The position numbers and the translations under genes were made by a program. Of a DNA stretch of 64,000 nt, positions 1 to 64,000 are shown piece by piece. Every line of letters begins with the position of its first letter. The first letter of the stretch is position 1. Source of the stretch: Roseiflexus sp. RS-1 (lineage in GTDB: Bacteria; Chloroflexota; Chloroflexia; Chloroflexales; Roseiflexaceae); contig NC_009523.1 of the NCBI RefSeq assembly GCF_000016665.1, positions 62,001 through 126,000 on the forward strand. Reading direction: 5' to 3'. The notes under the pieces are model-generated. The model saw only the letters and a program-made list of their open reading frames with translations. It was not told the origin of the DNA and ran no database searches.

Positions 1-230
1 TAGCCGCGACGCAGCGCCGCCACCCCTGCCAGACTGGCCAGCATGACCAGCACGGCGCCACCGGCAGGAACTCCGCTGGTTGGGTTAACGCCGAGCACGG
101 CGAGAAAGACGATCAACGCAACCAGCGCTGCGACGCTGATTGCGATCAGGATCATCTGGAGCGCTGGCGCCTGCCGGCGTTCGATAGGATCGGTTGATGC
201 AATGAGAAACTGGCGCATATCCGTCTGCAT
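1..230 (-). CDS. N-terminal part of a membrane protein (cut by window edge)
   Basis: Reading from an ATG at 230, the frame stays open to base 1 (76 codons). The protein starts MQTDMRQFLIAS, has a short charged cytoplasmic segment (about residues 1-24) and then two hydrophobic stretches (about 25-47 and 55-72) separated by a Gly/Pro/Asn turn, so it is a membrane protein with its C-terminus outside the window. Many Chloroflexota histidine kinases begin this way, but nothing here proves that. A purine-rich CGGAGATAGT sits just before the ATG. Confidence 0.6.
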   Translation of the reverse strand, partial: MQTDMRQFLIASTDPIERRQAPALQMILIAISVAALVALIVFLAVLGVNPTSGVPAGGAVLVMLASLAGVAALRRG

Positions 231-570
231 ACTATCTCCGCTGCACAATGTTGAGCGTCCCGACGCTGCCGGGCATCATCGTTATGGTTCGGTTCCAGCA
301 CCATATCCTGATTCTGTCTGGATACATCACTCAATGGAGAGGCAGAACCGAGGATATGCGCCTCTATCAAAATTGCCCAGTGCTGCACGGACGCGCATCA
401 ATGGGCAATTCGGGATACCAGTATGATGCAACGCTGCTCCTGTTGTCAAGATAGTTTCGTCGAATGTTACACACGCACCAGACCGGCAGGCAGGGTGTGT
501 AACCTTTCGCAGAGTGTTGCATTTCAAGAGTGACACAACCCTGTCATTGGAAACAGAAAGGAGATCACCC
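231..570. other. Intergenic region between divergent genes
   Basis: No coding frame here looks real. It separates the minus-strand membrane protein gene from the plus-strand DUF2892 gene, so it should hold both promoters. A TTGTCA at about 443 with a poor -10 (GTTACA) 17 bases later is the only plus-strand candidate I see; it is weak. Confidence 0.4.
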
Positions 571-789
571 ATGTTCACGAAGAATGAAGGTTCTCTGGAT
601 CGCGGTATTCGCGCCGTGGTAGGCGTGCTGGCGCTTATTGCCGGATTCACGATGCTGAGCGGCGTGTGGCAGATCGTTGCCGGTGTGGTGGGGCTTGTGC
701 TGCTCGCTACAGCGGCAATCGGCATCTGCCCGCTCTACTCGGTGTTGGGCATCAACACCTGCCCGGTGAAGCCTGCCGAACGGCGTTGA
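571..789 (+). CDS. DUF2892 (YgaP-type) small membrane protein
   Basis: A 72-residue protein. After a charged N-terminus (MFTKNEGSLDRGIRA) come two hydrophobic segments (about residues 16-33 and 36-53) and the conserved end CPLYSVLGINTCP, which is the pattern of the DUF2892 / YgaP transmembrane family. These proteins are often linked to rhodanese or thiol chemistry, but the specific role is unknown. I chose the ATG at 571 over an earlier in-frame start because an AAAGGAG ribosome site lies 7 bases upstream. Its last 38 bases overlap tail-to-tail with the convergent helicase gene. Confidence 0.85.
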   Translation: MFTKNEGSLDRGIRAVVGVLALIAGFTMLSGVWQIVAGVVGLVLLATAAIGICPLYSVLGINTCPVKPAERR

Positions 790-2767
790 GTTGCGCGAAG
801 AACGGCGGTGGTTCGCCGACGCATGTGATCGCCAGGCGCTGCCCGGCGCGCGTCAACGCCATGTACAACCGGCGGGTGTTGTCGCGGATCAGGGCAGCGC
901 GTTCTTCATCGGACAGAATCGGGTTCTGTTCCGCCTGATACAGGCGGTGTACGCCCATCACAAAGACGATCGGGCTTTCGAGACCGGTTGCGGCATTCAT
1001 GGTGCACACCCGGAGATGCTTCCCTGGCGGTATCTTCTTCGGATCGGCTACCGCTGCACTGCCAAACTCCCGTCGCAGGCGTTCCAGCATCCGATCAACG
1101 CCCTGCCAGTCGGGATGGATCACCAGGATGTGCTCCAGCGCGACGCCACGTTCGCGGAGTGCACGAATCTCATTGACGACACGCGTCATTTCGTCCTGCT
1201 CGCTGTCGAGCACGACGACCTGCGGCGGTTCATTGTGCGCTTGAGGCGCGGCTTGTGCGATGATCGCTTCATCATCATCGGGCAAACGCATCTGATACAT
1301 GCGGGAAGCAAAATCGAGAATCGCGGGAGCGGTGCGGTACGATCGGTCGAGACGCACGGAATGCCCGCGCACCTCCAATCCCATCTCTTTCCATGATTGC
1401 CCGCGCCGCAAAAATCCCTGGGTCGGGTCGGCGACAAGGAACAGATGACCGGCAGGCTTGAGGATCCGTTTGATGATTGCGAACCAGATTGGTGCAAAGA
1501 ACTGCGCTTCGTCGATCAGAATAAAATCATACGGCTCAACCAGGAGTCGTCCTTCCACAAGGGCGCGCCAGATACGGCGCGGGACATCACCCCAATCGAG
1601 CAGTCCTCGCGCAGTCATTAAACGTCGATACGTGGTTATCGCATCGAACATACGGTTGCGCATCGATTCGTTCAAGCCAAAACCGCGTCCAGACCGTTTG
1701 GCGTCAAGGTATTCCTCGCGGGTGTTCAACAGCCGATCCTTGAACCAGTCGATCTCTTCCTGCAACATCCGCTCGGATATCGACGTGTCCGCCAGGTGCT
1801 GACGCCACACATCGGCAATCACCGAGGCGCGTTTACGTTCACTGATGATGTTCCAGCGTTCATCCGACGGCCTGTGGCGCCAGCACCACTGGTGAAAGGT
1901 CTGCCACTCGACGCCTGTGTCGTTGTTGGTGAGACGCCAGTAGCGCGCTTCGAGGTCGCGGATCAGTGGACGATTGAACGTCAACACGAGAATGCGCTTC
2001 TGTGGAAAATACTGCCGCAACAAACGGGCACGATACACGACCAGCAGCGATTTGCCGCTGCCAGCCACACCGCTGACCTGCCGCACTCCCATATCACGGC
2101 TCACGCTCCCGGCTTCGTCCGAAAGTTCCAGATCAACTTTGAGCGCCCATTCCTGCACCGGGCTGAGGAGGCAGTCGGTTAGTCCGGCTGATGTGTTCCG
2201 AAACGGCGACCCGCGAATAGTCATGGATGCAGGAACGACAACTTCGGGCGAAAAGATCGATCGTAACGCCATCGTCTGTCCGACCGTCAACGGCGCGCCG
2301 AGGTGCGACTCGATCCAGGCGGGCAATCGTTCCGGACTCAGATCGTCACGCCCGGTCGCCGGAATGTCCGGCGGCAGCGCCTGACGCAGATCGTTGTTGG
2401 AAATGTTCGGGAACAGGATGACACCCGGAACCTGTTCAGGCGCCAGCGCCTGTGCGGAAGCGCTGAGCATCGACCAGAACTGACGGAGGGCTTCCTGCGC
2501 GACGCTCCCGAATGCCGCGCCACCGCCGAACAACTGACCCTGCAAGGCAGTTCGAGCATCCTGCGGCGTCGCTGGTGATACCTTAATCAGCAGGTATCGT
2601 GCAGAGCGGTGGCACACCAGAAAATCGGGACCGGGCGTACTTCCGCTGGCAAGCCGCAACCAGACGGCATAATCGCTATCTGGCAGCAGACGCTTCAGCA
2701 TCCGGAAGACTTTCGCCGTCTCAGGCGGGAGCGCGCTCGGCGGCGTGTTGGGAAACATGACAGCCAT
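752..2767 (-). CDS. UvrD-like superfamily 1 helicase with NERD-like N-terminus
   Basis: A 671-residue SF1A helicase. Walker A is GVAGSGKS (residues 233-240), motif II is LIDEAQ (about 417-422), and a motif IV-like LDRSYRT and a C-terminal YMALTRAGQRL (motif VI) are present. The first 100 residues (PDFLVCHRSARYLLIKV) resemble the nuclease-related NERD fold often placed in front of UvrD-type helicases; that part is a weak call. The family unwinds DNA 3'-5' in repair, and NERD helicases also occur in phage defence. It lies 44 bases downstream of another helicase on the same strand, probably one operon. Its 3' end overlaps the convergent DUF2892 gene. Confidence 0.88.
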   Translation of the reverse strand: MAVMFPNTPPSALPPETAKVFRMLKRLLPDSDYAVWLRLASGSTPGPDFLVCHRSARYLLIKVSPATPQDARTALQGQLFGGGAAFGSVAQEALRQFWSMLSASAQALAPEQVPGVILFPNISNNDLRQALPPDIPATGRDDLSPERLPAWIESHLGAPLTVGQTMALRSIFSPEVVVPASMTIRGSPFRNTSAGLTDCLLSPVQEWALKVDLELSDEAGSVSRDMGVRQVSGVAGSGKSLLVVYRARLLRQYFPQKRILVLTFNRPLIRDLEARYWRLTNNDTGVEWQTFHQWCWRHRPSDERWNIISERKRASVIADVWRQHLADTSISERMLQEEIDWFKDRLLNTREEYLDAKRSGRGFGLNESMRNRMFDAITTYRRLMTARGLLDWGDVPRRIWRALVEGRLLVEPYDFILIDEAQFFAPIWFAIIKRILKPAGHLFLVADPTQGFLRRGQSWKEMGLEVRGHSVRLDRSYRTAPAILDFASRMYQMRLPDDDEAIIAQAAPQAHNEPPQVVVLDSEQDEMTRVVNEIRALRERGVALEHILVIHPDWQGVDRMLERLRREFGSAAVADPKKIPPGKHLRVCTMNAATGLESPIVFVMGVHRLYQAEQNPILSDEERAALIRDNTRRLYMALTRAGQRLAITCVGEPPPFFAQLNAVRQASPGRC

Positions 2768-2811
2768 ATCGGAACGATCCCTTCCACATCAACGCGCGTC
2801 TCACAACGAAA

Positions 2812-4632
2812 TTACCGCACATACGGGGAGGTACGATACGCGCATGAGGCGATACATTCTTTCAACTGTTCCACCAACACCTGGATATCCGGATCCTCTG
2901 AGACCAGGGACAGCAGATGGCTGCTTCCCACGATAATGAGTTTCACCCGGGCGCGGGTGATGGCGACGTTCAACCGTTCCGGTTGCAGGAAGAAATCGGC
3001 GATCCCGGCGGCAAATGCCGGATTCGAGGTTGTCAGCGACAGCAAGATGACATCGCGCTCCTGCCCTTGCATCCGTTCGACGGTATCAACAATAATCTTC
3101 CGCCGTTGTTCGCTGTCGGGAGGCATGGAGTGAAGCAGATTGCGAATGGTGCGCGCCTGCGCCCGGTACGGCGTGACGACGCCAATTTCGTCGGGTTTGA
3201 CGCCGCATGCCAGCAGTTCAGCGATCAGATCACAGATCAGGCTCGCCTCCGCCATGCTGCTTGTAGTGGCATTGCGATGGTGCAGATCGACAAACACTTT
3301 TGGCGCTTCCGGGTCAAGAATAGTCTCGAAGCGCGTTGGCTGTCGCATATACGCAACCCTACGTTGAGCAATCTCTTTCGACGCACACCGGAGTTGACCG
3401 TCGTAGTACTGCTGGCTGGGCCATTCGGTCAGTTCAGCGTTCATGCGATAGGTTTCGTCGAGCATCGTGTCGAACCGTCGCCCGACAAGCGCGCCAAACA
3501 CCGAGGCGCGGAGCCATGCCTCCCTGTGTCGCGCGGTCAGCACCGGCGGCAACTGTTTGTGATCGCCGATGAAAATATACCGTTTTGCGACCAGCATTCC
3601 CATAATGGCGAGAGGCATGGTAATCTGACTGGCTTCATCGAAGATCACCGTATCGAACTCAACACCGTTGAGACGCTGTGTGCGCGTTGCGAATGGCGTG
3701 GCGCCAATTGCGTACCCGCCGCTTAACTCAGCAAGCGGCGACCCTTCGAACGTCTCGTAGTTCCGAACATCTGCACCTTCGCTGGCGCTTGCCTGACGCC
3801 CGATTTTGCAGAACGACGCCGGCGCTGCATCACCGAGACGATCCAGTTCAGCCAGCTTTTCCAGCGCGTTGTTGATCGCCCGGTGCGTGAACGCGGTTAC
3901 GAACACACGCTCGCCATCCTCGACGAGCAGTTGCACAAGACGCGCAAGCACAAGCGTCTTGCCTGTTCCGGGAGGTCCCTGGATCAGCCAGGTCAGGTTG
4001 GTGGCATAAGCATTTGCCAGCGCCTCACACTGCGTCGCGTTCAACCCCCACTGCTCTGCGCGCTCATATGCACGCTCATAGCGAGCATAGTCGAGCGTCG
4101 GGTTCACCTGACCCATCAGAAGGGGCAGGATGCGCTGCTGACCGACTGCTGTCCCGGCAGTCTGATCAAGTGCGTCGAGGATGTACGGACTGAAGTCGAC
4201 ATAGCCGTAATCCAGCACCCATCCGGTGCGCTGGTGCAGGATTCGTCCCCAATTGACGCCGGGATCGTCGGTCGAGACCAGGAGGCGCGTTTCGTCATCG
4301 ACTTCGAGCGTACAGGGGACGCGCGGCTCCTCGAAGGGATTGCCGCGGTTCAGCAGCAGGATATCACCTTCACGGAAACGAGAGACGTTGCGGTTGCAGG
4401 CAAGTTCGACGATCCCTTCCGGCGTCACAGAAACGACCTGCACCCCTTCAATGGCGTCTCCCTGGGCTACGCGCTCGGAGATCGGCTTCGACCAGGTTTG
4501 CACGATCTGCTGGCGCTGACTGTCGGCTTCGTCGAGCACCAGACGACGCAGGCGGCGCAGGAAATCGGCGGATGATGATACAGAACGCTCTGATGCGGTC
4601 ACAGGATGCTGCACGCCTTGTGCTGTTGTCAT
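2812..4632 (-). CDS. DNA2/UPF1-like superfamily 1B helicase
   Basis: A 606-residue protein. After about 200 residues without a recognised catalytic motif comes an SF1B helicase core: Walker A GPPGTGKT (219-226), motif II FDEAS (331-335), motif III GDHKQLPP, motif V RMQGQERDVILLS, and motif VI RLNVAITRARVKLI. These are typical of the DNA2/NAM7/UPF1 group, 5'-3' helicases acting on DNA or RNA. The N-terminal region has a beta-rich stretch (about 55-120) like the 1B or stalk domain. It starts the minus-strand pair with the UvrD-like helicase. The ATG at 4632 gives MTTAQGVQ; a run-on upstream start is not needed. Confidence 0.9.
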   Translation of the reverse strand: MTTAQGVQHPVTASERSVSSSADFLRRLRRLVLDEADSQRQQIVQTWSKPISERVAQGDAIEGVQVVSVTPEGIVELACNRNVSRFREGDILLLNRGNPFEEPRVPCTLEVDDETRLLVSTDDPGVNWGRILHQRTGWVLDYGYVDFSPYILDALDQTAGTAVGQQRILPLLMGQVNPTLDYARYERAYERAEQWGLNATQCEALANAYATNLTWLIQGPPGTGKTLVLARLVQLLVEDGERVFVTAFTHRAINNALEKLAELDRLGDAAPASFCKIGRQASASEGADVRNYETFEGSPLAELSGGYAIGATPFATRTQRLNGVEFDTVIFDEASQITMPLAIMGMLVAKRYIFIGDHKQLPPVLTARHREAWLRASVFGALVGRRFDTMLDETYRMNAELTEWPSQQYYDGQLRCASKEIAQRRVAYMRQPTRFETILDPEAPKVFVDLHHRNATTSSMAEASLICDLIAELLACGVKPDEIGVVTPYRAQARTIRNLLHSMPPDSEQRRKIIVDTVERMQGQERDVILLSLTTSNPAFAAGIADFFLQPERLNVAITRARVKLIIVGSSHLLSLVSEDPDIQVLVEQLKECIASCAYRTSPYVR

Positions 4633-5266
4633 GCCGGGTCGCGCGTGTCATTACAAAATGTGCAGCCGCACTGCATCAGTGTACTGTGAGTACAGGCATG
4701 ATGTCAAGTATTTCTTGAGTTGCTGCGCCGTTGCAGGGTAATTGCAGGCGTCGGTCGCTGATGCACCATATGTGCAACCGGTCACGACTGCGCCTTTTCT
4801 GAGAGATTCGCTGATATCTGTAACGAAACGAACGCCAGCAACGTCAAACACTGGCGCGCATTGGGGTAGCGAAGGACTGACGAGGATTCGTCCTGCATAC
4901 GCCGACAACGCACATTATCAGGCGAAGACCTGCTTGAGCAAGGGTAAAATCTCGTCAGCGGCGCGCTTGCCAGAGTGGAGGTTGCAGATCGAGGATGTCA
5001 GCGCATGCTGAAAGTGGTATGTTTGTCAGTGTGGCCAGCAAAAGTTAGAGAAATTCACGACGACTCACGAGGGCCTCTCAATCCGTGTTCCAGTCTGGCT
5101 CAGACGTGTGCTTCGCTACGCATCAAACCACGTTTCGTTTTTGGCATTCTCTGCGTTCTCGGCGTCTCAGCGGTGCGTTTTTGCATTGAAGTCATGATCT
5201 GGCAGATTCTGACCCTCCCGCCAGCCGACAGCCGACGGGAGGGTGTCCTGCTCAAGCCTTCGATCC
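4633..5266. other. Intergenic region with one dispersed-repeat copy
   Basis: A stretch of 634 bases between divergent and convergent neighbours with no convincing gene; short open frames show no codon bias. It is more AT-rich than its surroundings at 4650-4720, where the promoter of the helicase pair should lie. The right half holds a copy of the dispersed repeat described separately (about 5093-5195). Confidence 0.5.
5093..5195 (+). repeat. Dispersed repeat copy 1
   Basis: This copy shares with those near 35.9 and 41.1 kb a block CTGGCTCAGACG, a block GTTCTC, and the end block CGTCTCAGCGGTGCGTTTTT followed by GCA-TGAAGTCAT. It lacks the left end found in the other copies. It is non-coding and intergenic. 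Confidence 0.7.
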
Positions 5267-5584
5267 TTAACCCAACATCTCTACCGACACCGTCCGATTA
5301 TACTTCTGTTTGCGGCGAATGTCGCGCAGGGCGCGCCGGTTGCGGTAGACGGTGATGAGGACCGGGGTGTACCCCTTGTCATTGATGACGAGGGTGGCGC
5401 CTTCCAGATGATGATATTTTTGAAATATCGCCCGGTCGTCCGGGATGTCCCGCCGCCCCAGGAAAATGTGCAGCGCGCCGCCGCTGCGAATGCGACGACC
5501 ATGTCGCATAATGAAAGCCACCTCGTCGTCCGTCAGGTTGCGTTGCGCCTGTCGCACGCGCGCGTGATTGCTTTTGGCGATCAT
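5267..5584 (-). CDS. DUF4258-like small protein
   Basis: A 105-residue basic protein beginning MIAKSNHARVRQAQRNL. The pattern of an N-terminal His/Arg-rich helix followed by a predicted beta sheet ending in VLITVYR resembles DUF4258, a group related to RelE/BrnT-like small toxins; this is a similarity of pattern only. The ATG at 5584 is preceded by a strong ACAGGAGGAGG site, so the longer frame running upstream to 6163 (opposite the sigma factor gene) is not used. No antitoxin partner is visible next to it. Confidence 0.65.
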   Translation of the reverse strand: MIAKSNHARVRQAQRNLTDDEVAFIMRHGRRIRSGGALHIFLGRRDIPDDRAIFQKYHHLEGATLVINDKGYTPVLITVYRNRRALRDIRRKQKYNRTVSVEMLG

Positions 5585-5746
5585 TGCTGCCTCCTCCTGT
5601 CCGGATGCGGCGCTCGCTTTGTCTTGAGATACGCAGCGTCTGCACCGCGTGTTGCGCTCAGCATAGCGCTCGTTTATGAACACGATAAGACAGAGGCGCG
5701 CCCGTTTTTTCATCTTCAGCGGTTGACAATTGCAGCAGCGTGTGTT

Positions 5747-5768
5747 AAGAACTGAGAACTGAGAACCG
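5747..5768 (+). repeat. Short AGAACTG/AGAACCG repeat
   Basis: A short tandem of the unit AGAACTG ending AGAACCG lies in front of the sigma factor gene. The same unit is expanded over about 150 bases near 32.6 kb. Confidence 0.5.
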
Positions 5769-5830
5769 ACGGGCGCCGAGGGGGATGGTGCAGTTGAGGC
5801 TCTGGCGGTCTGACAAAGGCGGTTGATGCG

Positions 5831-6478
5831 ATGGCACAGGAACGTTCCTGGTATGAGGTGGTTCAGGAGTGTCAGGCGCGCGTCGTCCGCATCCGCGCGG
5901 TGTTGACGACAGGCGGCACGCTGACGCCTGAACTTCAGTCCGACCTTGATGCCGTCATTCTTGCGATGCGCAACTGGCTCATTGGTCGCGTACGGCAGTA
6001 TGGATTGACTGAGGATGCGTTCGGCGATGTTTTGCTCGCGGTTATCGAGCAACTTCACCGCGATCTGCGCAGTCCAGGCTTCGGCAGTATGGAGCGCAAG
6101 TTCGGCGCGTATATCACTTCGACGGTCAACCGCATTCTCTTCGAGCGAAGAAAAACAGATCAAACCAACCCCTTATCTTTTCTTAGTCTGGATGCACCGA
6201 CGGGCGATGATGGTCTGCCGCTTCATCGCATGATTGAAGACAAAACGCTGGAACAGCACGCTGATGCATACCAGGAAGAACAGATCCGCGCCCGACTCGA
6301 TGCGGCTATCGCCAGACTGCCCGTGATCGAACGTCAGGTTGTCACCCTGCGTCTTGATGGTGTTGCGAGCGTGGATATCGCCCGGCAGTTCGGCATGTCG
6401 CCTGCAAATGTCACGCACATTCATCATCGCGCGGTCAAAAGACTGAAACAGATTCTGACCGGCGAGGGGGCGTTATGA
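5831..6478 (+). CDS. Sigma-70 family RNA polymerase sigma factor
   Basis: A 215-residue protein with a region 2-like helical segment (about 40-110, including ERKFGAYITSTVNRILFERR) and a clear region 4 HTH (about 155-205, LPVIERQVVTLRLDGVASVDIARQFGMSPANVTHIHHRAVKRL). It should recruit RNA polymerase to a small set of promoters. It is first of a three-gene operon: its stop codon overlaps the ATG of the HTH gene by four bases, and that gene in turn overlaps the IrrE-helicase gene by four. This suggests the sigma factor controls the helicase/peptidase unit or is controlled by it. Confidence 0.85.
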   Translation: MAQERSWYEVVQECQARVVRIRAVLTTGGTLTPELQSDLDAVILAMRNWLIGRVRQYGLTEDAFGDVLLAVIEQLHRDLRSPGFGSMERKFGAYITSTVNRILFERRKTDQTNPLSFLSLDAPTGDDGLPLHRMIEDKTLEQHADAYQEEQIRARLDAAIARLPVIERQVVTLRLDGVASVDIARQFGMSPANVTHIHHRAVKRLKQILTGEGAL

Positions 6479-7080
6479 AAGACCGTTCGTATTTTATCGA
6501 GGCGGCGCTGCGCTATGAGGAACTGCTTGAGTCTGGCCAGATCATCAGTCTCGATGCGTTTGTGGCGCAGGAACCGCCGGAAGTGCGCGAGGAGTTGCGC
6601 GCGTTTCTCGAATTCAATCTGACGCTCGGTGAACCGGATGAGCCGGTGGCGCCGACGGCGACGGAGGAAGCGCTTGCCGATCGCGCGCTGGCGCTGGCGC
6701 ACGCTGCCTGGGAGCGTGAACTCCGCGGCGAACCGACGCGAAATCTGACCGATCTCCGCCGGGAGCGACAGTTGAGCGTCGGGCGTCTGGCGCGACAACT
6801 GACTCTGCCGGTCAGTTTGCTGGCGCGTCTGGAGCGCGGCAAGGTGCGCGCAACCACCATTCCAGAGCGGTTGATCGAGCGTCTTGCCGATGCGTTGCAC
6901 ACACCGGTCGCTACAATCCGGGCAGCGCTGCTGGCGCCGCCGCCGGTCAGCGCTTCAGCCCGGTTGCACGCCGATGATGGCATCATCGAGCCGGAAGAGC
7001 CGACGGTCAGTTTTGCGCAGGCATTTGTTGACAGTGCGCCAACTGAGGAAGAGCGCGCCGCCTGGTCTGATGTGCTATGA
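6475..7080 (+). CDS. XRE-type helix-turn-helix regulator
   Basis: A 201-residue protein. The N-terminal third is helical and acidic (SLDAFVAQEPPEVREEL). Residues about 87-145 form a Cro/XRE HTH (LRRERQLSVGRLARQL, then LLARLERGKV, then IERLADALHTPV). The C-terminus is acidic and probably disordered. ImmA/IrrE peptidases characteristically act on XRE-type repressors encoded beside them (ImmR, DdrO), and the next gene encodes just such a peptidase domain, so this is the likely substrate. The acidic N-terminus could also bind the sigma factor; that is inference. Four-base overlaps on both sides indicate translational coupling. Confidence 0.8.
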   Translation: MKDRSYFIEAALRYEELLESGQIISLDAFVAQEPPEVREELRAFLEFNLTLGEPDEPVAPTATEEALADRALALAHAAWERELRGEPTRNLTDLRRERQLSVGRLARQLTLPVSLLARLERGKVRATTIPERLIERLADALHTPVATIRAALLAPPPVSASARLHADDGIIEPEEPTVSFAQAFVDSAPTEEERAAWSDVL

Positions 7081-10000
7081 GCGTTCGCCGACAACAGATC
7101 CGCGCTGCGGCTTGTGATGTGCGCCGCTCCTACTATGAGCGCGTCGGCAGTGATGATCTCAACCATCCGCTGTCGCTTGATACCCTTGTAGAGGAAATCT
7201 GGGGATTGACGGTCATCCGGGATGTGCTCGCCGCCGGTATTCAGGGGAAGGTCGAGCCGGAACACGACGTCATCCGGGTGCAGCGCGATCTTTCACCGAC
7301 CCGTCAGCGCTTCGTGATTGCCCACGAGATTGGTCATGTGCACCTCGAAGGGTTGGATGCCGGCCCGTTCCGCGATACCGACGAAACGCTCGATGAGTGT
7401 GCCGCAGGCGCCGACGATGAGACGGCGGTTCGTTCGTACAACCGGCGCGAGCGCCGCGAACAGGAGGCGAACCTGTTTGCGCTTGAATTGCTCGTGCCGG
7501 CGGAGGAACTCTGGCAGGCGGTTCAGCAGGCGGACTGGAGCATTGAGTCGCTTGCAGCGCAGTTTGCCGTCTCAACCGATGCCATCCGCGCGCAACTGGT
7601 GAATGTCTGCTGTCTCGATCCGCTGACACCACCCGACGGATCGACCGTTACCCGACATACGTCGTTCACGCCGGACCCGGAGCAACAGGCGGCAGTCGAT
7701 GCGCCGCTGCCGCTGCTGCTTGCGGCTGGACCGGGTACCGGGAAGACGCGCAGCATTGTGGCGAAGTATGTGTCACTGGTGCATCAGGGGGTCGATCCGG
7801 CATCGATCCTGGCGCTGACGTTTTCGAACAGGGCGGCGGAGGAGATGCGCGAGCGGATCATTGCTGCACTGCGTCAGGCAGCGCCACGCCTTGCCGGACG
7901 TGTGGAGATCAGTACGTTTCACTCGTGGGGACTGAATATCCTGCGCATCTACGGGGCGCGACTGGGGTTGCCGGCGGATGTGCGGCTTCTCGATACTGCC
8001 GATCTCTTTCTTCTGCTCTCGAAGCGCCTGGACGATCTGCGCCTGGCGTATTTCAAAGACCTGCGCGAACCGACCCGTCATCTGGTGACGATTATTCAGG
8101 CGATCAGCCGGATCAAGGATGAACTGTGGTCGCCGGAAGAGTTCGCGCGTGCGGCGGAGCAGGAAGCGGAGCGTCTGATCGGACAGGCGGAGCAGGATCA
8201 TCCTGGCGCTTCGCGCAAAGCCACCGAAGCGCGCGAGCGCGCGGTGCGACGGGCGACCGCGTTACGCGAACTGGCACAGATCTACCCGCGCTACGAAGCG
8301 ATCCTGCGCGAGGCGGGCGCACTGGACTATGGCGATCTGATTGTGTTACCGGTGAGGGCGCTGCACGATCCGGCAATCGCTGCCGATCTCCGTCGGCGTT
8401 ACCACTACCTTCTGGTCGATGAATTTCAGGATATCAACTACGCTTCGGGCGAGTTGATCCGGCTGCTCGATGGTGGACGCGGACGGGTGTGGGCGGTCGG
8501 CGATGCCTGGCAGAGCATCTATCGCTTTCGCGGCGCATCGGCGGCCAATCTCGATGAGTTCCTGCACCATTACCCGACGGCGCAGGTTCGCTATCTGACG
8601 CGCAACTACCGCTCGTTGCAACCGATCCTCGATGCCAGCGCCGCAGTGATGGTCAGCGATCCTCGCGCTGCAACCCGTCCGTTGCTGCAGGCGCAACGCA
8701 CCGGCGGCGGTCACGCAGTTATCGAACTAGTTGCACCGCACAGTCAGGATGAACATACAGCAATTGCGCACGACATTCTGCGCCGGGCGCGATCCGGTCG
8801 AGGCAGGGGATTGCCGCGCTGCGCCGTGCAACCGTGGATGCTGCACTGCCGGAAGATGCGACGTGCACTGCGTCGTCCACCCCTGTTCATTCGTCGCTGG
8901 CGTTTCCACGACCATGCAGTGCTCTGCCGCACCCACGAACAGGCGAGCGCAATTGCTGCTGTGCTCGAAGCGCACGGCATTCCGGTCGATCATCCGGGCA
9001 ACGTGTTCGAGGCGTCAGAGGTGAAGGATGTCCTGGCAATCTGCGCCCAGATTGGATCGACGAACAGCGCCGGTCTGCTGCGAGCGTTGACGATGCCCGA
9101 TCACCGTCTTGATCCCAACGACCTCAACCTGCTTGTCAGTCTGGCGCGACAGACGCAACAGGCGCTTCCACGCGCCGCTCGCGATCCGGCGGTTCTTGCG
9201 CAGTTGAGTGAAACCGCCCGACAGACGCTCACACGGCTTCAGACTATCGTCGAAACGCTGGAGAGAGAAGCGGATGTCTGGCACGCGCTGACGACCTATC
9301 TATTCGAGCAGAGTCAGGCGATGCGGCAACGGTTGAACCGCGCTGCACGGGGTGAGTATGCCGCACAACGGGAACTTGCCACACTCGGTCAGTTGATTGC
9401 GATTGCGCGCAACTTTGTGCGTCTTGCAACACCGGAGGAGAGCGGTGCGCCGCACTTCATCGCCTACATTCGCGCATTGCGCGCTGCCGGTGTGCAACCA
9501 CGACCGTTGATCGGCGGGCAGGCGGATGCCGTGCGGGTCATGACCGTCCACGCTGCAAAGGGGCTGGAGTTTCCAATTGTGTATGTACCAGGATTGCAGG
9601 AGGGACGCTTCCCGGCGCGGGGCAATCAGCGTGGATTGTCATTGCCTGCCGGTCTTATTCGCGGTTCGATCGAGCCTGAAGACCAGGAGGAGCGCTACCT
9701 TCTCTACGTGGCGATGACTCGCGCACGTGACCGGTTGGTGCTCAGTCGCGCACTGACGCGGGGCAATGGCGAGAGAGCAGCGGAACGTTCTTCGTTGTTA
9801 CCCGGCGATGGTGACGGGAATGGCGCACCCTGGATCGTTCGATCAGTCATCGGCGGGGCAACCTGTCCGAATCCAGCGCCTGCGATGCGGCTGCACGACA
9901 CACCAGCGCCGCGTATGCCGTTACCGGCTTCGAGTATCGATCTCGACGGTTGCAAACGGCGCTTTCTGTATCAGTACGTATATCAGTTGTACGACGATCT

Positions 10001-10610
10001 TTCGCCGTTTTTACGTATGCATCAGGCAATCCGCGAATGCGTCAGGACGCTGACGGAACAGGCGCGTGCGGGTGTTCTGCCTGCCGATGACGATGCAGTA
10101 CGATCGCTGGTATTCGGTCAGTTGCAGCGGTACGAACTCGACACGGTGCTCTACGCCGAAGACTATGCCACCGAGACGTTACAGCACGTTCAGGTGGTGT
10201 GGAATGACCTGCGAAGCGGGCGAATCGCGCCTGAGCGGGTAGACCGGCGCGTGCTGGTGCGGCGACCGGCTGGGGTGATCGAAGTGCGGATTGATCGAGA
10301 GGAGACGCAGGACGGAGTGACGCGGTGGGTATGGGTGCGGCCCGGTGCGCCGCGTGGCAATGATCATCTCTCGGAGCGTATGATCCTGTATGCGCTGGCG
10401 CGTCAGGAGGTGGGTCATCCTCCTGATGAACTTGCGATTGCCTTTACGGGAACAGGCGAGACAGTGCGGGTCACGCACGCTGAGCGGGTACTGGCGAACC
10501 ACACGGCAAAGATCGACCGTCTGCTCGAAGCGATGCACGAGCGGCGCTGGGAACCGTCGTTTGGTTCACAGTGCGACACCTGCCCTTTCAACCTGATCTG
10601 TCCGGTATAA
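7077..10610 (+). CDS. ImmA/IrrE metallopeptidase fused to UvrD-like helicase and RecB/AddB-like C-terminus
   Basis: A 1177-residue fusion. Residues about 35-160 are an ImmA/IrrE zinc peptidase: HEIGH at 83-87 and the third ligand in EANLFA (E130). A UvrD/Rep helicase follows: Q motif around 197-206, Walker A AGPGTGKT (217-224), motif II VDEFQD (about 447-452), motif V VMTVHAAKGLEFPIVY, and motif VI YVAMTRARDRL (about 873). The C-terminus looks like a RecB/AddB nuclease domain with an iron-sulphur type cysteine set (C959, then CDTCPFNLIC at the very end). However, the nuclease DYK-type motif reads VWVRPG, so it is probably inactive. Residues about 572-618 are oddly arginine-rich (see findings). 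It is the last gene of the sigma/HTH operon. Confidence 0.88.
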   Translation: MSVRRQQIRAAACDVRRSYYERVGSDDLNHPLSLDTLVEEIWGLTVIRDVLAAGIQGKVEPEHDVIRVQRDLSPTRQRFVIAHEIGHVHLEGLDAGPFRDTDETLDECAAGADDETAVRSYNRRERREQEANLFALELLVPAEELWQAVQQADWSIESLAAQFAVSTDAIRAQLVNVCCLDPLTPPDGSTVTRHTSFTPDPEQQAAVDAPLPLLLAAGPGTGKTRSIVAKYVSLVHQGVDPASILALTFSNRAAEEMRERIIAALRQAAPRLAGRVEISTFHSWGLNILRIYGARLGLPADVRLLDTADLFLLLSKRLDDLRLAYFKDLREPTRHLVTIIQAISRIKDELWSPEEFARAAEQEAERLIGQAEQDHPGASRKATEARERAVRRATALRELAQIYPRYEAILREAGALDYGDLIVLPVRALHDPAIAADLRRRYHYLLVDEFQDINYASGELIRLLDGGRGRVWAVGDAWQSIYRFRGASAANLDEFLHHYPTAQVRYLTRNYRSLQPILDASAAVMVSDPRAATRPLLQAQRTGGGHAVIELVAPHSQDEHTAIAHDILRRARSGRGRGLPRCAVQPWMLHCRKMRRALRRPPLFIRRWRFHDHAVLCRTHEQASAIAAVLEAHGIPVDHPGNVFEASEVKDVLAICAQIGSTNSAGLLRALTMPDHRLDPNDLNLLVSLARQTQQALPRAARDPAVLAQLSETARQTLTRLQTIVETLEREADVWHALTTYLFEQSQAMRQRLNRAARGEYAAQRELATLGQLIAIARNFVRLATPEESGAPHFIAYIRALRAAGVQPRPLIGGQADAVRVMTVHAAKGLEFPIVYVPGLQEGRFPARGNQRGLSLPAGLIRGSIEPEDQEERYLLYVAMTRARDRLVLSRALTRGNGERAAERSSLLPGDGDGNGAPWIVRSVIGGATCPNPAPAMRLHDTPAPRMPLPASSIDLDGCKRRFLYQYVYQLYDDLSPFLRMHQAIRECVRTLTEQARAGVLPADDDAVRSLVFGQLQRYELDTVLYAEDYATETLQHVQVVWNDLRSGRIAPERVDRRVLVRRPAGVIEVRIDREETQDGVTRWVWVRPGAPRGNDHLSERMILYALARQEVGHPPDELAIAFTGTGETVRVTHAERVLANHTAKIDRLLEAMHERRWEPSFGSQCDTCPFNLICPV

Positions 10611-10626
10611 ACGTTCAACGCTTCCA

Positions 10627-11103
10627 TTATGGCGCCGGTGCGATCCGCAGTGCGAACGCGCCGACGCCCTCATTTTTATCGCTGCCGACGATCAAGCGGT
10701 AGACGCCGGTTTCTGGAAGGGTCTGCTCTCCAGGATCGCCGCACCCCAGACAGGTGCTGAACACCTCCGCCCCGGAAGGTGCGCGCAGCGTCATCGTCAA
10801 CTGCCCCACTGCCGGATCGCGTCTGGAGACCGTTACGATAATTTTCTGACCGGCCTGCGCCTCGAAAAGATACACATTTTTAGCGCCGGGGGTTTCGATG
10901 CGTCCGGCGCCTGGCGCCGGCTGGTCACCATCGATCACGGCATCGATGTCGATGGTGAACTCTCGTGGCGGCGGCAGGTCATAGACGCCCAGTTCGTATG
11001 CGCCGGTCGCGGCATCCCGTTCGCTGCCGACCACCAGGGTATACTGACCTGAGCGCTGCAAGGTGTGTGCACCTGGATTGCCGCATCCCACTTCAACCTT
11101 CAA
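10627..11103 (-). pseudogene. 5'-truncated gene with repeated PPC-like domains
   Basis: About 155 codons with normal bias contain two versions of one module: CGNPG...GQYTLVVGS and CGDPG...GVYRLIVGS, separated by a beta-rich region (AGQKIIVTVSRRD). This is the pattern of bacterial pre-peptidase C-type or related beta-sandwich domains of exported proteins. There is no signal peptide and the frame begins in the middle of the first module, right where a short CTTCAACCTT tandem repeat begins, so I read it as the 3' remnant of a larger gene. A genuinely short protein cannot be excluded. Confidence 0.5.
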
Positions 11104-11145
11104 CCTTCAACCCTCTCACCTCTCACCTCTCTTCACCCCCTCCAG
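11087..11145. repeat. Short pyrimidine-rich tandem repeats
   Basis: Tandem CTTCAAC and CTCTCAC units lie between the truncated gene and the end of the MBL-fold gene. A shorter CTTCAACCTT run also occurs at about 27,488. Confidence 0.5.
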
Positions 11146-12143
11146 TAGCGCGGCGCAACCCCTTCATCCAGGTCAACATCGGCCAGATTGGCGATGGTCA
11201 GTTCACCGCGCATATCGAGATACTCGACATACGCTCCGGCTTTCTGCAACGCCAGCAGTTCCTCATACCCGTTGACGCCCGGGTAGAGTGCGGCGGTGAG
11301 TTCTGCGATCGTGCGCGGTTCGCGGCACAGGGCGCGCACCTGCTCAAGTCGCTGCTCCTGCGCATCGATAATGCGCACAATCCAGTCGTGGATGTGATCC
11401 ATTGGGGCGCCATGCCCGCCAAGCGCCAGGCGAATGTCGGGCAGCGCATCGATCAGACGCAATGCCCTGAGGTAGTGGTCAAGACCGGTAGAGAGGGTAA
11501 TACTCTCCGGCGGCAGGAAGATCGACGTCTGCGGCAGGACGTGGTCGGCGCTGAGGAGCACATCGCCAATCTGAAGGCAGACCTGTCCCGGACAGTGACC
11601 GGGGGCGTGGTAGACTCGGAAGAGGTCATCAATCACATCTCCTTCACGAAACGTCGTGGCGACATCGACCGAACGGAACAGGTTCTTGCTCCAACCGTAC
11701 AGGTGCAGCAGGATCGTCTGCTTTGCGGATGACACTCCGGCGCGGCGAAGGAATGCGGCAAGAGCGCGGCGCGCCAGAACGAACCGCTCCTCGTGATGTG
11801 TCAGAACGCGTCGGTCGAGTTCATGAACGGCGATCGGCGCGTCGGTCAGGCTGCGCAGCGCCGTCAAACCGCCGTAGTGGTCGATATGGGCGTGGGTGAT
11901 AATGACCCGACGCAGATCGGTCCAGGTCAGACGTTCATTCCAATCGGAACGCAGTGCAGCGAAGGCGGTGCGCAGATCGGCATCACTGTCGCCTAATCCG
12001 CTGCCGGTATCGACGAGTGCTGCATAATCGCCTGCAATGACCACATATACATTTGCTGTCAGGTTCGGAAAGACACGGATCGGCAGGCGATAGATACGGA
12101 CGCCGCCAGGCGCTTCGTGACGGGTAATGGTCTCAGGGGACAC
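11133..12143 (-). CDS. MBL-fold (metallo-beta-lactamase) hydrolase
   Basis: A 336-residue protein with the zinc-binding motif THAHIDHYGG, a second His in HAPGHCPGQ, an Asp in LSADH and a later GGHGAP. This is a binuclear-zinc MBL fold of the type that includes glyoxalase II-like and lactonase-like enzymes, with a C-terminal helical domain (from about residue 250) as in the LACTB2-like group. The substrate is unknown. I chose the GTG at 12143 because a GGAGGAG site lies 7 bases upstream; this start lies inside the last codons of the regulator gene (11-base overlap), so the two are translationally coupled. Confidence 0.82.
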   Translation of the reverse strand: MSPETITRHEAPGGVRIYRLPIRVFPNLTANVYVVIAGDYAALVDTGSGLGDSDADLRTAFAALRSDWNERLTWTDLRRVIITHAHIDHYGGLTALRSLTDAPIAVHELDRRVLTHHEERFVLARRALAAFLRRAGVSSAKQTILLHLYGWSKNLFRSVDVATTFREGDVIDDLFRVYHAPGHCPGQVCLQIGDVLLSADHVLPQTSIFLPPESITLSTGLDHYLRALRLIDALPDIRLALGGHGAPMDHIHDWIVRIIDAQEQRLEQVRALCREPRTIAELTAALYPGVNGYEELLALQKAGAYVEYLDMRGELTIANLADVDLDEGVAPRYWRG

Positions 12144-15100
12144 GATGACTCTCCTCCAGACGGGTAGACAGAGCAGATGCCGCTGCGGCGAGCGGCGCAA
12201 GTCCGGCGCTGCGTGCAAGACGAGCGGCACTGCGCAGATGCGCCAGTACCGGTGCAGGATCGCCGAAGTCACGTTCGATGCGGGCAACTTCGATGACGGT
12301 GCGGACATACTCCGGCAGGAGCGCCCGTTGCACCGTGTAGTGGAGGGTGTGCAGCAGCATCGTCCGCGCCCCCGGCAGGTCGTTGCGCAACGCTGCGAGG
12401 CGTGCTATACCAAGGTGCGCGCTGACATAGATGAAACCGTACAGTTGATGCGGCGCTCGCAACGCCTCGTGAAAATACGCATCGGCGCCGGTCAGGTCGC
12501 CGCGCGCCAGCGCTACCATGCCCATCCCCACGACCACACTGGCGCGGTGCGACTGAAATGCCGCTACGCCAGCGAGACGCGCTGCCATTTCAACAAAGCG
12601 TTGTTCCGCCAGCGCCAGGCGATCATCGATCAACCAGAGGAAGCCCTGATGGATGCGGGGCCAGATCGAGGCCCATGCCGCTTCGGATGCTCGCGCGGCG
12701 GTTTCCAGGCTGCGCTCCAGCCAGATAGTCGTTTCGTCAGGCTTGCCAGCGAGCGCGTTCAGGTGCGCCAGTTGCAACGCCGAGACGACGGCGGCCGGCG
12801 CCTGACCGGTTTCAACCGCCAGCGTATATGATTGTGTCAGACAAGGGCGTGCGTCGCGCAGCAATCCCTGCATCAACGCCGCCCATCCGATCTGGAACAG
12901 CGCCGCTGCCGCTTCGTCCGGTCCGAGCAGTTCCGGCAGTTCTTCCGCTGGATTGCCTGGAACAGGAGGGGCCGGAGTGAATGACGGGAATGTCCGCCAG
13001 GACGCATCAACATCATTCGAAGGAAGCACATCGGCGTGCTGGACGCCCTGTTCATCTGTTTCACGTGAAACAGTATCCGCCTGGACGAAAAGCGGATCAT
13101 CGACCCTGCTGCGACGGTCGCGCAGGGAAGCGCGTGAGCGCTCGGCAGCGGCAGGAAGCGGATCGGGCTGCAGGATCAACGCCGTGCGCCAGAGCATATC
13201 AGCAATCGAGGGGAGCGGTTCGACACAACCGCCTTTTTGTGTGCGCGCTGCATGCGCGGCGCTGATTGCAGCGGCGCCCGCCAGATCGCCCATCAGCGCA
13301 CGCAGCAGCACCAACCGACGCGGCGCAACGAGCGTTGGCGGCGTTACACCACGCTGCGTCGCCCAGCGCTCATAGCGCGCAGAGGTTTCTTCCAACCCGT
13401 TCCAGTCCAGCAGCGTCTCGCACGTCAGCAACCGTCCGGCAAAGGCGCGTTGCATCATCTCGACCGGCGCCTCAGCGCCGAGACGTTCGCCCGCTTCAAT
13501 AGCGGCATCATAGTGGTGCAACGCATGACGATACCCGAACGCGCGCCGCGCATGATCGCCAGCATCAATCGCATAGCGCAGCACGTCGCGATCGGCAGAA
13601 CGCCCAGCCTGGCAAAAATGATAGGTGATCTCGGCAGCACGCTCCGGTCGATGCCCTTCAAGCGCTGCCATCGCGGCGCCGATCCGATGGTGCAACCGCC
13701 GACGCTGCGGCGCAGAGAGGGTGGCCGCGATGATCGAGCGCACCAGGTCATGGTTGAACGCAAGGTGCGTATCGTCATTCTCAATAAGTATCTGACGCTC
13801 AAGCAGGATCTGCGCGGCTTCGAGCGCATCCGCGCCCCCCAGACGTTCGATCAGGTCGAGTGACGCCGGACGACTGATCAGCGCCAGATGCTCTGCCAGA
13901 TCGCGTGCGTGCGGCGGCAATCGATCAATGCGCGCCCGCACCAGTTCACGCATCTGCGGCGCTTCGGTCGGATCGGGAAACGGCATACCTGCTTCGAGGT
14001 CGGGCAGCAACGCAGCGAGCGATGGCGCCCCGCGACTCTCCAGTAATGCCTGGACTGTCACCATCAATGCCAGAGGATTGCCGCCGGTGCTGGCGACCAG
14101 TTGGGGCGCCAGATGTGCGACCCGCCCGATCTCAACTCCGGCAAGTCCGGCGAGAAGTTCAGCAACTGCCGATGCATCGAGGCGACCCAGCACCAGCGGA
14201 CGCAGGATCATATCGCGTCCCAGGGTGCGCAACAGATTGTGGAGCGCCGGGTTATCACTCAGTTCATCGGCGCGGTATGCCAGGATGAGCAACAACGCCC
14301 GGCGCGACGCCTGACGGGCGAGGCGCCCGACCGTCGCCAGCGTTGCATCGTCCGCCCACTGCGCATCATCGAGCGCAACGACCAGCGGGAGTGTGCGCGC
14401 CAGCGCAAGCGCCAGTTCACACAGACCGTCGATCTGTCGGTTACGCCGTTCCTCAGGCGGCACATCCGACAGTTCAGGCAGATCCGGCAACCGTTCCCGC
14501 AACACCGGAAAAAGATCGGCGATCTGCGCCAGTGCAAACTGCGGCAGTTGACGAAGACGATACTCCGGTACATTGCGCAGCAAGGGGCGCAGCATCTCTC
14601 CGACCGCAGCAAAGGGCAACCCCTGATCCAGCGGCGTGGCGCGCAGTTCAAGCGTAAATGCGCCCCGGTCGGCGGCAGTGCGCAGCGTTTCTGCTATCAG
14701 GCGCGTCTTCCCAATCCCCGCTTCACCGACGATGGTGACCATTCCGCCGCTACGCCGATCAAGATCGGCGAGCCAGCGGTGCAATAACGCCAGTTCCTCC
14801 TGACGTCCGACAATCGGCGTTGCTGCCGATCCCGGAGAACGTTGTCCGGCACGTGGACTGCGCGGTTCGATCCGCTGTCGATCATGACGGTTTTCGTGCG
14901 ATGAGGAGACCGCAGCAGGCGCATAGGAACCAGGATCGCCGCGCAGGATCGCCATATGCAGCGCCTGTGTCTGAGGCGACGGCGCAGCGCCCAACTCGTG
15001 GTCCAGCAGATGACGGTAGCGCTCGTAACTCTGAAGCGCGCCGGCCGTGTCGCCTGACCGCGCCTGTGCCAGCATCAGGATGCGCCAGAGCGGTTCGGTG

Positions 15101-15705
15101 AGAGGCGCAATGGCAATGCCGCGACCGGCAAGCGCCGCCGCAGCCATCGGGTCGCCGCGGTCGAGTTTGATCTCCGCCACACGACGGAGCGCGTCGAGGT
15201 AGCGTGCACGCAACCGCTCACGCTCCATCGCCGCCCACGCCAGTTCCTGCTCATCTTCGAGAAAGTCGCCGCGATAGAGCGTAATCGCCCGCTCCAGGTC
15301 CGCCTCACCCTGCTCCATCGAACCGGTCGTCTGACCACCGGCGAGTGATTCGGTCAGCGTTAGAAACTCATCGACATCGATCCACGCGCCGCTCTCTCTG
15401 TTCCAGGCATACCCGCCGGAGCGGGTCAGAATATACCGGCGTGAAGCGCGGTCAGCCTCTGGTTCCAGCACACGACGCAGGTTGCTGATTGCGCTCCGCA
15501 GGTTTACCGATGCGCTGGCGCTGTCCGAATCAGGCCACAGCCATTCGCACAATCGCCCGGCAGCAATAACCCGCCCCCGGGTTGCAGCGAGAATGGCAAG
15601 CAGACGCTGCTCCTGCCGGGAACGCCAGACGGAGTCGGGTAGCGTGCGATCACCGATCTGTACGGTCAGCGCGCCGAATAACGCAATCCTGAGCGGCGCA
15701 TCCAT
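12133..15705 (-). CDS. SARP/BTAD transcriptional activator with AAA ATPase and TPR-like C-terminus
   Basis: A 1190-residue regulator. Residues about 1-100 form an OmpR-type winged helix (LRIALFGALTVQIGD, then VNLRSAISNLRRVLEP); about 100-250 form the bacterial transcriptional activation domain; about 300-600 form a STAND/AAA ATPase with Walker A GEAGIGKT (about 325-332) and LVVALDDAQWADD as Walker B; the rest is alpha-helical repeats (TPR-like). This is the AfsR/MalT-like plan, where ligand sensing by the repeats controls ATP-dependent DNA binding. The only gene coupled to it is the MBL hydrolase, which may make or destroy its signal. No promoter is obvious. Confidence 0.88.
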   Translation of the reverse strand: MDAPLRIALFGALTVQIGDRTLPDSVWRSRQEQRLLAILAATRGRVIAAGRLCEWLWPDSDSASASVNLRSAISNLRRVLEPEADRASRRYILTRSGGYAWNRESGAWIDVDEFLTLTESLAGGQTTGSMEQGEADLERAITLYRGDFLEDEQELAWAAMERERLRARYLDALRRVAEIKLDRGDPMAAAALAGRGIAIAPLTEPLWRILMLAQARSGDTAGALQSYERYRHLLDHELGAAPSPQTQALHMAILRGDPGSYAPAAVSSSHENRHDRQRIEPRSPRAGQRSPGSAATPIVGRQEELALLHRWLADLDRRSGGMVTIVGEAGIGKTRLIAETLRTAADRGAFTLELRATPLDQGLPFAAVGEMLRPLLRNVPEYRLRQLPQFALAQIADLFPVLRERLPDLPELSDVPPEERRNRQIDGLCELALALARTLPLVVALDDAQWADDATLATVGRLARQASRRALLLILAYRADELSDNPALHNLLRTLGRDMILRPLVLGRLDASAVAELLAGLAGVEIGRVAHLAPQLVASTGGNPLALMVTVQALLESRGAPSLAALLPDLEAGMPFPDPTEAPQMRELVRARIDRLPPHARDLAEHLALISRPASLDLIERLGGADALEAAQILLERQILIENDDTHLAFNHDLVRSIIAATLSAPQRRRLHHRIGAAMAALEGHRPERAAEITYHFCQAGRSADRDVLRYAIDAGDHARRAFGYRHALHHYDAAIEAGERLGAEAPVEMMQRAFAGRLLTCETLLDWNGLEETSARYERWATQRGVTPPTLVAPRRLVLLRALMGDLAGAAAISAAHAARTQKGGCVEPLPSIADMLWRTALILQPDPLPAAAERSRASLRDRRSRVDDPLFVQADTVSRETDEQGVQHADVLPSNDVDASWRTFPSFTPAPPVPGNPAEELPELLGPDEAAAALFQIGWAALMQGLLRDARPCLTQSYTLAVETGQAPAAVVSALQLAHLNALAGKPDETTIWLERSLETAARASEAAWASIWPRIHQGFLWLIDDRLALAEQRFVEMAARLAGVAAFQSHRASVVVGMGMVALARGDLTGADAYFHEALRAPHQLYGFIYVSAHLGIARLAALRNDLPGARTMLLHTLHYTVQRALLPEYVRTVIEVARIERDFGDPAPVLAHLRSAARLARSAGLAPLAAAASALSTRLEESHRVP

Positions 15706-15946
15706 GCCCGTCTCCCTACCGCAATGTCATAATGCAGCGCATTATGAGTATACCACGCCCGTCGTGCGTTCGCAGAGAATGACAGACGCGGGATGCAGGC
15801 GGAGTATAACGCACCGGAAGACGCAGCGCAAGGCATCGGCTGCGGCAGGGTGGCGGGGTGGCGGGATGTGACGCAGGGAAGCGATAGATGTACCCCTGCT
15901 GCCAGTGCGTACACGATTTATGCCACACCCGATGAATCAATTGACA

Positions 15947-15976
15947 TTGACGCTGTTTCTTTCCCCATGCTATACT
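15947..15976 (+). promoter_or_regulatory. Promoter of the metH riboswitch transcript
   Basis: TTGACG at 15947-15952, an 18-base spacer, and TATACT at 15971-15976 preceded by TG one base earlier (extended -10). Predicted start near 15983, just before the riboswitch. Confidence 0.7.
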
Positions 15977-15990
15977 ATCAGACAAATTTG

Positions 15991-16135
15991 CTCATCCAGA
16001 GGAGTGGAGGGACCGGCCCGATGAAGCTCCGCCAACCCGTAGCCACTGGATCGAGCAGCCGGTGCGATACGCGCCGCTTCTCGACACTGGCAGGCTATAG
16101 GGTGGCAATTCCGGCAGCGCAGGCTGGAAGATGAG
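15991..16135 (+). ncRNA. SAM-I (S-box) riboswitch
   Basis: The S-box core is easy to read: GAGTGGAGGGACCGGCCCG, then ATGAAGCTCCGCCAACC, and on the 3' side GGTGGCAATTCCGGCAG. The closing P1 helix pairs CTCATC (15991-15996) with GATGAG (16130-16135). A longer variable arm (about 16040-16095) sits between the conserved blocks. A Rho-independent terminator follows, so S-adenosylmethionine should switch off the downstream methionine synthase. Confidence 0.92.
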
Positions 16136-16154
16136 TGGTGATGAGGCTTCCGGA

Positions 16155-16181
16155 ACCTCACGCGGGCGCGTGGGGTTTTTT
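16155..16181 (+). terminator. Riboswitch-controlled Rho-independent terminator
   Basis: A 9-bp stem (ACCTCACGC at 16155-16163 with GCGTGGGGT at 16168-16176, one G-U pair), a 4-base loop and a run of six T (16176-16181). It lies between the SAM-I aptamer and metH. Confidence 0.88.
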
Positions 16182-16272
16182 GCTGCACAAGCGAGAAAGC
16201 GCAATCATCGCACCCGCCAGCCCGATCATCACGTGCAGACAGTTCGGATATGAAGTATCACGAGGTGTTTCC

Positions 16273-19200
16273 TTGAAGAAGCCAACCTACCTTGAAGCCC
16301 TGCGCGAGCGCGTCCTGATCTACGACGGCGCTATGGGCACCAGCATCGATACATTCCATCTCACGGCTGCGGACTATGGCGGTGAAAACACTTTCGGCGC
16401 CCGCGATTATCTGGTGATGACTCGCCCGGATGTCATCGAACAGATCCACACCTCGTTTCTGGAAGCAGGCGCAGATGTGCTCGAAACATGCACGTTCCAA
16501 TCGACCCGCATCCGGCTTGAGGAATGGGGGCTTGCCGATCAGACGCATGCGATCAATGTCGCCGCTGCGCGCCTGGCGCGGCGCGTTGCTGATGCGTTCG
16601 AGGCGCGTGATGGTCGTCCGCGTTACGTCGCCGGCTCGATGGGACCGACCGGCAAGTTGCCCTCTTCCGATGATCCGTCGCTCTCTGATATAACGTTCGA
16701 TCAACTCTCCGATATCTTCTACGAACAGGCGGTGGCGCTGATCGAAGGCGGGGTCGATGTGCTGCTGGTCGAGACGAGCGTTGACATTCTTGAAGTGAAA
16801 GCAGCACTCGACGGCATTCGTCGCGCGAAAGCGGATCTTAACCGTCCTGATGTCGCCGTGCAGGCGCAGGTGTTCCTCGATCTCTCCGGCAAGATGCTGC
16901 TTGGCACCGAGGTGCCAGCGCTCGTTGCCACCCTGGAAGCGATGCCGGTCGATGTCATCGGGCTGAACTGTTCAACCGGTCCTGAACATATGCGCGAGGC
17001 GATCCGGTATATGACCCGCCACTCGCGCAAGCCGATCTCCTGCATTCCCAACGCCGGTCTGCCGATCGAGGTGAATGGCGAGACGGTCTATCCGATGGAG
17101 CCGGAGCCGTTCGCCCGCATTCTGGGGGAGTATGTCCACGAGTATGGAGTGGCGGTCGTTGGAGGATGCTGCGGCACCCGCCCGGCGCACATTCGCCGTT
17201 TGCGCCAGGTAGTCGGCGCGGCGACGCCGCCGAAAGTGCGTGACATCGAGTACATCCCCAGCGTCTCGTCGGGGGTGCGCGCGGCTGCATTGCGCCAGGA
17301 AGGGACGTTGACCATTATCGGCGAACGGGTCAACACCCTCGGTTCGCGTAAAGTCAAGCGCCTGCTGCTGAACGATGACTACGACGGCGTGCTTGAAGTC
17401 GCGCGCGAGCAGGTCGATTCAGGATCACATATTCTCGATGTGTGCGTGGCAATGACCGAGCGATCCGACGAGCGTGAGATGATGGTCAGACTGTTGAAGA
17501 AGTTGACCATGAACATCGAACTGCCGCTGGCGATCGATACGACCGAAGCCGATGTGCTCAATGCGGCGCTGGCGATCTACCCCGGTCGCGCGATTGTCAA
17601 CTCGGTGTCGCTCGAAGGCGGTCGTGGCGATAAGATTGACCGCACCATGCCGCTGGTGGCGCGCTATGGTGCGGCAACGATCGCCATGACCATCGATGAA
17701 GAAGGTATGGCGCACACTGCCGAACGTAAACTGGCAATCGCCCGGCGTATCGCTCAGATTGCGCAGGACGAGTACGGCGTGCCGCCCGAAGCGCTGATCT
17801 TCGATGTGTTGACTTTCCCTATCACGACCGGTCAACCCGAGTTGCGCCGCGCAGCGATCGAAACAATCGAGGGTATTCGCCTGGTGAAGCAGCATATTCC
17901 CGGCTGTTTCACCACCCTCGGCGTCAGCAACCTGAGTTTCGGCGTCGCACCGTACGCGCGTGCAGCGCTCAACTCGGTGTTTCTGAAACATGCAGTCGAT
18001 GCCGGTCTCGATACGGCGATCATCAATCCGGCGCATGTGATGCCGTATGCCGAGATTCCGCCGGAGCAGATCAGGGTCTGCGAAGACCTGATCTTCGACC
18101 GCGACGAGCAGGCGCTGGCGCGGTTCATTCAGTTCTTCGAGGAGCACGGATCGGCAGCAAAAACCGAGCGCGTCGATCCGACGGAGGGGATGACAGCGGC
18201 GCAGCGCGTCCACTGGAAGATCGTGCACCGCAAGAAAGAGGGCATCGAGCAGGATATCGATACGGTCATCGCTGAACGCATCCGCGAGGCGGAGATGCGT
18301 GCAGGCATCCACGATAGCGCCCTCGATCCGGCGCATCCCTCGCGGGAGGCGATCTTCGCCTCGCCCTTCCGCAATAGTGCTGCGGTTGATGTGCTCAACA
18401 CTGTGCTGCTCCCTGCGATGAAGGAGGTCGGCGACCTGTTCGGCGCGGGTCAGTTGATCCTTCCCTTCGTATTGCAGAGCGCCGAGGTGATGAAGAAAGC
18501 GGTTGCGCACCTGGAGCAGTATCTGGAAAAACTCGAAGGGGTCACCAAAGGCAAGATCGTCCTGGCGACGGTGTACGGCGATGTTCACGACATCGGCAAA
18601 AATCTGGTTCATACGATCCTTGCCAACAACGGGTATACGGTGTACGACCTGGGGAAGCAGGTGCCGATCAACACCATTATCGAGAAGGCGGTCGAAGTCA
18701 ACGCCGACGCGATTGGTCTGTCGGCGCTTCTGGTGAGCACCTCGAAGCAGATGCCGCTCTGCGTGCAGGAATTGCACCGGCGTGGTCTCAAGTTCCCGGT
18801 GCTGGTCGGCGGTGCGGCGATCAACAAACAGTACGGGCAGCGCATTCTGTTCGTTGATGACCACACTCCTTACGAACCTGGCGTCTTCTACTGTAAAGAC
18901 GCATTCGAGGGTCTGGAAACGGTCGACGCTCTGGTGGATCCGTCCACCCGCGCAACATTCATCGAACGCACGAAAGCGGAAGCAGCTGAGGCGCTCGGCA
19001 AGAAGCAACGCGGTCGCGTGGCGCTGGCGGAACTGGGGCGCGCAACATTGAGCGATACGGCGAAGGTGCGCTCGGCGGTGCGAACCGATGTGCCGGTTCC
19101 GACGCCGCCGTTCTGGGGTGCGCGCGTGTTGACGCGCATCAAACTGGCGGATGTGGTCGAATGCCTGGATCGCAATGCGCTCTACCGGCTTCAGTGGGGA

Positions 19201-19905
19201 GCAAAGAATGCGAAAGGCGAAGAGTGGGAACACCTGAAGGCGGATTTTGATGCAAAAGTGCGCGATCTGATCCGCGAAGCCGAACGCGATGGCTGGCTCG
19301 AGCCGAAAGTGGTCTATGGCTACTACCCCTGCCAGAGTGACGGGCACGAGGTTATTGTCTACGATCCGCCATCGGTGCTCAACGGCGCCCAGCCGCGCGA
19401 ACTCACGCGCTTCGTCTTCCCGCGTCAACCGGAGCGTGAACGTCTCTGCCTGGCTGACTATTTCCGTTCACGCGAGAGCGGCGAGTACGATGTGGTTGGG
19501 TTGCAGATCGTAACCATGGGGCGCAAAGTCGACGACCTGACCGAGACGTTGCAGCAATCCGGCGATTATTCGCGTGCGTACTTCATCCATGGGCTGGGGG
19601 TATCGCTGGCGGAGGCGCTCGCCGAGTATACGAACCGTCTCATCCGCCGGCAACTGGGGCTGAAAGGAACCCAGGGCAAGCGTTACTCCTGGGGGTATCC
19701 CGCCTGCCCCGACCTGGAAGAGCACGAGAAGTTGTTCAGGGTGCTTCCAGCGGCTGAGATCGGCGTGACGCTCACCGAAGCCTGGCAACTGGTGCCGGAG
19801 CAGAGCACGGCGGCGATTGTGATCCACCATCCTGAGGCGAAATACTTCTCGATCGGCTCTGCCCGCGAACGCGCTGAAGAGGATGTCGCCGAAACGCTGG
19901 CGTAA
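16273..19905 (+). CDS. metH: Cobalamin-dependent methionine synthase
   Basis: A 1210-residue protein with the full MetH layout: homocysteine methyltransferase domain with zinc cysteines (C in GLNCSTGPEHM near 232, and GGCCGT near 297-302); pterin (methyl-THF) domain from about 340; cobalamin cap and B12 domain with the axial-ligand motif DVHDIGKNLV near 771; and an AdoMet-binding activation domain to the end (GKRYSWGYPACPDLEEHEKL near 1135-1154). It transfers the methyl group of methyl-tetrahydrofolate to homocysteine via cobalamin. I chose the TTG at 16273 (GAGGTG site 5 bases upstream; protein begins MKKPTYLEAL), because earlier in-frame codons run through the terminator. It is regulated by the SAM-I riboswitch. 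Confidence 0.96.
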   Translation: MKKPTYLEALRERVLIYDGAMGTSIDTFHLTAADYGGENTFGARDYLVMTRPDVIEQIHTSFLEAGADVLETCTFQSTRIRLEEWGLADQTHAINVAAARLARRVADAFEARDGRPRYVAGSMGPTGKLPSSDDPSLSDITFDQLSDIFYEQAVALIEGGVDVLLVETSVDILEVKAALDGIRRAKADLNRPDVAVQAQVFLDLSGKMLLGTEVPALVATLEAMPVDVIGLNCSTGPEHMREAIRYMTRHSRKPISCIPNAGLPIEVNGETVYPMEPEPFARILGEYVHEYGVAVVGGCCGTRPAHIRRLRQVVGAATPPKVRDIEYIPSVSSGVRAAALRQEGTLTIIGERVNTLGSRKVKRLLLNDDYDGVLEVAREQVDSGSHILDVCVAMTERSDEREMMVRLLKKLTMNIELPLAIDTTEADVLNAALAIYPGRAIVNSVSLEGGRGDKIDRTMPLVARYGAATIAMTIDEEGMAHTAERKLAIARRIAQIAQDEYGVPPEALIFDVLTFPITTGQPELRRAAIETIEGIRLVKQHIPGCFTTLGVSNLSFGVAPYARAALNSVFLKHAVDAGLDTAIINPAHVMPYAEIPPEQIRVCEDLIFDRDEQALARFIQFFEEHGSAAKTERVDPTEGMTAAQRVHWKIVHRKKEGIEQDIDTVIAERIREAEMRAGIHDSALDPAHPSREAIFASPFRNSAAVDVLNTVLLPAMKEVGDLFGAGQLILPFVLQSAEVMKKAVAHLEQYLEKLEGVTKGKIVLATVYGDVHDIGKNLVHTILANNGYTVYDLGKQVPINTIIEKAVEVNADAIGLSALLVSTSKQMPLCVQELHRRGLKFPVLVGGAAINKQYGQRILFVDDHTPYEPGVFYCKDAFEGLETVDALVDPSTRATFIERTKAEAAEALGKKQRGRVALAELGRATLSDTAKVRSAVRTDVPVPTPPFWGARVLTRIKLADVVECLDRNALYRLQWGAKNAKGEEWEHLKADFDAKVRDLIREAERDGWLEPKVVYGYYPCQSDGHEVIVYDPPSVLNGAQPRELTRFVFPRQPERERLCLADYFRSRESGEYDVVGLQIVTMGRKVDDLTETLQQSGDYSRAYFIHGLGVSLAEALAEYTNRLIRRQLGLKGTQGKRYSWGYPACPDLEEHEKLFRVLPAAEIGVTLTEAWQLVPEQSTAAIVIHHPEAKYFSIGSARERAEEDVAETLA

Positions 19906-19915
19906 CGGGTGTCTG

Positions 19916-21046
19916 ATGATTATTCGAATCTTCGCGCTCATCGCGGCGCTGACAATCCTGGCGGCATGCAGTGCACCGGCGACGGTCGTTGAACCCCGCG
20001 CCCGGCTCGCCGTCGCCGAAGCAATGGCAGGCGGCAACGCCGACGGCTTCGCCCGCGCGACGGTGCCGCGTCCCTTCACCTTCCCCCGCGACCACGGACC
20101 ACACCCGGAGTACGCCATCGAATGGTGGTACTACACCGGCAACCTCCAGTCAGTCGAGGGGCGACGCTTCGGCTTTCAGTTCACCATCTTTCGCACCGGA
20201 CTGATGCCTGGTGAAGCGGAGCGATCGTCGGCGTGGGCTTCCAGCAGCATCTACATGGCGCATTTCGCCCTCAGCGACATCAGCGGCGGCAGGTTCTATG
20301 CCTTCGAACGGTTTAGTCGCGGCGCAGCCGGGCTTGCAGGGGCGCAGAGCGAACCGTTCCGCGTCTGGCTCGAAGACTGGAGCGCCGAAGGTCTCGGCGC
20401 CGATGGGACGCCGATGCGCCTGCGCGCTGCTGAAGATGGTGTGGCGCTCGACCTGACCCTGACAGCCGGCAAACCTCCGGTATTGCAGGGAGACCGCGGT
20501 TTGAGCCAGAAGAGCGCCGAGATCGGCAACGCATCGTACTACTATTCCTTCACCCGCATGCCGATCAGCGGAACGGTGCGCATCGGCGAAACGCTGTATC
20601 AGGTCAGCGGATTGGGTTGGATGGATCGCGAGTGGAGCACCAGCGCGCTTGGCGAGGATCAGGTTGGCTGGGACTGGTTCGCGTTGCACCTGGACGATGG
20701 ACGCGACCTGATGTTCTACCGCCTGCGTCTGCGCAATGGAGGCATCGATCCATACAGCAAAGGAGTGCTGGTTGATGTCGCCGGGAACGCGCGGCGTCTG
20801 AATCACGATGAGGTGCTGGCAGAACCCCTCGATTACTGGACAAGCCCGCGCAGCGGGGCAACCTACCCGGCGCGCTGGCGGCTGCGCGTGCCCGATGAGG
20901 CGATTGACCTGACACTGACGCCGCTGCTGGCGGATCAGGAACTGCCAGTCACCGTCGTCTACTGGGAAGGAGCGGTTGCAATCAGTGGCAGCGCCGCAGG
21001 CAGCGGGTATATTGAGATGACCGGGTATACGCCGCAAGACCGGTAA
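19916..21046 (+). CDS. CrtC/AttH-like lipoprotein (carotenoid hydratase fold)
   Basis: A 376-residue lipoprotein: signal peptide with lipobox LAAC at about residues 16-19, then a CrtC/AttH-type beta-sandwich. Conserved marks are PHPEYAIEWWYYTGNL, GFQFTIFR, MAHFALSD, WMDREWS and WDWFALHLDDG. Family members include hydroxyneurosporene synthase (carotenoid 1,2-hydratase) and the AttH proteins of attachment/ABC-export loci, so the reaction is uncertain; the lipid anchor fits AttH-like export proteins better than CrtC. The ATG at 19916 lies 10 bases after the metH stop, so it may share the SAM-controlled transcript. Confidence 0.82.
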   Translation: MIIRIFALIAALTILAACSAPATVVEPRARLAVAEAMAGGNADGFARATVPRPFTFPRDHGPHPEYAIEWWYYTGNLQSVEGRRFGFQFTIFRTGLMPGEAERSSAWASSSIYMAHFALSDISGGRFYAFERFSRGAAGLAGAQSEPFRVWLEDWSAEGLGADGTPMRLRAAEDGVALDLTLTAGKPPVLQGDRGLSQKSAEIGNASYYYSFTRMPISGTVRIGETLYQVSGLGWMDREWSTSALGEDQVGWDWFALHLDDGRDLMFYRLRLRNGGIDPYSKGVLVDVAGNARRLNHDEVLAEPLDYWTSPRSGATYPARWRLRVPDEAIDLTLTPLLADQELPVTVVYWEGAVAISGSAAGSGYIEMTGYTPQDR

Positions 21047-21200
21047 AGTAACGAGCGATCCCGAACCGGACGGAAACACACCATACGTGTCGGCGACATA
21101 GCGCCTGTTTGATCTCGGAGAGCGCACATCGGAGGACGGAAATCTGTTTTGTGCTGATGGCGCATCGGAATGCGTTGTTGTATGTTTGCGTCTCCTGAAT

Positions 21201-21295
21201 AGGTTATTCTCCTGCAGAGGCGCAGCGGACGCAGCGGGCAATAGATGGCGCTGCGCACTCTGCGTCCTGGTGGTGCGTTTTTGCGGTAGAGTCAT
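21201..21295 (+). repeat. Dispersed repeat copy 2 (degenerate)
   Basis: This copy has the left block CTGCAGAGGCGCAGCG, a shortened middle, and the right block GGTGGTGCGTTTTTGC followed by AGAGTCAT. It fills most of the 288-base gap between the lipoprotein and thioesterase genes. Confidence 0.55.
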
Positions 21296-21334
21296 GGGTA
21301 TGCTGTACCGTGATTGAAGCGAACAGGAGTCTGC

Positions 21335-21721
21335 GTGGAGCACCGTCTGATCTGCAAAGTCTACTACGAAGACACCGACGCCCTGGGCGTCGTTTATCAT
21401 GCCAACTATCTAAAATACATGGAGCGAGCGCGCAGCGAGTATGTCGAACGGTTCGGCAAGCCGATCTGGGAGTGGAATCGGTTGGGATACTACATCGTCG
21501 TCTATGCGATGAACATTCGTTTCAAGCGCGCTGCACAACTCGGCGACACGCTCGAAGTTGTTTCCGCTTTCAGCCTGCAATCGCCGTACCGTGGGCTGTT
21601 CAAGCAGCGCGTCGAGCGCGATGGACAGGTGTGCGTGGAAGCCGACGTGGAACTGACCTGTCTCGATCCACAACGCAACCTGCGTGAGTTTCCGCCGGAG
21701 TTTCGTTCCGGGCGCGCCTGA
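21335..21721 (+). CDS. Acyl-CoA thioesterase, YbgC/4HBT family
   Basis: A 128-residue single hot-dog domain. The family signature is YYEDTDALGVVYHANYLKYM near the N-terminus, with the catalytic Asp in the DTD segment, followed by YMERARSEY. It should hydrolyse acyl-CoA or related thioesters in the cytoplasm; YbgC-type members sit with Tol/Pal, but no such genes are here. I chose the GTG at 21335 because an AGGAG site lies 5 bases upstream. Confidence 0.88.
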   Translation: MEHRLICKVYYEDTDALGVVYHANYLKYMERARSEYVERFGKPIWEWNRLGYYIVVYAMNIRFKRAAQLGDTLEVVSAFSLQSPYRGLFKQRVERDGQVCVEADVELTCLDPQRNLREFPPEFRSGRA

Positions 21722-21749
21722 ATTTGTATTTTACCCAGAGGTGTGCTAT

Positions 21750-22134
21750 ATAGTTATTACCTTGATTGCTCGTTCATGTTCGTACAGATGCGTGCAATGA
21801 GCGCGTATCAAGGCGCCTTCAGTTCAAACCCGGCATTGGCGCCTGCCGTCCAGCGTCCAGCGCCCATCTTCTCCAGTTGACGGTTGACCGTTCGTCATCT
21901 CGACGCCACGACGATACGCGCGCAATTCAATGGCATCCATAAACCAGGCGTGCGGACGCATCTTCGCCCGGCGCACCGGGACCAGGCGCACTCCCGTTTC
22001 CGCCAGGATGTTCGCCGCATCAGCGGCGCTGGTGCGGCGACCGTAAGGGCGACCGTAAGGCGGTAAGGGCGAATAATTATTCGCCCTTACGGTCGCTCCG
22101 CCCAACAGCCGCGCCCCGGCGGGCAGTCCATACG
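21750..22134 (-). pseudogene. C-terminal remnant of an IS982-like transposase
   Basis: On the minus strand the region reads YGLPAGARLLGG, then after an inserted palindromic stretch TSAADAANILAETGVRLVPV and HAWFMDAIELRAYRRGVEMTN, then after a frameshift QLEKMG and NAGFELK, then ALIARICTNM. This is the order of the C-terminal half of IS982-type transposases. Several frameshifts make it non-functional. Its N-terminal half lies at about 23,565-24,115, on the other side of an inserted IS element. The family name rests on motif recall and is moderately sure; that it is a transposase remnant is surer. Confidence 0.65.
22063..22090. repeat. 28-bp perfect palindrome
   Basis: GTAAGGGCGAATAA is followed at once by its exact reverse complement. 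GTAAGGGCGAC and GTAAGGC partial copies lie just to the left (from about 22,042). The block interrupts the transposase remnant, so it is a later insertion, perhaps a small palindromic repetitive element. Confidence 0.7.
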
Positions 22135-23559
22135 CACCCCCCCAGTCCCCTCCGCGCGCGGGGTTTAGGGGCGGACAGAACGGATGAGCGCTTGCGGCCT
22201 TGGCCCTGGTCGGACATGACCGTGAGCCTGGAACCTTCTATGATAGATGTACCACCAACTATCGCAGAAGGAGCCAGACTCATGTCCAGCATACCGCACC
22301 TGACCGATGCTGTCGAGACGCTGCTGCGCGCTGGCGACGACCCGTTGCCGCGCGCCACCCGCCAGCGGCTGGCGCTGTTCGTGGTCGGCGTCTTGCTGGC
22401 CGGGACGGTCGTCCTGCGGCGGGTCGCCACGACCCAGACCCACATCGCGCTGGGCGCCGCCCAGGCGGCCAGTCACGAACGCCGACTGCGCCGCATCGTG
22501 AATGATCCCCAGTTGGGGGCAGCGGCGCCGATGGACGGGCGGGTTGTGCGCCGGGTGCTGCAGCGGTTGCGTCCCGACCAGCGGGTCTGGCTGATCGTCG
22601 ACGAAAGCGGGCACAGCGATGTGGTGCGCACGTTGGTGGCGGCGCTGTGGTATCGCGGCCGGGCGCTGCCGTTGGCCTGGGTGCGCTGGCCCGCCCAGCA
22701 GCCGCATCCGCAGGCCTCTTGGACCGATTGCCAGACCCTGCTGGCGCAGGTGGCGGCCATCCTGCCGGCGGGACCGTCCGTGACGGTGCTGGCCGACCGT
22801 GCCTTCGGCTGCCCGGCCTTCACGGACCTGGTGGCGGCTCACGGCTGGCAGGATCTGGTGCGCGCCCAGCGCCAGACCTGTCTGCGCCACGACGACGGCC
22901 GGATGCAGGCCTTCAGCACCCTGATCCCACAGGCCGGCACGCGCTGGTGCGGGCGTGGCCAGGCCTTCAAGAAGCAGGGCTGGCGCCCCGTCAGCGTGGT
23001 GGCCTCCTGGCGGGTCGGCTGTCCAGAACCGCTCCTGCTGGTGAGTAATCTGCCGCCCGCCTGGGATCTGGTGCGTCCGTATCGGCGACGGGCGGCAATC
23101 GCGGCCTTGTTCCGCGACTGGAAGACCAGCGGCTGGCAATGGGAGGCCAGCCAGGTGCGGGACGTGGCCCATCAGTCGGTGCTGGTGTTGGTGCTGGCGC
23201 TGGCGACGCTGATCACGCGCTGTCTGGGGGAGGAGGCCGCCCAGACCATCCTGAATCAGCCGCCCCGCGCGGGGCGGCGGCGTCCCTGGCACGCCCGCGA
23301 CAGCCTGTTTCGTGGGGCGCGACCGGCTCTGGCAGCGGCTCTGGCAGGACGAGCCGCCAGCCATCACCTGGGAGTTGGTCCGCTTCGATGCACCACATTG
23401 GTCGACCGAGTGTTGGCAGTCCGCCCGACCCGCCGCCACCCCGGTGCACCGCACCGGCCGGGTCGGCAAGCGTGAGCACCTGCGGGTCGCAGTCTAAGGA
23501 AACAGCATGCATGTGACACGCCTGTTCTGTCCGCCCCTAAAAGAGGGGTGGGGGGGGTG
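22135..23559 (+). mobile_element. IS4-like insertion sequence inserted in an IS982-like remnant
   Basis: The two ends share an 18-bp perfect inverted repeat (TTTAGGGGCGGACAGAAC at 22164-22181, reverse complement at 23524-23541) and outside it a C-rich CACCCCCCC start, giving an element of about 1.42 kb. The interior carries one transposase gene. The flanks are the two halves of another transposase. I could not identify a target duplication with certainty, so the exact outer base on each side may be off by a few bases. Confidence 0.75.
22282..23475 (+). CDS. DDE transposase (IS4-like)
   Basis: A 397-residue transposase. The likely catalytic residues are D in LIVDESGHSD (about 107), D in VTVLADRAFG (about 171) and E in a YRRRAAIAALFRDWK...WEASQ block (about 270-290), matching the IS4-type Y-R-E-K arrangement only loosely. 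The ATG at 22282 has an AAGGAG site 8 bases upstream; an in-frame start at 22240 is possible. The C-terminal part after about residue 335 is Ala/Arg/Pro-rich. The gene is intact, so the element could still be active. Confidence 0.78.
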   Translation: MSSIPHLTDAVETLLRAGDDPLPRATRQRLALFVVGVLLAGTVVLRRVATTQTHIALGAAQAASHERRLRRIVNDPQLGAAAPMDGRVVRRVLQRLRPDQRVWLIVDESGHSDVVRTLVAALWYRGRALPLAWVRWPAQQPHPQASWTDCQTLLAQVAAILPAGPSVTVLADRAFGCPAFTDLVAAHGWQDLVRAQRQTCLRHDDGRMQAFSTLIPQAGTRWCGRGQAFKKQGWRPVSVVASWRVGCPEPLLLVSNLPPAWDLVRPYRRRAAIAALFRDWKTSGWQWEASQVRDVAHQSVLVLVLALATLITRCLGEEAAQTILNQPPRAGRRRPWHARDSLFRGARPALAAALAGRAASHHLGVGPLRCTTLVDRVLAVRPTRRHPGAPHRPGRQA

Positions 23560-23564
23560 GTCAG

Positions 23565-24115
23565 GTCGTGCACCCCTGCGGGCAGCATCTGAACGCGCAG
23601 GGGCACGCCATCCGGTCGGCAGACCAGATGCAAACGCTATCCAAAGAACTTCTCCCGTTTCGCCGCACAATACCCGCAGCATTCGCGTCCGCGCGCCTTC
23701 CGACAGCGCCGGGCGCGCGCCCGGCAGCAGACTGGCAGGGGAAGGCTAGCGATGATGACGTATGGGCGCAGCACCGCTGCGCCCTGACCTGAACACCTCC
23801 CCCAACACCTCCGGAATCCAGGCCATCCAATCGGCGAGCTGATGCAAGCGACGATTGAAGCGCACGACGCCGATTCGCTCGGACCGACAGCGGCACCCAT
23901 GCACGACAAAAAGTGAGGGAAGAGAAAAGAGAAGCGAGACGGACGTGCGTGACGAGCGACTCTCACTCCTCTTTCCTCTTCGCTCACTTCTCTTCTCCAG
24001 CGGCGACGACCGCAATCGTCAGAATTTCCGAGTCGGGGCCCCGCGCCCGCACATCACTGCAATGCCTCAGTTGTTCCATCAGCGTGTCAATCACGACAAA
24101 AGCGGCTATTATGTG
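23565..24115 (-). pseudogene. N-terminal remnant of an IS982-like transposase
   Basis: The minus-strand order is AAFVVIDTLMEQLRHC, ARGPDSEILTIAVVAAGE, then SERIGVVRFNRRLHQLADW, SLPLPVC, RGRECCGYCAAKREKFFG, LHLVCRPDGVPLRVQMLPAG and VHDL, spread over at least three frames. These are the successive motifs of an IS982-type transposase N-terminal half. It ends at VHDLT, exactly where the IS4-like element starts, and continues on the other side at about 22,134. It is dead through frameshifts and the insertion. Confidence 0.65.
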
Positions 24116-24494
24116 GCGAGCGACCGTCGGCTCTTCCTGGCGATGATGTTATGTTGGTCTGGCAACCGCGATCACGCCAGAGGTGTCGGTGGGCGTCAAC
24201 AGTATCGTGTTAGGGCGAATTTTACACCAGACCAAACCCGTGTTTGCGCGTAAAAGACAGGTCGCAAAAAGTGTAAAATTCAACCTAACGTGGCACTACC
24301 TCTGTGAGAACTGTTGGCAGCGCTATCCTTCGCACGTTGCCAGGAGAGAAAAAGGCGCTGGCGGGCGGGGGAAGCCTGTACTCTGGCGAGCGTATTCTTC
24401 AGGCGCTTGCAAGCCTGCCGCTATCGGCGCAGACATGCAGCAGCGAAGCGTGCACATGTCGCGGCTTCGGGTGCTGTGACATTGAATCACGAGA
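24116..24494. other. Intergenic region with a small terminal-inverted-repeat element
   Basis: No gene is supportable. The region follows the transposase remnant and holds the 81-bp element at 24209-24289. The rest has no recognisable feature. Confidence 0.45.
24209..24289. repeat. 81-bp element with 19-bp terminal inverted repeats
   Basis: The left end GTTAGGGCGAATTTTACAC (24209-24227) and the reverse complement of the right end GTGTAAAATTCAACCTAAC (24271-24289) agree at 17 of 19 bases. The 43-base interior cannot code for anything. It has the form of a MITE or of an IS reduced to its ends. Confidence 0.6.
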
Positions 24495-24917
24495 TTATCG
24501 CCCCCCGACCAGGCGCAGCAGATCATCACGGGTCAGGTGCAAACCGGGGGGAAGATGCCCCGGCGGATATGTCTGCAGATCATCGGCGTCGAACACCAGG
24601 TGCAACGCGGTGATCGCCGGTTCACGCAACACAGCGCGCAACAGTTGCACGAGCGAGAGGCGACGCAGACGCGGCACGGTTGGCGGTTGGGTCAAACGAT
24701 TGCGTTGCGCAAAACCCAGTGCAGCGTCGGGAGAAGGAAAAGCAAGCAATACACGGGCGCGTTTGTCCGTCGGCGTGGAAGAAGCACTCCCACGAGGCGT
24801 CCAGAAGACATAAAACGCATCACCTCCCGCGTGCATGCGCAGGGCGATCAATGCAGCGCGCAGGGTTTCGAGATCAAGCCCCTGCTCGGCGGCAAGTGTG
24901 TAAACGTCGTCTTCCAC
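24495..24917 (-). CDS. Hypothetical protein
   Basis: A 140-residue protein that I do not recognise. It begins MEDDVYTLAAEQGLDLETLRA and looks alpha/beta: FYVFWTPRG, VLLAFPSPDAALGFAQ, ALHLVFDADDLQ. The GTG start at 24917 directly follows the TGA of the small membrane protein gene (TGAGTG), so the two form an operon with coupled translation. Codon bias is normal for the region. No catalytic motif is visible. Confidence 0.6.
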   Translation of the reverse strand: MEDDVYTLAAEQGLDLETLRAALIALRMHAGGDAFYVFWTPRGSASSTPTDKRARVLLAFPSPDAALGFAQRNRLTQPPTVPRLRRLSLVQLLRAVLREPAITALHLVFDADDLQTYPPGHLPPGLHLTRDDLLRLVGGR

Positions 24918-25115
24918 TCACGTAAGCAGCGCCAGGTGCGCAGATGTGAAATTGATAATATCGGTACGCTCGACGGCTGCGGCGAACAGCAGCAGGATCA
25001 GCAGCAACAGCACGAGCAGCAAAATCGCCGAAAGGGCTTTGCGCCGCGCGCTCACACCATTGTCGGTCAGTTCTTCGGTCGCGTTTGATTGCGTCGTACC
25101 GGTGTCGTTGTTCAT
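24918..25115 (-). CDS. Small single-pass membrane protein
   Basis: A 65-residue protein: a polar N-terminus of about 25 residues (MNNDTGTTQSNATEELT), one strongly hydrophobic helix (about 29-48, almost all Leu/Ile/Ala) and a short tail. I do not recognise a family. The ATG at 25115 is preceded by AGAGGTTGCTC. The next gene starts immediately at its stop codon. Confidence 0.6.
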   Translation of the reverse strand: MNNDTGTTQSNATEELTDNGVSARRKALSAILLLVLLLLILLLFAAAVERTDIINFTSAHLALLT

Positions 25116-25243
25116 GAGCAACCTCTGTACCTTTTGTTTGAAGACCATCCCCGCCCCGGCAACAGCCCGGAGGTCTGCCGTGGACTGAGGCAGGGTTCCC
25201 CGTCCACGGAAACGTGCACGATCCAGACAGGCGGATACAATAC

Positions 25244-25349
25244 GCTGCAAAAACGCACCGCAGAGACGCCGAGGGTGCAGAGAACCCTGAAAACGAAAAC
25301 TGCGTCTGAGTGACGCGATAGAGAATCCTCCTCTGCGAACGCTGCGCCT
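25244..25349 (-). repeat. Dispersed repeat copy 3, interrupted by an IS110 element
   Basis: An inverted copy: GCTGCAAAAACGCACCGCAG at the left and CTCTGCGAACGCTGCGCCT at the right. The rest of the repeat (CTGCGGTGACATACCCTTTTT, about 26499-26519) lies beyond the IS110 element, so the repeat was the target. Confidence 0.75.
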
Positions 25350-25360
25350 AGTATAATCTA

Positions 25361-25503
25361 ACGGGACACGGTATACCGTTCTGCGCCAGGTTCACGAGAT
25401 CGCCGCGGAGTGTTGGGTAGCCGTGTCCTTCAACGCGACCAAGCCGAACAGTTATCTGGGCCCTCAAACCCGCATATGCTAGCAAGGCTGGCGCCGTTTT
25501 CCT
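25361..25503 (+). ncRNA. Predicted IS110 bridge RNA
   Basis: A first loop is closed by an exact 8-bp stem (GGACACGG 25364-25371 with CCGTGTCC 25421-25428). It holds CTGCGCC (25381-25387), identical to the left target plus core C, and TCGCCGCGGAG (25400-25410), which pairs with the right target CTCTGCGGTGA over all 11 positions counting two G-T wobbles. A second imperfect hairpin (about 25432-25497) holds ACAGTTA (25448-25454), identical to the right end of the IS next to the core, and ATGCTAG (25476-25482), which pairs with CTAGTAT at the left end with one wobble. This is the target-loop/donor-loop logic of IS621 bridge RNA. RNA ends are estimates. Confidence 0.82.
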
Positions 25504-25518
25504 CAGGAGGTTCTGTGT

Positions 25519-26481
25519 ATGGCTTCCCGTGAGTCGCTCTTTATCGGCATTGATGTCTCCAAACAGACGCTGGATGTGGCGTTTGGCGCCGACCCGCACG
25601 CGCCACGCGAGACGATACCGTCTACCGACGAAGGTGTCCAGCTCCTGGTCACGCGACTCCAGCGCCTGCAGCCGACCCTGATTGTGCTGGAGGCGACCGG
25701 CGGGCTGGAGCGCATGGTGTTCGCCCAACTGCTCCAGGCTGGCTTGCCGACGGCGCGGGTGCAGCCACGCCGCGTGCGCGCCCTGGCGCACGCGGAAGGA
25801 CGCCAGGCGAAGACCGACCGCCTGGATGCCCGGTTGCTCGCCCGCTTTGCCGAACGGGTGCGCCCGCCGCACCACCAAGCGACGGACGAGCAGCGCGCAT
25901 CCTTGCGCGACCTGCTGGTCCGGCGGGAGCAGGTGATTCAGATGCGGACGGCTGAGATCAATCGGTTGACGGCTGCCGCGCCGAACCTCCGCCCGGGCAT
26001 CCAGCAGCATATTGATTGGCTGGATCAGGAGATCCGTGCGCTTGAGCAGGAACGCGACAACGAGGCGGAGCGCACCGACGAGGTGCGCCGGAAACGGGAG
26101 CTGCTCGAAAGCGTGCCCGGCATCGGCGCGATCACCGCACTGAACCTGCTGCTCCGCCTGCCCGAACTGGGGACCATCAATCGCAAGGAAGCGGCGGCCT
26201 TTGTGGGCGTTGCGCCGTATGCCAATCAGAGCGGCGCACAGCACAAACCCCGGCATATCTCCGGCGGCAGGAGGGATGTGCGCAGCGTGTTGTACATGGC
26301 GACCCTGGCGGCCACGCGGCGCCGTCTGGTCAGGCGCGCCTTCGATCAGCGCCTGTGTCAAGCTGGCAAGCCGCGCAAGGTCGCCATCGTCGCTGCGATG
26401 CGCAAGCTGCTGACTATTCTCGGCGCAATATTGCGTCAGCAAAAGCCCTGGGATCCGGCTGTGCATACGAGCGCCCCTTGA
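25519..26481 (+). CDS. IS110-family recombinase/transposase
   Basis: A 320-residue protein with the two IS110 domains: an N-terminal RuvC-like DEDD domain (IGIDVSKQTLDVAF with the first Asp near 11, EATGG near 60, KTDRLDARLLA near 97-100), a coiled-coil linker (about 125-195), and a C-terminal Transposase_20 domain (LLESVPGIGAITALNLL, then AAFVGVAPYANQSG with the presumed catalytic Ser). An AGGAGG site lies 8 bases before the ATG. The intact gene and matched RNA suggest a recently active element. Confidence 0.95.
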   Translation: MASRESLFIGIDVSKQTLDVAFGADPHAPRETIPSTDEGVQLLVTRLQRLQPTLIVLEATGGLERMVFAQLLQAGLPTARVQPRRVRALAHAEGRQAKTDRLDARLLARFAERVRPPHHQATDEQRASLRDLLVRREQVIQMRTAEINRLTAAAPNLRPGIQQHIDWLDQEIRALEQERDNEAERTDEVRRKRELLESVPGIGAITALNLLLRLPELGTINRKEAAAFVGVAPYANQSGAQHKPRHISGGRRDVRSVLYMATLAATRRRLVRRAFDQRLCQAGKPRKVAIVAAMRKLLTILGAILRQQKPWDPAVHTSAP

Positions 26482-26532
26482 CAAGCAACACAGTTACTCT
26501 GCGGTGACATACCCTTTTTACAGTGGACGCAT

Positions 26533-26970
26533 TCATGGGCTGATTGACCGGCGATCATCCAACCACCTGCGGATCAGGTCAGCGAAGCGCGACAGGTCAT
26601 CCAGTTTCGCCAGGTTCGTGTACACCTCGTCCCAATCCACAGTCAAATATTCGTGAGTCAGAATATTTCGCAGACCGTCAATCGGAGCAAGGCGTCCGGC
26701 GAAGTCCGGCGGCAACACGCCCAGTTCTCCCATGCGCAGAATCGCTTCATAGTAGCTTCGCGGTTTCTGAGCGCCTTCCAGCGCGATAATCCGGTGGCAG
26801 ATGTCGATGCAACACTGCGCCGCCACTTCCAGATTACGCTCCACAATGTCGCGCAGATACGGATCGCTCATGAACTCAGTCTTCGGTCGGGCGCGGAGCG
26901 GCGCCAGACGCGCCAGGCGCTCGCTGAGTTCGTCTAAGCGCCTCTCGATACCGCTGAACTCGACGCTCAT
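26533..26970 (-). CDS. HepT-like HEPN protein (DUF86)
   Basis: A 145-residue HEPN protein with the catalytic R-x4-H-x-Y motif RNILTHEY at about residues 102-109. HepT proteins are RNases kept inactive by AMPylation from the MntA nucleotidyltransferase. The partner gene lies directly upstream and overlaps it by 95 bases. The first 30 residues (LDELSERLARLAPLRARPK) are a helical extension written in a second frame over the end of mntA; a later start near residue 34 (MSDPYL) would reduce the overlap and is possible. Confidence 0.85.
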   Translation of the reverse strand: MSVEFSGIERRLDELSERLARLAPLRARPKTEFMSDPYLRDIVERNLEVAAQCCIDICHRIIALEGAQKPRSYYEAILRMGELGVLPPDFAGRLAPIDGLRNILTHEYLTVDWDEVYTNLAKLDDLSRFADLIRRWLDDRRSISP

Positions 26971-27379
26971 TGCCCGCTCCCTTCACAATGTCCTGACGTT
27001 GTGCGCGCAGAAAGGGCAGAAAATCCCCGTAGCGACTCATGACATCCGCTTCGTACTCGACCCGTTCGGCAATTGAACGCTGGTAGATGATCCTGCCCTG
27101 AGCAATGACCGCATATGCCAGTTCGATTGGCGCATGGTTGAGGATGACAACGTCCACAGCCTGCCCTTCCAGCGCCAGAGAAAAGAGGTGTTCCAACTGC
27201 GCGAAGACGTGCATTGCTGACGCCTTGTGCGCCAGCAACACTGCCAGATCGATATCGCTGAGCGGACCAGTCACTCCGCTCACCTGCGACCCGAAGAGGT
27301 AGACAAGGCGCACGTCAGGTTGCGTGTGAACGACCGTTTCAATCTGGTGTTGCAACCGCTGGATATCGATCTCTGGCAT
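26876..27379 (-). CDS. MntA-like minimal nucleotidyltransferase antitoxin
   Basis: A 167-residue protein with the nucleotidyltransferase signature GS-x10-DxD: FGSQVSGVTGPLSDIDLAV near 29-47, and a third acidic residue in VDVVIL. In MntA-HepT systems this enzyme adds AMP units to the Tyr of the HepT RxxxxHxY motif. The C-terminal 35 residues (Arg/Ala-rich) overlap the hepT frame and may be unstructured. It is first of the pair; upstream is the HIT gene at a distance of 114 bases on the same strand. Confidence 0.85.
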   Translation of the reverse strand: MPEIDIQRLQHQIETVVHTQPDVRLVYLFGSQVSGVTGPLSDIDLAVLLAHKASAMHVFAQLEHLFSLALEGQAVDVVILNHAPIELAYAVIAQGRIIYQRSIAERVEYEADVMSRYGDFLPFLRAQRQDIVKGAGNERRVQRYREALRRTQRAPGASGAAPRPTED

Positions 27380-27493
27380 TGGAATCTCATTTGCGCAAAC
27401 GCGATCGTCTTTGTGCAGGCAACTGCAGGCGCCGCCCCTTCATCTTCGCGCTGCCATTGAACCACTCTCGCCGTTCAGGGTAACGCTGAACCT

Positions 27494-27910
27494 TCAACCT
27501 TCCTTTATCGCTGCCCGGATCCGTTCTGCTATTGTGCGCAATTCAGACGGATCAGCCGGGTGCGGCGTCCAGGGTCGCAGCACGTGGTCACCCTTCCAGC
27601 GCGGTATCAGGTGCACATGGTAATGGAATACCACCTGCCCGGCCGCCGCGCCGTTATTCTGAACAATATTCAGTCCGTCGATATCGAGCGCATCACGGAG
27701 CGCCAGCGCCACTTTCTGCGCCGTCCGCGCAACGGCTGCAACCAGATGAGGGGGCGTGGTAAAAATATCGGGGTGCTCTTCCTTACAAATCACCAGCGTA
27801 TGCCCCCGACTGGCGGGATTAATATCCATAAACGCCAGCGTCTCGTCATCCTCGTACACTTTGGCTGACGGCAATTCACCGCTCACAATGCGCGAAAAGA
27901 CGGATGGCAT
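27494..27910 (-). CDS. HIT-family hydrolase (HINT-like)
   Basis: A 138-residue histidine-triad protein with the active-site motif HYHVHLIP near 98-105 and the N-terminal CxxC-less form MPSVFSRIVSGELPSAKVYEDD. HINT-type enzymes hydrolyse AMP-linked phosphoramidates. The ATG at 27910 has a GAGGAGG site upstream. It lies between polX and the AMPylating MntA/HepT pair; a link between AMP removal and that pair would be attractive but is speculation. Confidence 0.92.
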   Translation of the reverse strand: MPSVFSRIVSGELPSAKVYEDDETLAFMDINPASRGHTLVICKEEHPDIFTTPPHLVAAVARTAQKVALALRDALDIDGLNIVQNNGAAAGQVVFHYHVHLIPRWKGDHVLRPWTPHPADPSELRTIAERIRAAIKEG

Positions 27911-27940
27911 GCTTCCTCCTCTCGATAAACAGAACAACGC

Positions 27941-29683
27941 TCAATGTCGGCGCAACCACTCCTGAAGCGCCTCGAAACTCCAGGTGTTCGCTACCTGCGC
28001 AGCGCCCGCCCAACCCCGCCGTGCGGTGATGACCCCGAACCGGATCCAGTCCAGATTGTCGGGATGGTGCGCATCACTGTTGATCGCAATGGTCGCACCC
28101 AGTTCCAGCGCGCGCCGGACCGCCGGACCCTCCAGGTCGAGGCGGGTTGGTCCACTGTTCACTTCGAGCAGCACCCCATGTTCGGCTGCTGCACGCGCCA
28201 GGGCATCGATATCGACCGGCGCTCCCTCGCGCGATCCGAGCATCCGCCCCACCGGATGACCGATTATATCGACGTGCGGATTGCGCACCGCGCGCAGCAA
28301 GCGTTCGGTGGCGGCTTCAGGCGACTGGCGCAACTGGATGTGCGCCGACGCCACAACGATATCGAGTTCTGCCAGCACATCGTCGGGAAGCGCCAGAGAT
28401 CCTTCGGGCGTCATATCGACTTCGACGCCGCACAGAATGCGAAATGGAATGCCTTGCGCGGCATACGCCGCATTCAGCGCTGCGATCTCCCGGCGTTGCG
28501 CGCGCAACCGTTCCGCATCCAATCCGTGGGTCAGCCCGATATATGCGCTGTGGTCGGTTATAGCGATGTGGGAATAGCCACGGGCGCGCGCCGCTTCCGC
28601 CATGGTACGAATATCGGCGCGTCCATCGCTCCAGGTGCTGTGCATGTGGAGATCGGCGCGAATATCGCTCAGTTCGACCAGGCGCGGCAGCGCACCGGCG
28701 CGCGCCGCCTCGAACTCTCCCTCGTCCTCGCGCAGTTCCGGCGGAATCCAGGGAAGATCGACGGCGGCATACACCTCTTCTTCAGTAGCGCAGGTCAACA
28801 CGGTTCCATCGGCGCGGCGGAATCCATGCTCGCTGAAACTCGAGCCACGCGCCAGCGCCAGTTCACGAAAGCGGATATTATGCGCCTTGCTGCCGGTGAA
28901 GTGTTGCAACGCTGATCCCCACAGCGCCGGGGGCACAGCGATCAGATCCGCCTGTGTGCCGTTATGGAGCAGAATGCTGGCTTTTTCGTCACCCGCCGAC
29001 TCGACCCGCGCCACGAGTGGCAGCGTTGTAAAGGCACGGACGACAGCAGGAGCATCATCGGCGGCTACCAGGATGTCGAGATCACCGACGGTCGGGCGTC
29101 CACGACGCAAACTTCCAGCGTATGTCGCCTGGCGCAGTGTGGGGGCAGCGGTGCGCAGCGCCAGGATCAACTCCTCAGCGGTTTCGAGCGCGTGCGCCAG
29201 CAGCATCCGTCGCTCCTGTCGCTCCGCAACACTGATACCCTGGAGAATGCCTTCGATCATCTTTGCGCCGAAACCCTTGAGCGTCGCCAGGCGTCCTTCC
29301 TCAGCAGCACGTTTCAGTTCCGCCAGGCTGGTAATCCCAAGTTCGCGGTAGAGACGCCCGGCAGTACGCGGACCGACGCCGGGGACGCGCAGCAACTCGC
29401 GCACACCGGGCGGCGCCTTCTCCTGAAGGCGGTTGTAGTACTGCAACTCACCTGTGTCGAGCAACTCGCTGATCTTCCCGGCAATCGCCTTGCCGACTCC
29501 GGGAATTGCCTCCAGTTCACCGCGGTCGCGGTATGTCGCCAGTGGCGCTGGCAGATCGCGGATGGCGTCGCTGGCGCGACGATACGCCTGAACGCGGAAC
29601 CGATCCTCGTCCAGGATCTCCATCAGGTCAGCAATAGCGCTGAACATCTCAGCGACTTCGTGGTTCGTCAGGCGCGACATCAT
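27941..29683 (-). CDS. polX: DNA polymerase X with PHP domain
   Basis: A 580-residue PolX. Helix-hairpin-helix elements (IPGVGKAIAGKI near 59-70, VPGVGPRTAGRLY near 99-111) are followed by the polymerase palm with YAGSLRRGRPTVGDLDILV (metal-binding DLD) and a C-terminal PHP exonuclease domain starting at DLHMHSTWSDG. Family members fill short gaps in base-excision repair and process 3' ends. The start MMSRLTNHEVAEMF is typical. The gene is 30 bases upstream of the HIT gene, probably co-transcribed. Confidence 0.95.
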   Translation of the reverse strand: MMSRLTNHEVAEMFSAIADLMEILDEDRFRVQAYRRASDAIRDLPAPLATYRDRGELEAIPGVGKAIAGKISELLDTGELQYYNRLQEKAPPGVRELLRVPGVGPRTAGRLYRELGITSLAELKRAAEEGRLATLKGFGAKMIEGILQGISVAERQERRMLLAHALETAEELILALRTAAPTLRQATYAGSLRRGRPTVGDLDILVAADDAPAVVRAFTTLPLVARVESAGDEKASILLHNGTQADLIAVPPALWGSALQHFTGSKAHNIRFRELALARGSSFSEHGFRRADGTVLTCATEEEVYAAVDLPWIPPELREDEGEFEAARAGALPRLVELSDIRADLHMHSTWSDGRADIRTMAEAARARGYSHIAITDHSAYIGLTHGLDAERLRAQRREIAALNAAYAAQGIPFRILCGVEVDMTPEGSLALPDDVLAELDIVVASAHIQLRQSPEAATERLLRAVRNPHVDIIGHPVGRMLGSREGAPVDIDALARAAAEHGVLLEVNSGPTRLDLEGPAVRRALELGATIAINSDAHHPDNLDWIRFGVITARRGWAGAAQVANTWSFEALQEWLRRH

Positions 29684-29781
29684 ACGGTTTCCGGGTTTCA
29701 GGCTGCATTATAGCATGCCAGGTTCATCACGCCGCGCAGCGTTCCCGCATGTTCTGCCCGCGATCAAAAGATTGAACAGGC

Positions 29782-29810
29782 TTTACAAACGGTGTGCAAT
29801 CGCATATAAT
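29782..29810 (+). promoter_or_regulatory. Promoter of the greA transcript
   Basis: TTTACA at 29782-29787, a 17-base spacer and a perfect TATAAT at 29805-29810. Predicted transcription start near 29817. Confidence 0.78.
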
Positions 29811-30145
29811 ACAAATCGCCAACGTTATGCAATAGATAACGTTGGGTTGGGGCAAACCCGACAGGCAGGCTGAGAGCATGCTCTCAGTCGTTTCATTTAC
29901 GCACACGATGCGACGGGTGACCACACACCCTGGTATCTCCCCCACCAGGAGAACGGGCGACGAGGCGACCGGACGCGCATGTGCGTCGGGTTGGTGGCGT
30001 CATTCTCTTGAGTGTCGCAGCCAGGCGTGTGTGGAGACGCAACCGTTCGGGTTATGCCCCGTAGTATCGGGTATGCCGCTCCACGACGGCGGCGGAAGCC
30101 GCAACGCAAGCGGACAGAGCAGGAAATCGGAAGAAGGCACGAACG
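29811..30145 (+). other. Long structured leader of greA
   Basis: About 330 bases lie between the predicted start and greA. The leader opens with a 10-bp inverted repeat (CCAACGTTAT 29819-29828 with ATAACGTTGG 29836-29845), then an 18-bp palindrome CTGAGAGCATGCTCTCAG (29870-29887), and further GC-rich pairing further down. I match it to no known riboswitch. No open frame in it looks real. Confidence 0.55.
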
Positions 30146-30619
30146 ATGAGCGACAAACCAGCATACCTCACCCGTGATGGGCGCGCCAGGCTCGAAGCCG
30201 AGTTGGAAGAGCTTGTCACCAAGGGCCGCAAAGAGATTGCCGAGCGTATCAACGCCGCAAAAGAACTTGGCGACATCTCCGAAAGCGGCGAATACGAGGA
30301 TGCCAAAAACCAGCAGGCTCATCTCGAAGGTCGTATCCGCGAGATCAAGAGCATTCTCGCCCGTGCTCAGATAATCGACGAAGAGAACGGCGACAATCAC
30401 GAGGTTCGCATTGGTTCGCGCGTCACAGTACGTATCGACGGCGAAGACGGCGAAGAAACCTGGACGATTGTCGGCAGCACTGAAGCCAAACCGAGCGAAG
30501 GCAAGATATCGAATGAGTCGCCGATCGGTTCGGCGCTCCTCGGCAAACGCCCGCGTCAGAAAGTAACGGTAGAGACCCCTTCTGGCACCATGAAACTTAC
30601 CATCGTCGATATCCAGTAG
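30146..30619 (+). CDS. greA: Transcription elongation factor GreA
   Basis: A 157-residue protein of standard GreA length: an N-terminal coiled coil (about 10-75) with the acidic tip GDISESGEYEDAK that reaches into the RNA polymerase secondary channel, and a C-terminal FKBP-like domain (VRIGSRVTVRIDGEDGEETWTI, and near the end SPIGSALLGKRPRQKVTVETP). It stimulates transcript cleavage in backtracked polymerase. The ATG at 30146 follows a GAAGAAGG site. It is a single-gene unit with its own promoter and terminator. Confidence 0.96.
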   Translation: MSDKPAYLTRDGRARLEAELEELVTKGRKEIAERINAAKELGDISESGEYEDAKNQQAHLEGRIREIKSILARAQIIDEENGDNHEVRIGSRVTVRIDGEDGEETWTIVGSTEAKPSEGKISNESPIGSALLGKRPRQKVTVETPSGTMKLTIVDIQ

Positions 30620-30649
30620 TTCGACGTTGTTCAATTTTATGCACCGACC

Positions 30650-30693
30650 GCGCGTGGATGTCACCCGGAAGCGGTGATATCCACGCGCATTTT
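30650..30693 (+). terminator. Rho-independent terminator after greA
   Basis: A 16-bp stem (GCGCGTGGATGTCACC at 30650-30665 with its partner at 30673-30688, one G-U pair) and a 7-base loop, followed by ATTTT. Confidence 0.85.
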
Positions 30694-30751
30694 GCCAGGA
30701 CGGATTCTTTGTTCTATGTCAGTCGCAGGCAGGGGACAGCACTTACCCTGT

Positions 30752-30779
30752 TTGCGTTTTAACCATAATCGCGTATCAT
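30752..30779 (+). promoter_or_regulatory. Promoter of lysS, possibly leaderless
   Basis: TTGCGT at 30752-30757, a 16-base spacer, TATCAT at 30774-30779; the lysS ATG is only 7 bases after the -10 hexamer, and no ribosome site precedes it. Confidence 0.55.
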
Positions 30780-30786
30780 AGGCGCT

Positions 30787-32256
30787 ATGGAACTCAACGA
30801 ACTTCAACAACAGCGCCTGGCAAAACTGGAACGCTTGCGCGCAGCCGGCATCGACCCGTATCCGCCGCGTACCCGGCGCACCCATACGATTGGCTTCGTG
30901 CTTGCCAGTTTCGACCAGTTGATGGAACGCGGAGAACAGGTCACCGTCGCCGGGAGAATTGTGGGCGCCCGTCGGATTCTGGGCAAACTGGCATTTGCCC
31001 ACATCGAAGACGAGTCGGGCCGCATCCAGATCTGGCTCAGTCGCGGCGACATCGGCGACGAATGGTTCGACCGGTTTCGCGATGACCTCGATACGTTCGA
31101 CATTGTCGAAGCCACGGGAACGTTGCGCCGCACGCAACGCGGCGAGCCTTCGGTGTTCGTCGAGCGCCTGGGGGTGCTGGCAAAATCGCTCAACCCGCCG
31201 CCGGAAAAGTGGCATGGTCTTTCGGACATCGAAGAGCGTCATCGTCAACGCTACCTCGACCTGATCGTCAACCCTGAAGTGCGCGACGTGTTTCGCACAC
31301 GCGCGAAGATCGTCAGCACAATGCGGCGCTTCCTTGACGAACGCGGCTTTCTTGAGGTGGAGACGCCAACCCTGCAACCGATCTACGGCGGCGCTTCGGC
31401 CCGCCCGTTCATCACGCACCATAACCAGTTGAAGCAGGATCTCTATCTGCGCATCGCCGTCGAACTCTACCTGAAGCGCCTGATCGTCGGCGGCTTTGAG
31501 CGCGTCTATGAGATCAGCAAGGTTTTTCGCAACGAAGGGGTTGATCGTACCCACAACCCTGAGTTCACGATGATGGAATGTTACCAGGCGTATGCCGATT
31601 ACAACGATATGATGCGCCTGGTCGAAGACCTGTACCGGACCCTGGCGCTGGAAGTCGCTGGCAGCACAACCATTGTCTTTCAGGGACACACTATCGATTT
31701 CGGTCCTGCGTGGCAGCGTGTTTCGATCCCGACGGCGATTGCCGCGCGCACCGGCATCGACATTCTCGAACTCACCGAACTCGAACCGTTGCAACGAGCG
31801 ATCCGCGCAGTCGGGCTGAAGGTCGATCTCAAACCCAGTTGGGGCAAACAGGTTGACGAGATCTTTAGCGTTTATGTGCAACCAGAATTGATCCAGCCAA
31901 CGTTCGTTATCGATCATCCGGTGGCGCTGTCGCCGCTGGCGAAACGTCGTCCCGATCAACCGCTGCTGGTGGAACGCTTCGAGCCAATCGTGGCTGGCAT
32001 GGAAGTCGGCAATGCGTTTACCGAATTGAACGATCCGCTCGACCAGGAGCAGCGTTTTCTGGAACAGGGGCGCGCGTATGATGCTGGCGACGATGAAGCG
32101 CAACAGATGGACATTGACTTCCTCAATGCGCTGATGTATGGTATGCCGCCAACCGGCGGGTTAGGCATCGGTATCGACCGGACGGTGATGCTGTTCACCG
32201 ATCAACCGAGCATCCGCGAAGTCATCCTGTTCCCGCACATGCGTCCGCGTGATTGA
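30787..32256 (+). CDS. lysS: Lysyl-tRNA synthetase (class II)
   Basis: A 489-residue protein. An OB-fold anticodon-binding domain (about 55-145, [21 protein letters not shown]) is followed by the class II catalytic core: motif 1 around [19 protein letters not shown], motif 2 [18 protein letters not shown], and motif 3 [12 protein letters not shown] near the end. It charges tRNA-Lys. The start [19 protein letters not shown] fits the family's N-terminal helix. The -10 box sits directly in front of the ATG. Confidence 0.97.
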
Positions 32257-32302
32257 AGGATGACCGGCGCTGTACGGCGGGCAGAAGAAAGTTGTGCACA
32301 CT

Positions 32303-32539
32303 ATGGGAAACGGGGAGGAAGCATTGCCACGATCGTTTACTATCGAACGTGAGAACCTGCCGGAAACGGTCCAGGGATGGCTGCGCGCTGTCGGACTCGG
32401 CGATGAGGAACTGGTTGAACTGATCTTCACCGAGAATGAGGTGCTGCTGCGTCGCCCAATGAGTCCGCAGTTGCGCGAATGGGCGCGTGGTGTGAGCGAT
32501 CGGTACGATAAAATGTTCCGTGAACTGGCAGGACTGTGA
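32303..32539 (+). CDS. Small AbrB-like antitoxin candidate
   Basis: A 78-residue protein: ERENLPETVQGWLRAVGLGDEELVELIFTENEVLLRRP followed by a short helical tail. The first part resembles swapped-hairpin AbrB-type antitoxins, the tail a toxin-binding segment; both are pattern-level calls. It precedes a Doc-like gene, as antitoxins do. The start is ambiguous: ATG 32303, GTG 32294, or TTG 32324, the last having the best ribosome site (GGGGAGGAA). About 200 bases of repeats separate it from its presumed partner. Confidence 0.55.
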   Translation: MGNGEEALPRSFTIERENLPETVQGWLRAVGLGDEELVELIFTENEVLLRRPMSPQLREWARGVSDRYDKMFRELAGL

Positions 32540-32547
32540 GGGACATC

Positions 32548-32697
32548 CAGAACTAAGAACCAAGAACTAAGAACCAAGAACTGAGAACCGGGAGCCAAGA
32601 ACTAAGAACCAAGAACTGAGAACCGGGAACCGGGAACTGAGGACTGGGAACCGAAGAACTGGGAACCGGGAGCCAGGAACCGGGAACCGGGGATCGG
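32548..32697 (+). repeat. Degenerate AGAACCGGG/AGAACTAAG tandem repeat
   Basis: About 150 bases of imperfect 7-10 base units such as AAGAACTAAG, AGAACTGAG and AACCGGGAACC. The run sits between the two genes of a presumed toxin-antitoxin pair. The same unit appears at 5747-5768. Confidence 0.75.
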
Positions 32698-32746
32698 GCG
32701 CCTGCAGGTGTTGGGAGATATTTCTACGGGCAGTACGTGTGGAGTG

Positions 32747-33130
32747 ATGCACTATCTGACGAAAGACGACGTGCTGGACTTGCATACATATGCGGTCTTA
32801 CGATATGGCGGGCGCCTGGGGATCGCCAGTCACGACCGGTTGATGTCGGTGGTGACGGCGCCGCGCCAGGTGCTCTTCGAGGCGGAGTTGTACCCTGATC
32901 TGCCGAGTAAAGCCGCAGCGCTGATGTTCCTGATGATCAAAAGCCGCCCCTTTGTCAGCGCCAATGAAGCGACGGCGCTGCTCTGCATGCTGCGTTTCCT
33001 GACCCTCAACAATGCATCGCTGCGTCACGACGTGGCTGAGGCGGAACTGCTCTGGCTGGTGCGCTCCGTTTCCAATTCCGATCTTGATCGCAGCGGAGTT
33101 GAGCACTGGTTGCGTCAGCGCCTGGCATAA
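32747..33130 (+). CDS. Doc/Fic-like protein with degenerate active site
   Basis: A 127-residue protein with the Doc family layout: MHYLTKDDVLDLHTYAVLRYGG, GIASHDRLMSVVTAPRQ, DLPSKAAALMFLMIKSRPF and a helical end. The position of the Fic motif HPFxDGNKRTA reads RPFVSANEATAL, so the catalytic His, the Gly-Asn and the Lys/Arg are gone; phosphotransfer or AMPylation by the usual mechanism should not work. It may be an inactivated toxin or a binding protein. The ATG at 32747 fits the family N-terminus; GTG at 32708 is an alternative. Confidence 0.72.
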   Translation: MHYLTKDDVLDLHTYAVLRYGGRLGIASHDRLMSVVTAPRQVLFEAELYPDLPSKAAALMFLMIKSRPFVSANEATALLCMLRFLTLNNASLRHDVAEAELLWLVRSVSNSDLDRSGVEHWLRQRLA

Positions 33131-33155
33131 CCGGCATAGCCTGGCAGAGGTGAGC

Positions 33156-34094
33156 ATGACAACAGTGCTGGTCACCGGCGTTGGCAGTGTGTTGGGGAGC
33201 CTGGTTGCCGGTATTCTGGCATCACAACCCCATATGCGTGTTGTTGGCGTCGGGCGTGTTGCCCCTGAGTATACACCCACCGATGTCGAGGTGCGCGTGT
33301 GCGATATGAGCGGCGAAACGCTGCTCACGATGATGCGCGCCGCGCGGGTGGATGTCGTGGTGCATCTTGACATCGCCGGTGAGGAGGAGGCGCCTCCCTA
33401 CGAGATCACGGGTCGCGGCAATGTGTATCGCGCCATCGAGGTGCTGGGAGCATGTCACGCCGCAGGAGTGCCGCGCGTTGTGATGCGCAGCAGCTTGCTG
33501 GTGTACGGTGCGCGCCCCGATGCACCCGTCTTCATCCCCGAATCTGCGCCGCTGTCGAGCGGCGCACCGGCTGGCTTGCTCCAGGATTATATCGAGATCG
33601 AGCGGTTGGTCGGCGATTTCAAGGTGCGCCATCCCGATATGCGCATTGTTATGATTCGCTGCGCACCTGTCGCCGGCAACGGCGTCCGCTCACCTGTCGT
33701 GCAGTTCCTCAGTCGCCGCCCCGCGCCGGTGCTGGCGGGTTTCGACCCCCGGATCCAGGTGCTGCATATCCACGATGCAGCAGTGGCGCTGGCGCTGGCG
33801 ACACTGAACGATCAGGTGGAAGGCGCGTTCAATATCGCAGCGCATCCTCCCCTGATCCTGTCGCAGGCGATTCTTCTCGCTGGCGGGCAACCGCTGCCGT
33901 TGCCCGCGTTCGCGTTTCAGGCAGCATCATTTCTGGCGCCGATCCGTTCGCTGATCGGCGCACTGCCGTTCCCGGTTGAGTACTTGAACTACGCATGCGT
34001 GGGTGACATCCGCCGTGCTGCGTGCGAACTCCACTGGGCGCCGCAACACCAACCCGATGAAACACTGCGCGAAATCGCTGCGGTCACCGCGTGA
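33156..34094 (+). CDS. NAD-dependent epimerase/dehydratase-like SDR protein
   Basis: A 312-residue extended SDR protein. The N-terminal Rossmann motif is TGVGSVLGSLVAGIL (residues 7-21), then VVVHLDIAG and VMRSSLLVYGA in the usual order. The catalytic YxxxK is not intact: the candidate segment is QDYIEIERLV, with Glu where Lys is expected, so it may bind a nucleotide without classic dehydrogenase chemistry. The ATG at 33156 follows a GCAGAGGTGAGC site. The stop overlaps the GTG of the acyltransferase gene (GTGA), so the two are coupled, and a role in lipid or envelope metabolism is plausible. Confidence 0.82.
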   Translation: MTTVLVTGVGSVLGSLVAGILASQPHMRVVGVGRVAPEYTPTDVEVRVCDMSGETLLTMMRAARVDVVVHLDIAGEEEAPPYEITGRGNVYRAIEVLGACHAAGVPRVVMRSSLLVYGARPDAPVFIPESAPLSSGAPAGLLQDYIEIERLVGDFKVRHPDMRIVMIRCAPVAGNGVRSPVVQFLSRRPAPVLAGFDPRIQVLHIHDAAVALALATLNDQVEGAFNIAAHPPLILSQAILLAGGQPLPLPAFAFQAASFLAPIRSLIGALPFPVEYLNYACVGDIRRAACELHWAPQHQPDETLREIAAVTA

Positions 34095-35620
34095 TCCGCC
34101 CGGACCCTTCGCGTATCGAAGAGAGTACATCGATGGCAGAACCACACGATGATAGTTCACCCGACGCCGACTCGTCGGCAGAGCGCTCCCGGAGACGCAG
34201 AGCGCCTTCTTCCGGCGAACCGAAACCCCCGAAGAGCAGAAAACGAACCGCTTCGGTCAGAAAGCGCGAATCAACGGACGAGCATCCCGAAATAACCGCA
34301 CGAATAATCTCACAGGAGGCGGATATGTCAGAATCGCCAGAAGCACATACAGGTGATCTTCCCATCAATGGCGTTCAGGCTGCCGACAACGTTCAGGAGA
34401 CAAGCGCCGTTCCCGTTGTTGAAGATCAGCCCGCTGGCCAGAACCAGGTCGATGCGCCGGTCGAAACTGCCGACGACGCTGCGCCTGCGCCGGAGGAAGA
34501 GATCAGCGTCGCCTCAACCGCCGAACCGGTCGCGCCGATTGATGCAGTCGAAACCCTGCGCGCTGAAACCGCTGCCGCCGTTCAGGAACTCGAAGTCGAA
34601 ATCCGCAATCAGACCGAAGGATCAGTGGAAACCCGCGACCTGGCTGCCGACCTGTTGCGTCTGATCCGCGAGAACCTGGAACGCCTGCGTCCGCCTGCGC
34701 TCGACAATGTCGTGACCGCGTTGCGCCAGAATGTGTTCAACAGCGACTACCTCGACCCGGACTTCTGGCGTGGTATTGCGATGGTGTTGCAGTACCAGGT
34801 CACCGAACTGACGGCGCTGATCCAGCGTCGATTGCGTGGCGAGTTCGCCGTCGATGCGTATGGCATGGACTCCGAACTGATCGAACTGGTGCGTCCGGTC
34901 GCGGGGTTCCTCTACCGTTCCTGGTGGCGGGTCACCAGCGAGGGTCTCGATGGCGTGCCCGAGGAGGGCGCGGCGCTCCTGCTGGCGAACCATTCCGGCG
35001 TGCTGCCGTGGGATAGCGCGATGATTGCGACTGCCGTGCTCGAAGATCATCCGTCGCAGCGGTTGGTGCGTTCGCTCCACGATCCCTGGATGACGAACGT
35101 ACCGGGACTCGCACCGGCGCTTGCGGCGTTCGGTCAGGCGCCAGCGCTGCCGGAAAATGCCGTGCGCCTGCTGGAGGATGGGCATCTGGTCTGTGCATTT
35201 CCCGAAGGTGCGCAGGGCGCCGGAAAACTCTTCTGGAATCGCTACCGGCTGACCGGTTTCGATGCGCGTGAGTATATCCGGGCAGCATTGCGCGTTGGCG
35301 CGCCGATCATTCCGGTCGCGGTCATTGGCGCAGAAGAGATCTACCCGATGCTCATCAACGTCCGCCCGGTGGCTCAACTGTTGAACCTGCCCTACTTCCC
35401 GTTGACGCCGCTCTTCCCGTGGTTTGGGTTGCTGGGCATTGCACCGCTGCCGAGCAAATGGTCGATCATTTTCGATACGCCGATTGACCCATCCGCCTAT
35501 GGACCGGAGGCTGCCGACGATCCGACAACTATTGCGCAGATCAACGATCTCGTTCAGCGCCGCATTCAGGCGCTGCTCGACGAGCGCACCGCCGCGCGTC
35601 GGTCGATCTTTTTCGGGTGA
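34091..35620 (+). CDS. PlsC-like lysophospholipid acyltransferase with disordered N-terminus
   Basis: A 509-residue protein from the coupled GTG. Residues 1 to about 165 are low-complexity, rich in Glu, Ser, Pro and Arg, and probably disordered. The rest is a PlsC-type acyltransferase: ANHSGVLPWD (about 299-308), an LRSLHD-like block, and CAFPEGAQGAGKLF (about 367-380), then a hydrophobic C-terminal part (NLPYFPLTPLFPWFGLLG). The His-to-Asp spacing is HX6D rather than HX4D. Alternative starts are ATG 34133 and ATG 34325, the last preceded by GGAGG; if used, the protein loses about 78 residues. Confidence 0.84.
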   Translation: MIRPDPSRIEESTSMAEPHDDSSPDADSSAERSRRRRAPSSGEPKPPKSRKRTASVRKRESTDEHPEITARIISQEADMSESPEAHTGDLPINGVQAADNVQETSAVPVVEDQPAGQNQVDAPVETADDAAPAPEEEISVASTAEPVAPIDAVETLRAETAAAVQELEVEIRNQTEGSVETRDLAADLLRLIRENLERLRPPALDNVVTALRQNVFNSDYLDPDFWRGIAMVLQYQVTELTALIQRRLRGEFAVDAYGMDSELIELVRPVAGFLYRSWWRVTSEGLDGVPEEGAALLLANHSGVLPWDSAMIATAVLEDHPSQRLVRSLHDPWMTNVPGLAPALAAFGQAPALPENAVRLLEDGHLVCAFPEGAQGAGKLFWNRYRLTGFDAREYIRAALRVGAPIIPVAVIGAEEIYPMLINVRPVAQLLNLPYFPLTPLFPWFGLLGIAPLPSKWSIIFDTPIDPSAYGPEAADDPTTIAQINDLVQRRIQALLDERTAARRSIFFG

Positions 35621-35790
35621 CCTTCTTCCTCTGTGAGGAGCGTGGGCAGAGCGCCCGCATACGCACTCGCTGCGCGCGATCCCGGCAGTCTTTTCTGCAC
35701 GTTGCTGCAGCGAAGGGGGCTATCCGCTTGCAGCGCAGCGTGTTGTGTGCACTGCACGACACGCTGCGCCGGGAGTTTCGTGTGAACGAG

Positions 35791-35834
35791 GTATGCGGGT
35801 CTCGCTTCAACGACCAAAACGGTGTACAATGATG
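35791..35834 (+). repeat. 44-bp repeat, copy A (upstream of MNT/HEPN pair)
   Basis: It differs at one base from 36974-37017. It ends in ACGGTGTACAATGATG, where TACAAT could be a -10 hexamer. Confidence 0.8.
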
Positions 35835-35880
35835 TGGAACGCGGGAGTTCATGTCAGTATCTTTGAGTCCACTGCAAGAA

Positions 35881-36029
35881 GGGTACATTACTGCAGAGGC
35901 GCAGCGCTCACAGAGGAAATTCTATTGTCTGGCTCAGACGTTTGCTTCGCTGCGCATCGAACTACGTTGCGTTTTTGGCGTTCTCTGGGCGCTCAGCGTC
36001 TCAGCGGTGCGTTTTTGCAGTGAAGTCAT
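35881..36029 (+). repeat. Dispersed repeat copy 4
   Basis: The most complete copy: left block ACTGCAGAGGCGCAGCG, middle CTGGCTCAGACG and TTCGCTGCGCATCGAAC, right block CGTCTCAGCGGTGCGTTTTT then GCAGTGAAGTCAT. Confidence 0.75.
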
Positions 36030-36047
36030 CTTTGCAATGGTTGTGCA

Positions 36048-36693
<646 letters not shown>

Positions 36694-37039
36694 GACGTTC
36701 TTGAGGCCGATTTGAATATCGTCCACACGTTGTGTACACTGATTCGCCGCAAGGTATCGTCTGCCCAATCGGCAGAATGATCTCTCGCACCTCTGTGCCC
36801 ACAGTAATGCCCAACCATTCCTGCCCCTCGTTCGCGTCATCAGCGTTCGTATTTGCAGTGCAGTGTTGCATCTGGTGCATCGGTTGGGATGATCCCTCTA
36901 TCCCGCATGCCCGGCGCCGTCTGGCTGCCCGTCCTGATGTTGGATTACCTGTTGACGCAAAGCCCTGAACCAGGTATCCGGGTCTCGCTTCAACGACCAA
37001 AACGGTGTACAATGATGCGAAACTCAGAGAGGTGATGCG
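36694..37039. other. Intergenic region between two MNT/HEPN modules
   Basis: No supportable gene lies in these 346 bases. The right part is the second copy of the 44-bp repeat (36974-37017), which ends 22 bases before the next HEPN start. Confidence 0.5.
36974..37017 (+). repeat. 44-bp repeat, copy B (promoter region of HEPN/MNT pair)
   Basis: 43 of 44 bases match copy A. TACAAT (37008-37013) lies 27 bases before the HEPN ATG, a plausible -10 position. Confidence 0.8.
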
Positions 37040-37429
37040 ATGAGTCGTTACGCCGACTGGTTTGCGCAGGCGCTCCGTGATCTGGAAAAGGCGCACCTCG
37101 ATCTTCAGCACGAATACTGGGAGTGGGCATGCTTTACAGCACAGCAAGCCGCAGAAAAAGCAGTAAAGGCGCTCTTGATGTCGCGCGGCATGGATGCGTG
37201 GGGGCACGCAATAACCCCAATGCTACGCGCATTAAAGGACCTCGATGTGCCGCTGCACCTGATCGAATACGCTCAACTGCTCGATGTTTTGTACATTCCC
37301 ACTCGCTACCCAAATGGATTTTCCGTCGGTAAACCTGCGGACTATTTCAGCGCGACCAAAGCGCAAGAGGCGCTCGATGCAGCAACCGCCATCATCCAGT
37401 ACTGTCAGGATCATCTCCCTCGATCGTGA
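37040..37429 (+). CDS. HEPN-domain protein (toxin candidate)
   Basis: A 129-residue HEPN protein: YADWFAQALRDLEKAHLDL, ACFTAQQAAEKAVKALLM, AWGHAITPMLRAL, LLDVLYIPTRYPNGF and a helical tail. It shares the AAEKxxKxLL and RYP marks with the HEPN protein of the previous module but has only limited identity otherwise. GAGAGGTGATGCG is the ribosome site. The downstream nucleotidyltransferase overlaps it by 53 bases. Confidence 0.85.
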   Translation: MSRYADWFAQALRDLEKAHLDLQHEYWEWACFTAQQAAEKAVKALLMSRGMDAWGHAITPMLRALKDLDVPLHLIEYAQLLDVLYIPTRYPNGFSVGKPADYFSATKAQEALDAATAIIQYCQDHLPRS

Positions 37430-37736
37430 GGCGTTGCTGGCGCGGTTACGCGCTATTGCGGCGCAGATCCGTCGGGAGCGCGATGTGGAAGATATCCGCG
37501 TTTTTGGCTCGCTTGCGCGTGGCGATGCAACCGGAACAAGCGATGTGGATGTGCTGATTATCGTGCGGCATTCCGCTGAACCGGACATGGTACGACGGAT
37601 TCTTTCCTTCCTGCCTTATTTTGATCTCGATCGCGGAACCGACCTGCTGGTCTATACCCGGGCAGAACTGGAACAGCAACTTGCAGCGCAGAACCCCTTC
37701 CTGCACCGCATCTGGCGCGAGAGTCTGCCGCTCTGA
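37377..37736 (+). CDS. MNT-type nucleotidyltransferase (antitoxin candidate)
   Basis: A 119-residue protein with FGSLARGDATGTSDVDVLI (GS-x10-DxD near 43-61) and a later Asp in FDLDRGTDLLVY that can serve as the third metal ligand. The ATG at 37377 is inside the HEPN gene; a TTG at about 37433 would remove the overlap but cut into the first helix. It is the partner of the HEPN gene directly upstream. Confidence 0.82.
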   Translation: MQQPPSSSTVRIISLDREALLARLRAIAAQIRRERDVEDIRVFGSLARGDATGTSDVDVLIIVRHSAEPDMVRRILSFLPYFDLDRGTDLLVYTRAELEQQLAAQNPFLHRIWRESLPL

Positions 37737-37757
37737 TACCGGCATCCAGAACGCGCA

Positions 37758-38096
37758 TCACTCGATCCGCCGCGAGCGAATGATCAACGCCACCTGCGCC
37801 ACGAGTCCGGCGAGCGCCAGTCCGTAGCAGATCGACACAACGAGTTGCGCCGGCACAGGGGGAAGGCGCAACAGAACACCGGCGCCGGACACCAGGAACC
37901 CTGCGCCCATCGCTCCCAGCGAACCCTGCGCCAGGCGCTCCTGGATGCGCGCAATGCGGCGCAGGCGCGGATCGCGGAACGTCTCGTCCCACGGTCGTCC
38001 ACCGAGGCGCAGGCGAAGCCGGGGCATCAAAACCGCCAGCACGATCATCAAAGCGCCGCCAGCGGCTGTAATCCATGCTGTGGTTGCGTCTGCCAT
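37758..38096 (-). CDS. Small membrane protein
   Basis: A 112-residue protein with three hydrophobic segments (about 6-25, 59-78 and 83-105) and an Arg-rich loop between the first two (PRLRLRLGGRPWDETFRDPRLRRIARIQERL). I recognise no family. Its start lies 5 bases after the stop of the FAD oxidoreductase gene on the same strand, so it belongs to that operon and may be the last gene of it. Confidence 0.65.
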   Translation of the reverse strand: MADATTAWITAAGGALMIVLAVLMPRLRLRLGGRPWDETFRDPRLRRIARIQERLAQGSLGAMGAGFLVSGAGVLLRLPPVPAQLVVSICYGLALAGLVAQVALIIRSRRIE

Positions 38097-38101
38097 GCCG
38101 T

Positions 38102-39448
38102 TCACTGCGTGCGCAGCGCCACACCGCCGCCGCGCAACCGGATCATCCCGGCGTACCGGTGGCATTCCGCTGCCACACGACGCCCCAACTCGACTGCATA
38201 ATTCGTCCCGCGATCCCAGGGGTACACCTGACTCATGCTTGCCCAGAACAGGCCGCGGAGCGGCGTCGCCAGTGGAGGGATGTTCCGCGCATGGTTGACC
38301 GGAACGATCGGTTGTGCGTAGGGTTCGCGGTGGAGCCAGTATCCCCGCACCCACGACGGATCGAAGTGCGGGTTGACCCGCGCCAGCGCCGGGAGAAATC
38401 GTTGCAATAGTTCTTCGGCGGTCAGGCGGAAATACTCGTGATGAGGGTCAAGATAATCGCCGCAGTAGATCAGATGATCGCCGCCGTAGTGCGATGGTTC
38501 GATGAAATTCGTGTGTTCGACCAGCGCCAGGAAGGGGAACTCACGTTTGGGTGGCATCAACCAGTATGTTCCATCGGTCAGCAACTGTTGCCGCAGCGCG
38601 ATCGTCAGCACCACCGCCCCCATCGAGCGCAGCGTGCGCAAATTGCTGAGATACGCAGCGGGCAGGTGTGGCGCCAGACGCGCCAGCAACGTTGGTGAAC
38701 CGGTGACAATCACCGCATCGACGTCCTCTGCCGCACCGGACAGAGCGCCGCCAGCAGTCACCTGCCAGACGTCATCGTCGAGCGGCGTGAGCGCCGCCAC
38801 CGGCGCATCGAGATGCACCACCGCCCCAAGCCGGCGCACCTGTTCGAGCAGCGCATCACAGAACGCCTGGAACCCCCCGACGAAGTAGCCAAGACGGAAA
38901 CTGCGCGCCTTGAGACGCGCCCACAGCCATGCCATGTTGACGTCATCGGCATGCGGACCGAACTTGCCCTCCAGCAGCGGACGCCAGATTTCGCGGTACA
39001 CACGCGGCCCGCACCAGCGCGACGTCCATTCCGCAGCTGTCACCTTTTCAAGATTCTGCCAGTCGTTGGTGACATACTTCAGGTACGCAGCGACCACTCC
39101 AAAACGGAGGCGGTCGATGAACGGCACGGCCGGGAAACGCAGCACCGGCAGCACGCCATCGAGCGCATACGCGCGACCATTCCACCACTGCGCCGTGATC
39201 GGTCGGCGGAAGAAGAGACGGTCGGCGAACCCTATCTCCTGCACCAGCGACCTGATGGCAGTATCACTCTCGAACAGGTGATGGTAGAAGCGTTCGAGGG
39301 GCCATTCCCAGAGTTCATCGCGGAACCCCGAAGCAAGTCCGCCCGCAACCGACGCTGCTTCATAAACCACGACCGCGTGGCCGCGACGCGCCAGATCGTA
39401 GGCGGCGGTCAATCCTGCAACCCCCGCGCCAATAATCGCAACCTTCAC
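38102..39448 (-). CDS. FAD-dependent amine oxidase/desaturase-like oxidoreductase
   Basis: A 448-residue flavoprotein beginning MKVAIIGAGVAGLTAAYDL (FAD-binding GxGxxG at 7-12) with the second element VYEAASVAGGLASG typical of NAD(P)-binding_8 flavoproteins, and a C-terminal GLFWASMSQVYPWDRGTNYAVELG FAD block. This group includes protoporphyrinogen oxidase, carotenoid desaturases and UDP-galactopyranose mutase-like enzymes; the substrate is not clear. The GTG start at 39448 overlaps the flippase-like gene stop by four bases and has a GGAGGCGG site. Confidence 0.82.
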   Translation of the reverse strand: MKVAIIGAGVAGLTAAYDLARRGHAVVVYEAASVAGGLASGFRDELWEWPLERFYHHLFESDTAIRSLVQEIGFADRLFFRRPITAQWWNGRAYALDGVLPVLRFPAVPFIDRLRFGVVAAYLKYVTNDWQNLEKVTAAEWTSRWCGPRVYREIWRPLLEGKFGPHADDVNMAWLWARLKARSFRLGYFVGGFQAFCDALLEQVRRLGAVVHLDAPVAALTPLDDDVWQVTAGGALSGAAEDVDAVIVTGSPTLLARLAPHLPAAYLSNLRTLRSMGAVVLTIALRQQLLTDGTYWLMPPKREFPFLALVEHTNFIEPSHYGGDHLIYCGDYLDPHHEYFRLTAEELLQRFLPALARVNPHFDPSWVRGYWLHREPYAQPIVPVNHARNIPPLATPLRGLFWASMSQVYPWDRGTNYAVELGRRVAAECHRYAGMIRLRGGGVALRTQ

Positions 39449-40431
39449 TGCACCGCCTCCGTCGCCCTGCCGAAATCGCCCCACCCCAGGTGCTCACTGA
39501 TCATATACCAGGCGCCAAGCGCAGTGATCGGCAGCCAGAGCGCCACGTGCAACACGACGGTATAACTGGTTGCGATTGCCTGATCGACATTGAACGCCAT
39601 CAACACAGCAATACCGGGCACATGGAACGTACCGATGTATCCGGGAGTCGAAGGGAGGGTCGTAAACAGATTCACCACTGCCGTCATCAGCATCAGCACC
39701 AGGAACGATGTCTCGAACGGAAAGGCATGCATCACGAACCAATACTTACCGGTTTCGGTCAACCAGATAAGCGTTGATGACACAAAGATCAACGCCAGGT
39801 CGCGCGGACTGCGCAGCGACTGCAACCCTTCGACAAAGCGGTCGAACAACCCGTGAACAAGAGAACGGAAACGCACCGGCACGAACCGCTCGACTATCCA
39901 GGCATACGTCCGGCTCATGCGTTCTGGGCGCGCGGCGATGACCAGAAATGCTGCCAGCGCCGCCAGAAAGACGACACTGAGGACGGTGACCAGCGATGAG
40001 TACACTGGAGGTAGAGGGGCGAACGGCAGCGTCACGAAGACGAACAGGAGCATCACCAGACCATCGAAGAGGCGTTCGAGCACCACAGTCGCCAGGGATG
40101 CACTGATCGGCACGCGCTCCTTACGCCTCAGGACATACGACCGCAACACCTCGCCTGCGCGCGCCGGATACACATTATTGCCCATATACCCGATAACGAC
40201 GATGGGGAACAGGCGGGATACAGGAATCGGCGCGAGGTGACGCAGCATGTAGTGCCAGCGCCAGGTGCGCGCCCAGACCGCGAGGAAATACACACCGACG
40301 CCAGGCGCAAGCCACCAGTAGTTCGCCTGACGCATAACCTGCCAGAACGTCTGGAAATCGAGACCGCGAAGCGCAATCCAGAGACAAACGGCGCTCACGA
40401 CGATTCCCAGCCACAACTTCCAATTGCGCAC
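39445..40431 (-). CDS. YbhN/AglD-type flippase-like membrane protein
   Basis: A 328-residue integral membrane protein of the lysylphosphatidylglycerol synthase TM/UPF0104 family: about eight hydrophobic segments, with the family marks ARTWRWHYML, GYMGNNVYPARAGEVLRSYVL, VVLERLFDGLVML and TLPSTPGYIGTFH. Members help move lipid-linked sugars or phospholipids. I chose the GTG at 40431 (GGAGAGGC site) rather than the longer frame to 40497, whose added residues are basic and unconserved-looking. It heads the operon flippase - FAD oxidoreductase - small membrane protein. Confidence 0.88.
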   Translation of the reverse strand: MRNWKLWLGIVVSAVCLWIALRGLDFQTFWQVMRQANYWWLAPGVGVYFLAVWARTWRWHYMLRHLAPIPVSRLFPIVVIGYMGNNVYPARAGEVLRSYVLRRKERVPISASLATVVLERLFDGLVMLLFVFVTLPFAPLPPVYSSLVTVLSVVFLAALAAFLVIAARPERMSRTYAWIVERFVPVRFRSLVHGLFDRFVEGLQSLRSPRDLALIFVSSTLIWLTETGKYWFVMHAFPFETSFLVLMLMTAVVNLFTTLPSTPGYIGTFHVPGIAVLMAFNVDQAIATSYTVVLHVALWLPITALGAWYMISEHLGWGDFGRATEAVQ

Positions 40432-41221
40432 CAAGGGAGCCTCTCCAGAAGCGCGGGTCAGCCGCGCGCAATGTTGCTTGCAGCGATGCCGCGGCACTAC
40501 ACACCCGGCGTCGAAGGGGCATGATACTTCGCGTGCGCAGGTCTGTCAACGGCAGAGAGCTGTACTAGTAGAACCAAAAACTCAGGAAACTGTCAGACCA
40601 GGTCTGGGATGCGCTGCACCTCAAACACCATTCGCCTCGAAAACGCTTACGTGGACTGAATCCGACGCTCCATCCTGTTCCACCGTCCATGCCGCCCCGC
40701 CGACCTGGACACAATCGGAGTCAAAGCCTTCCTTTCCGCCCGCGAGTGGAGGGTTCGGGGGGATGGCGCGTGATCGCGCAAATCTTCGAGGGACTGCCGT
40801 TCTGCCACACACAACGGAAGGGTGCGGCGAACAGACGCTACACCCTCCCGAGAAAGGCACGACGCGAACGGAAGCTACAAGAGCGGAACGTTTCTTCAAA
40901 GCCCGTCAGATTCGCAGACAGAGCCGCATACTTTCAATGATCTGCCGGGCTATCGGGCGAATACTGGCTTCCACTTTAGCCGCCAGGCTGGTTGCGTGCA
41001 GGACACCAGACTATGCATATATGGGTCCATTGCAAAAAGGCTATTTCACCGCTGAGACGCAGCGTTCGCAGAGGAAGATGCCAGAGCGAGCCACTCCAGC
41101 GCACCATGCTTCGCCGCGCATACACTTCGTTTTCGAAGTTCTCTGTGCGCTCGGCGTCTCAGCGGTGCGTTTTTGCAGTGAAGTCATCTATGGTGCAGGT
41201 CAGAGAGAGAACCAGTTGCTC
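40432..41221. other. Long intergenic region with dispersed repeat copy 5
   Basis: 790 bases with no convincing gene. The left part should contain the promoter of the flippase operon. The middle (about 40,600-40,980) has mixed short frames and no clear bias; it may be decayed coding DNA. The right part is the repeat at 41041-41188. Confidence 0.5.
41041..41188 (+). repeat. Dispersed repeat copy 5
   Basis: This copy shows the ends best: ACCGCTGAGACGCAGCG at the left and the inverse of ACCGCTGAGACGCCGAGCG at the right, i.e. near-matching inverted ends, plus GTGCGTTTTTGCAGTGAAGT at the right edge. Confidence 0.75.
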
Positions 41222-41860
41222 TTACGACGCATCTCCTGGTTGGAGACCGCGCGCTGTTAACAGCGCACCGAGTTTCTGCAGCCCCAGGCGCACACGCGTC
41301 TTGATCGTTCCGAGCGGTCGATTCAGTTTCGTGGCGATTTCCTGGTGCGACAACCCGCCGAAGTATGCCAGTTCAACTGCCTCGCGTTGCGTATCGGGAA
41401 GGTGATCGAGTGCGTCACGGATAACGCGCCGCTGTTCAAACGCCCACGCTGCTTCCGGCACATCAATCTGATCATCGGCGAGTTGCTGGATCACAGGATG
41501 ATCAACATCCTCATAGACCTGAGTCGGGCGGGCGCGCATGCGGCGCAACTCATCGATGCACAGGTTATGCGCAATGCCGAACAACCACTGCGCCACACGC
41601 CCGCGCTCGATGTCAAAACTTGCGCTACGGCGCCAGACGCGCCAGAAAACTTCCTGGACAACCTCTTCTGCGAGTTCGCGATTTTTCAACATACGCAGCG
41701 CCATGCGGTAGACCACAGACGAATAGCGGTCGTAAAGCGTCTCGAGCGCGCTGCTGTCTCCCTGTGCGATTGCCGCGATCAGAACATGGTCGTCTGGAGT
41801 GTCGGTGCGGGGGATGGCGGCTGTTGTGCGAATGTACTCATCAGAGGATTGGTTGACCAT
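41222..41860 (-). CDS. ECF-type RNA polymerase sigma factor
   Basis: A 212-residue sigma factor. Region 2 (about 30-100): LETLYDRYSSVVYRMALRML and RVAQWLFGIAHNLCIDELRR; region 4 (about 145-200): ALDHLPDTQREAVELAYFGG with HQEIATKLNRPLGTIKTRVR. It resembles the SigK/SigL group with a longer linker. No anti-sigma gene is next to it in the window. The ATG at 41860 follows AAAGAGG and a consensus promoter 60 bases upstream. Confidence 0.93.
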   Translation of the reverse strand: MVNQSSDEYIRTTAAIPRTDTPDDHVLIAAIAQGDSSALETLYDRYSSVVYRMALRMLKNRELAEEVVQEVFWRVWRRSASFDIERGRVAQWLFGIAHNLCIDELRRMRARPTQVYEDVDHPVIQQLADDQIDVPEAAWAFEQRRVIRDALDHLPDTQREAVELAYFGGLSHQEIATKLNRPLGTIKTRVRLGLQKLGALLTARGLQPGDAS

Positions 41861-41917
41861 GGAAGAACCTCTTTTCTCTTCCCGTGAGGCTGTTTACCTC
41901 GCCCTTGTTTCACGATG

Positions 41918-41946
41918 ATTATATATCGTTCACAACCCTTTGTCAA
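41918..41946 (-). promoter_or_regulatory. Consensus sigma-70 promoter of the ECF sigma gene
   Basis: On the minus strand: TTGACA (41946-41941), a 17-base spacer, TATAAT (41923-41918). Both hexamers are perfect, so housekeeping sigma drives this gene strongly. Confidence 0.88.
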
Positions 41947-42233
41947 TGTTTTGAACAGATTTTGAAAAGATTTCTCATCCTCCTTTCATCTTTTCCCGAG
42001 ACAGGGTTCTATAGCATAAGAAAGCCATAAAACAACCTTCCAACCTGAGGAGGTTGTATTTTGGTTGCACAGTTTTGTACTGTGCCTGCACAGGTTTCGG
42101 GCAGATCTGGGGAACAATGCCGCCTGTCCGGGCGCAGCGCAGCGCCCCTACCGCGCCCCCGCAGCGCTGATGCGCCCCTCGACGCCGGACGCGCTCGCTT
42201 CGCCTGTATGGGCGCAGCGCGGCTACGCCCCTG
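41947..42233. other. Intergenic region between sigma factor and dnaE
   Basis: It holds AT-rich sequence upstream of the sigma promoter, a small hairpin (GCACAGT 42067-42073 with ACTGTGC 42079-42085) and then GC-rich sequence dense in GCGCAGCG units next to the dnaE stop. No T run follows the hairpin in either direction, so I do not call a terminator. Confidence 0.4.
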
Positions 42234-45200
42234 CTATTCCACCGAAACGCACTCCGGTCCGAGCGTATCGCGCAGCGCGCCGATCAATCCCTCATCGCAC
42301 GTGATCGTCCGACGCATGCGCAGCAGCACCCGACGATCGGCAGTGTCCAGTTGTATCACAACCTGATCCGAGCCGTCGCGTCCACGCAGCAGATCGTAGA
42401 TGTGCTGCATCAGGCGGATGTCTGAGTCGTGATCGCCGGTGCGACGAAAACGCAGGCGCATGGTACGTCCCTGCGCAGATCCGCCGTTGGTCTGCGGCGG
42501 ATGATGGTCGTGCCCGTTCCCGTTCGGCGCTGCAGATGGTCGTGGGCGGGATGTAGCATGCGGTTTGATGATCGAAATAGGGGTGGTTACCGGCGGCGCA
42601 GCCGGAGTTGGCGATGGGGATGTAGACCCCACCTCTGCAGAGGGAGACTCTGGCGGTGTCGCCGCTGCGGTTGCAGGAACGGATGGCGCGACAGGGCGCG
42701 CCGTTTCATCTGGCGCTGTCGCATATGGAACGATCTCCGGGGGAACAACGCCGTCATCCTCCTCCGCCAGTCCTTCGAGATCCATTTCAGGCGCATCTGG
42801 CGGCAGCGCAGCTGCTGACAGGTCGAGGTGCGCCGCCTGTTCGAGCACCAGTTGCACGACGCCATTACGCTCATCGACTTTTGCCTGCACAACGAGCAGC
42901 GCGTCCTGACGGAGCAGATCGCGGTATTTTTCGCAGGCTTTGGGAAAGGCGACGAGTTCGACAACATCTTCATGTTCGTCTTCGAGCGCCGCAACCAGCA
43001 TTGAGTCGCCCTTTTTTGTCGAAATTGCGCGAACGCGCGTCAGCATGCCAGCAAAGGTATGCACCTTGCCCATATATTCCTGCAACCCTTCCGGGTCGCG
43101 GAGCGCGGCAAGCGGCACGCGATTGTCGATGGCGGCATCCGCCAGCGCCACTTTACGCGGGTCGCTTGAAAAGACGACGCCAAGCAATTCTTTTTCCCAT
43201 GCCAGTTGCTCTTTCCGATCATCAGGGGTCTCGTTGATCGTCGGCAGCGGGATCGCACTGATCGAGGCGTCCGTATCGGCGACGATATTGCCGAACATGT
43301 CAATCTGTCCAGTTTCACGGTTCTTCTGAGCGCGTGCGCCCGCCTCCAGCGCCGTGTCGAGGATCGCCAGCTTCTGCCGGCGCGTGCCGGGGAGCGGGTC
43401 GAGCGCACCGGCTTTGATCAGGCTTTCGAGCACCCGTTTGTTCAAGGCGTGACGGTCCACCCGTTCGCACAGATCGTCCAGCGAGCGGAACGGACCGTTC
43501 GCGTCGCGCTCGCGCAGGATCGCCTCGATCGGTCCGGCGCCCACATTCTTGATCGCTGCCAGCCCGAACAGGATGCCGCGCCGGATCTGACCATCGGACG
43601 GATCGCGAAATTCGCGGATGGTGAAATCGAGTGCGCTGGCATTAATGTCGGGACCGAGCACCGGAACGCCGCGCTGACGGCATTCATTGACCGCCTTGGC
43701 AATATCTTCCGTCACACCGCCGGCGCCCTTCAACACCGCCGCCATGTACTCGACCGGATAGTTCACCTTGAGCCAGGCGGTCTGATAACTGAGCAGACCG
43801 TAGAGAGTCGAGTGCGGTCGATTGAACGAGTACCCGGCGAACGGCAGGATCAGGTCCCACAACTGATCCGCCTGCTCCTGGGTCAATCCTTTGCGGAGAC
43901 ACCCCTGTTTGAACTTCACCTCGTTCTCCGCCATCAACTTTTTGTCTTTTTTGCTGATGGCTTTGATGACGATGTACGCCTGACCGAGGGTATAGTCGGC
44001 GACCTCCTGGAGCAGGCGCATGATCTGTTCCTGGTAGACGATCACGCCATAGGTGTCTTCGAGGATCGGTTTCAGGATGGGATGGAGGTACTTAATATCC
44101 TGCGGGTTATTCTTATTATGAATATAGACCGGGATCTGCTCGAGCGGACCGGGGCGATAGAGGGCGACCATCGCGTACAGGTCTTCGACGCGGGTCGGCT
44201 TGAGTTGCATCAGATAGCGTGTCATGCCCGGACTTTCGAGCTGGAACACGTTCGTTGTTTCACCGCGGCTGAGCGCCTCGAACACCTTCGGGTCATCAAG
44301 CGGAATATCGGCGAGTTCCATTTTTCTGCCGGTCGTCTGCGCGATATACTCCAGCGCCTCGGCGACGACCGAGAGATTGGTCAATCCGAGCACGTCCATC
44401 TTCAGCAGACCCATCTTCTGCAACGTTGGACCCTCGAACGCCGCCATGAGCGCGTTCTCGTCCTTTGTGGTGCGTTGCAGCGGCACAATGTCTTCGAGCG
44501 GCGTGCGACTGACGACCACACCGCAGGCATGCGTGCCGACGCTTTTCATGCGCCCTTCGACTTTCTGCGCCCAATCGATCAGCCGCGCCAGGTCCGGGTT
44601 CGTCGTGTAGATCTGTTTCAACTCCGGCACCCGTTCAAGCGCCTGCGCAATCGTGGTTCCGACCGGCAGCGCCGGGATGAGTCTGGCAACGCGATCCACC
44701 TCATTCAACGGAATCTCCAGGACGCGCCCGATGTCGCGCAGGGCGGCTTTGGCGCCGAGCGTACCGTAGGTGATGATCTGCGCCGTGTTCTCGCGCCCAT
44801 ACTTCGCCGCGATGTACTCCAGCACCTCGTGGCGGCGGCTATCGGCGAAATCGATGTCGATATCCGGCATCTCCAGGCGTTCCGGGCTGAGGAAGCGCTC
44901 AAAGAGGAGTTTGTTCTTCACCGGATCGACATCGGTAATGCCCAGGCAGTAGAGGATCAACGATGCGCCCGCCGACCCGCGCGGCAGGCAGGGAATGCCA
45001 CGCGCCCGCGCAAACTTGACGTAGTCCCAGACAATCAGCATATAGTCGGGGAAGCCGGTTTGGTTAATCACATCGAGCTCATACGCCAGGCGTTTGACGT
45101 ACTCTTCCGGCGGATGACCATTGAAGCGGCGCATCAATCCTTCCTCGCACACCAGGCGAAGATAGGAGGCGGCATCGTGTCCTTCGGGGATATCAATCGT

Positions 45201-46073
45201 CGGCAGCTGGACGCGCCCGAACTCCAGGGTCAGGTTGCAGCGCTCGGCAATGCGGCGTGTATTTTCGAGCGGCGTCGTACCGTATTTCTTAAACCGGCGC
45301 CACATCTCTTCGCCCGACATGATGTGGTAGGTGGCGTCCATCTGATAGTTCTTCGCACACAACTCCTTGAGGGTCATGTTGTAGCCGAGCGCCAGGATCA
45401 TCTTGTGGGCTTCGAGGTCTTCCGGACGGACAAAGTGCGTGTCGTTGGTGACCACCAGCGGAATCCCCAGTTCCTTCCCGATACGCACCAGTTCATCGTT
45501 GATCTCTTCAAGCTCCGGCGTGTTCTCGTGCAGTTGCAGTTCGAGGAAATAGTTGTCGGGTCCAAGCAGGTCGCGGTACCAGGCGGCGATTTCACGCGCC
45601 TGATCCTTTTGCTTTTCGGTCAGTCGCTGGATGACTTCGCCAGCGATGCATGCGGATGTGACGATCAAGCCGTCGTGATACTGCTCCAGCAGTTCCCGGT
45701 CAATGCGCGGTCGGGCAAAGACTCCCTTCCCCATGCCATCGAGGTGGGCGCGCGTCGTCAGGCGCACCAGGTTGCGGTAGCCGACCTCGTCCTTCGCCAG
45801 CAGGAGCAGATGGTAGTAGTTCTTCGCGCCACGGCTCGTTGCATCGCGGCGCGATCCGGGCGCCATGTACGCTTCCAGCCCGATGATCGGCTTGATGCCC
45901 GCTTTTTTTGCGCTGGCATAGAACTCCATGACGCCATACATCACGCCATGGTCGGTCAGGGCGATGCTGTCCATCCCCAATTCGACGGCGCGCGCAGCGA
46001 TGGCGCTTGTGGCAGCGTAGCCATCGAGCAGACTGTATTCGGAGTGAACATGCAGATGGACAAAATCGTTCAT
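42234..46073 (-). CDS. dnaE: DNA polymerase III alpha subunit
   Basis: A 1279-residue DnaE-type replicative polymerase. PHP domain at the N-terminus (HLHVHSEYSLLDG, LTDHGVMYGV, NDTHF near 214); palm with the catalytic acids in EMPDIDIDFAD near 410-420 and a later Asp in KMDVLGLTNLSVV; thumb and fingers (YQEQIMRLLQEVADY); tandem HhH and OB fold (TFAGMLTRVRAISTKKGDSM). Between the OB fold and the last about 80 residues lies a Pro/Ala/Thr-rich linker (about 1135-1200) not usual in Escherichia coli DnaE. The ATG at 46073 gives MNDFVHLHVHSEYS; no intein is present. Confidence 0.96.
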   Translation of the reverse strand: MNDFVHLHVHSEYSLLDGYAATSAIAARAVELGMDSIALTDHGVMYGVMEFYASAKKAGIKPIIGLEAYMAPGSRRDATSRGAKNYYHLLLLAKDEVGYRNLVRLTTRAHLDGMGKGVFARPRIDRELLEQYHDGLIVTSACIAGEVIQRLTEKQKDQAREIAAWYRDLLGPDNYFLELQLHENTPELEEINDELVRIGKELGIPLVVTNDTHFVRPEDLEAHKMILALGYNMTLKELCAKNYQMDATYHIMSGEEMWRRFKKYGTTPLENTRRIAERCNLTLEFGRVQLPTIDIPEGHDAASYLRLVCEEGLMRRFNGHPPEEYVKRLAYELDVINQTGFPDYMLIVWDYVKFARARGIPCLPRGSAGASLILYCLGITDVDPVKNKLLFERFLSPERLEMPDIDIDFADSRRHEVLEYIAAKYGRENTAQIITYGTLGAKAALRDIGRVLEIPLNEVDRVARLIPALPVGTTIAQALERVPELKQIYTTNPDLARLIDWAQKVEGRMKSVGTHACGVVVSRTPLEDIVPLQRTTKDENALMAAFEGPTLQKMGLLKMDVLGLTNLSVVAEALEYIAQTTGRKMELADIPLDDPKVFEALSRGETTNVFQLESPGMTRYLMQLKPTRVEDLYAMVALYRPGPLEQIPVYIHNKNNPQDIKYLHPILKPILEDTYGVIVYQEQIMRLLQEVADYTLGQAYIVIKAISKKDKKLMAENEVKFKQGCLRKGLTQEQADQLWDLILPFAGYSFNRPHSTLYGLLSYQTAWLKVNYPVEYMAAVLKGAGGVTEDIAKAVNECRQRGVPVLGPDINASALDFTIREFRDPSDGQIRRGILFGLAAIKNVGAGPIEAILRERDANGPFRSLDDLCERVDRHALNKRVLESLIKAGALDPLPGTRRQKLAILDTALEAGARAQKNRETGQIDMFGNIVADTDASISAIPLPTINETPDDRKEQLAWEKELLGVVFSSDPRKVALADAAIDNRVPLAALRDPEGLQEYMGKVHTFAGMLTRVRAISTKKGDSMLVAALEDEHEDVVELVAFPKACEKYRDLLRQDALLVVQAKVDERNGVVQLVLEQAAHLDLSAAALPPDAPEMDLEGLAEEDDGVVPPEIVPYATAPDETARPVAPSVPATAAATPPESPSAEVGSTSPSPTPAAPPVTTPISIIKPHATSRPRPSAAPNGNGHDHHPPQTNGGSAQGRTMRLRFRRTGDHDSDIRLMQHIYDLLRGRDGSDQVVIQLDTADRRVLLRMRRTITCDEGLIGALRDTLGPECVSVE

Positions 46074-46125
46074 AGGAGTGCTCCGCAAAGCCTGGCGATA
46101 TACAGATTGAAATGCTTTACACCTG

Positions 46126-46138
46126 GAATTGACAATTC
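46126..46138. promoter_or_regulatory. Palindrome upstream of dnaE
   Basis: GAATTG-A-CAATTC is a perfect 13-base palindrome 53 bases before the dnaE ATG, a possible operator. No protein can be assigned. Confidence 0.35.
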
Positions 46139-46298
46139 AATCAAATAATACCCTGCAAAGCAGCATATGCCGATCCCGTTTCGGGCAGGTGTCAGTCAGA
46201 GCGCATCAGAATGCGGCGGCTCAACATAACAACAAATGCACAGCCGGTATTGTCGGCGTCAACAGTGCAAGTATAGCACACCCATGCGAGATCGGTGA

Positions 46299-46339
46299 AG
46301 TGGATAACCTGTGGATGTGTAAGAGATTATTGTGGATAG
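46299..46339. promoter_or_regulatory. Cluster of DnaA-box-like sites
   Basis: Three same-orientation sites resemble TGTGGATAA (the complement of TTATCCACA): AGTGGATAA (46299-46307, 8/9), TGTGGATGT (46310-46318, 7/9) and TGTGGATAG (46331-46339, 8/9). They lie between the divergent dnaE and STAS-protein genes, in a 388-base gap with no other gene. Confidence 0.5.
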
Positions 46340-46461
46340 TATCAGGATGCCATGGACGCAGAGAGGTGGTTTCATGATTGCGAAACAGTTGCTTTTTTGC
46401 GATACTTAACAAAATAGTGCTATCCGCCCCGCGTCCCTCCTCAACCGAAAGGAAGCGTGGT

Positions 46462-47415
46462 ATGTCTATCACTATCACCCAGCGACAGAGTTTCATCGCC
46501 ATCTGCGCCCTGATCGGCGCGAGCGCGCTGATCTATGGCGCACTATCGGCGTTTGCTGGCGAATGGTCACGGGTTGTCGTCAGTCTGATCAGTTTGCTGA
46601 TCACAGTGCTTCTGCTGGCGGCGTATCTGCGCGGTTGGGAGCAGGCGCGGCACGTGCTGGTGATTGTGTTCGTTTTGCTCATCGTTGTTGGCTCGGTCGA
46701 TGTTGAAACAGTGTACCGACCCAATCTCCTTGTTCCGCCAGCGCTGGCGCTGGTACTGCTCTCCCCGCCCTGGGTGATTGGGGTTGCTATCGCTGGCGTT
46801 CTTCTGATGGGGATGCGCACGGGATGGAGCGGACCGTATCTCGACGTGCTCAATCTTATCGTCTACACGGTTGTGGTCGGTCTGATGCTGCTGGCGCGCG
46901 CCATTCTGAGCACAACCGCGCGGCAGGCGGAAGAAGCGCGGCGGCAGGCGGAAGAAGCCCGGATGCGGGCAGAGACGCTGGTGGAATCGCTGGCGGAAGC
47001 CAATGCTGCGCAGCAGACCCAACTTGAAGAACAGCGTCGCCTGCTCGCACTGGTCGCCACGCTCGAAACACCCGCCATCGCGCTTGCCGATGGCGTCCTG
47101 TTCGCGCCGATCGTCGGGCATGTGGACAGTCGGCGCGCGTCGGCGCTGATGCAACGCCTGCTCGAAGCGGCGCACAGCGAGCGTGTACACCACATCATCA
47201 TCGATATTTCGGGGGTGACAACCGTCGATTCGATGGTTGCGAAAGCGATCGTCGATACAGCGCAGGCGCTGAAACTGCTCGGATGCGACGTGACGTTGAG
47301 CGGTATTTCGTCGAAAGTGGCGCTCACTCTGACGCAGCAGGGCATTGCGATCAGCGATGTTGCAACCGTTCGCAGCCCACAGGAGGCGTTGCAACGGATA
47401 AGCGCCGGGGGTTGA
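46462..47415 (+). CDS. Membrane-anchored STAS-domain protein (RsbR-like)
   Basis: A 317-residue protein: about five transmembrane helices (residues 9-150), a coiled coil rich in Ala, Glu and Arg (about 155-195, ARRQAEEARMRAETLVESL), and a C-terminal STAS domain (about 200-310, IVGHVDSRRASALMQRLLEA, VHHIIIDISGVTTVDSMVA). RsbR-type STAS proteins sense signals and control sigma-B-type partner switching; the coiled coil would pass a membrane signal. No kinase or phosphatase partner is adjacent. AAAGGA lies 9 bases before the ATG. Confidence 0.85.
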   Translation: MSITITQRQSFIAICALIGASALIYGALSAFAGEWSRVVVSLISLLITVLLLAAYLRGWEQARHVLVIVFVLLIVVGSVDVETVYRPNLLVPPALALVLLSPPWVIGVAIAGVLLMGMRTGWSGPYLDVLNLIVYTVVVGLMLLARAILSTTARQAEEARRQAEEARMRAETLVESLAEANAAQQTQLEEQRRLLALVATLETPAIALADGVLFAPIVGHVDSRRASALMQRLLEAAHSERVHHIIIDISGVTTVDSMVAKAIVDTAQALKLLGCDVTLSGISSKVALTLTQQGIAISDVATVRSPQEALQRISAGG

Positions 47416-47431
47416 GCGTGGAAACGAAGGT

Positions 47432-49246
47432 TTACTTCCGCTTCCACGCCGATACATTCCACGTCACAGGGGCAAGGGCGTCGGGCGAAAGCCCCTCGAC
47501 GCCGGGGTTTGCCGCGACGATGCTCAACCGCTGAAAGAGGGGCAGCGCTGGCAGTTCCTGTGTCCAGAGTTGCTGCTGACGCAGATATGCTTCTGCGCGC
47601 TCGACCGGATCAAGGGTTGTATCGGCGGTTCGCACGGCGCGATCGGCATCGCGGAAGCACCAACCGGCGAAGTTTTCGCCGCGATACCCGTTGCTCTCAG
47701 AGGGAACCGCAGCGCAACTCCAGAGTTGCAATCCGCCCGGCTCTGCTCCGGCAATCCATCCAAAGAGCGCCAGATCGAACTGTCGCAGGTAGAGAGGACC
47801 GTCGGCATCGAACATCTCTTCGGATGGGGCTTCGTTGATCTCGATTTCGATACCGAGGGCGTGCATATCCTGCTGGAATCGCCGGGCAATCTCGCTGCGC
47901 ACTGCACTCCCCTGGGTGGTCAGCAATTGCAGCGTCAGTGCGACCCCCTCGGCGGTGGCACGGATGCCATCGCCGTCAGGATCGGCATATCCTGCCTCTT
48001 CAAGCAACTGTCGCGCCTGATCGGGATCGTAGGGGTAGCGGGTCAAGTGGTCAGGCGGAGCGGCGAGTTGATCCCCCGGCAGCACCCAACTGTCCAGCAC
48101 CGGTGTCCGCCCGCCGAACAGCGCATCGGCGATTGCCTGCCGGTTCGTACCGTATGCGATAGCGCGCCGCACACGAATATCCTGAAGGATTGGAACATCC
48201 AGGTTGAACACAATATGCTCCCAGATAGGGTTGGGAACGGTCATTACCTGCAAGGTTTGTTCGCTGGCATCGCTGGCGAAACGATCCAGCATTGCCGGCG
48301 GAATGCGATCGGCAAATCCCAGGTCAAGATTGCCGTTGAGCAGATTGGCGCGCAACAGTTCAAGATCGGCAAAAGCGCGGATCACCAGGCGTGACGCGGA
48401 AGGCGCCGGACCGAAATAATACGGATTGCGCTCGAAGCGCAGTTCGGTGGAAGTTCGCTCGACAAGTGCATAAGGACCGTATCCGACTGGACGTTGCGCG
48501 AACTCACTCTCGCGCACCCGCACTGGATCAACGCCCCGAAGCAGATGGCGCGGCAGAGGAGTCCAGTAACTCATGAAATACGCTGGACCAACGTAATCCG
48601 GGCGCAGAACGGCGCGCGTCGTATGGTCATCGACCTTCTCGTATGCAACTGTCCGCGCCAGCAACTCGGCGGCGGCATCGCCCGGCGGCGCCGCTTTCGC
48701 CAGTTCGTAGGCGAACACCGAATCATCAGCGGTGACGGGTGTGCCGTCAGACCAGCGTAATTGCGGGTTCCAGCGAAAGGTGATGACCAGTTGATCAACC
48801 TGGGTAACAACATCGGTCGCTGTCGTGGTTATCGCGCCGGTCGCATCCAGATACACATCGACCTTGCGCAGTTCGGCATCACCATTGTCGAGGGTCGGAA
48901 TACGCTCGAGGACACCGGTCACGGTGTACCCGTAGTTGTAGGTCAGGATCGGCGCCGGAAACAGCAGTTCGGTAATCGGCGCCGTTGCGCGCTGGGTCGC
49001 TGCCGATTGGGGATACGGGTAGATGTCCGGCGGAAGATCGACCATCCCGATCATCCATGTGTCGCTACGCGCCGCCATGCGTTCAGCGATGACCGCGCTG
49101 GTGGGGATCGGACCGATCGGCGCTCGTGTTGGTGCGATGGTCGGGGTCGGAACACCGCCTTCAATTGTGCAACCTGCCAGGGCGATGCCTGCAACGGCAA
49201 GCAGCACGATCAACCATGCGGCGCTTCTGAGTCGTTGTCGGATCAT
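47432..49246 (-). CDS. ABC transporter substrate-binding lipoprotein (family 5)
   Basis: A 604-residue lipoprotein: signal peptide with lipobox LAGC near residues 23-26, then an SBP_bac_5 (oligopeptide/nickel-type) fold with LVITFRWNPQLRWSDGTPVTADDSVFAYE split over the first lobe, WEHIVFNLDVPILQDIRVRRAI and YDPDQARQLLEEAGYADPDGDG. No permease or ATPase genes adjoin it, so the cognate transporter lies elsewhere. The ATG at 49246 is the only start that puts the signal peptide at the N-terminus. Confidence 0.9.
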   Translation of the reverse strand: MIRQRLRSAAWLIVLLAVAGIALAGCTIEGGVPTPTIAPTRAPIGPIPTSAVIAERMAARSDTWMIGMVDLPPDIYPYPQSAATQRATAPITELLFPAPILTYNYGYTVTGVLERIPTLDNGDAELRKVDVYLDATGAITTTATDVVTQVDQLVITFRWNPQLRWSDGTPVTADDSVFAYELAKAAPPGDAAAELLARTVAYEKVDDHTTRAVLRPDYVGPAYFMSYWTPLPRHLLRGVDPVRVRESEFAQRPVGYGPYALVERTSTELRFERNPYYFGPAPSASRLVIRAFADLELLRANLLNGNLDLGFADRIPPAMLDRFASDASEQTLQVMTVPNPIWEHIVFNLDVPILQDIRVRRAIAYGTNRQAIADALFGGRTPVLDSWVLPGDQLAAPPDHLTRYPYDPDQARQLLEEAGYADPDGDGIRATAEGVALTLQLLTTQGSAVRSEIARRFQQDMHALGIEIEINEAPSEEMFDADGPLYLRQFDLALFGWIAGAEPGGLQLWSCAAVPSESNGYRGENFAGWCFRDADRAVRTADTTLDPVERAEAYLRQQQLWTQELPALPLFQRLSIVAANPGVEGLSPDALAPVTWNVSAWKRK

Positions 49247-49316
49247 ACGCCCTGGGAGTGTACCAGGGTCGCGCCAATTTGTCCAATGCTGGCATACCAA
49301 TAAGGTTGTGCGCCAT

Positions 49317-49324
49317 GCTATAAT
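49317..49324 (+). promoter_or_regulatory. Extended -10 promoter of the M20 peptidase gene
   Basis: A perfect TATAAT at 49319-49324 with TG one base upstream (TGC-TATAAT); I see no good -35. The GTG start is 34 bases further on. Confidence 0.6.
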
Positions 49325-49357
49325 CGGTTACAGTTTCGTCATCGACGGAGCGCTTCT

Positions 49358-50704
49358 GTGACAGAACCAGCCGTTATCTCAACCGATCAACTTATCTGCG
49401 ACCTGGAGCAACTCATTGGCATGGCGGGCAGCACCGGTCAAACCGATGAGTTGCGCACGGTCGCTGCGCGCATTGCAGCAATGATGCGCAATCGCGGCTT
49501 GAAAGTCGACGTGCGCCCAACGCCTGGCGCACCGATCGTGATCGGCTGGCGCGGCGGACGTCAACCGTTCACCCTTTTGCTCTACCATCACTACGACACC
49601 CCTTCGCCAGGTCCATGGCGCGCCTGGTTGCACGATCCATTCCAGCTTGCTGAACGGGACGGGATGGTTTACGGGCGCGGCGTGGCGGATGGAAAAGGAC
49701 CGCTGGCAGCGCATCTTAACGCAATTGCTGCATTGATCGATGCGGAAGGCGAGTTGCCATGCGGCGTCGTTGTGGTGGCTGAAGGCGACTATCTGACCGG
49801 GAGTCCTTACCTTGGTCCGTTGCTTGCCGACCGCCGTGCACTGTTCAGGGCTGATGCATGCCTGGCGAGCGGGGGGGATCGCGATGCCAGCGGACTGCCG
49901 CTCTGCTACAGTGGTGTGAAAGGGTTGGTGCAGATCATGCTGCGGTCGCAGGAGGCGCAAACGGCGTTGCCCGCCGGTATGGCAGCCAGTGTGCCCAATC
50001 CGCTCTGGCGACTGATCTGGACGCTCAATCAGATCAAGACCGATCAGGAGGAGATTCTGATCGGCGGGTTCTACGATACCATCGAAGGTCCGACTACCGA
50101 GGAGAATCGCATCCTGCGCACTGTGCTGGCGGACGAGGCGGGACGTCGCAGCGCCTGGCAGGTCGATCAGTTTCTCTTCGGCTTGACAGGTGCGCCGCTG
50201 GTGCGTTCGGAAGTGACCCTGCCAACGTGCAATATCAATATGCTGCACACCGAGCCGGTCAGCGACCCGCCGGTGATCCCGCGCAGTGCGGTTGCGCGGT
50301 TGGACTTTCAACTGGTGCCGCGCCAGCGCCCGCAGGCGGTTGTCGATGCGCTTCAGGCGCACCTTGCCGCCAAAGGGTTGACCGACATCCTGGTTGAGCG
50401 TCTGCCGGGCGGATACCCGCCCGCCCAATCGCCTATCGACGATCCCTTCGTGCGCCTGGTGAGCGATGTCGGCAGATATATCCACGGTCAACCGCTCACC
50501 ATCCTGCCACGCGGTCCGTTTACCATGCCCCTGTTCTACTTCGCCGAGGCGTTCGGTATTCCTGTCGCCTCGATTAGCGTTGCGCGCCCGTCGAGCGCAA
50601 TCTTCGGCGCGAACGAATGTATCCCCCTCCCCGACCTGGTGCGTCACGGGCAGCATTTGATCGAGGTGCTCTACGCCTGCGCCACCACAACTGTCAGTAC
50701 ATGA
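49358..50704 (+). CDS. M20-family peptidase/deacylase with altered active site
   Basis: A 448-residue M20 protein. First zinc ligands: LLLYHHYDTPSP (His and Asp near 75-82) and YGRGVADGKGP (bridging Asp near 109). A dimerisation domain follows (about 190-320), and the C-terminal half returns to the catalytic fold, ending VRHGQHLIEVLY. The loop that normally reads EGEEEIGS, holding the catalytic base and a zinc ligand, reads AEGDYLTGSPYL here, so the Glu-Glu pair is missing. The GTG start at 49358 follows an extended -10. The stop overlaps the ATG of the next gene (ATGA). Confidence 0.85.
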   Translation: MTEPAVISTDQLICDLEQLIGMAGSTGQTDELRTVAARIAAMMRNRGLKVDVRPTPGAPIVIGWRGGRQPFTLLLYHHYDTPSPGPWRAWLHDPFQLAERDGMVYGRGVADGKGPLAAHLNAIAALIDAEGELPCGVVVVAEGDYLTGSPYLGPLLADRRALFRADACLASGGDRDASGLPLCYSGVKGLVQIMLRSQEAQTALPAGMAASVPNPLWRLIWTLNQIKTDQEEILIGGFYDTIEGPTTEENRILRTVLADEAGRRSAWQVDQFLFGLTGAPLVRSEVTLPTCNINMLHTEPVSDPPVIPRSAVARLDFQLVPRQRPQAVVDALQAHLAAKGLTDILVERLPGGYPPAQSPIDDPFVRLVSDVGRYIHGQPLTILPRGPFTMPLFYFAEAFGIPVASISVARPSSAIFGANECIPLPDLVRHGQHLIEVLYACATTTVST

Positions 50705-52245
50705 TGGCGCCATCCTGTCTACGCCCTCGGATACCACGGGAACACGTTCTTTCGGCGACGCTCTCCGTCTTCCTGTTCGTGGTTTTTCTTCTCGTGTATG
50801 GCGCCACCGCAGCACCCGACGTCCTCTCCGGCGACTCGGCGGAGTTCCAGTTTGCCGCCACGCTGTCTGGCGTTCCGCATCCGACGACCTATCCGCTGGC
50901 AACGATCATGGGTCATCTGGCGACCCGTCTCCTTCCGTTCGGTACGCCTGCCTGGCGGGTCACCATGGTTTCGGCGCTGTGCGCTGCGCTGGCGGTAGCG
51001 CTGTTTGCGCTGCTGGCACGGCGTGTTATCGGGAAATGGTTGCCTGCGTGCGTCGGAGCGCTGGCGCTGGGGGTTGCGCCGGGTTTGTGGAATGCCGCTA
51101 CACTCGCCGAAATCTACGCGCTGCTGGCGCTCCTGATCGTCGCGCTGGCGCTGGCATTGCATCGCGCGGTCGAAAACCCGGCGCGCCGTGTGCTGGCATA
51201 TTTCGCTCCTGCGGCGCTGATCGCCGGGTTAGGGTGTACGCACCACGGCTTATTCGTTGTGACTGCGCTTCCGCTCTTCATAGCTGGATGTGGTGCAGCC
51301 ATGCGTCGTGATGGCGCGTATCCGTCGTTACGCGCGACGGCGATCACGCTCGTCTCCGTCGCGCTCTGGTTCCTCATCGGCACGACCCCCTTGATCTATC
51401 CATTGGTGCAGTTCGCCCGTTTTGGTCCGTTCGACGGGCTGGATTACGGCTTGCCGGGGCACTATTTCTGGGGAGCGCCACAGTCGTGGTGGGATGTGGT
51501 GGATCTGCTGACGGGCGGCGAGGTTCGGCGCGGCATCTTTCAGTTCCCCGACGCTGCATCGGCGCTGTCCACCATTCAGATGGTCGGAAGGCGGCTCTGG
51601 TTCGAGTTCGGACCAGTCGGCGTGGCGTCCGGCGTCGTTGGGTGCGTTGTGCTGGCGCGATCTTCCGTCTGGGTCTGGCGCGCCTCCGCCTGGGTGTTCT
51701 TTGCGACGCTGACGTACCTTTTGCTGCTTGGTCCTGCGGTTGGTGATGCACCGGTTTTTACCCTGCCGATGCTGCTGCCGTGGGCGCTGTGGATCGGCGT
51801 CGGCGCGGATGCGCTCACCCGCCGGGCGCAGTCACCGCGTGCGCCCTGGCGCTCCGTGGCGCTGATTGCCATCCTGGTTGCATTGACGCTGGGGTGGGGC
51901 GCAACGCGCTATCGGGTGTCGGCAAAGCAGCATCTCTGGCTCTACCGCGAGTTCGCCACGGCGACGTTCTCCGTGCTGCCGCCGGATGCGGTTGTCATAA
52001 CCCATTGGGAACAGGGAACCACGCTGCTCTACCTGCGCCTGGTGGAAGGCGTTCGTCCCGATGTGTGGATCGATGTTGTCGAGCCAGGCGATGATCCCTG
52101 GTTCGAGCGGGCGCAACGACGGTATCCGGATCGTCCGGTCTACTTTGTCGGGCAACCAGACAGCGTCGCCGGAATACCGGTCGATCTGGTGATCGACGAA
52201 GCATACGCGAATGTGTATCGGTTACGGAGCAGACCGGCGCCCTGA
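50701..52245 (+). CDS. DUF2723 polytopic membrane protein (glycosyltransferase C-like)
   Basis: A 514-residue membrane protein with about ten hydrophobic segments and the N-terminal DUF2723 signature APDVLSGDSAEFQFAATLSG (Asp and Glu in a first periplasmic loop, as in GT-C enzymes), HPTTYPLATIMG and GVAPGLWNAATLAEIYAL. The family is thought to transfer sugars or mannose from lipid carriers to proteins. A soluble C-terminal tail (VVITHWEQGTTLLYLR, PDVWIDVVEPGDD) is typical. The ATG at 50701 overlaps the M20 gene stop by four bases. Confidence 0.88.
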   Translation: MMAPSCLRPRIPREHVLSATLSVFLFVVFLLVYGATAAPDVLSGDSAEFQFAATLSGVPHPTTYPLATIMGHLATRLLPFGTPAWRVTMVSALCAALAVALFALLARRVIGKWLPACVGALALGVAPGLWNAATLAEIYALLALLIVALALALHRAVENPARRVLAYFAPAALIAGLGCTHHGLFVVTALPLFIAGCGAAMRRDGAYPSLRATAITLVSVALWFLIGTTPLIYPLVQFARFGPFDGLDYGLPGHYFWGAPQSWWDVVDLLTGGEVRRGIFQFPDAASALSTIQMVGRRLWFEFGPVGVASGVVGCVVLARSSVWVWRASAWVFFATLTYLLLLGPAVGDAPVFTLPMLLPWALWIGVGADALTRRAQSPRAPWRSVALIAILVALTLGWGATRYRVSAKQHLWLYREFATATFSVLPPDAVVITHWEQGTTLLYLRLVEGVRPDVWIDVVEPGDDPWFERAQRRYPDRPVYFVGQPDSVAGIPVDLVIDEAYANVYRLRSRPAP

Positions 52246-52368
52246 ACAGCAGTGGCGCCGGTGAGCGACTCTGCCAGACGCTCGCCGTGGAGACGCGCAA
52301 AGACCGCAGTTCTTCGACCGGTCTGGTGCATTCCTGGTTGCGAATGTCGCTGGCGGAGGTACGCCGGG

Positions 52369-53622
52369 CTATTCGTCGAACGGTGCCAGCGGACCGGTGA
52401 GCAGCGCTTCGAGTTCGGCGCCAGCCGGGAATGGCTGAGTTCCTGGCGGAACGATGAGCATCGCATTCGCGCCCAGCATTGACAGCAGGCGACTGCTTCC
52501 CTGGCGACCCGTACTGCGCGCCAACAGGCGACCTTCCGCCCAACCGACGATGGCGCGCTGATACTCCGGGCGATCAGCGGAGGGGTAGATGGGATCGCGC
52601 AGCGTCACCCGCACACGCGGACGTTCAGGGCGCGCGTCCCCCTGAAGCCGGCGGAGCGCCGGACGCACGAACACCTCAAACGAAACCAGCGATGAGACCG
52701 GAAATCCGGGCAACCCAAAGACGAGGAGCGGAGCGGCGCGTCCCGGACGGTCGATGGTTGCAAACGTCGTCGGCTTGCCGGGCTTGAAAGCAATGCGTCC
52801 AAAATGCACCGCACCGAGTTCTGCCAGCAACGGCTTGATCAGGTCGCGCGTTCCCATTGAAACGCCGCCGCTGGTCAACAGCACATCGGCGCGATCAACC
52901 GCATCGAGGATTGCCGCGCGCTGCACCGACAGGTCATCACGCGCGATGCCGAGCGACACCGCCACACACCCGGCTTCGCGCGCCGCCGCCATCAGCGCAT
53001 AGCGATTGCTATCGCGCACACCGCCGGGAAACACCTCGCCATCGGGTTCATATACCTCATCGCCGGTTGCCAGTACCGCAACAATCGGACGACGGTAGAC
53101 CTGCACCCGGACACGCCCGACCGTCGCCAGCAACCCGATCTCGGCGGCGCCAAGCGTCGTGCCGCGCGTCAACACACATTGACCGGCGGCAATATCCTGC
53201 CCGACCGTATGAATATTGTCGCCAGCACTGAGCGCATGGCGCACCGTCAGCGTACCATCCTGCTCCTCGGTGTGCTCTACCATCACCACCGCGTCGGCGC
53301 CTTCCGGCACCGGCGCACCGGTCATAACCCGAACCGCAGTCCCCGGCTCAACGCGCAGCCCCGGCGCCGCACCGGCAGTCACTTCGGCAATCACACGACG
53401 CGGGGCGACGCCATCGGCGCTGCGCAGCGCATACCCGTCGACTGCCGCTTTCGGCACATCGGGCAACGGATCGGTTGCATAGATATCCTCAGCCAGCACA
53501 CGACCATCGGCGGCGTTGCGGAGAACGTCCATCTCCTCGACGCCGAGCGGTGCGACATGCGCAGTGATAATGCGCTGCGCCTCGTCGATCGGAACCATCG
53601 GATAGGGCGATTCGCGTCGCAT
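52369..53622 (-). CDS. moeA: Molybdopterin molybdenumtransferase
   Basis: A 417-residue MoeA with all domains: domain III start MVPIDEAQRIITAHVAP, domain II (AVDGYALRSADG, VRVMTGAPVPEGADAVVMVE), the MoCF/MogA-like catalytic domain (VAVLATGDEVYEP, VLLTSGGVSMGTRDLIK, FGLPGFPVSS) and domain IV at the end. It inserts molybdate into molybdopterin-AMP. No other moa/mob genes are in the window. It is 21 bases downstream of trxB on the same strand, so they may be co-transcribed. Confidence 0.95.
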   Translation of the reverse strand: MRRESPYPMVPIDEAQRIITAHVAPLGVEEMDVLRNAADGRVLAEDIYATDPLPDVPKAAVDGYALRSADGVAPRRVIAEVTAGAAPGLRVEPGTAVRVMTGAPVPEGADAVVMVEHTEEQDGTLTVRHALSAGDNIHTVGQDIAAGQCVLTRGTTLGAAEIGLLATVGRVRVQVYRRPIVAVLATGDEVYEPDGEVFPGGVRDSNRYALMAAAREAGCVAVSLGIARDDLSVQRAAILDAVDRADVLLTSGGVSMGTRDLIKPLLAELGAVHFGRIAFKPGKPTTFATIDRPGRAAPLLVFGLPGFPVSSLVSFEVFVRPALRRLQGDARPERPRVRVTLRDPIYPSADRPEYQRAIVGWAEGRLLARSTGRQGSSRLLSMLGANAMLIVPPGTQPFPAGAELEALLTGPLAPFDE

Positions 53623-53643
53623 ACCCGGACCTCTGTTCGCTTC

Positions 53644-54606
53644 TTATGCTGGCGTCGTGGCGAGTTCAGCCGACTTTCGGGCGGCATGCTCCTGTTCGCT
53701 CAGGAACCAGGTCGCTTCCATAGCCGCCTTGCACCCCTCACCGGCTGCCGTGATCGCCTGGCGGTAGATATGATCGACCACATCACCCGCTGCGAACACC
53801 CCTGGAATCGCGGTGCGCGTCCGGTGATCGGCAAGAATGTATCCATTCTCGTCAAGTTCCAGCTGACCCTTGAACAACGACGTGTTTGGAATATGCCCGA
53901 TGTACGGGAAAACACCGTCGGTCTCGATAATCGAAACCTCACCGGTCTTCAGATTGCGCACCCGCACGCCCGTCACTTTGTCGTCCCCCAGGATTTCCTC
54001 GACCACCGAATTCCACACGAACGTAATCTTCGGGTTGGAGAACGCGCGTTCCTGAAGGATCGGGTCAGCGCGCAGCGCATCGCGCCGGTGGACAATCTTC
54101 AACTCCGAAACATAGCGCGTCAGGAACAGCCCTTCGTCCAGGGCGCTGTTGCCGCCGCCGACCACCACGACCTTCTTGTTGCGGAAGAAGAAGCCATCGC
54201 ACGTGGCGCAGTACGACACGCCGCGGTTTGCCAGCCGCTCCTCACCCGGAACCCCCAGTTTTCGCGGCGACGCTCCGGTTGAAATGATCAGGGCATCAGC
54301 CGTCACTTCCTCGCCGCTATCGGTGACGAGGCGGAACGGGCGCTGCGAGAGATCGACACGTTCGACGATCGCATCCATATAACGAGCGCCAAAACGCGCT
54401 GCCTGCTTTTCCATATTATCGGCAAGCTCGAAGCCGCCAATTCCTTCGATGAAGCCGGGATAGTTCTCGACTTCGCTCGTCGTTGCAATCAAGCCGCCCG
54501 GCTGCAACCCCCGGATCACCAGCGGCTCGAGATTTGCACGCGCCGCATAGAGGGCTGCGGTCAATCCCGCCGGACCAGAACCAATAATGACGACTTTGCT
54601 GTGCAT
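53644..54606 (-). CDS. trxB: Thioredoxin reductase
   Basis: A 320-residue low-molecular-weight TrxR: FAD motif GSGPAGLTAALYAARA (9-24), redox-active CATC (134-137 region), NADPH motif GGGNSALDEGLFL and C-terminal FAD block GVFAAGDVVDHIYRQAITAAGEG. It passes electrons from NADPH to thioredoxin. The start MHSKVVIIGSGPAG is standard. It is upstream of moeA on the same strand. Confidence 0.96.
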   Translation of the reverse strand: MHSKVVIIGSGPAGLTAALYAARANLEPLVIRGLQPGGLIATTSEVENYPGFIEGIGGFELADNMEKQAARFGARYMDAIVERVDLSQRPFRLVTDSGEEVTADALIISTGASPRKLGVPGEERLANRGVSYCATCDGFFFRNKKVVVVGGGNSALDEGLFLTRYVSELKIVHRRDALRADPILQERAFSNPKITFVWNSVVEEILGDDKVTGVRVRNLKTGEVSIIETDGVFPYIGHIPNTSLFKGQLELDENGYILADHRTRTAIPGVFAAGDVVDHIYRQAITAAGEGCKAAMEATWFLSEQEHAARKSAELATTPA

Positions 54607-54832
54607 GTCGCAGACTCCTTGAATTGAATGAACGGCTTCCCTGCGCCGCCGCTCTTATGATGATACCACACTCGAAAAAGTTACGTCGACAGATTCGGCA
54701 CCGCCAGGGGATTGCCGTACTGTTGCCTGCACCCCAAACAGCCACTCCCGACAGGGACAATTGTCCATCTTTTGTGAATGGCGCACCTGTGGCACTATCG
54801 ACGCAGGTTCTGTGTTTGCAGCAGGAGGGGTT

Positions 54833-56578
54833 ATGCGCCGGTCGCTCCTGATTCTAACAATCCTGGCTATGCTGTGGATGTTCGTTACCGGTCCGGCATA
54901 CACCGCCGACCCTCCGGTTGCACTGATCAACGAATTCATGCCAGCTCCTGCAAGCGGACCGGAATGGGTCGAGATTGTCAACTGCGGCGACACACCGCTC
55001 GACGTGAGCGGTTGGAGGATCGACGATGATACGCCGGGCGGACCACAGACCATCATTCCATCCGGCACAATCATTTCGCCATACAGTCTGCTGGTTATCG
55101 AACTGAAGACCCACATCCTCAACAATAGCGGCACGGATGCAGTGACACTGCTCGACGCCTCCGGCGTTCCCGTTGACGTTGCCCCCTACACTTCGGCAAC
55201 AGTTGGTAAAAGTTTTGCACGCATCCCGGATGCCAGCGCCGTCTGGGTCAGAAGCGATCCGTCGCCAGGTCAATGGAACATGCCGCCAGGATTGCCGTCG
55301 CTTACGCCCTCACCGTCACCTGCCGACACCGCCTCGCCAACCGTTACGCCTGACGGCACACCAGAACCCGCTCCCTCGCCGGAACCAACAACGCCCGTCA
55401 TTGGAACTGATACTCCTCTTCCTTCAACGCCCTCCGATACACCGACGGCGACAGTTAAGCCAGCAGTGACGCAGACATCGTCGCCGACCGCAACCGACGA
55501 ACCGATGCTGACGCGGACACCCTCGCCGACCGACGAGCCGACCGCCACTGACGAACCGACAGCAACGTGGACGCCCTCACCGACCCGCACCCCCTCGCCG
55601 ACGCGGACGCCCTCGCCGACCCGCACCCCCTCGCCGACGGAGGAACCCACAGCAACAGAGGAGCCGACAGCGACCCGCACGCCGTCGCCGACGCGGACGC
55701 CCTCGCCAACCCGCACGCCGTCGCCGACCCGCACCCCGTCGCCGACCGATGAGCCGACCGCTACCGACGAACCGACGCCGACGCGGACGCCCTCACCGAC
55801 CCGCACGCCGTCGCCAACCCGCACGCCGTCGCCGACCCGCACCCCTTCGCCGACCGACGAGCCGACCGCCACTGACGAACCAACGCCAACCCGTACCCCC
55901 TCGCCAACGCGGATGCCCTCGCCAACCCGCACCCCCTCGCCGACCCGCACACCTTCGCCAACGCGCGAACCTGCCGCAGGCATCGAACTGACAGCAACGC
56001 GCACACCCTCCCCGACGAAGACGCCAACCCTGACGCGCACGCCATCGCCAACTCGAACCTCATCCCCCACCCGCACCCTGTCACCGACCCGCACCCTGTC
56101 ACCGACCCGCACCCTGTCACCGACCCGTACCCTGTCACCGACCCGCGTAACATCAACGGGCAGCGCTGCTCCGCCTGATTCGAGAACAACCGCATTGCCA
56201 TCGACCGGTAAAACGGGGCATGGAAAGGAGAGCGTCGCACCCCTCGTCACACGTCGCCCCTACGACCGTCTGCCTGCCTGGGCGCCAGGGGGGTTACCGA
56301 CTGCTGCGCCATTCGTTGTGTCGGGAGAACGGGCGGAATATGGCGCACTGCTTCCTTCTTCAGCCACTCTCTCCGCCACACCGTCGGCAACGGTGTCTCC
56401 TCCAGGTGCGACAACATCTGCACCCATCGCCGCTTCACCGCTGATCGCCATCAGGATAAGCGTCGGCGTTCTTATGATGATCGCCGCTGGATGGCTTGGC
56501 GCGCGATCGCGGCAGCGCCAGACAGCGAACCGCAGCAACGCGGATGACAGCGGCGCGGAATGGTCATACGACATATGA
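54833..56578 (+). CDS. Exported lamin-tail-domain protein with TPSPTR repeats and C-terminal anchor
   Basis: A 581-residue surface protein. Signal peptide (1-24), a lamin-tail domain (about 27-140: LINEFMPAPASGPEWVEIVN, LDVSGWRIDDDTPGG, GTDAVTLLDASG), then about 300 residues of low complexity dominated by the 6-residue unit TRTPSP with TDEPTA spacers, and a C-terminal hydrophobic helix (about 545-565) followed by a basic tail. The repeat should form a stiff, extended and possibly glycosylated stalk displaying the lamin-tail domain. The ATG at 54833 follows GCAGGAGGGG. Confidence 0.82.
   Translation: MRRSLLILTILAMLWMFVTGPAYTADPPVALINEFMPAPASGPEWVEIVNCGDTPLDVSGWRIDDDTPGGPQTIIPSGTIISPYSLLVIELKTHILNNSGTDAVTLLDASGVPVDVAPYTSATVGKSFARIPDASAVWVRSDPSPGQWNMPPGLPSLTPSPSPADTASPTVTPDGTPEPAPSPEPTTPVIGTDTPLPSTPSDTPTATVKPAVTQTSSPTATDEPMLTRTPSPTDEPTATDEPTATWTPSPTRTPSPTRTPSPTRTPSPTEEPTATEEPTATRTPSPTRTPSPTRTPSPTRTPSPTDEPTATDEPTPTRTPSPTRTPSPTRTPSPTRTPSPTDEPTATDEPTPTRTPSPTRMPSPTRTPSPTRTPSPTREPAAGIELTATRTPSPTKTPTLTRTPSPTRTSSPTRTLSPTRTLSPTRTLSPTRTLSPTRVTSTGSAAPPDSRTTALPSTGKTGHGKESVAPLVTRRPYDRLPAWAPGGLPTAAPFVVSGERAEYGALLPSSATLSATPSATVSPPGATTSAPIAASPLIAIRISVGVLMMIAAGWLGARSRQRQTANRSNADDSGAEWSYDI
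55500..56150 (+). repeat. 18-bp coding tandem repeat (TRTPSP unit)
   Basis: About 35 imperfect copies of an 18-base unit encode TRTPSP or close variants, with a 54- to 108-base higher-order pattern of TDEPTATDEPT spacers. Near the end the unit changes to TRTLSP, four near-identical copies in a row (about 56070-56145), showing recent expansion. Confidence 0.9.
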
Positions 56579-56596
56579 CGCAGCATGGTTCACTGT

Positions 56597-56604
56597 GCTA
56601 TAAT
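56597..56604 (+). promoter_or_regulatory. Extended -10 promoter of the ROK gene
   Basis: A perfect TATAAT at 56599-56604 with TG one base upstream; the -35 region is poor. The ATG lies 55 bases downstream. Confidence 0.6.
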
Positions 56605-56658
56605 TGCGTTTCCAAACCGCACTCGCTCGCACTGTTGCGCTATCGCAGGGAGGTTGCC

Positions 56659-57633
56659 ATGCTCGATCCGACGCCGCTCATCCAGGAGCGATTGACACAC
56701 AACCGCTGGGGTCTGCTCGGCGGTCAGGGATGCGTCCTCGGTTTCGATATCGGCAGCTACGGATTGCGGGCAGCACTGGTGGATCTCAGCCGGCACACCT
56801 TTCATGCGATGCATCGCGAGCCGGCAAACGAATCGCCGCAAGAACTGGTCGGGGGCGCCATCGATCTGGGAAATGAGTTGATGGCAGCGCACGGTGTCAC
56901 CTCCGCACACCTGGTTCGGGTTGGCGCCGGTTTCGGCGGACCGGTGGATGTGCGGCAGGGTATCGTTCTGCTCTCCCCGCGTGCGCCGGGCTGGGAACGT
57001 TACCCGCTGCGTGAAGCGCTCGAAAACGCTTTTGGCGCCTCGTGCGTGGTCGATAACGATGCCAACCTGATCGCTCTGGCGGAAGCCACATTTGGGGTTG
57101 GGCGCGACACCCAGCACATGGTGTATATTCACCTGAGTACCGGTGTTGGCGCCGGATTGGTGCTCGACGGGCGCCTGTACCACGGCGCAACGACAACCGC
57201 CGGAGAGATCGGACATGCGGTTATCGGTCCGGTGGATCCGACCCGTCCCGGTGAACGGCCCAAAACGCTGGAAGAGCACGTATCGATCAAGGGGTTGCTG
57301 AGTCGCGCGGCAGAACTCGGCTTCCACACAAACCTGTTGAGCGACATCTTCAGCGATCATCCGGTGGGGCGTCAGGTTGTCGCCGAAGCGATTGACGTGC
57401 TGGCAGTACGGATCGCTCAGATCGTCGCACTCATCGACCCGCAGATGGTGGTCATCGGCGGGGTTGTGGCGCGCAACGGGGGCGAGGAGTTCATCAACGC
57501 CATCCGGGAACGGATGCACACCTATATCGGTAAAGCGGTCGAACGACCGGTGCAGGTGGTCTCCGCCATGTTGGGCGCCGACAGTGTGGCAATCGGGGCA
57601 GTGGCGCTGGCGCTCGAGAGCATGCGCGATTGA
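56659..57633 (+). CDS. ROK-family sugar kinase or regulator-like protein
   Basis: A 324-residue ROK protein: phosphate-1 motif VLGFDIGSYGLRAALVD, VVDNDANLIALAEATFG, HLSTGVGAGLVLDG and TAGEIGHAVI. The usual zinc-binding CxCGxxGCxE motif after GEIGH is absent (VDPTRPGERPKTLEEH follows). There is no HTH, so it is more likely a kinase than a repressor. Family members phosphorylate glucose or related sugars. The ATG at 56659 has an AGGGAGG site. Confidence 0.85.
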   Translation: MLDPTPLIQERLTHNRWGLLGGQGCVLGFDIGSYGLRAALVDLSRHTFHAMHREPANESPQELVGGAIDLGNELMAAHGVTSAHLVRVGAGFGGPVDVRQGIVLLSPRAPGWERYPLREALENAFGASCVVDNDANLIALAEATFGVGRDTQHMVYIHLSTGVGAGLVLDGRLYHGATTTAGEIGHAVIGPVDPTRPGERPKTLEEHVSIKGLLSRAAELGFHTNLLSDIFSDHPVGRQVVAEAIDVLAVRIAQIVALIDPQMVVIGGVVARNGGEEFINAIRERMHTYIGKAVERPVQVVSAMLGADSVAIGAVALALESMRD

Positions 57634-57685
57634 TCCGCCCCACGGTATCAAGGTATCAGCACCCTGGACGCCGGTCCGGTTCTAT

Positions 57686-57780
57686 GGTACACTCTTGCTA
57701 CAAGCGTGAATCAGGCGCATCTGTTGCTTCAGGATTTTCGCCCCGACCGCAATGGCCGGGGTATTTTGCGGGTAAATGAG
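57686..57780 (+). promoter_or_regulatory. Promoter and hairpin leader of typA
   Basis: An extended -10 (TG-G-TACACT, 57688-57693) is followed by an 80-base leader with a GC-rich hairpin CCCCGACC...GGCCGGGG (57741-57761) and TATTTTG. The hairpin resembles an attenuator but the T run is short. Confidence 0.45.
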
Positions 57781-59622
57781 ATGATCCGACGGAACGACAT
57801 TCGGAACATTGCGATTATTGCCCATGTGGACCACGGCAAGACCACGCTGGTCGATGGGTTGCTGCGTCAGGGTCGCATTTTCCGCGATAATCAGCAGGTT
57901 GCTGAGCGCGTGCTGGACTCGAACGACCTCGAGCGCGAACGCGGCATTACAATTATGGCGAAGAATACCGCCGTCACCTATCGCGGCGTCAAGATCAATA
58001 TCGTCGATACGCCAGGACACGCCGACTTCGGCGGGGAAGTCGAACGTGTGATGAATATGGTCGATGGCGTGCTGCTGCTGGTCGATGCTGTCGATGGTCC
58101 TATGCCGCAAACGCGGTTCGTGCTGCGCAAAGCATTGCAGGCGGGGCATCGCGCGATTGTCGTCGTCAACAAGATTGATCGTCCCAACGCCCGCCCTAAC
58201 CACGTTGTCAACGAAACGTTCGACCTGTTCATCGAACTTGGCGCCACCGATGAGCAGGCGGAGTTTGCAACTATTTACACGAATGCGCTCAAAGGGGTTG
58301 CCGGTCGATCACCGCTCAAAATCCACGACTCGCTCGAGCCGCTGTTCGACGCTATCCTCGACCAGATACCTGCGCCGGAGGTCGATCCGGACGGACCGGC
58401 GCAACTGCTGGTGACCAATACGGTGTACGACGATTATAAGGGAAAGATTCTGATCGGACGCCTGCGGCGCGGTGTGCTGCGCAAAGGGCAGATGGCGGCG
58501 CGGATTGCACGCGATGGCAGCGTCACTACGGCAAAGATCGGTCAACTCTTCGTCTTCAATGGGCTGGAGCGGCGTGAGGTCGAAGAAGTCACGGCAGGCG
58601 ACATTATTGCTATCGCCGGGATTGGCGACGCCGGTATCGGGGATACGATCAGCGATGCCCATCATCCGGAACCGCTGCCGCCAATCGCTGTCGAAGAGCC
58701 GACGGTGCGGATGACCTTCAGCGTGAATACCAGCCCGTTTGCCGGACGTGAAGGGACACACGTGACGTCGCGGAAACTGCGCGAACGTCTCTATCAGGAA
58801 CTCGAACGCGATGTGGCGCTGCGCGTCGCCGATACCGCCTCGCCCGACGCTTTCACCGTCAGCGGACGCGGTGAACTGCATCTTACCATCCTGATCGAAA
58901 CGATGCGCCGTGAGGGGTACGAGTTTCAGGTGTCGCGCCCCGAAGTGATCTTCAAAGAGATCGATGGCGTTAAGTACGAACCGATCGAACAGGTCGAACT
59001 GGAAGTCGCCGAACAGTATCAGGGCGCGGTTATCGAGTTGATGGGACAGCGGCGCGGACAGATGCGCGATATGAGCATCCGTGACGGCGGATTGGTCCAC
59101 ATGATCTTCCACGTTCCTACCCGCGGTCTGCTCGGTTTTCGCCAGACGTTTCTGACGGCGACGCGCGGCGAGGGGGTGATGAACTCGCTGTTCATCGGTT
59201 ATGAACCGCTGGCGGGCGAGATCGTCACCCGCACCAACGGCTCGCTGATCGCTTCCGAAAGCGGTGTCGCTACGGCCTACGCTCTCAACCAGGCGCAGGA
59301 GCGCGGCACGCTCTTTATCACACCCGGCGCCGAGGTCTACGAGGGTATGATCGTCGGGCAGCACATCCGCGAGCGCGACCTGGAGGTGAATGTCTGTCGT
59401 CGCAAGCATCTCACCAACATCCGTTCTTCGACGGCGGAAGAAGGGATCCGGCTGGAAACGCCGCGCATCCTGAGCCTCGACGATGCTATCGAGTATATCA
59501 GCGATGATGAACTGGTCGAAGTGACCCCCAAGAGCATCCGCCTGCGCAAGCGGTTGCTGACCCTCAATGAGCGTCAGCGTGAACAGAAACGGCGCGAGAT
59601 GATGCTGGCAGGGGAGCGGTAA
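57781..59622 (+). CDS. typA: Ribosome-associated GTPase TypA/BipA
   Basis: A 613-residue translational GTPase. G domain with AHVDHGKTT (G1), RERGITI (switch I), DTPGHADF (G3) and NKIDRPNA (G4); domain II beta barrel; EF-G-like domain III ([14 protein letters not shown]) and V; and the BipA-specific C-terminal domain ([30 protein letters not shown]). It binds the 70S ribosome under stress and helps assembly. The ATG at 57781 matches the family start [20 protein letters not shown]; an in-frame GTG at 57706 would add 25 unlikely residues. Confidence 0.96.
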
Positions 59623-59906
59623 TCGCATGAACCCAACTTGCTCCTCGCTGCGCTCGTCGCAAGCGGGTTATGTCGACCGTTCGGCGGAGGAGGTAAACGG
59701 ATGGCGTAGATGATCGAAGACCCGGCGCCTGGCTTGTTAGTGGTACGAGGAACTGCGTTACTGGCGCGGTTCCCTGACCCTCGCATCCAGCCAGACTGCT
59801 CTCCTCGATATTACGCCCGCGACCGACAAGCAAGCCGACAACCCGGATTCTCCGAGGTGTTCGCGGCAGCGCATCTTATAGTCGCGTGGCTGCGTGCGGA
59901 GATCAT
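59623..59906. other. Intergenic region before the IS5-like element
   Basis: No supportable gene. An inverted repeat AACCC..CTTGC / GCAAG..GGGTT (about 59633-59669) follows typA without a T run, so it is at best a weak terminator. Confidence 0.4.
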
Positions 59907-59915
59907 TAGACTTCA

Positions 59916-60973
59916 TCAAGATTCGTTTTGATTTTTGGACTGCTTTTTGCGTTTCAGCCAAATTCGGAAGTTATGCAGCCCGCAACATGTTTCCATGACC
60001 ATATCCCGAAATTCGGAACAACTGAAGCGGATAATGTCGTGAATGATTCGATACCGCTTGATATCGCCGATAACATGTTCAATACGAACGCGAACGGATG
60101 AGATACGCCGGTTTTCCTCCTTTTCCTGCGGCGTGAGGGTTCCATTGCGCGGCTTCTTCTTTGGCTGCATAATCTGGACGCCAGGCAGGGTAAATCCTTG
60201 AAATCCGGCGTCTTGATAGAGAATGCTCGCGTTTGGAAGGGTGTATCCCGCTTCATCCGCAATACATTTATCGTGGACCCTTCCTTCGTAGGTGTCACTC
60301 AAAAAGTGAATAGAGCCAAACTCATCAATGATGAGAACGTTCTTAAGCGTATGTCGTTTCTTCTTACCGCTGTAATACAACTCCCGGTCGACTTTGTCGC
60401 TTGGACGGCGAATGGGACGTTCTACGCCGTCATGGATAAAAAGGGGGGCGCTTTTGTCGCATGCGACGGTTCTTCACACGACGGTTCTTCACACGACGGT
60501 TCTTCACACGACGGTTCTTCACACGACGGTTCTTCACACGACGGTTCTTCACACGACGGTTCTTCACACGACGGTTCTTCCTGCAATCGCCTCGCCAGGT
60601 CGTCGGCAGTGCGCGCAGGCAGGAGATTTTGCTGTGAAAGCGCATAGTTCAGCGCTCCGTGCAAAAGATGCACCCATTTGCTTACGTTTGATTGGCTCAT
60701 TTGAAAGAGGTGTCCGTGCATCACTTGCGTTGGGTTTTGTTTTAAGTAGGTCAAAATAAAGAGCAATTTATCTTCTGTTGTCGGAAGCGGCGAGTTTGCA
60801 TACGAGACGTAGCGACGACAATATCGGACGCGGCCATCAATCGTGCGACGTTTCATATACGCTTCAAATGCGGCGTGGAAGATCGGAACCAGCGCGTGGA
60901 ACTCTTCAACGGTCAGTCCGGTCATAGAGCGTAATTTCTCCGGATTTTCGATAATGGATCGATACTTACACAT
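59916..60973 (-). pseudogene. IS5-like transposase in two frames, with repeat expansion
   Basis: The first frame (60973 to 60422) begins MCKYRSIIENPEKLRSMTGL, has an HTH (QMSQSNVSKWVHLLHGAL), then seven EEPSC units plus EEPSH, and KAPPF. The second frame resumes with FIHDGVERPIRRPSDKVDRE and continues YYSGKKKRHTLKNVLI, YQDAGFQGF, RVRIEHVIGDIKRYRI. The switch is -1 and lies at a C6T5 run (60441-60451). This could be programmed frameshifting, common in IS5-like elements, or a plain mutation. The second frame alone lacks the first catalytic Asp. Whether it still works is open. Confidence 0.75.
60465..60581. repeat. 15-bp tandem repeat inside the transposase
   Basis: Seven perfect copies of GACGGTTCTTCACAC (60465, 60480, 60495, 60510, 60525, 60540, 60555) and an eighth ending differently. 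It is a multiple of three, so the frame stays open and encodes EEPSC repeated. Confidence 0.95.
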
Positions 60974-61034
60974 CGTTTTTCTCCATTTTCAGATTGTACA
61001 AAAATAGTATATCACTAAATCTTGATGATGTCTA

Positions 61035-61139
61035 CTGTTATCAAAAATTGCGCTGGAGAATTTTTAGTTCGAGAGCTACCTGTATATGTTCCATAATTCA
61101 AAAAGCGCCTAAGAGCGTAATCAGAAACTATACTCTCGG
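61035..61139. other. Flank of the IS5-like element
   Basis: AT-rich sequence between the IS end and a second transposase remnant; I see no feature in it. Confidence 0.35.
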
Positions 61140-61385
61140 ATAGAGCCTGCTCAGGAGCATTTCGATAGAACCAGGATAAAGAAAGGCTTCACTCGATTCT
61201 GGATTGCGGTTGTATTCTTTACTCGCCAAACGATTGCGTCCCGCCCAGGCAATCGAGTGTTCCACGACTCAACGCTTCAACGGCACATCCCTTTTGTCCG
61301 ACGGGTTTCTCAATCACGTTCAAGCGCATTGTCGTGCGTTGTCGCAACCACGTGTCCAGATCGGAAAAATATGTCGAGACGGGGA
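61140..61385 (-). pseudogene. Transposase C-terminal remnant (IS4/IS5-type)
   Basis: The minus strand reads LDTWLRQRTTMRLNVIEKP and, after a frameshift and a stop, VVEHSIAWAGRNRLASKEYN then ESSEAFLYPGSIEMLL. This is the end of an IS5-group transposase of a different subgroup from the neighbouring IS (pattern RRWVVERTFAWLGRNRRLxKDYE). It has no N-terminal half in the window, so it is an old fragment. Confidence 0.6.
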
Positions 61386-61421
61386 TGATCCCGTCTCGAC
61401 CCTTTTCGGCATCCAGCCATC

Positions 61422-61688
61422 CTACCGCCCTGCCTTCAACCGCTCGACCAGGTCGATATACCGCTGCATTGCGGCATCCTTCGCAACCCCTTTGAGTTTT
61501 GCCCATGCGTCGTACTTCGCCTGTCCGACGAAATCCAGTCCTCCCGGGCGCGATCCGCTGACGTCGCCGACGGTCGCCTGTTTGTAGAGTGCGTAGAGTT
61601 GCAGCATTGTTTCGTTGTCGGGACGCTTCGGCAGGCGCGTGGCTGCTTCCGCTGCAGCCGTGAATCGGGTTTCCAGATCACTGCTCAT
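61422..61688 (-). CDS. Acyl-CoA-binding protein
   Basis: An 88-residue protein of exact ACBP length and layout: LETRFTAAAEAATRLPKRPD, NETMLQLYALYKQATVGD, then GLDFVGQAKYDAWAKLKGVA with the ligand-binding YALYKQAT and KYDAW motifs, and a last helix MQRYIDLVERLKAGR. ACBPs bind long-chain acyl-CoA in the cytoplasm and are mainly eukaryotic but known in some bacteria. It is 3 bases downstream of the isoaspartyl peptidase gene, same strand. Confidence 0.93.
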   Translation of the reverse strand: MSSDLETRFTAAAEAATRLPKRPDNETMLQLYALYKQATVGDVSGSRPGGLDFVGQAKYDAWAKLKGVAKDAAMQRYIDLVERLKAGR

Positions 61689-61691
61689 CGT

Positions 61692-62693
61692 TCATACTCC
61701 TGCTACTTCTGCTCCACCTTCGACACGATACGCATACGCCATCCGCGGCGTATTGAACGCATATCCTACCCGACCGCGCACGTCGATCAGGATGACGCCC
61801 CCTAATCCATGGACACGTTGTTCGAGCCGTTCGATTGCAGCGCGCGCCGCCTCGACGGGCGCGTACCCGGCGCCCAGGAAATCGGTGGCGGTCTTCGCCA
61901 GTAATACCTTTATGATCGACTCGCCCCATCCGGTCGATGCGCATCCGCCGGTCTGCACATCGGCATACAGACCGGCGCCGATCAACGGCGTATCACCGAC
62001 GCGACCCGGCAGTTTGAACGGCGTGCCGCCGGTCGAGACGGCGGCAGCCAGGTTCCCGTAGCGGTCGAGCGCCACAGCGCCGACAGTGTCGCCGGGGTGC
62101 TGGATGCGCAGACCGGGGTGGTCGGGCGCGTGATCACCACCCGCTACGATGCCGCGCAGACCGGCAACCTCACCCGGCGGGCGCTGAAAGGCGTCCGGCG
62201 TGCGGTATGCTGCCAGACGGCGCAGTTCTTCCCAACGGGCGCGTTCACGCGGCACGATCATATCCTCGTCGGCGCAACGTTCAATGCCCACCGTATCGGC
62301 GAAACGTTCGGCGCCGCGACCAACCAGCAGCGCCGCTTCGCTTTCGAGGACGCGACGCGCCAGTGAGATCGGGTTGCGAATGCCGCGCACTGCTGCGACG
62401 GCGCCTGATCGTAACGTCGCGCCGTCCATGATTGCGGCATCGAGTTCAACCAGACCATCACGGTTGAGCACCGAACCGACGCCGGCGTCGAACGTTGGAT
62501 CGTCCTCCATGATACGCACTGCAATCTCAACAGCATCGAGCGCGCTGCGACCGTTCGTCAGCGCTTCCCATCCGGCAGCCAGCGCACGACGGCATCCTGC
62601 CAGGTGCGGCGCCACCTCGTCGTCGGGAATGTCCCACGCGCCGCCATGGACGATCAGAGCGAGCGACACTTCTTCCTCCGTACCGGTGTTCAA
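61692..62693 (-). CDS. Isoaspartyl peptidase/L-asparaginase (Ntn hydrolase)
   Basis: A 333-residue type 2 asparaginase. The N-terminal alpha-subunit begins LALIVHGGAWDIPDDE. The autocleavage and catalytic Thr is in GDTVGAVALDRYGNLAAA (near 203), and GRVGDTPLIGAGLYAD with later GGCASTGWGE complete the active site. The precursor cleaves itself before that Thr and then removes isoaspartyl damage or hydrolyses asparagine. The start is at 62693 (MNTGTEEEVSLAL) or a few codons later. It is in the same direction as the ACBP and CDP-alcohol transferase genes, a compact operon. Confidence 0.93.
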   Translation of the reverse strand: MNTGTEEEVSLALIVHGGAWDIPDDEVAPHLAGCRRALAAGWEALTNGRSALDAVEIAVRIMEDDPTFDAGVGSVLNRDGLVELDAAIMDGATLRSGAVAAVRGIRNPISLARRVLESEAALLVGRGAERFADTVGIERCADEDMIVPRERARWEELRRLAAYRTPDAFQRPPGEVAGLRGIVAGGDHAPDHPGLRIQHPGDTVGAVALDRYGNLAAAVSTGGTPFKLPGRVGDTPLIGAGLYADVQTGGCASTGWGESIIKVLLAKTATDFLGAGYAPVEAARAAIERLEQRVHGLGGVILIDVRGRVGYAFNTPRMAYAYRVEGGAEVAGV

Positions 62694-62702
62694 CCCATGG
62701 GA

Positions 62703-63269
62703 TCAATCGGACGCCTCGCCGGTCGCCTGGATCAACTGGCGCAGGTAGACCAGCGCCGAGAGCGCAAAGGGCGCCATCGCTGCATATAGCGCAGGGCGCC
62801 CGCTGCGCGGACCATCGGCGATGTAGAGTAACATTGCCAGCGTCAGCGCCAGCGTCGTTGCTTTCCCGGCAGGATGCGCCGTCGCAATGATCCGTCGCCG
62901 ACGGTAGATCAACAAGCCGCCCAGGATGATCGCAACATCGCGCCCCAGAATGAGCGTCGTCGCCCACCACGGAAAACCGCGCACCCGTGAGAGGGTCACC
63001 GCCGTTGCATCGATCATGACCTTATCGGCGACCGGGTCGAGCAGTTTTCCCAGCGGCGACACCTCGTGCCGACGGCGCGCAATCGCGCCGTCAACAGCGT
63101 CGGTGAACATCGCTGCGCCGAGAATACTCAGCGCGCGCCAGCGTTGTTCCGGGCGTTGCATGGCATGCAGCGCAGCCGGCAACATCAGCAGACGCGCAAG
63201 CGTCAGCAGGTTGGCAGGGTAGAGCGCTTCACGCCAGTTGAATGCGTGGCGCAAACGTGCAGGATTCAT
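62703..63269 (-). CDS. CDP-alcohol phosphatidyltransferase
   Basis: A 188-residue membrane enzyme with the full family signature D-x2-DG-x2-AR-x8-G-x3-D-x3-D: DAVDGAIARRRHEVSPLGK followed by LLDPVAD (about residues 57-82). There are about four to six hydrophobic helices. It joins a CDP-diacylglycerol or similar donor to an alcohol (PgsA/cardiolipin-type chemistry). The ATG at 63269 overlaps the stop of the DUF4013 gene by one base (TGATG), so they are coupled. Confidence 0.92.
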   Translation of the reverse strand: MNPARLRHAFNWREALYPANLLTLARLLMLPAALHAMQRPEQRWRALSILGAAMFTDAVDGAIARRRHEVSPLGKLLDPVADKVMIDATAVTLSRVRGFPWWATTLILGRDVAIILGGLLIYRRRRIIATAHPAGKATTLALTLAMLLYIADGPRSGRPALYAAMAPFALSALVYLRQLIQATGEASD

Positions 63270-63991
63270 CAGTATGACGGCGGAGGTCCGTATCCCGGCG
63301 GCGGACCGTAGTAGCCGGGCGCGGCATAGACCGGTTGCTGCGGCGGGAAGATGCGCTGCATCGCCTGACCGATCACGTGTCCGATCACGCACTGCGCATA
63401 AAACCCGGTAAAGAGAACGCCGATACCGCAGGCGATCACACCCAGACCGGCAGCCAGACCTGCCAGGATGCCTACAGCCAGAATCATCAGAAACGACCCG
63501 ATATGATTGCGCAGAGTTGCGATCACCTCGCCAAACTTGAACGCCTCACCGAGCGAGTCAGTCGCCAGGTAGCGCATAATCGCCGCCAGCGCTGCAAAGC
63601 CGCACACCAGCGCTACGACCGATTGGAGCGGAATGAGGCACCACAAACCGAGCAAACCGATAACCCCAGCACCTGCATCCGAGTCTCCTGCTGCCACTGC
63701 CGCTGCACCTGTCAGGAACGCAAAAACACCATAGAGCACGATGAGTGGCAGCAGGTACACGATCTGGATGACCAGCGCCATGAAACCTCGTCCCAGGAAG
63801 TCGCCAAACTCGCCCCACGCTGGCAGCGGACGCGGATTGCCGCGCGCCACATTCAGCGCCACACGGTAGGAGTACCCCAAAATAGCGATTGTTCCCAACA
63901 ACGGCACGAATTGAATCAGACCGCCGATCAGCACCTTGGTGATCCACTGTTCGTCTTCGGTCACGAAGCTGAACGCCTTGCCGATTTCCAT
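63269..63991 (-). CDS. DUF4013 membrane protein
   Basis: A 240-residue membrane protein beginning MEIGKAFSFVTEDEQWITKVLIGGLI, followed by LGYSYRVALNVARGNPRPLP and about five hydrophobic helices (28-44, 74-96, 108-130, 165-185, 190-210). The tail is Pro/Gly/Tyr-rich (YGPPPGYGPPPSY) and probably cytosolic. This matches DUF4013, of unknown function. AAGGA lies before the ATG at 63991, so the gene is complete and heads the downstream phosphatidyltransferase - asparaginase - ACBP run. Confidence 0.88.
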   Translation of the reverse strand: MEIGKAFSFVTEDEQWITKVLIGGLIQFVPLLGTIAILGYSYRVALNVARGNPRPLPAWGEFGDFLGRGFMALVIQIVYLLPLIVLYGVFAFLTGAAAVAAGDSDAGAGVIGLLGLWCLIPLQSVVALVCGFAALAAIMRYLATDSLGEAFKFGEVIATLRNHIGSFLMILAVGILAGLAAGLGVIACGIGVLFTGFYAQCVIGHVIGQAMQRIFPPQQPVYAAPGYYGPPPGYGPPPSY

Positions 63992-64000
63992 CGTTCCTTC

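Follow-up and report, generated by a model that had tools for sequence, protein, structure and literature searches.

A triad of overlapping genes in the Roseiflexus window was interpreted as a DNA-damage-responsive transcription switch that would operate alongside LexA, with a motor-activated peptidase cutting an XRE protein and thereby freeing a sigma factor; the probability of this reading was put at roughly 0.55. The reading is based on the architecture of the encoded proteins, the conservation of their catalytic residues, the linkage and co-occurrence of the genes, and a promoter-like motif shared by the sigma operon and recA. The window, meaning the whole stretch of 64,000 nucleotides that was analyzed, corresponds to bases 62001-126000 of a 5.80-Mb single-contig Roseiflexus genome. 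The first-pass annotation had described three genes with four-base overlaps, and the ORFs were found exactly where it had placed them (Table 1), each starting with ATG and overlapping the next by 4 bp.

Table 1. Features of the triad and its surroundings (window coordinates)
Feature	Position	Strand	Basis or remark
SF1 helicase, UvrD-like	752-2767	-	C3a187 NERD+UvrD match
SF1 helicase, AAA_11/AAA_12	2812-4632	-	
DUF4258-like gene, 105 aa, divergent	5267-5584	-	beside triad in several lineages
Vegetative-type promoter of operon, TTGACA-N17-TAAGAA	5723-5751	+	predicted, consensus by eye
ECF-like sigma-70 factor, 215 aa, triad gene 1 (P0001)	5831-6478	+	ORF and profile matches
XRE/HTH protein, 201 aa, triad gene 2 (P0002)	6475-7080	+	ORF and profile match, model, alignment
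M78 peptidase - UvrD/AdnB-type helicase - degenerate Fe-S PD-(D/E)XK fusion, 1177 aa (P0003)	7077-10610	+	
Peptidase_M78 (IrrE-like) domain of P0003, residues 62-174	7260-7598	+	HEIGH 83-87, third ligand E128
UvrD/Rep/AdnB-type SF1 helicase of P0003, residues 200-905	7674-9791	+	Walker A K223 and DE448-449 invariant
RecB-like nuclease domain of P0003, residues 940-1177	9894-10607	+	motif III (D/E)xK lost; cysteines 959/1166/1169/1175
MBL-fold hydrolase gene	11133-12308	-	
BTAD/AAA regulator gene	12133-15705	-	

The product of the first gene gave a Pfam match to sigma-70 region 4 (E 2e-10) and scored 50.0 bits against the TIGR02937 sigma70-ECF model (cut-off 42.9, residues 57-209), in agreement with its earlier description as a sigma-70-type factor. 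It has the profile of an ECF sigma factor over regions 2 and 4, with region 2 diverged. The HTH assignment of the second product also stood, with an HTH_31 match at residues 91-149 (Pfam, E 2e-7). A structure model built on 4 sequences from the window and related loci (mean pLDDT 77) predicted an N-terminal helical part, a Cro/C1 HTH at residues 91-153, a disordered linker at about 160-190 (low confidence at 160-186), and a C-terminal helix; the modelled HTH could be superposed on CapH and on DdrO, though the E-values were weak. HTH_31 was recognized by Pfam in just 33 of the 54 XRE homologues, so the function shared by the family may be something other than DNA binding, and the role of the XRE protein may vary. 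The alignment also revealed a conserved motif in the C-terminal part; its last residue, a Trp, was kept in 54/54 homologues, whether or not a fusion gene was adjacent. Because the adjacency of the sigma and XRE genes is constant and this motif is invariant, we infer that the XRE protein inhibits the sigma factor, although it could act on DNA instead. The XRE protein is accordingly proposed as both a candidate substrate of the peptidase and the partner of the sigma factor, and the sigma factor, earlier regarded as a mere amplifier, probably represents the output, held in check by the XRE protein.

In the third product, both the HEIGH peptidase and the UvrD-type helicase named by the first-pass annotation were recovered (PF06114 Peptidase_M78, E 2e-18; UvrD N- and C-terminal domains at residues 201-891), together with a third domain that it had overlooked, a PDDEXK_1 match at residues 958-1176 carrying four Fe-S-type cysteines. 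Alignment of 32 fusion homologues from two phyla showed that H83, H87, E128, K223, D448, E449, and cysteines 959, 1166, 1169, and 1175 were invariant (32/32), and the catalytic glutamate E84 was kept in 31/32. The fusion has the HExxH motif, third Glu ligand, and family profile of M78 peptidases, and its motor motifs were intact, with Walker A and DExQ invariant among the fusions; it lacks the signature of an active RecB/AdnAB-type nuclease, motif III (D/E)xK being absent from all 32. Since zinc-site and motor residues are conserved and motif III is lost, the peptidase and the motor look active and the nuclease inactive, as judged from the alignment. Comparison of the M78 profile with solved structures retrieved CapP (7t5t, E 7e-14), IrrE (3dte), and PprI (8slm), which strengthens the previously suggested kinship to XRE-cutting peptidases, as PprI and CapP are ssDNA-activated proteases that cut XRE-type repressors (PMC10904395). 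The remainder of the fusion grouped with UvrD, AdnB, and AddA by sequence and structure comparison (TM 0.68-0.70 by target between AdnB and the helicase body). Such a fold would also suit a protein that is mainly an AdnB/RecB-type repair motor, in which the peptidase is structural or self-regulating and the sigma and XRE proteins only set expression of the fusion; preservation of the zinc ligands and catalytic Glu across two phyla and degeneration of the nuclease in 32/32 fusions argue against this explanation, which we consider improbable. One fusion (L024:7881-11534), from a genome in which no XRE gene was found, has HAIGH in place of HEIGH, and a DNA polymerase IV-like gene (L024:12388-13581) lies about 850 bp downstream of it.

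The domain architecture and an adjacent XRE gene were retained in 11/11 full-length fusion homologues of the order Chloroflexales, which excludes a chance architecture; the sigma gene precedes the XRE gene (for G004, the triad order was read in L168). The triad recurs as a conserved unit in Chloroflexota and in Armatimonadota (GTDB), the phylum to which the Abditibacteriaceae genome G425 belongs; the linkage of sigma, XRE, and fusion genes, for which the earlier annotation had proposed a test, holds across genomes. Within the latter phylum, an XRE gene lies directly upstream of most retrieved fusions, and a recognizable sigma gene precedes it in many. Among the retrieved fusion loci, a partly redundant set limited to those with 700 bp or more of sequence upstream, the XRE gene was directly upstream in 56/85. 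The sigma-XRE pair and the fusion were unlinked in part of family f43 and in family f24, which holds Thermogemmatispora and is presumably Ktedonobacteraceae. Short XRE proteins (169 aa) adjoin M78 fusions in L241-L244 (G500, G534, G528, and G557), and these fusions represent a reduced variant with a shorter, diverged helicase part (about 643 aa in complete copies). In L236 and L247 (G486 and G554), a single fusion follows two to three XRE genes in tandem.

Co-occurrence was evaluated in 400 Chloroflexota, of which 52 had both the pair and the fusion and 340 had neither, whereas the pair occurred alone in 5 and the fusion alone in 3 (p 1e-55, kinship ignored). In one of the five pair-only genomes (G199), a contig end truncates the fusion (L028), and completeness does not exceed 87% in the remaining four; the fusion-only genomes include G118, which has sigma and XRE genes by a broader model, and G344, which is 58% complete. 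The corresponding numbers in Armatimonadota were 33, 0, 4, and 114 (p 3e-29, kinship ignored), a test that is partly circular because the XRE model includes genes found beside fusions. Presence and absence of pair and fusion also agreed inside Chloroflexales, several genera of which have neither. No XRE partner was detected for the fusions of L024/G425, G481, G552, and L282/G738. Fusions that never have sigma or XRE neighbours had been named as evidence that would speak against the coupling; many fusions are in fact unlinked, yet nearly all of those genomes carry the pair elsewhere, so the coupling is not refuted on that ground, and this co-occurrence of unlinked genes also weighs against a repair motor that uses the pair only for its own expression. 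Beyond the two phyla the fusion was rare, being found in 1/199 Acidobacteriota genomes and 0/199 Bacillota genomes.

The sigma-XRE operon of Ktedonobacteraceae is preceded by a bipartite, promoter-like motif, TTTCCG-nYTTT followed by GAATAG 18-19 bases after TTTCCG. Its core, TTTCCG-nYTT, was present upstream of the sigma operon in 9/15 Ktedonobacteraceae, 7/13 other Chloroflexota, and 3/10 Armatimonadota, and before the sigma gene in 0/11 Chloroflexales, including the window. The recA gene was retrieved from 30 fusion carriers, 20 of them Ktedonobacteraceae, and the core plus the -10 element was located about 175-315 bp upstream of recA in 15/20 and 14/20 of the latter with two regular expressions; the opposite strand gave 0 matches, and shuffled sequences averaged 0.6 with the first expression and 0.1 with the second. 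A strict scan of 12 genomes returned 17 sites versus 0 for the reversed pattern, 8 of them before the sigma operon and 1 before recA of G350; these motif counts overstate independence because the genomes counted are related. Outside Ktedonobacteraceae, recA was preceded by weak variants only, and in G080 the recA motif was present and the sigma-XRE pair was not detected. The motif common to the sigma operon and recA in Ktedonobacteraceae gives independent support to the DNA-damage role suggested earlier. Because the motif stands before the operon of the triad's own sigma factor, we infer that this factor, and not another, reads it. The same motif also stands before penicillin-binding-protein-like genes that are orthologous between G170 and G356, and before two single genes, one methyltransferase-like (G170) and one CDP-alcohol phosphatidyltransferase-like (G068) (sites L299, L302, L303, and L151:11683; names assigned by eye), and these genes are candidates for further regulon members.

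Upstream of the split fusion genes, the sigma-type motif was found at 0/33 loci, which fits a constitutive sensor such as irrE (PMC2701414), known to be constitutive where recA is induced (PMC2701414, PMC1978522), and which argues further against the sigma factor serving only to express a repair motor. The upstream region in Roseiflexus contains a conserved vegetative-type promoter plus one conserved block, of which no second copy was found in 0.8 Mb of G000, and the -10 of several other Roseiflexus operon promoters reads TATCAT or TATTAT. No conserved operator was found upstream of the sigma gene across Chloroflexales. This result bears on the possibility that the XRE protein binds DNA as a classical repressor of the DdrO/CapH kind, controlling the operon and a regulon, and is cut by the fusion on DNA damage, with the sigma factor merely one of the repressed products. 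The match of the HTH fold to CapH and DdrO, albeit with weak E-values, and the fact that known M78 substrates are repressors (PMC10904395) agree with that possibility, but it leaves unexplained why the shared motif forms a directional pair of promoter-like elements and not a palindrome, why Pfam misses the HTH in part of the XRE family whereas the C-terminal Trp is invariant, and why the sigma-XRE adjacency is kept where the fusion sits elsewhere; we regard it as unlikely, though deserving some weight. Roseiflexus recA was not located within the 0.8 Mb sampled, and no motif was found before lexA in G163 or Roseiflexus. A block, ATTATANCAGA, that stands upstream of many fusion genes was set aside because it is probably a divergent vegetative -10. 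The idea that the system replaces LexA was also discarded, since LexA is present in 358/380 Chloroflexota, most carriers included; the triad would therefore be a second circuit and not a replacement.

The two opposite-strand SF1 helicases reported earlier as neighbours are present in the window, but they accompany the triad only at certain Roseiflexus loci: both adjoin it in L259 and L260 and were unmatched in the retrieved stretches of the other loci. The DUF4258-like gene is divergent from the sigma gene in Roseiflexus and its relatives, whereas in L164 and L234 it lies 3' of the fusion; it is a possible fourth member of the system. The genes for the MBL-fold hydrolase and the BTAD/AAA regulator overlap each other, are convergent to the triad, and are kept in G001 and G003. 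An anti-phage module resembling Gabija or CBASS, in which foreign DNA would engage the helicase and the response would kill or protect the cell, was considered on the grounds that the PADLOC profile of GajB matches the helicase and that of capP the peptidase, and that the DUF4258 gene adjoins some triads. PADLOC, run on the triad and six neighbouring proteins, detected neither GajA nor a CD-NTase, the XRE protein had no match on plasmids, and recA belongs to the candidate regulon; these findings, together with window neighbours (MetH, CrtC, and the MBL hydrolase) that give no sign of a defence island, make such a module very improbable. Among phages, just a few M78-like proteases were matched.

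The transcription switch would operate as follows. In the undamaged cell, the XRE protein would keep the ECF sigma factor inactive, either directly or at its promoters. The fusion would be the sensor, its RecB/AdnB-type motor loading onto broken or single-stranded DNA with the help of the catalytically dead, Fe-S-stabilized nuclease-like domain, and engagement of DNA by the motor would switch on the N-terminal M78 zinc peptidase. The peptidase would then cut the XRE protein, probably near the flexible C-terminal linker, and the freed sigma factor would transcribe its own operon and a small regulon, including recA in Ktedonobacteraceae; the same wiring may apply in Roseiflexus. The broader proposal is a second damage response, independent of LexA and present in two phyla, whose DNA-break sensor would itself be a RecB-type motor bearing a dead nuclease and acting through its fused zinc peptidase on an alternative sigma factor and hence on recA; we hold it to be evenly poised. 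Neither the fusion nor the triad was described in any paper that a literature search found. The SOS-like circuits known so far rely on RecA-LexA or on an IrrE-type protease that stands alone; in the triad, if the proposal is correct, a single polypeptide would combine sensor motor and protease, and a sigma factor would be the output, which would explain recA regulation apart from LexA in some Chloroflexota and Armatimonadota. The triad would also offer a compact, testable protein machine that couples DNA translocation to proteolysis.

Compared with characterized systems, the triad looks like an undescribed variant of the IrrE/DdrO and CapP/CapH type. It shares with Deinococcus IrrE/PprI-DdrO an M78 zinc peptidase, ssDNA-sensing in that system, and an XRE-fold partner (PMC10904395), and the proposed likeness extends to control of recA and a constitutively expressed sensor gene (PMC10904395, PMC2701414, PMC1978522). 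Unlike IrrE/PprI-DdrO, the triad has its peptidase joined in one chain to a helicase and to a dead nuclease domain and includes a sigma factor in the operon; its output promoter looks ECF-type, where that of IrrE/PprI-DdrO is a derepressed operator. As to a DdrO-like partner at palindromic operators, the modelled HTH superposes weakly on DdrO, and no conserved operator was seen before the operon. CapP of CBASS is the closest solved relative of the M78 domain and the modelled HTH superposes weakly on CapH, but no CD-NTase or CBASS effector was found by PADLOC among the triad and its six neighbours, and the helicase and sigma factor are additional. As in AdnAB, AddAB, and RecBCD, a UvrD-type motor is followed by a RecB-like domain, whereas the fusion has lost nuclease motif III, carries an N-terminal peptidase, and has no dedicated partner subunit that could be found. 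The helicase scores as a GajB-like UvrD, as in Gabija (GajAB), but in place of GajA, an OLD-family nuclease missing from the same triad and six neighbours, the system has a peptidase and the sigma-XRE pair.
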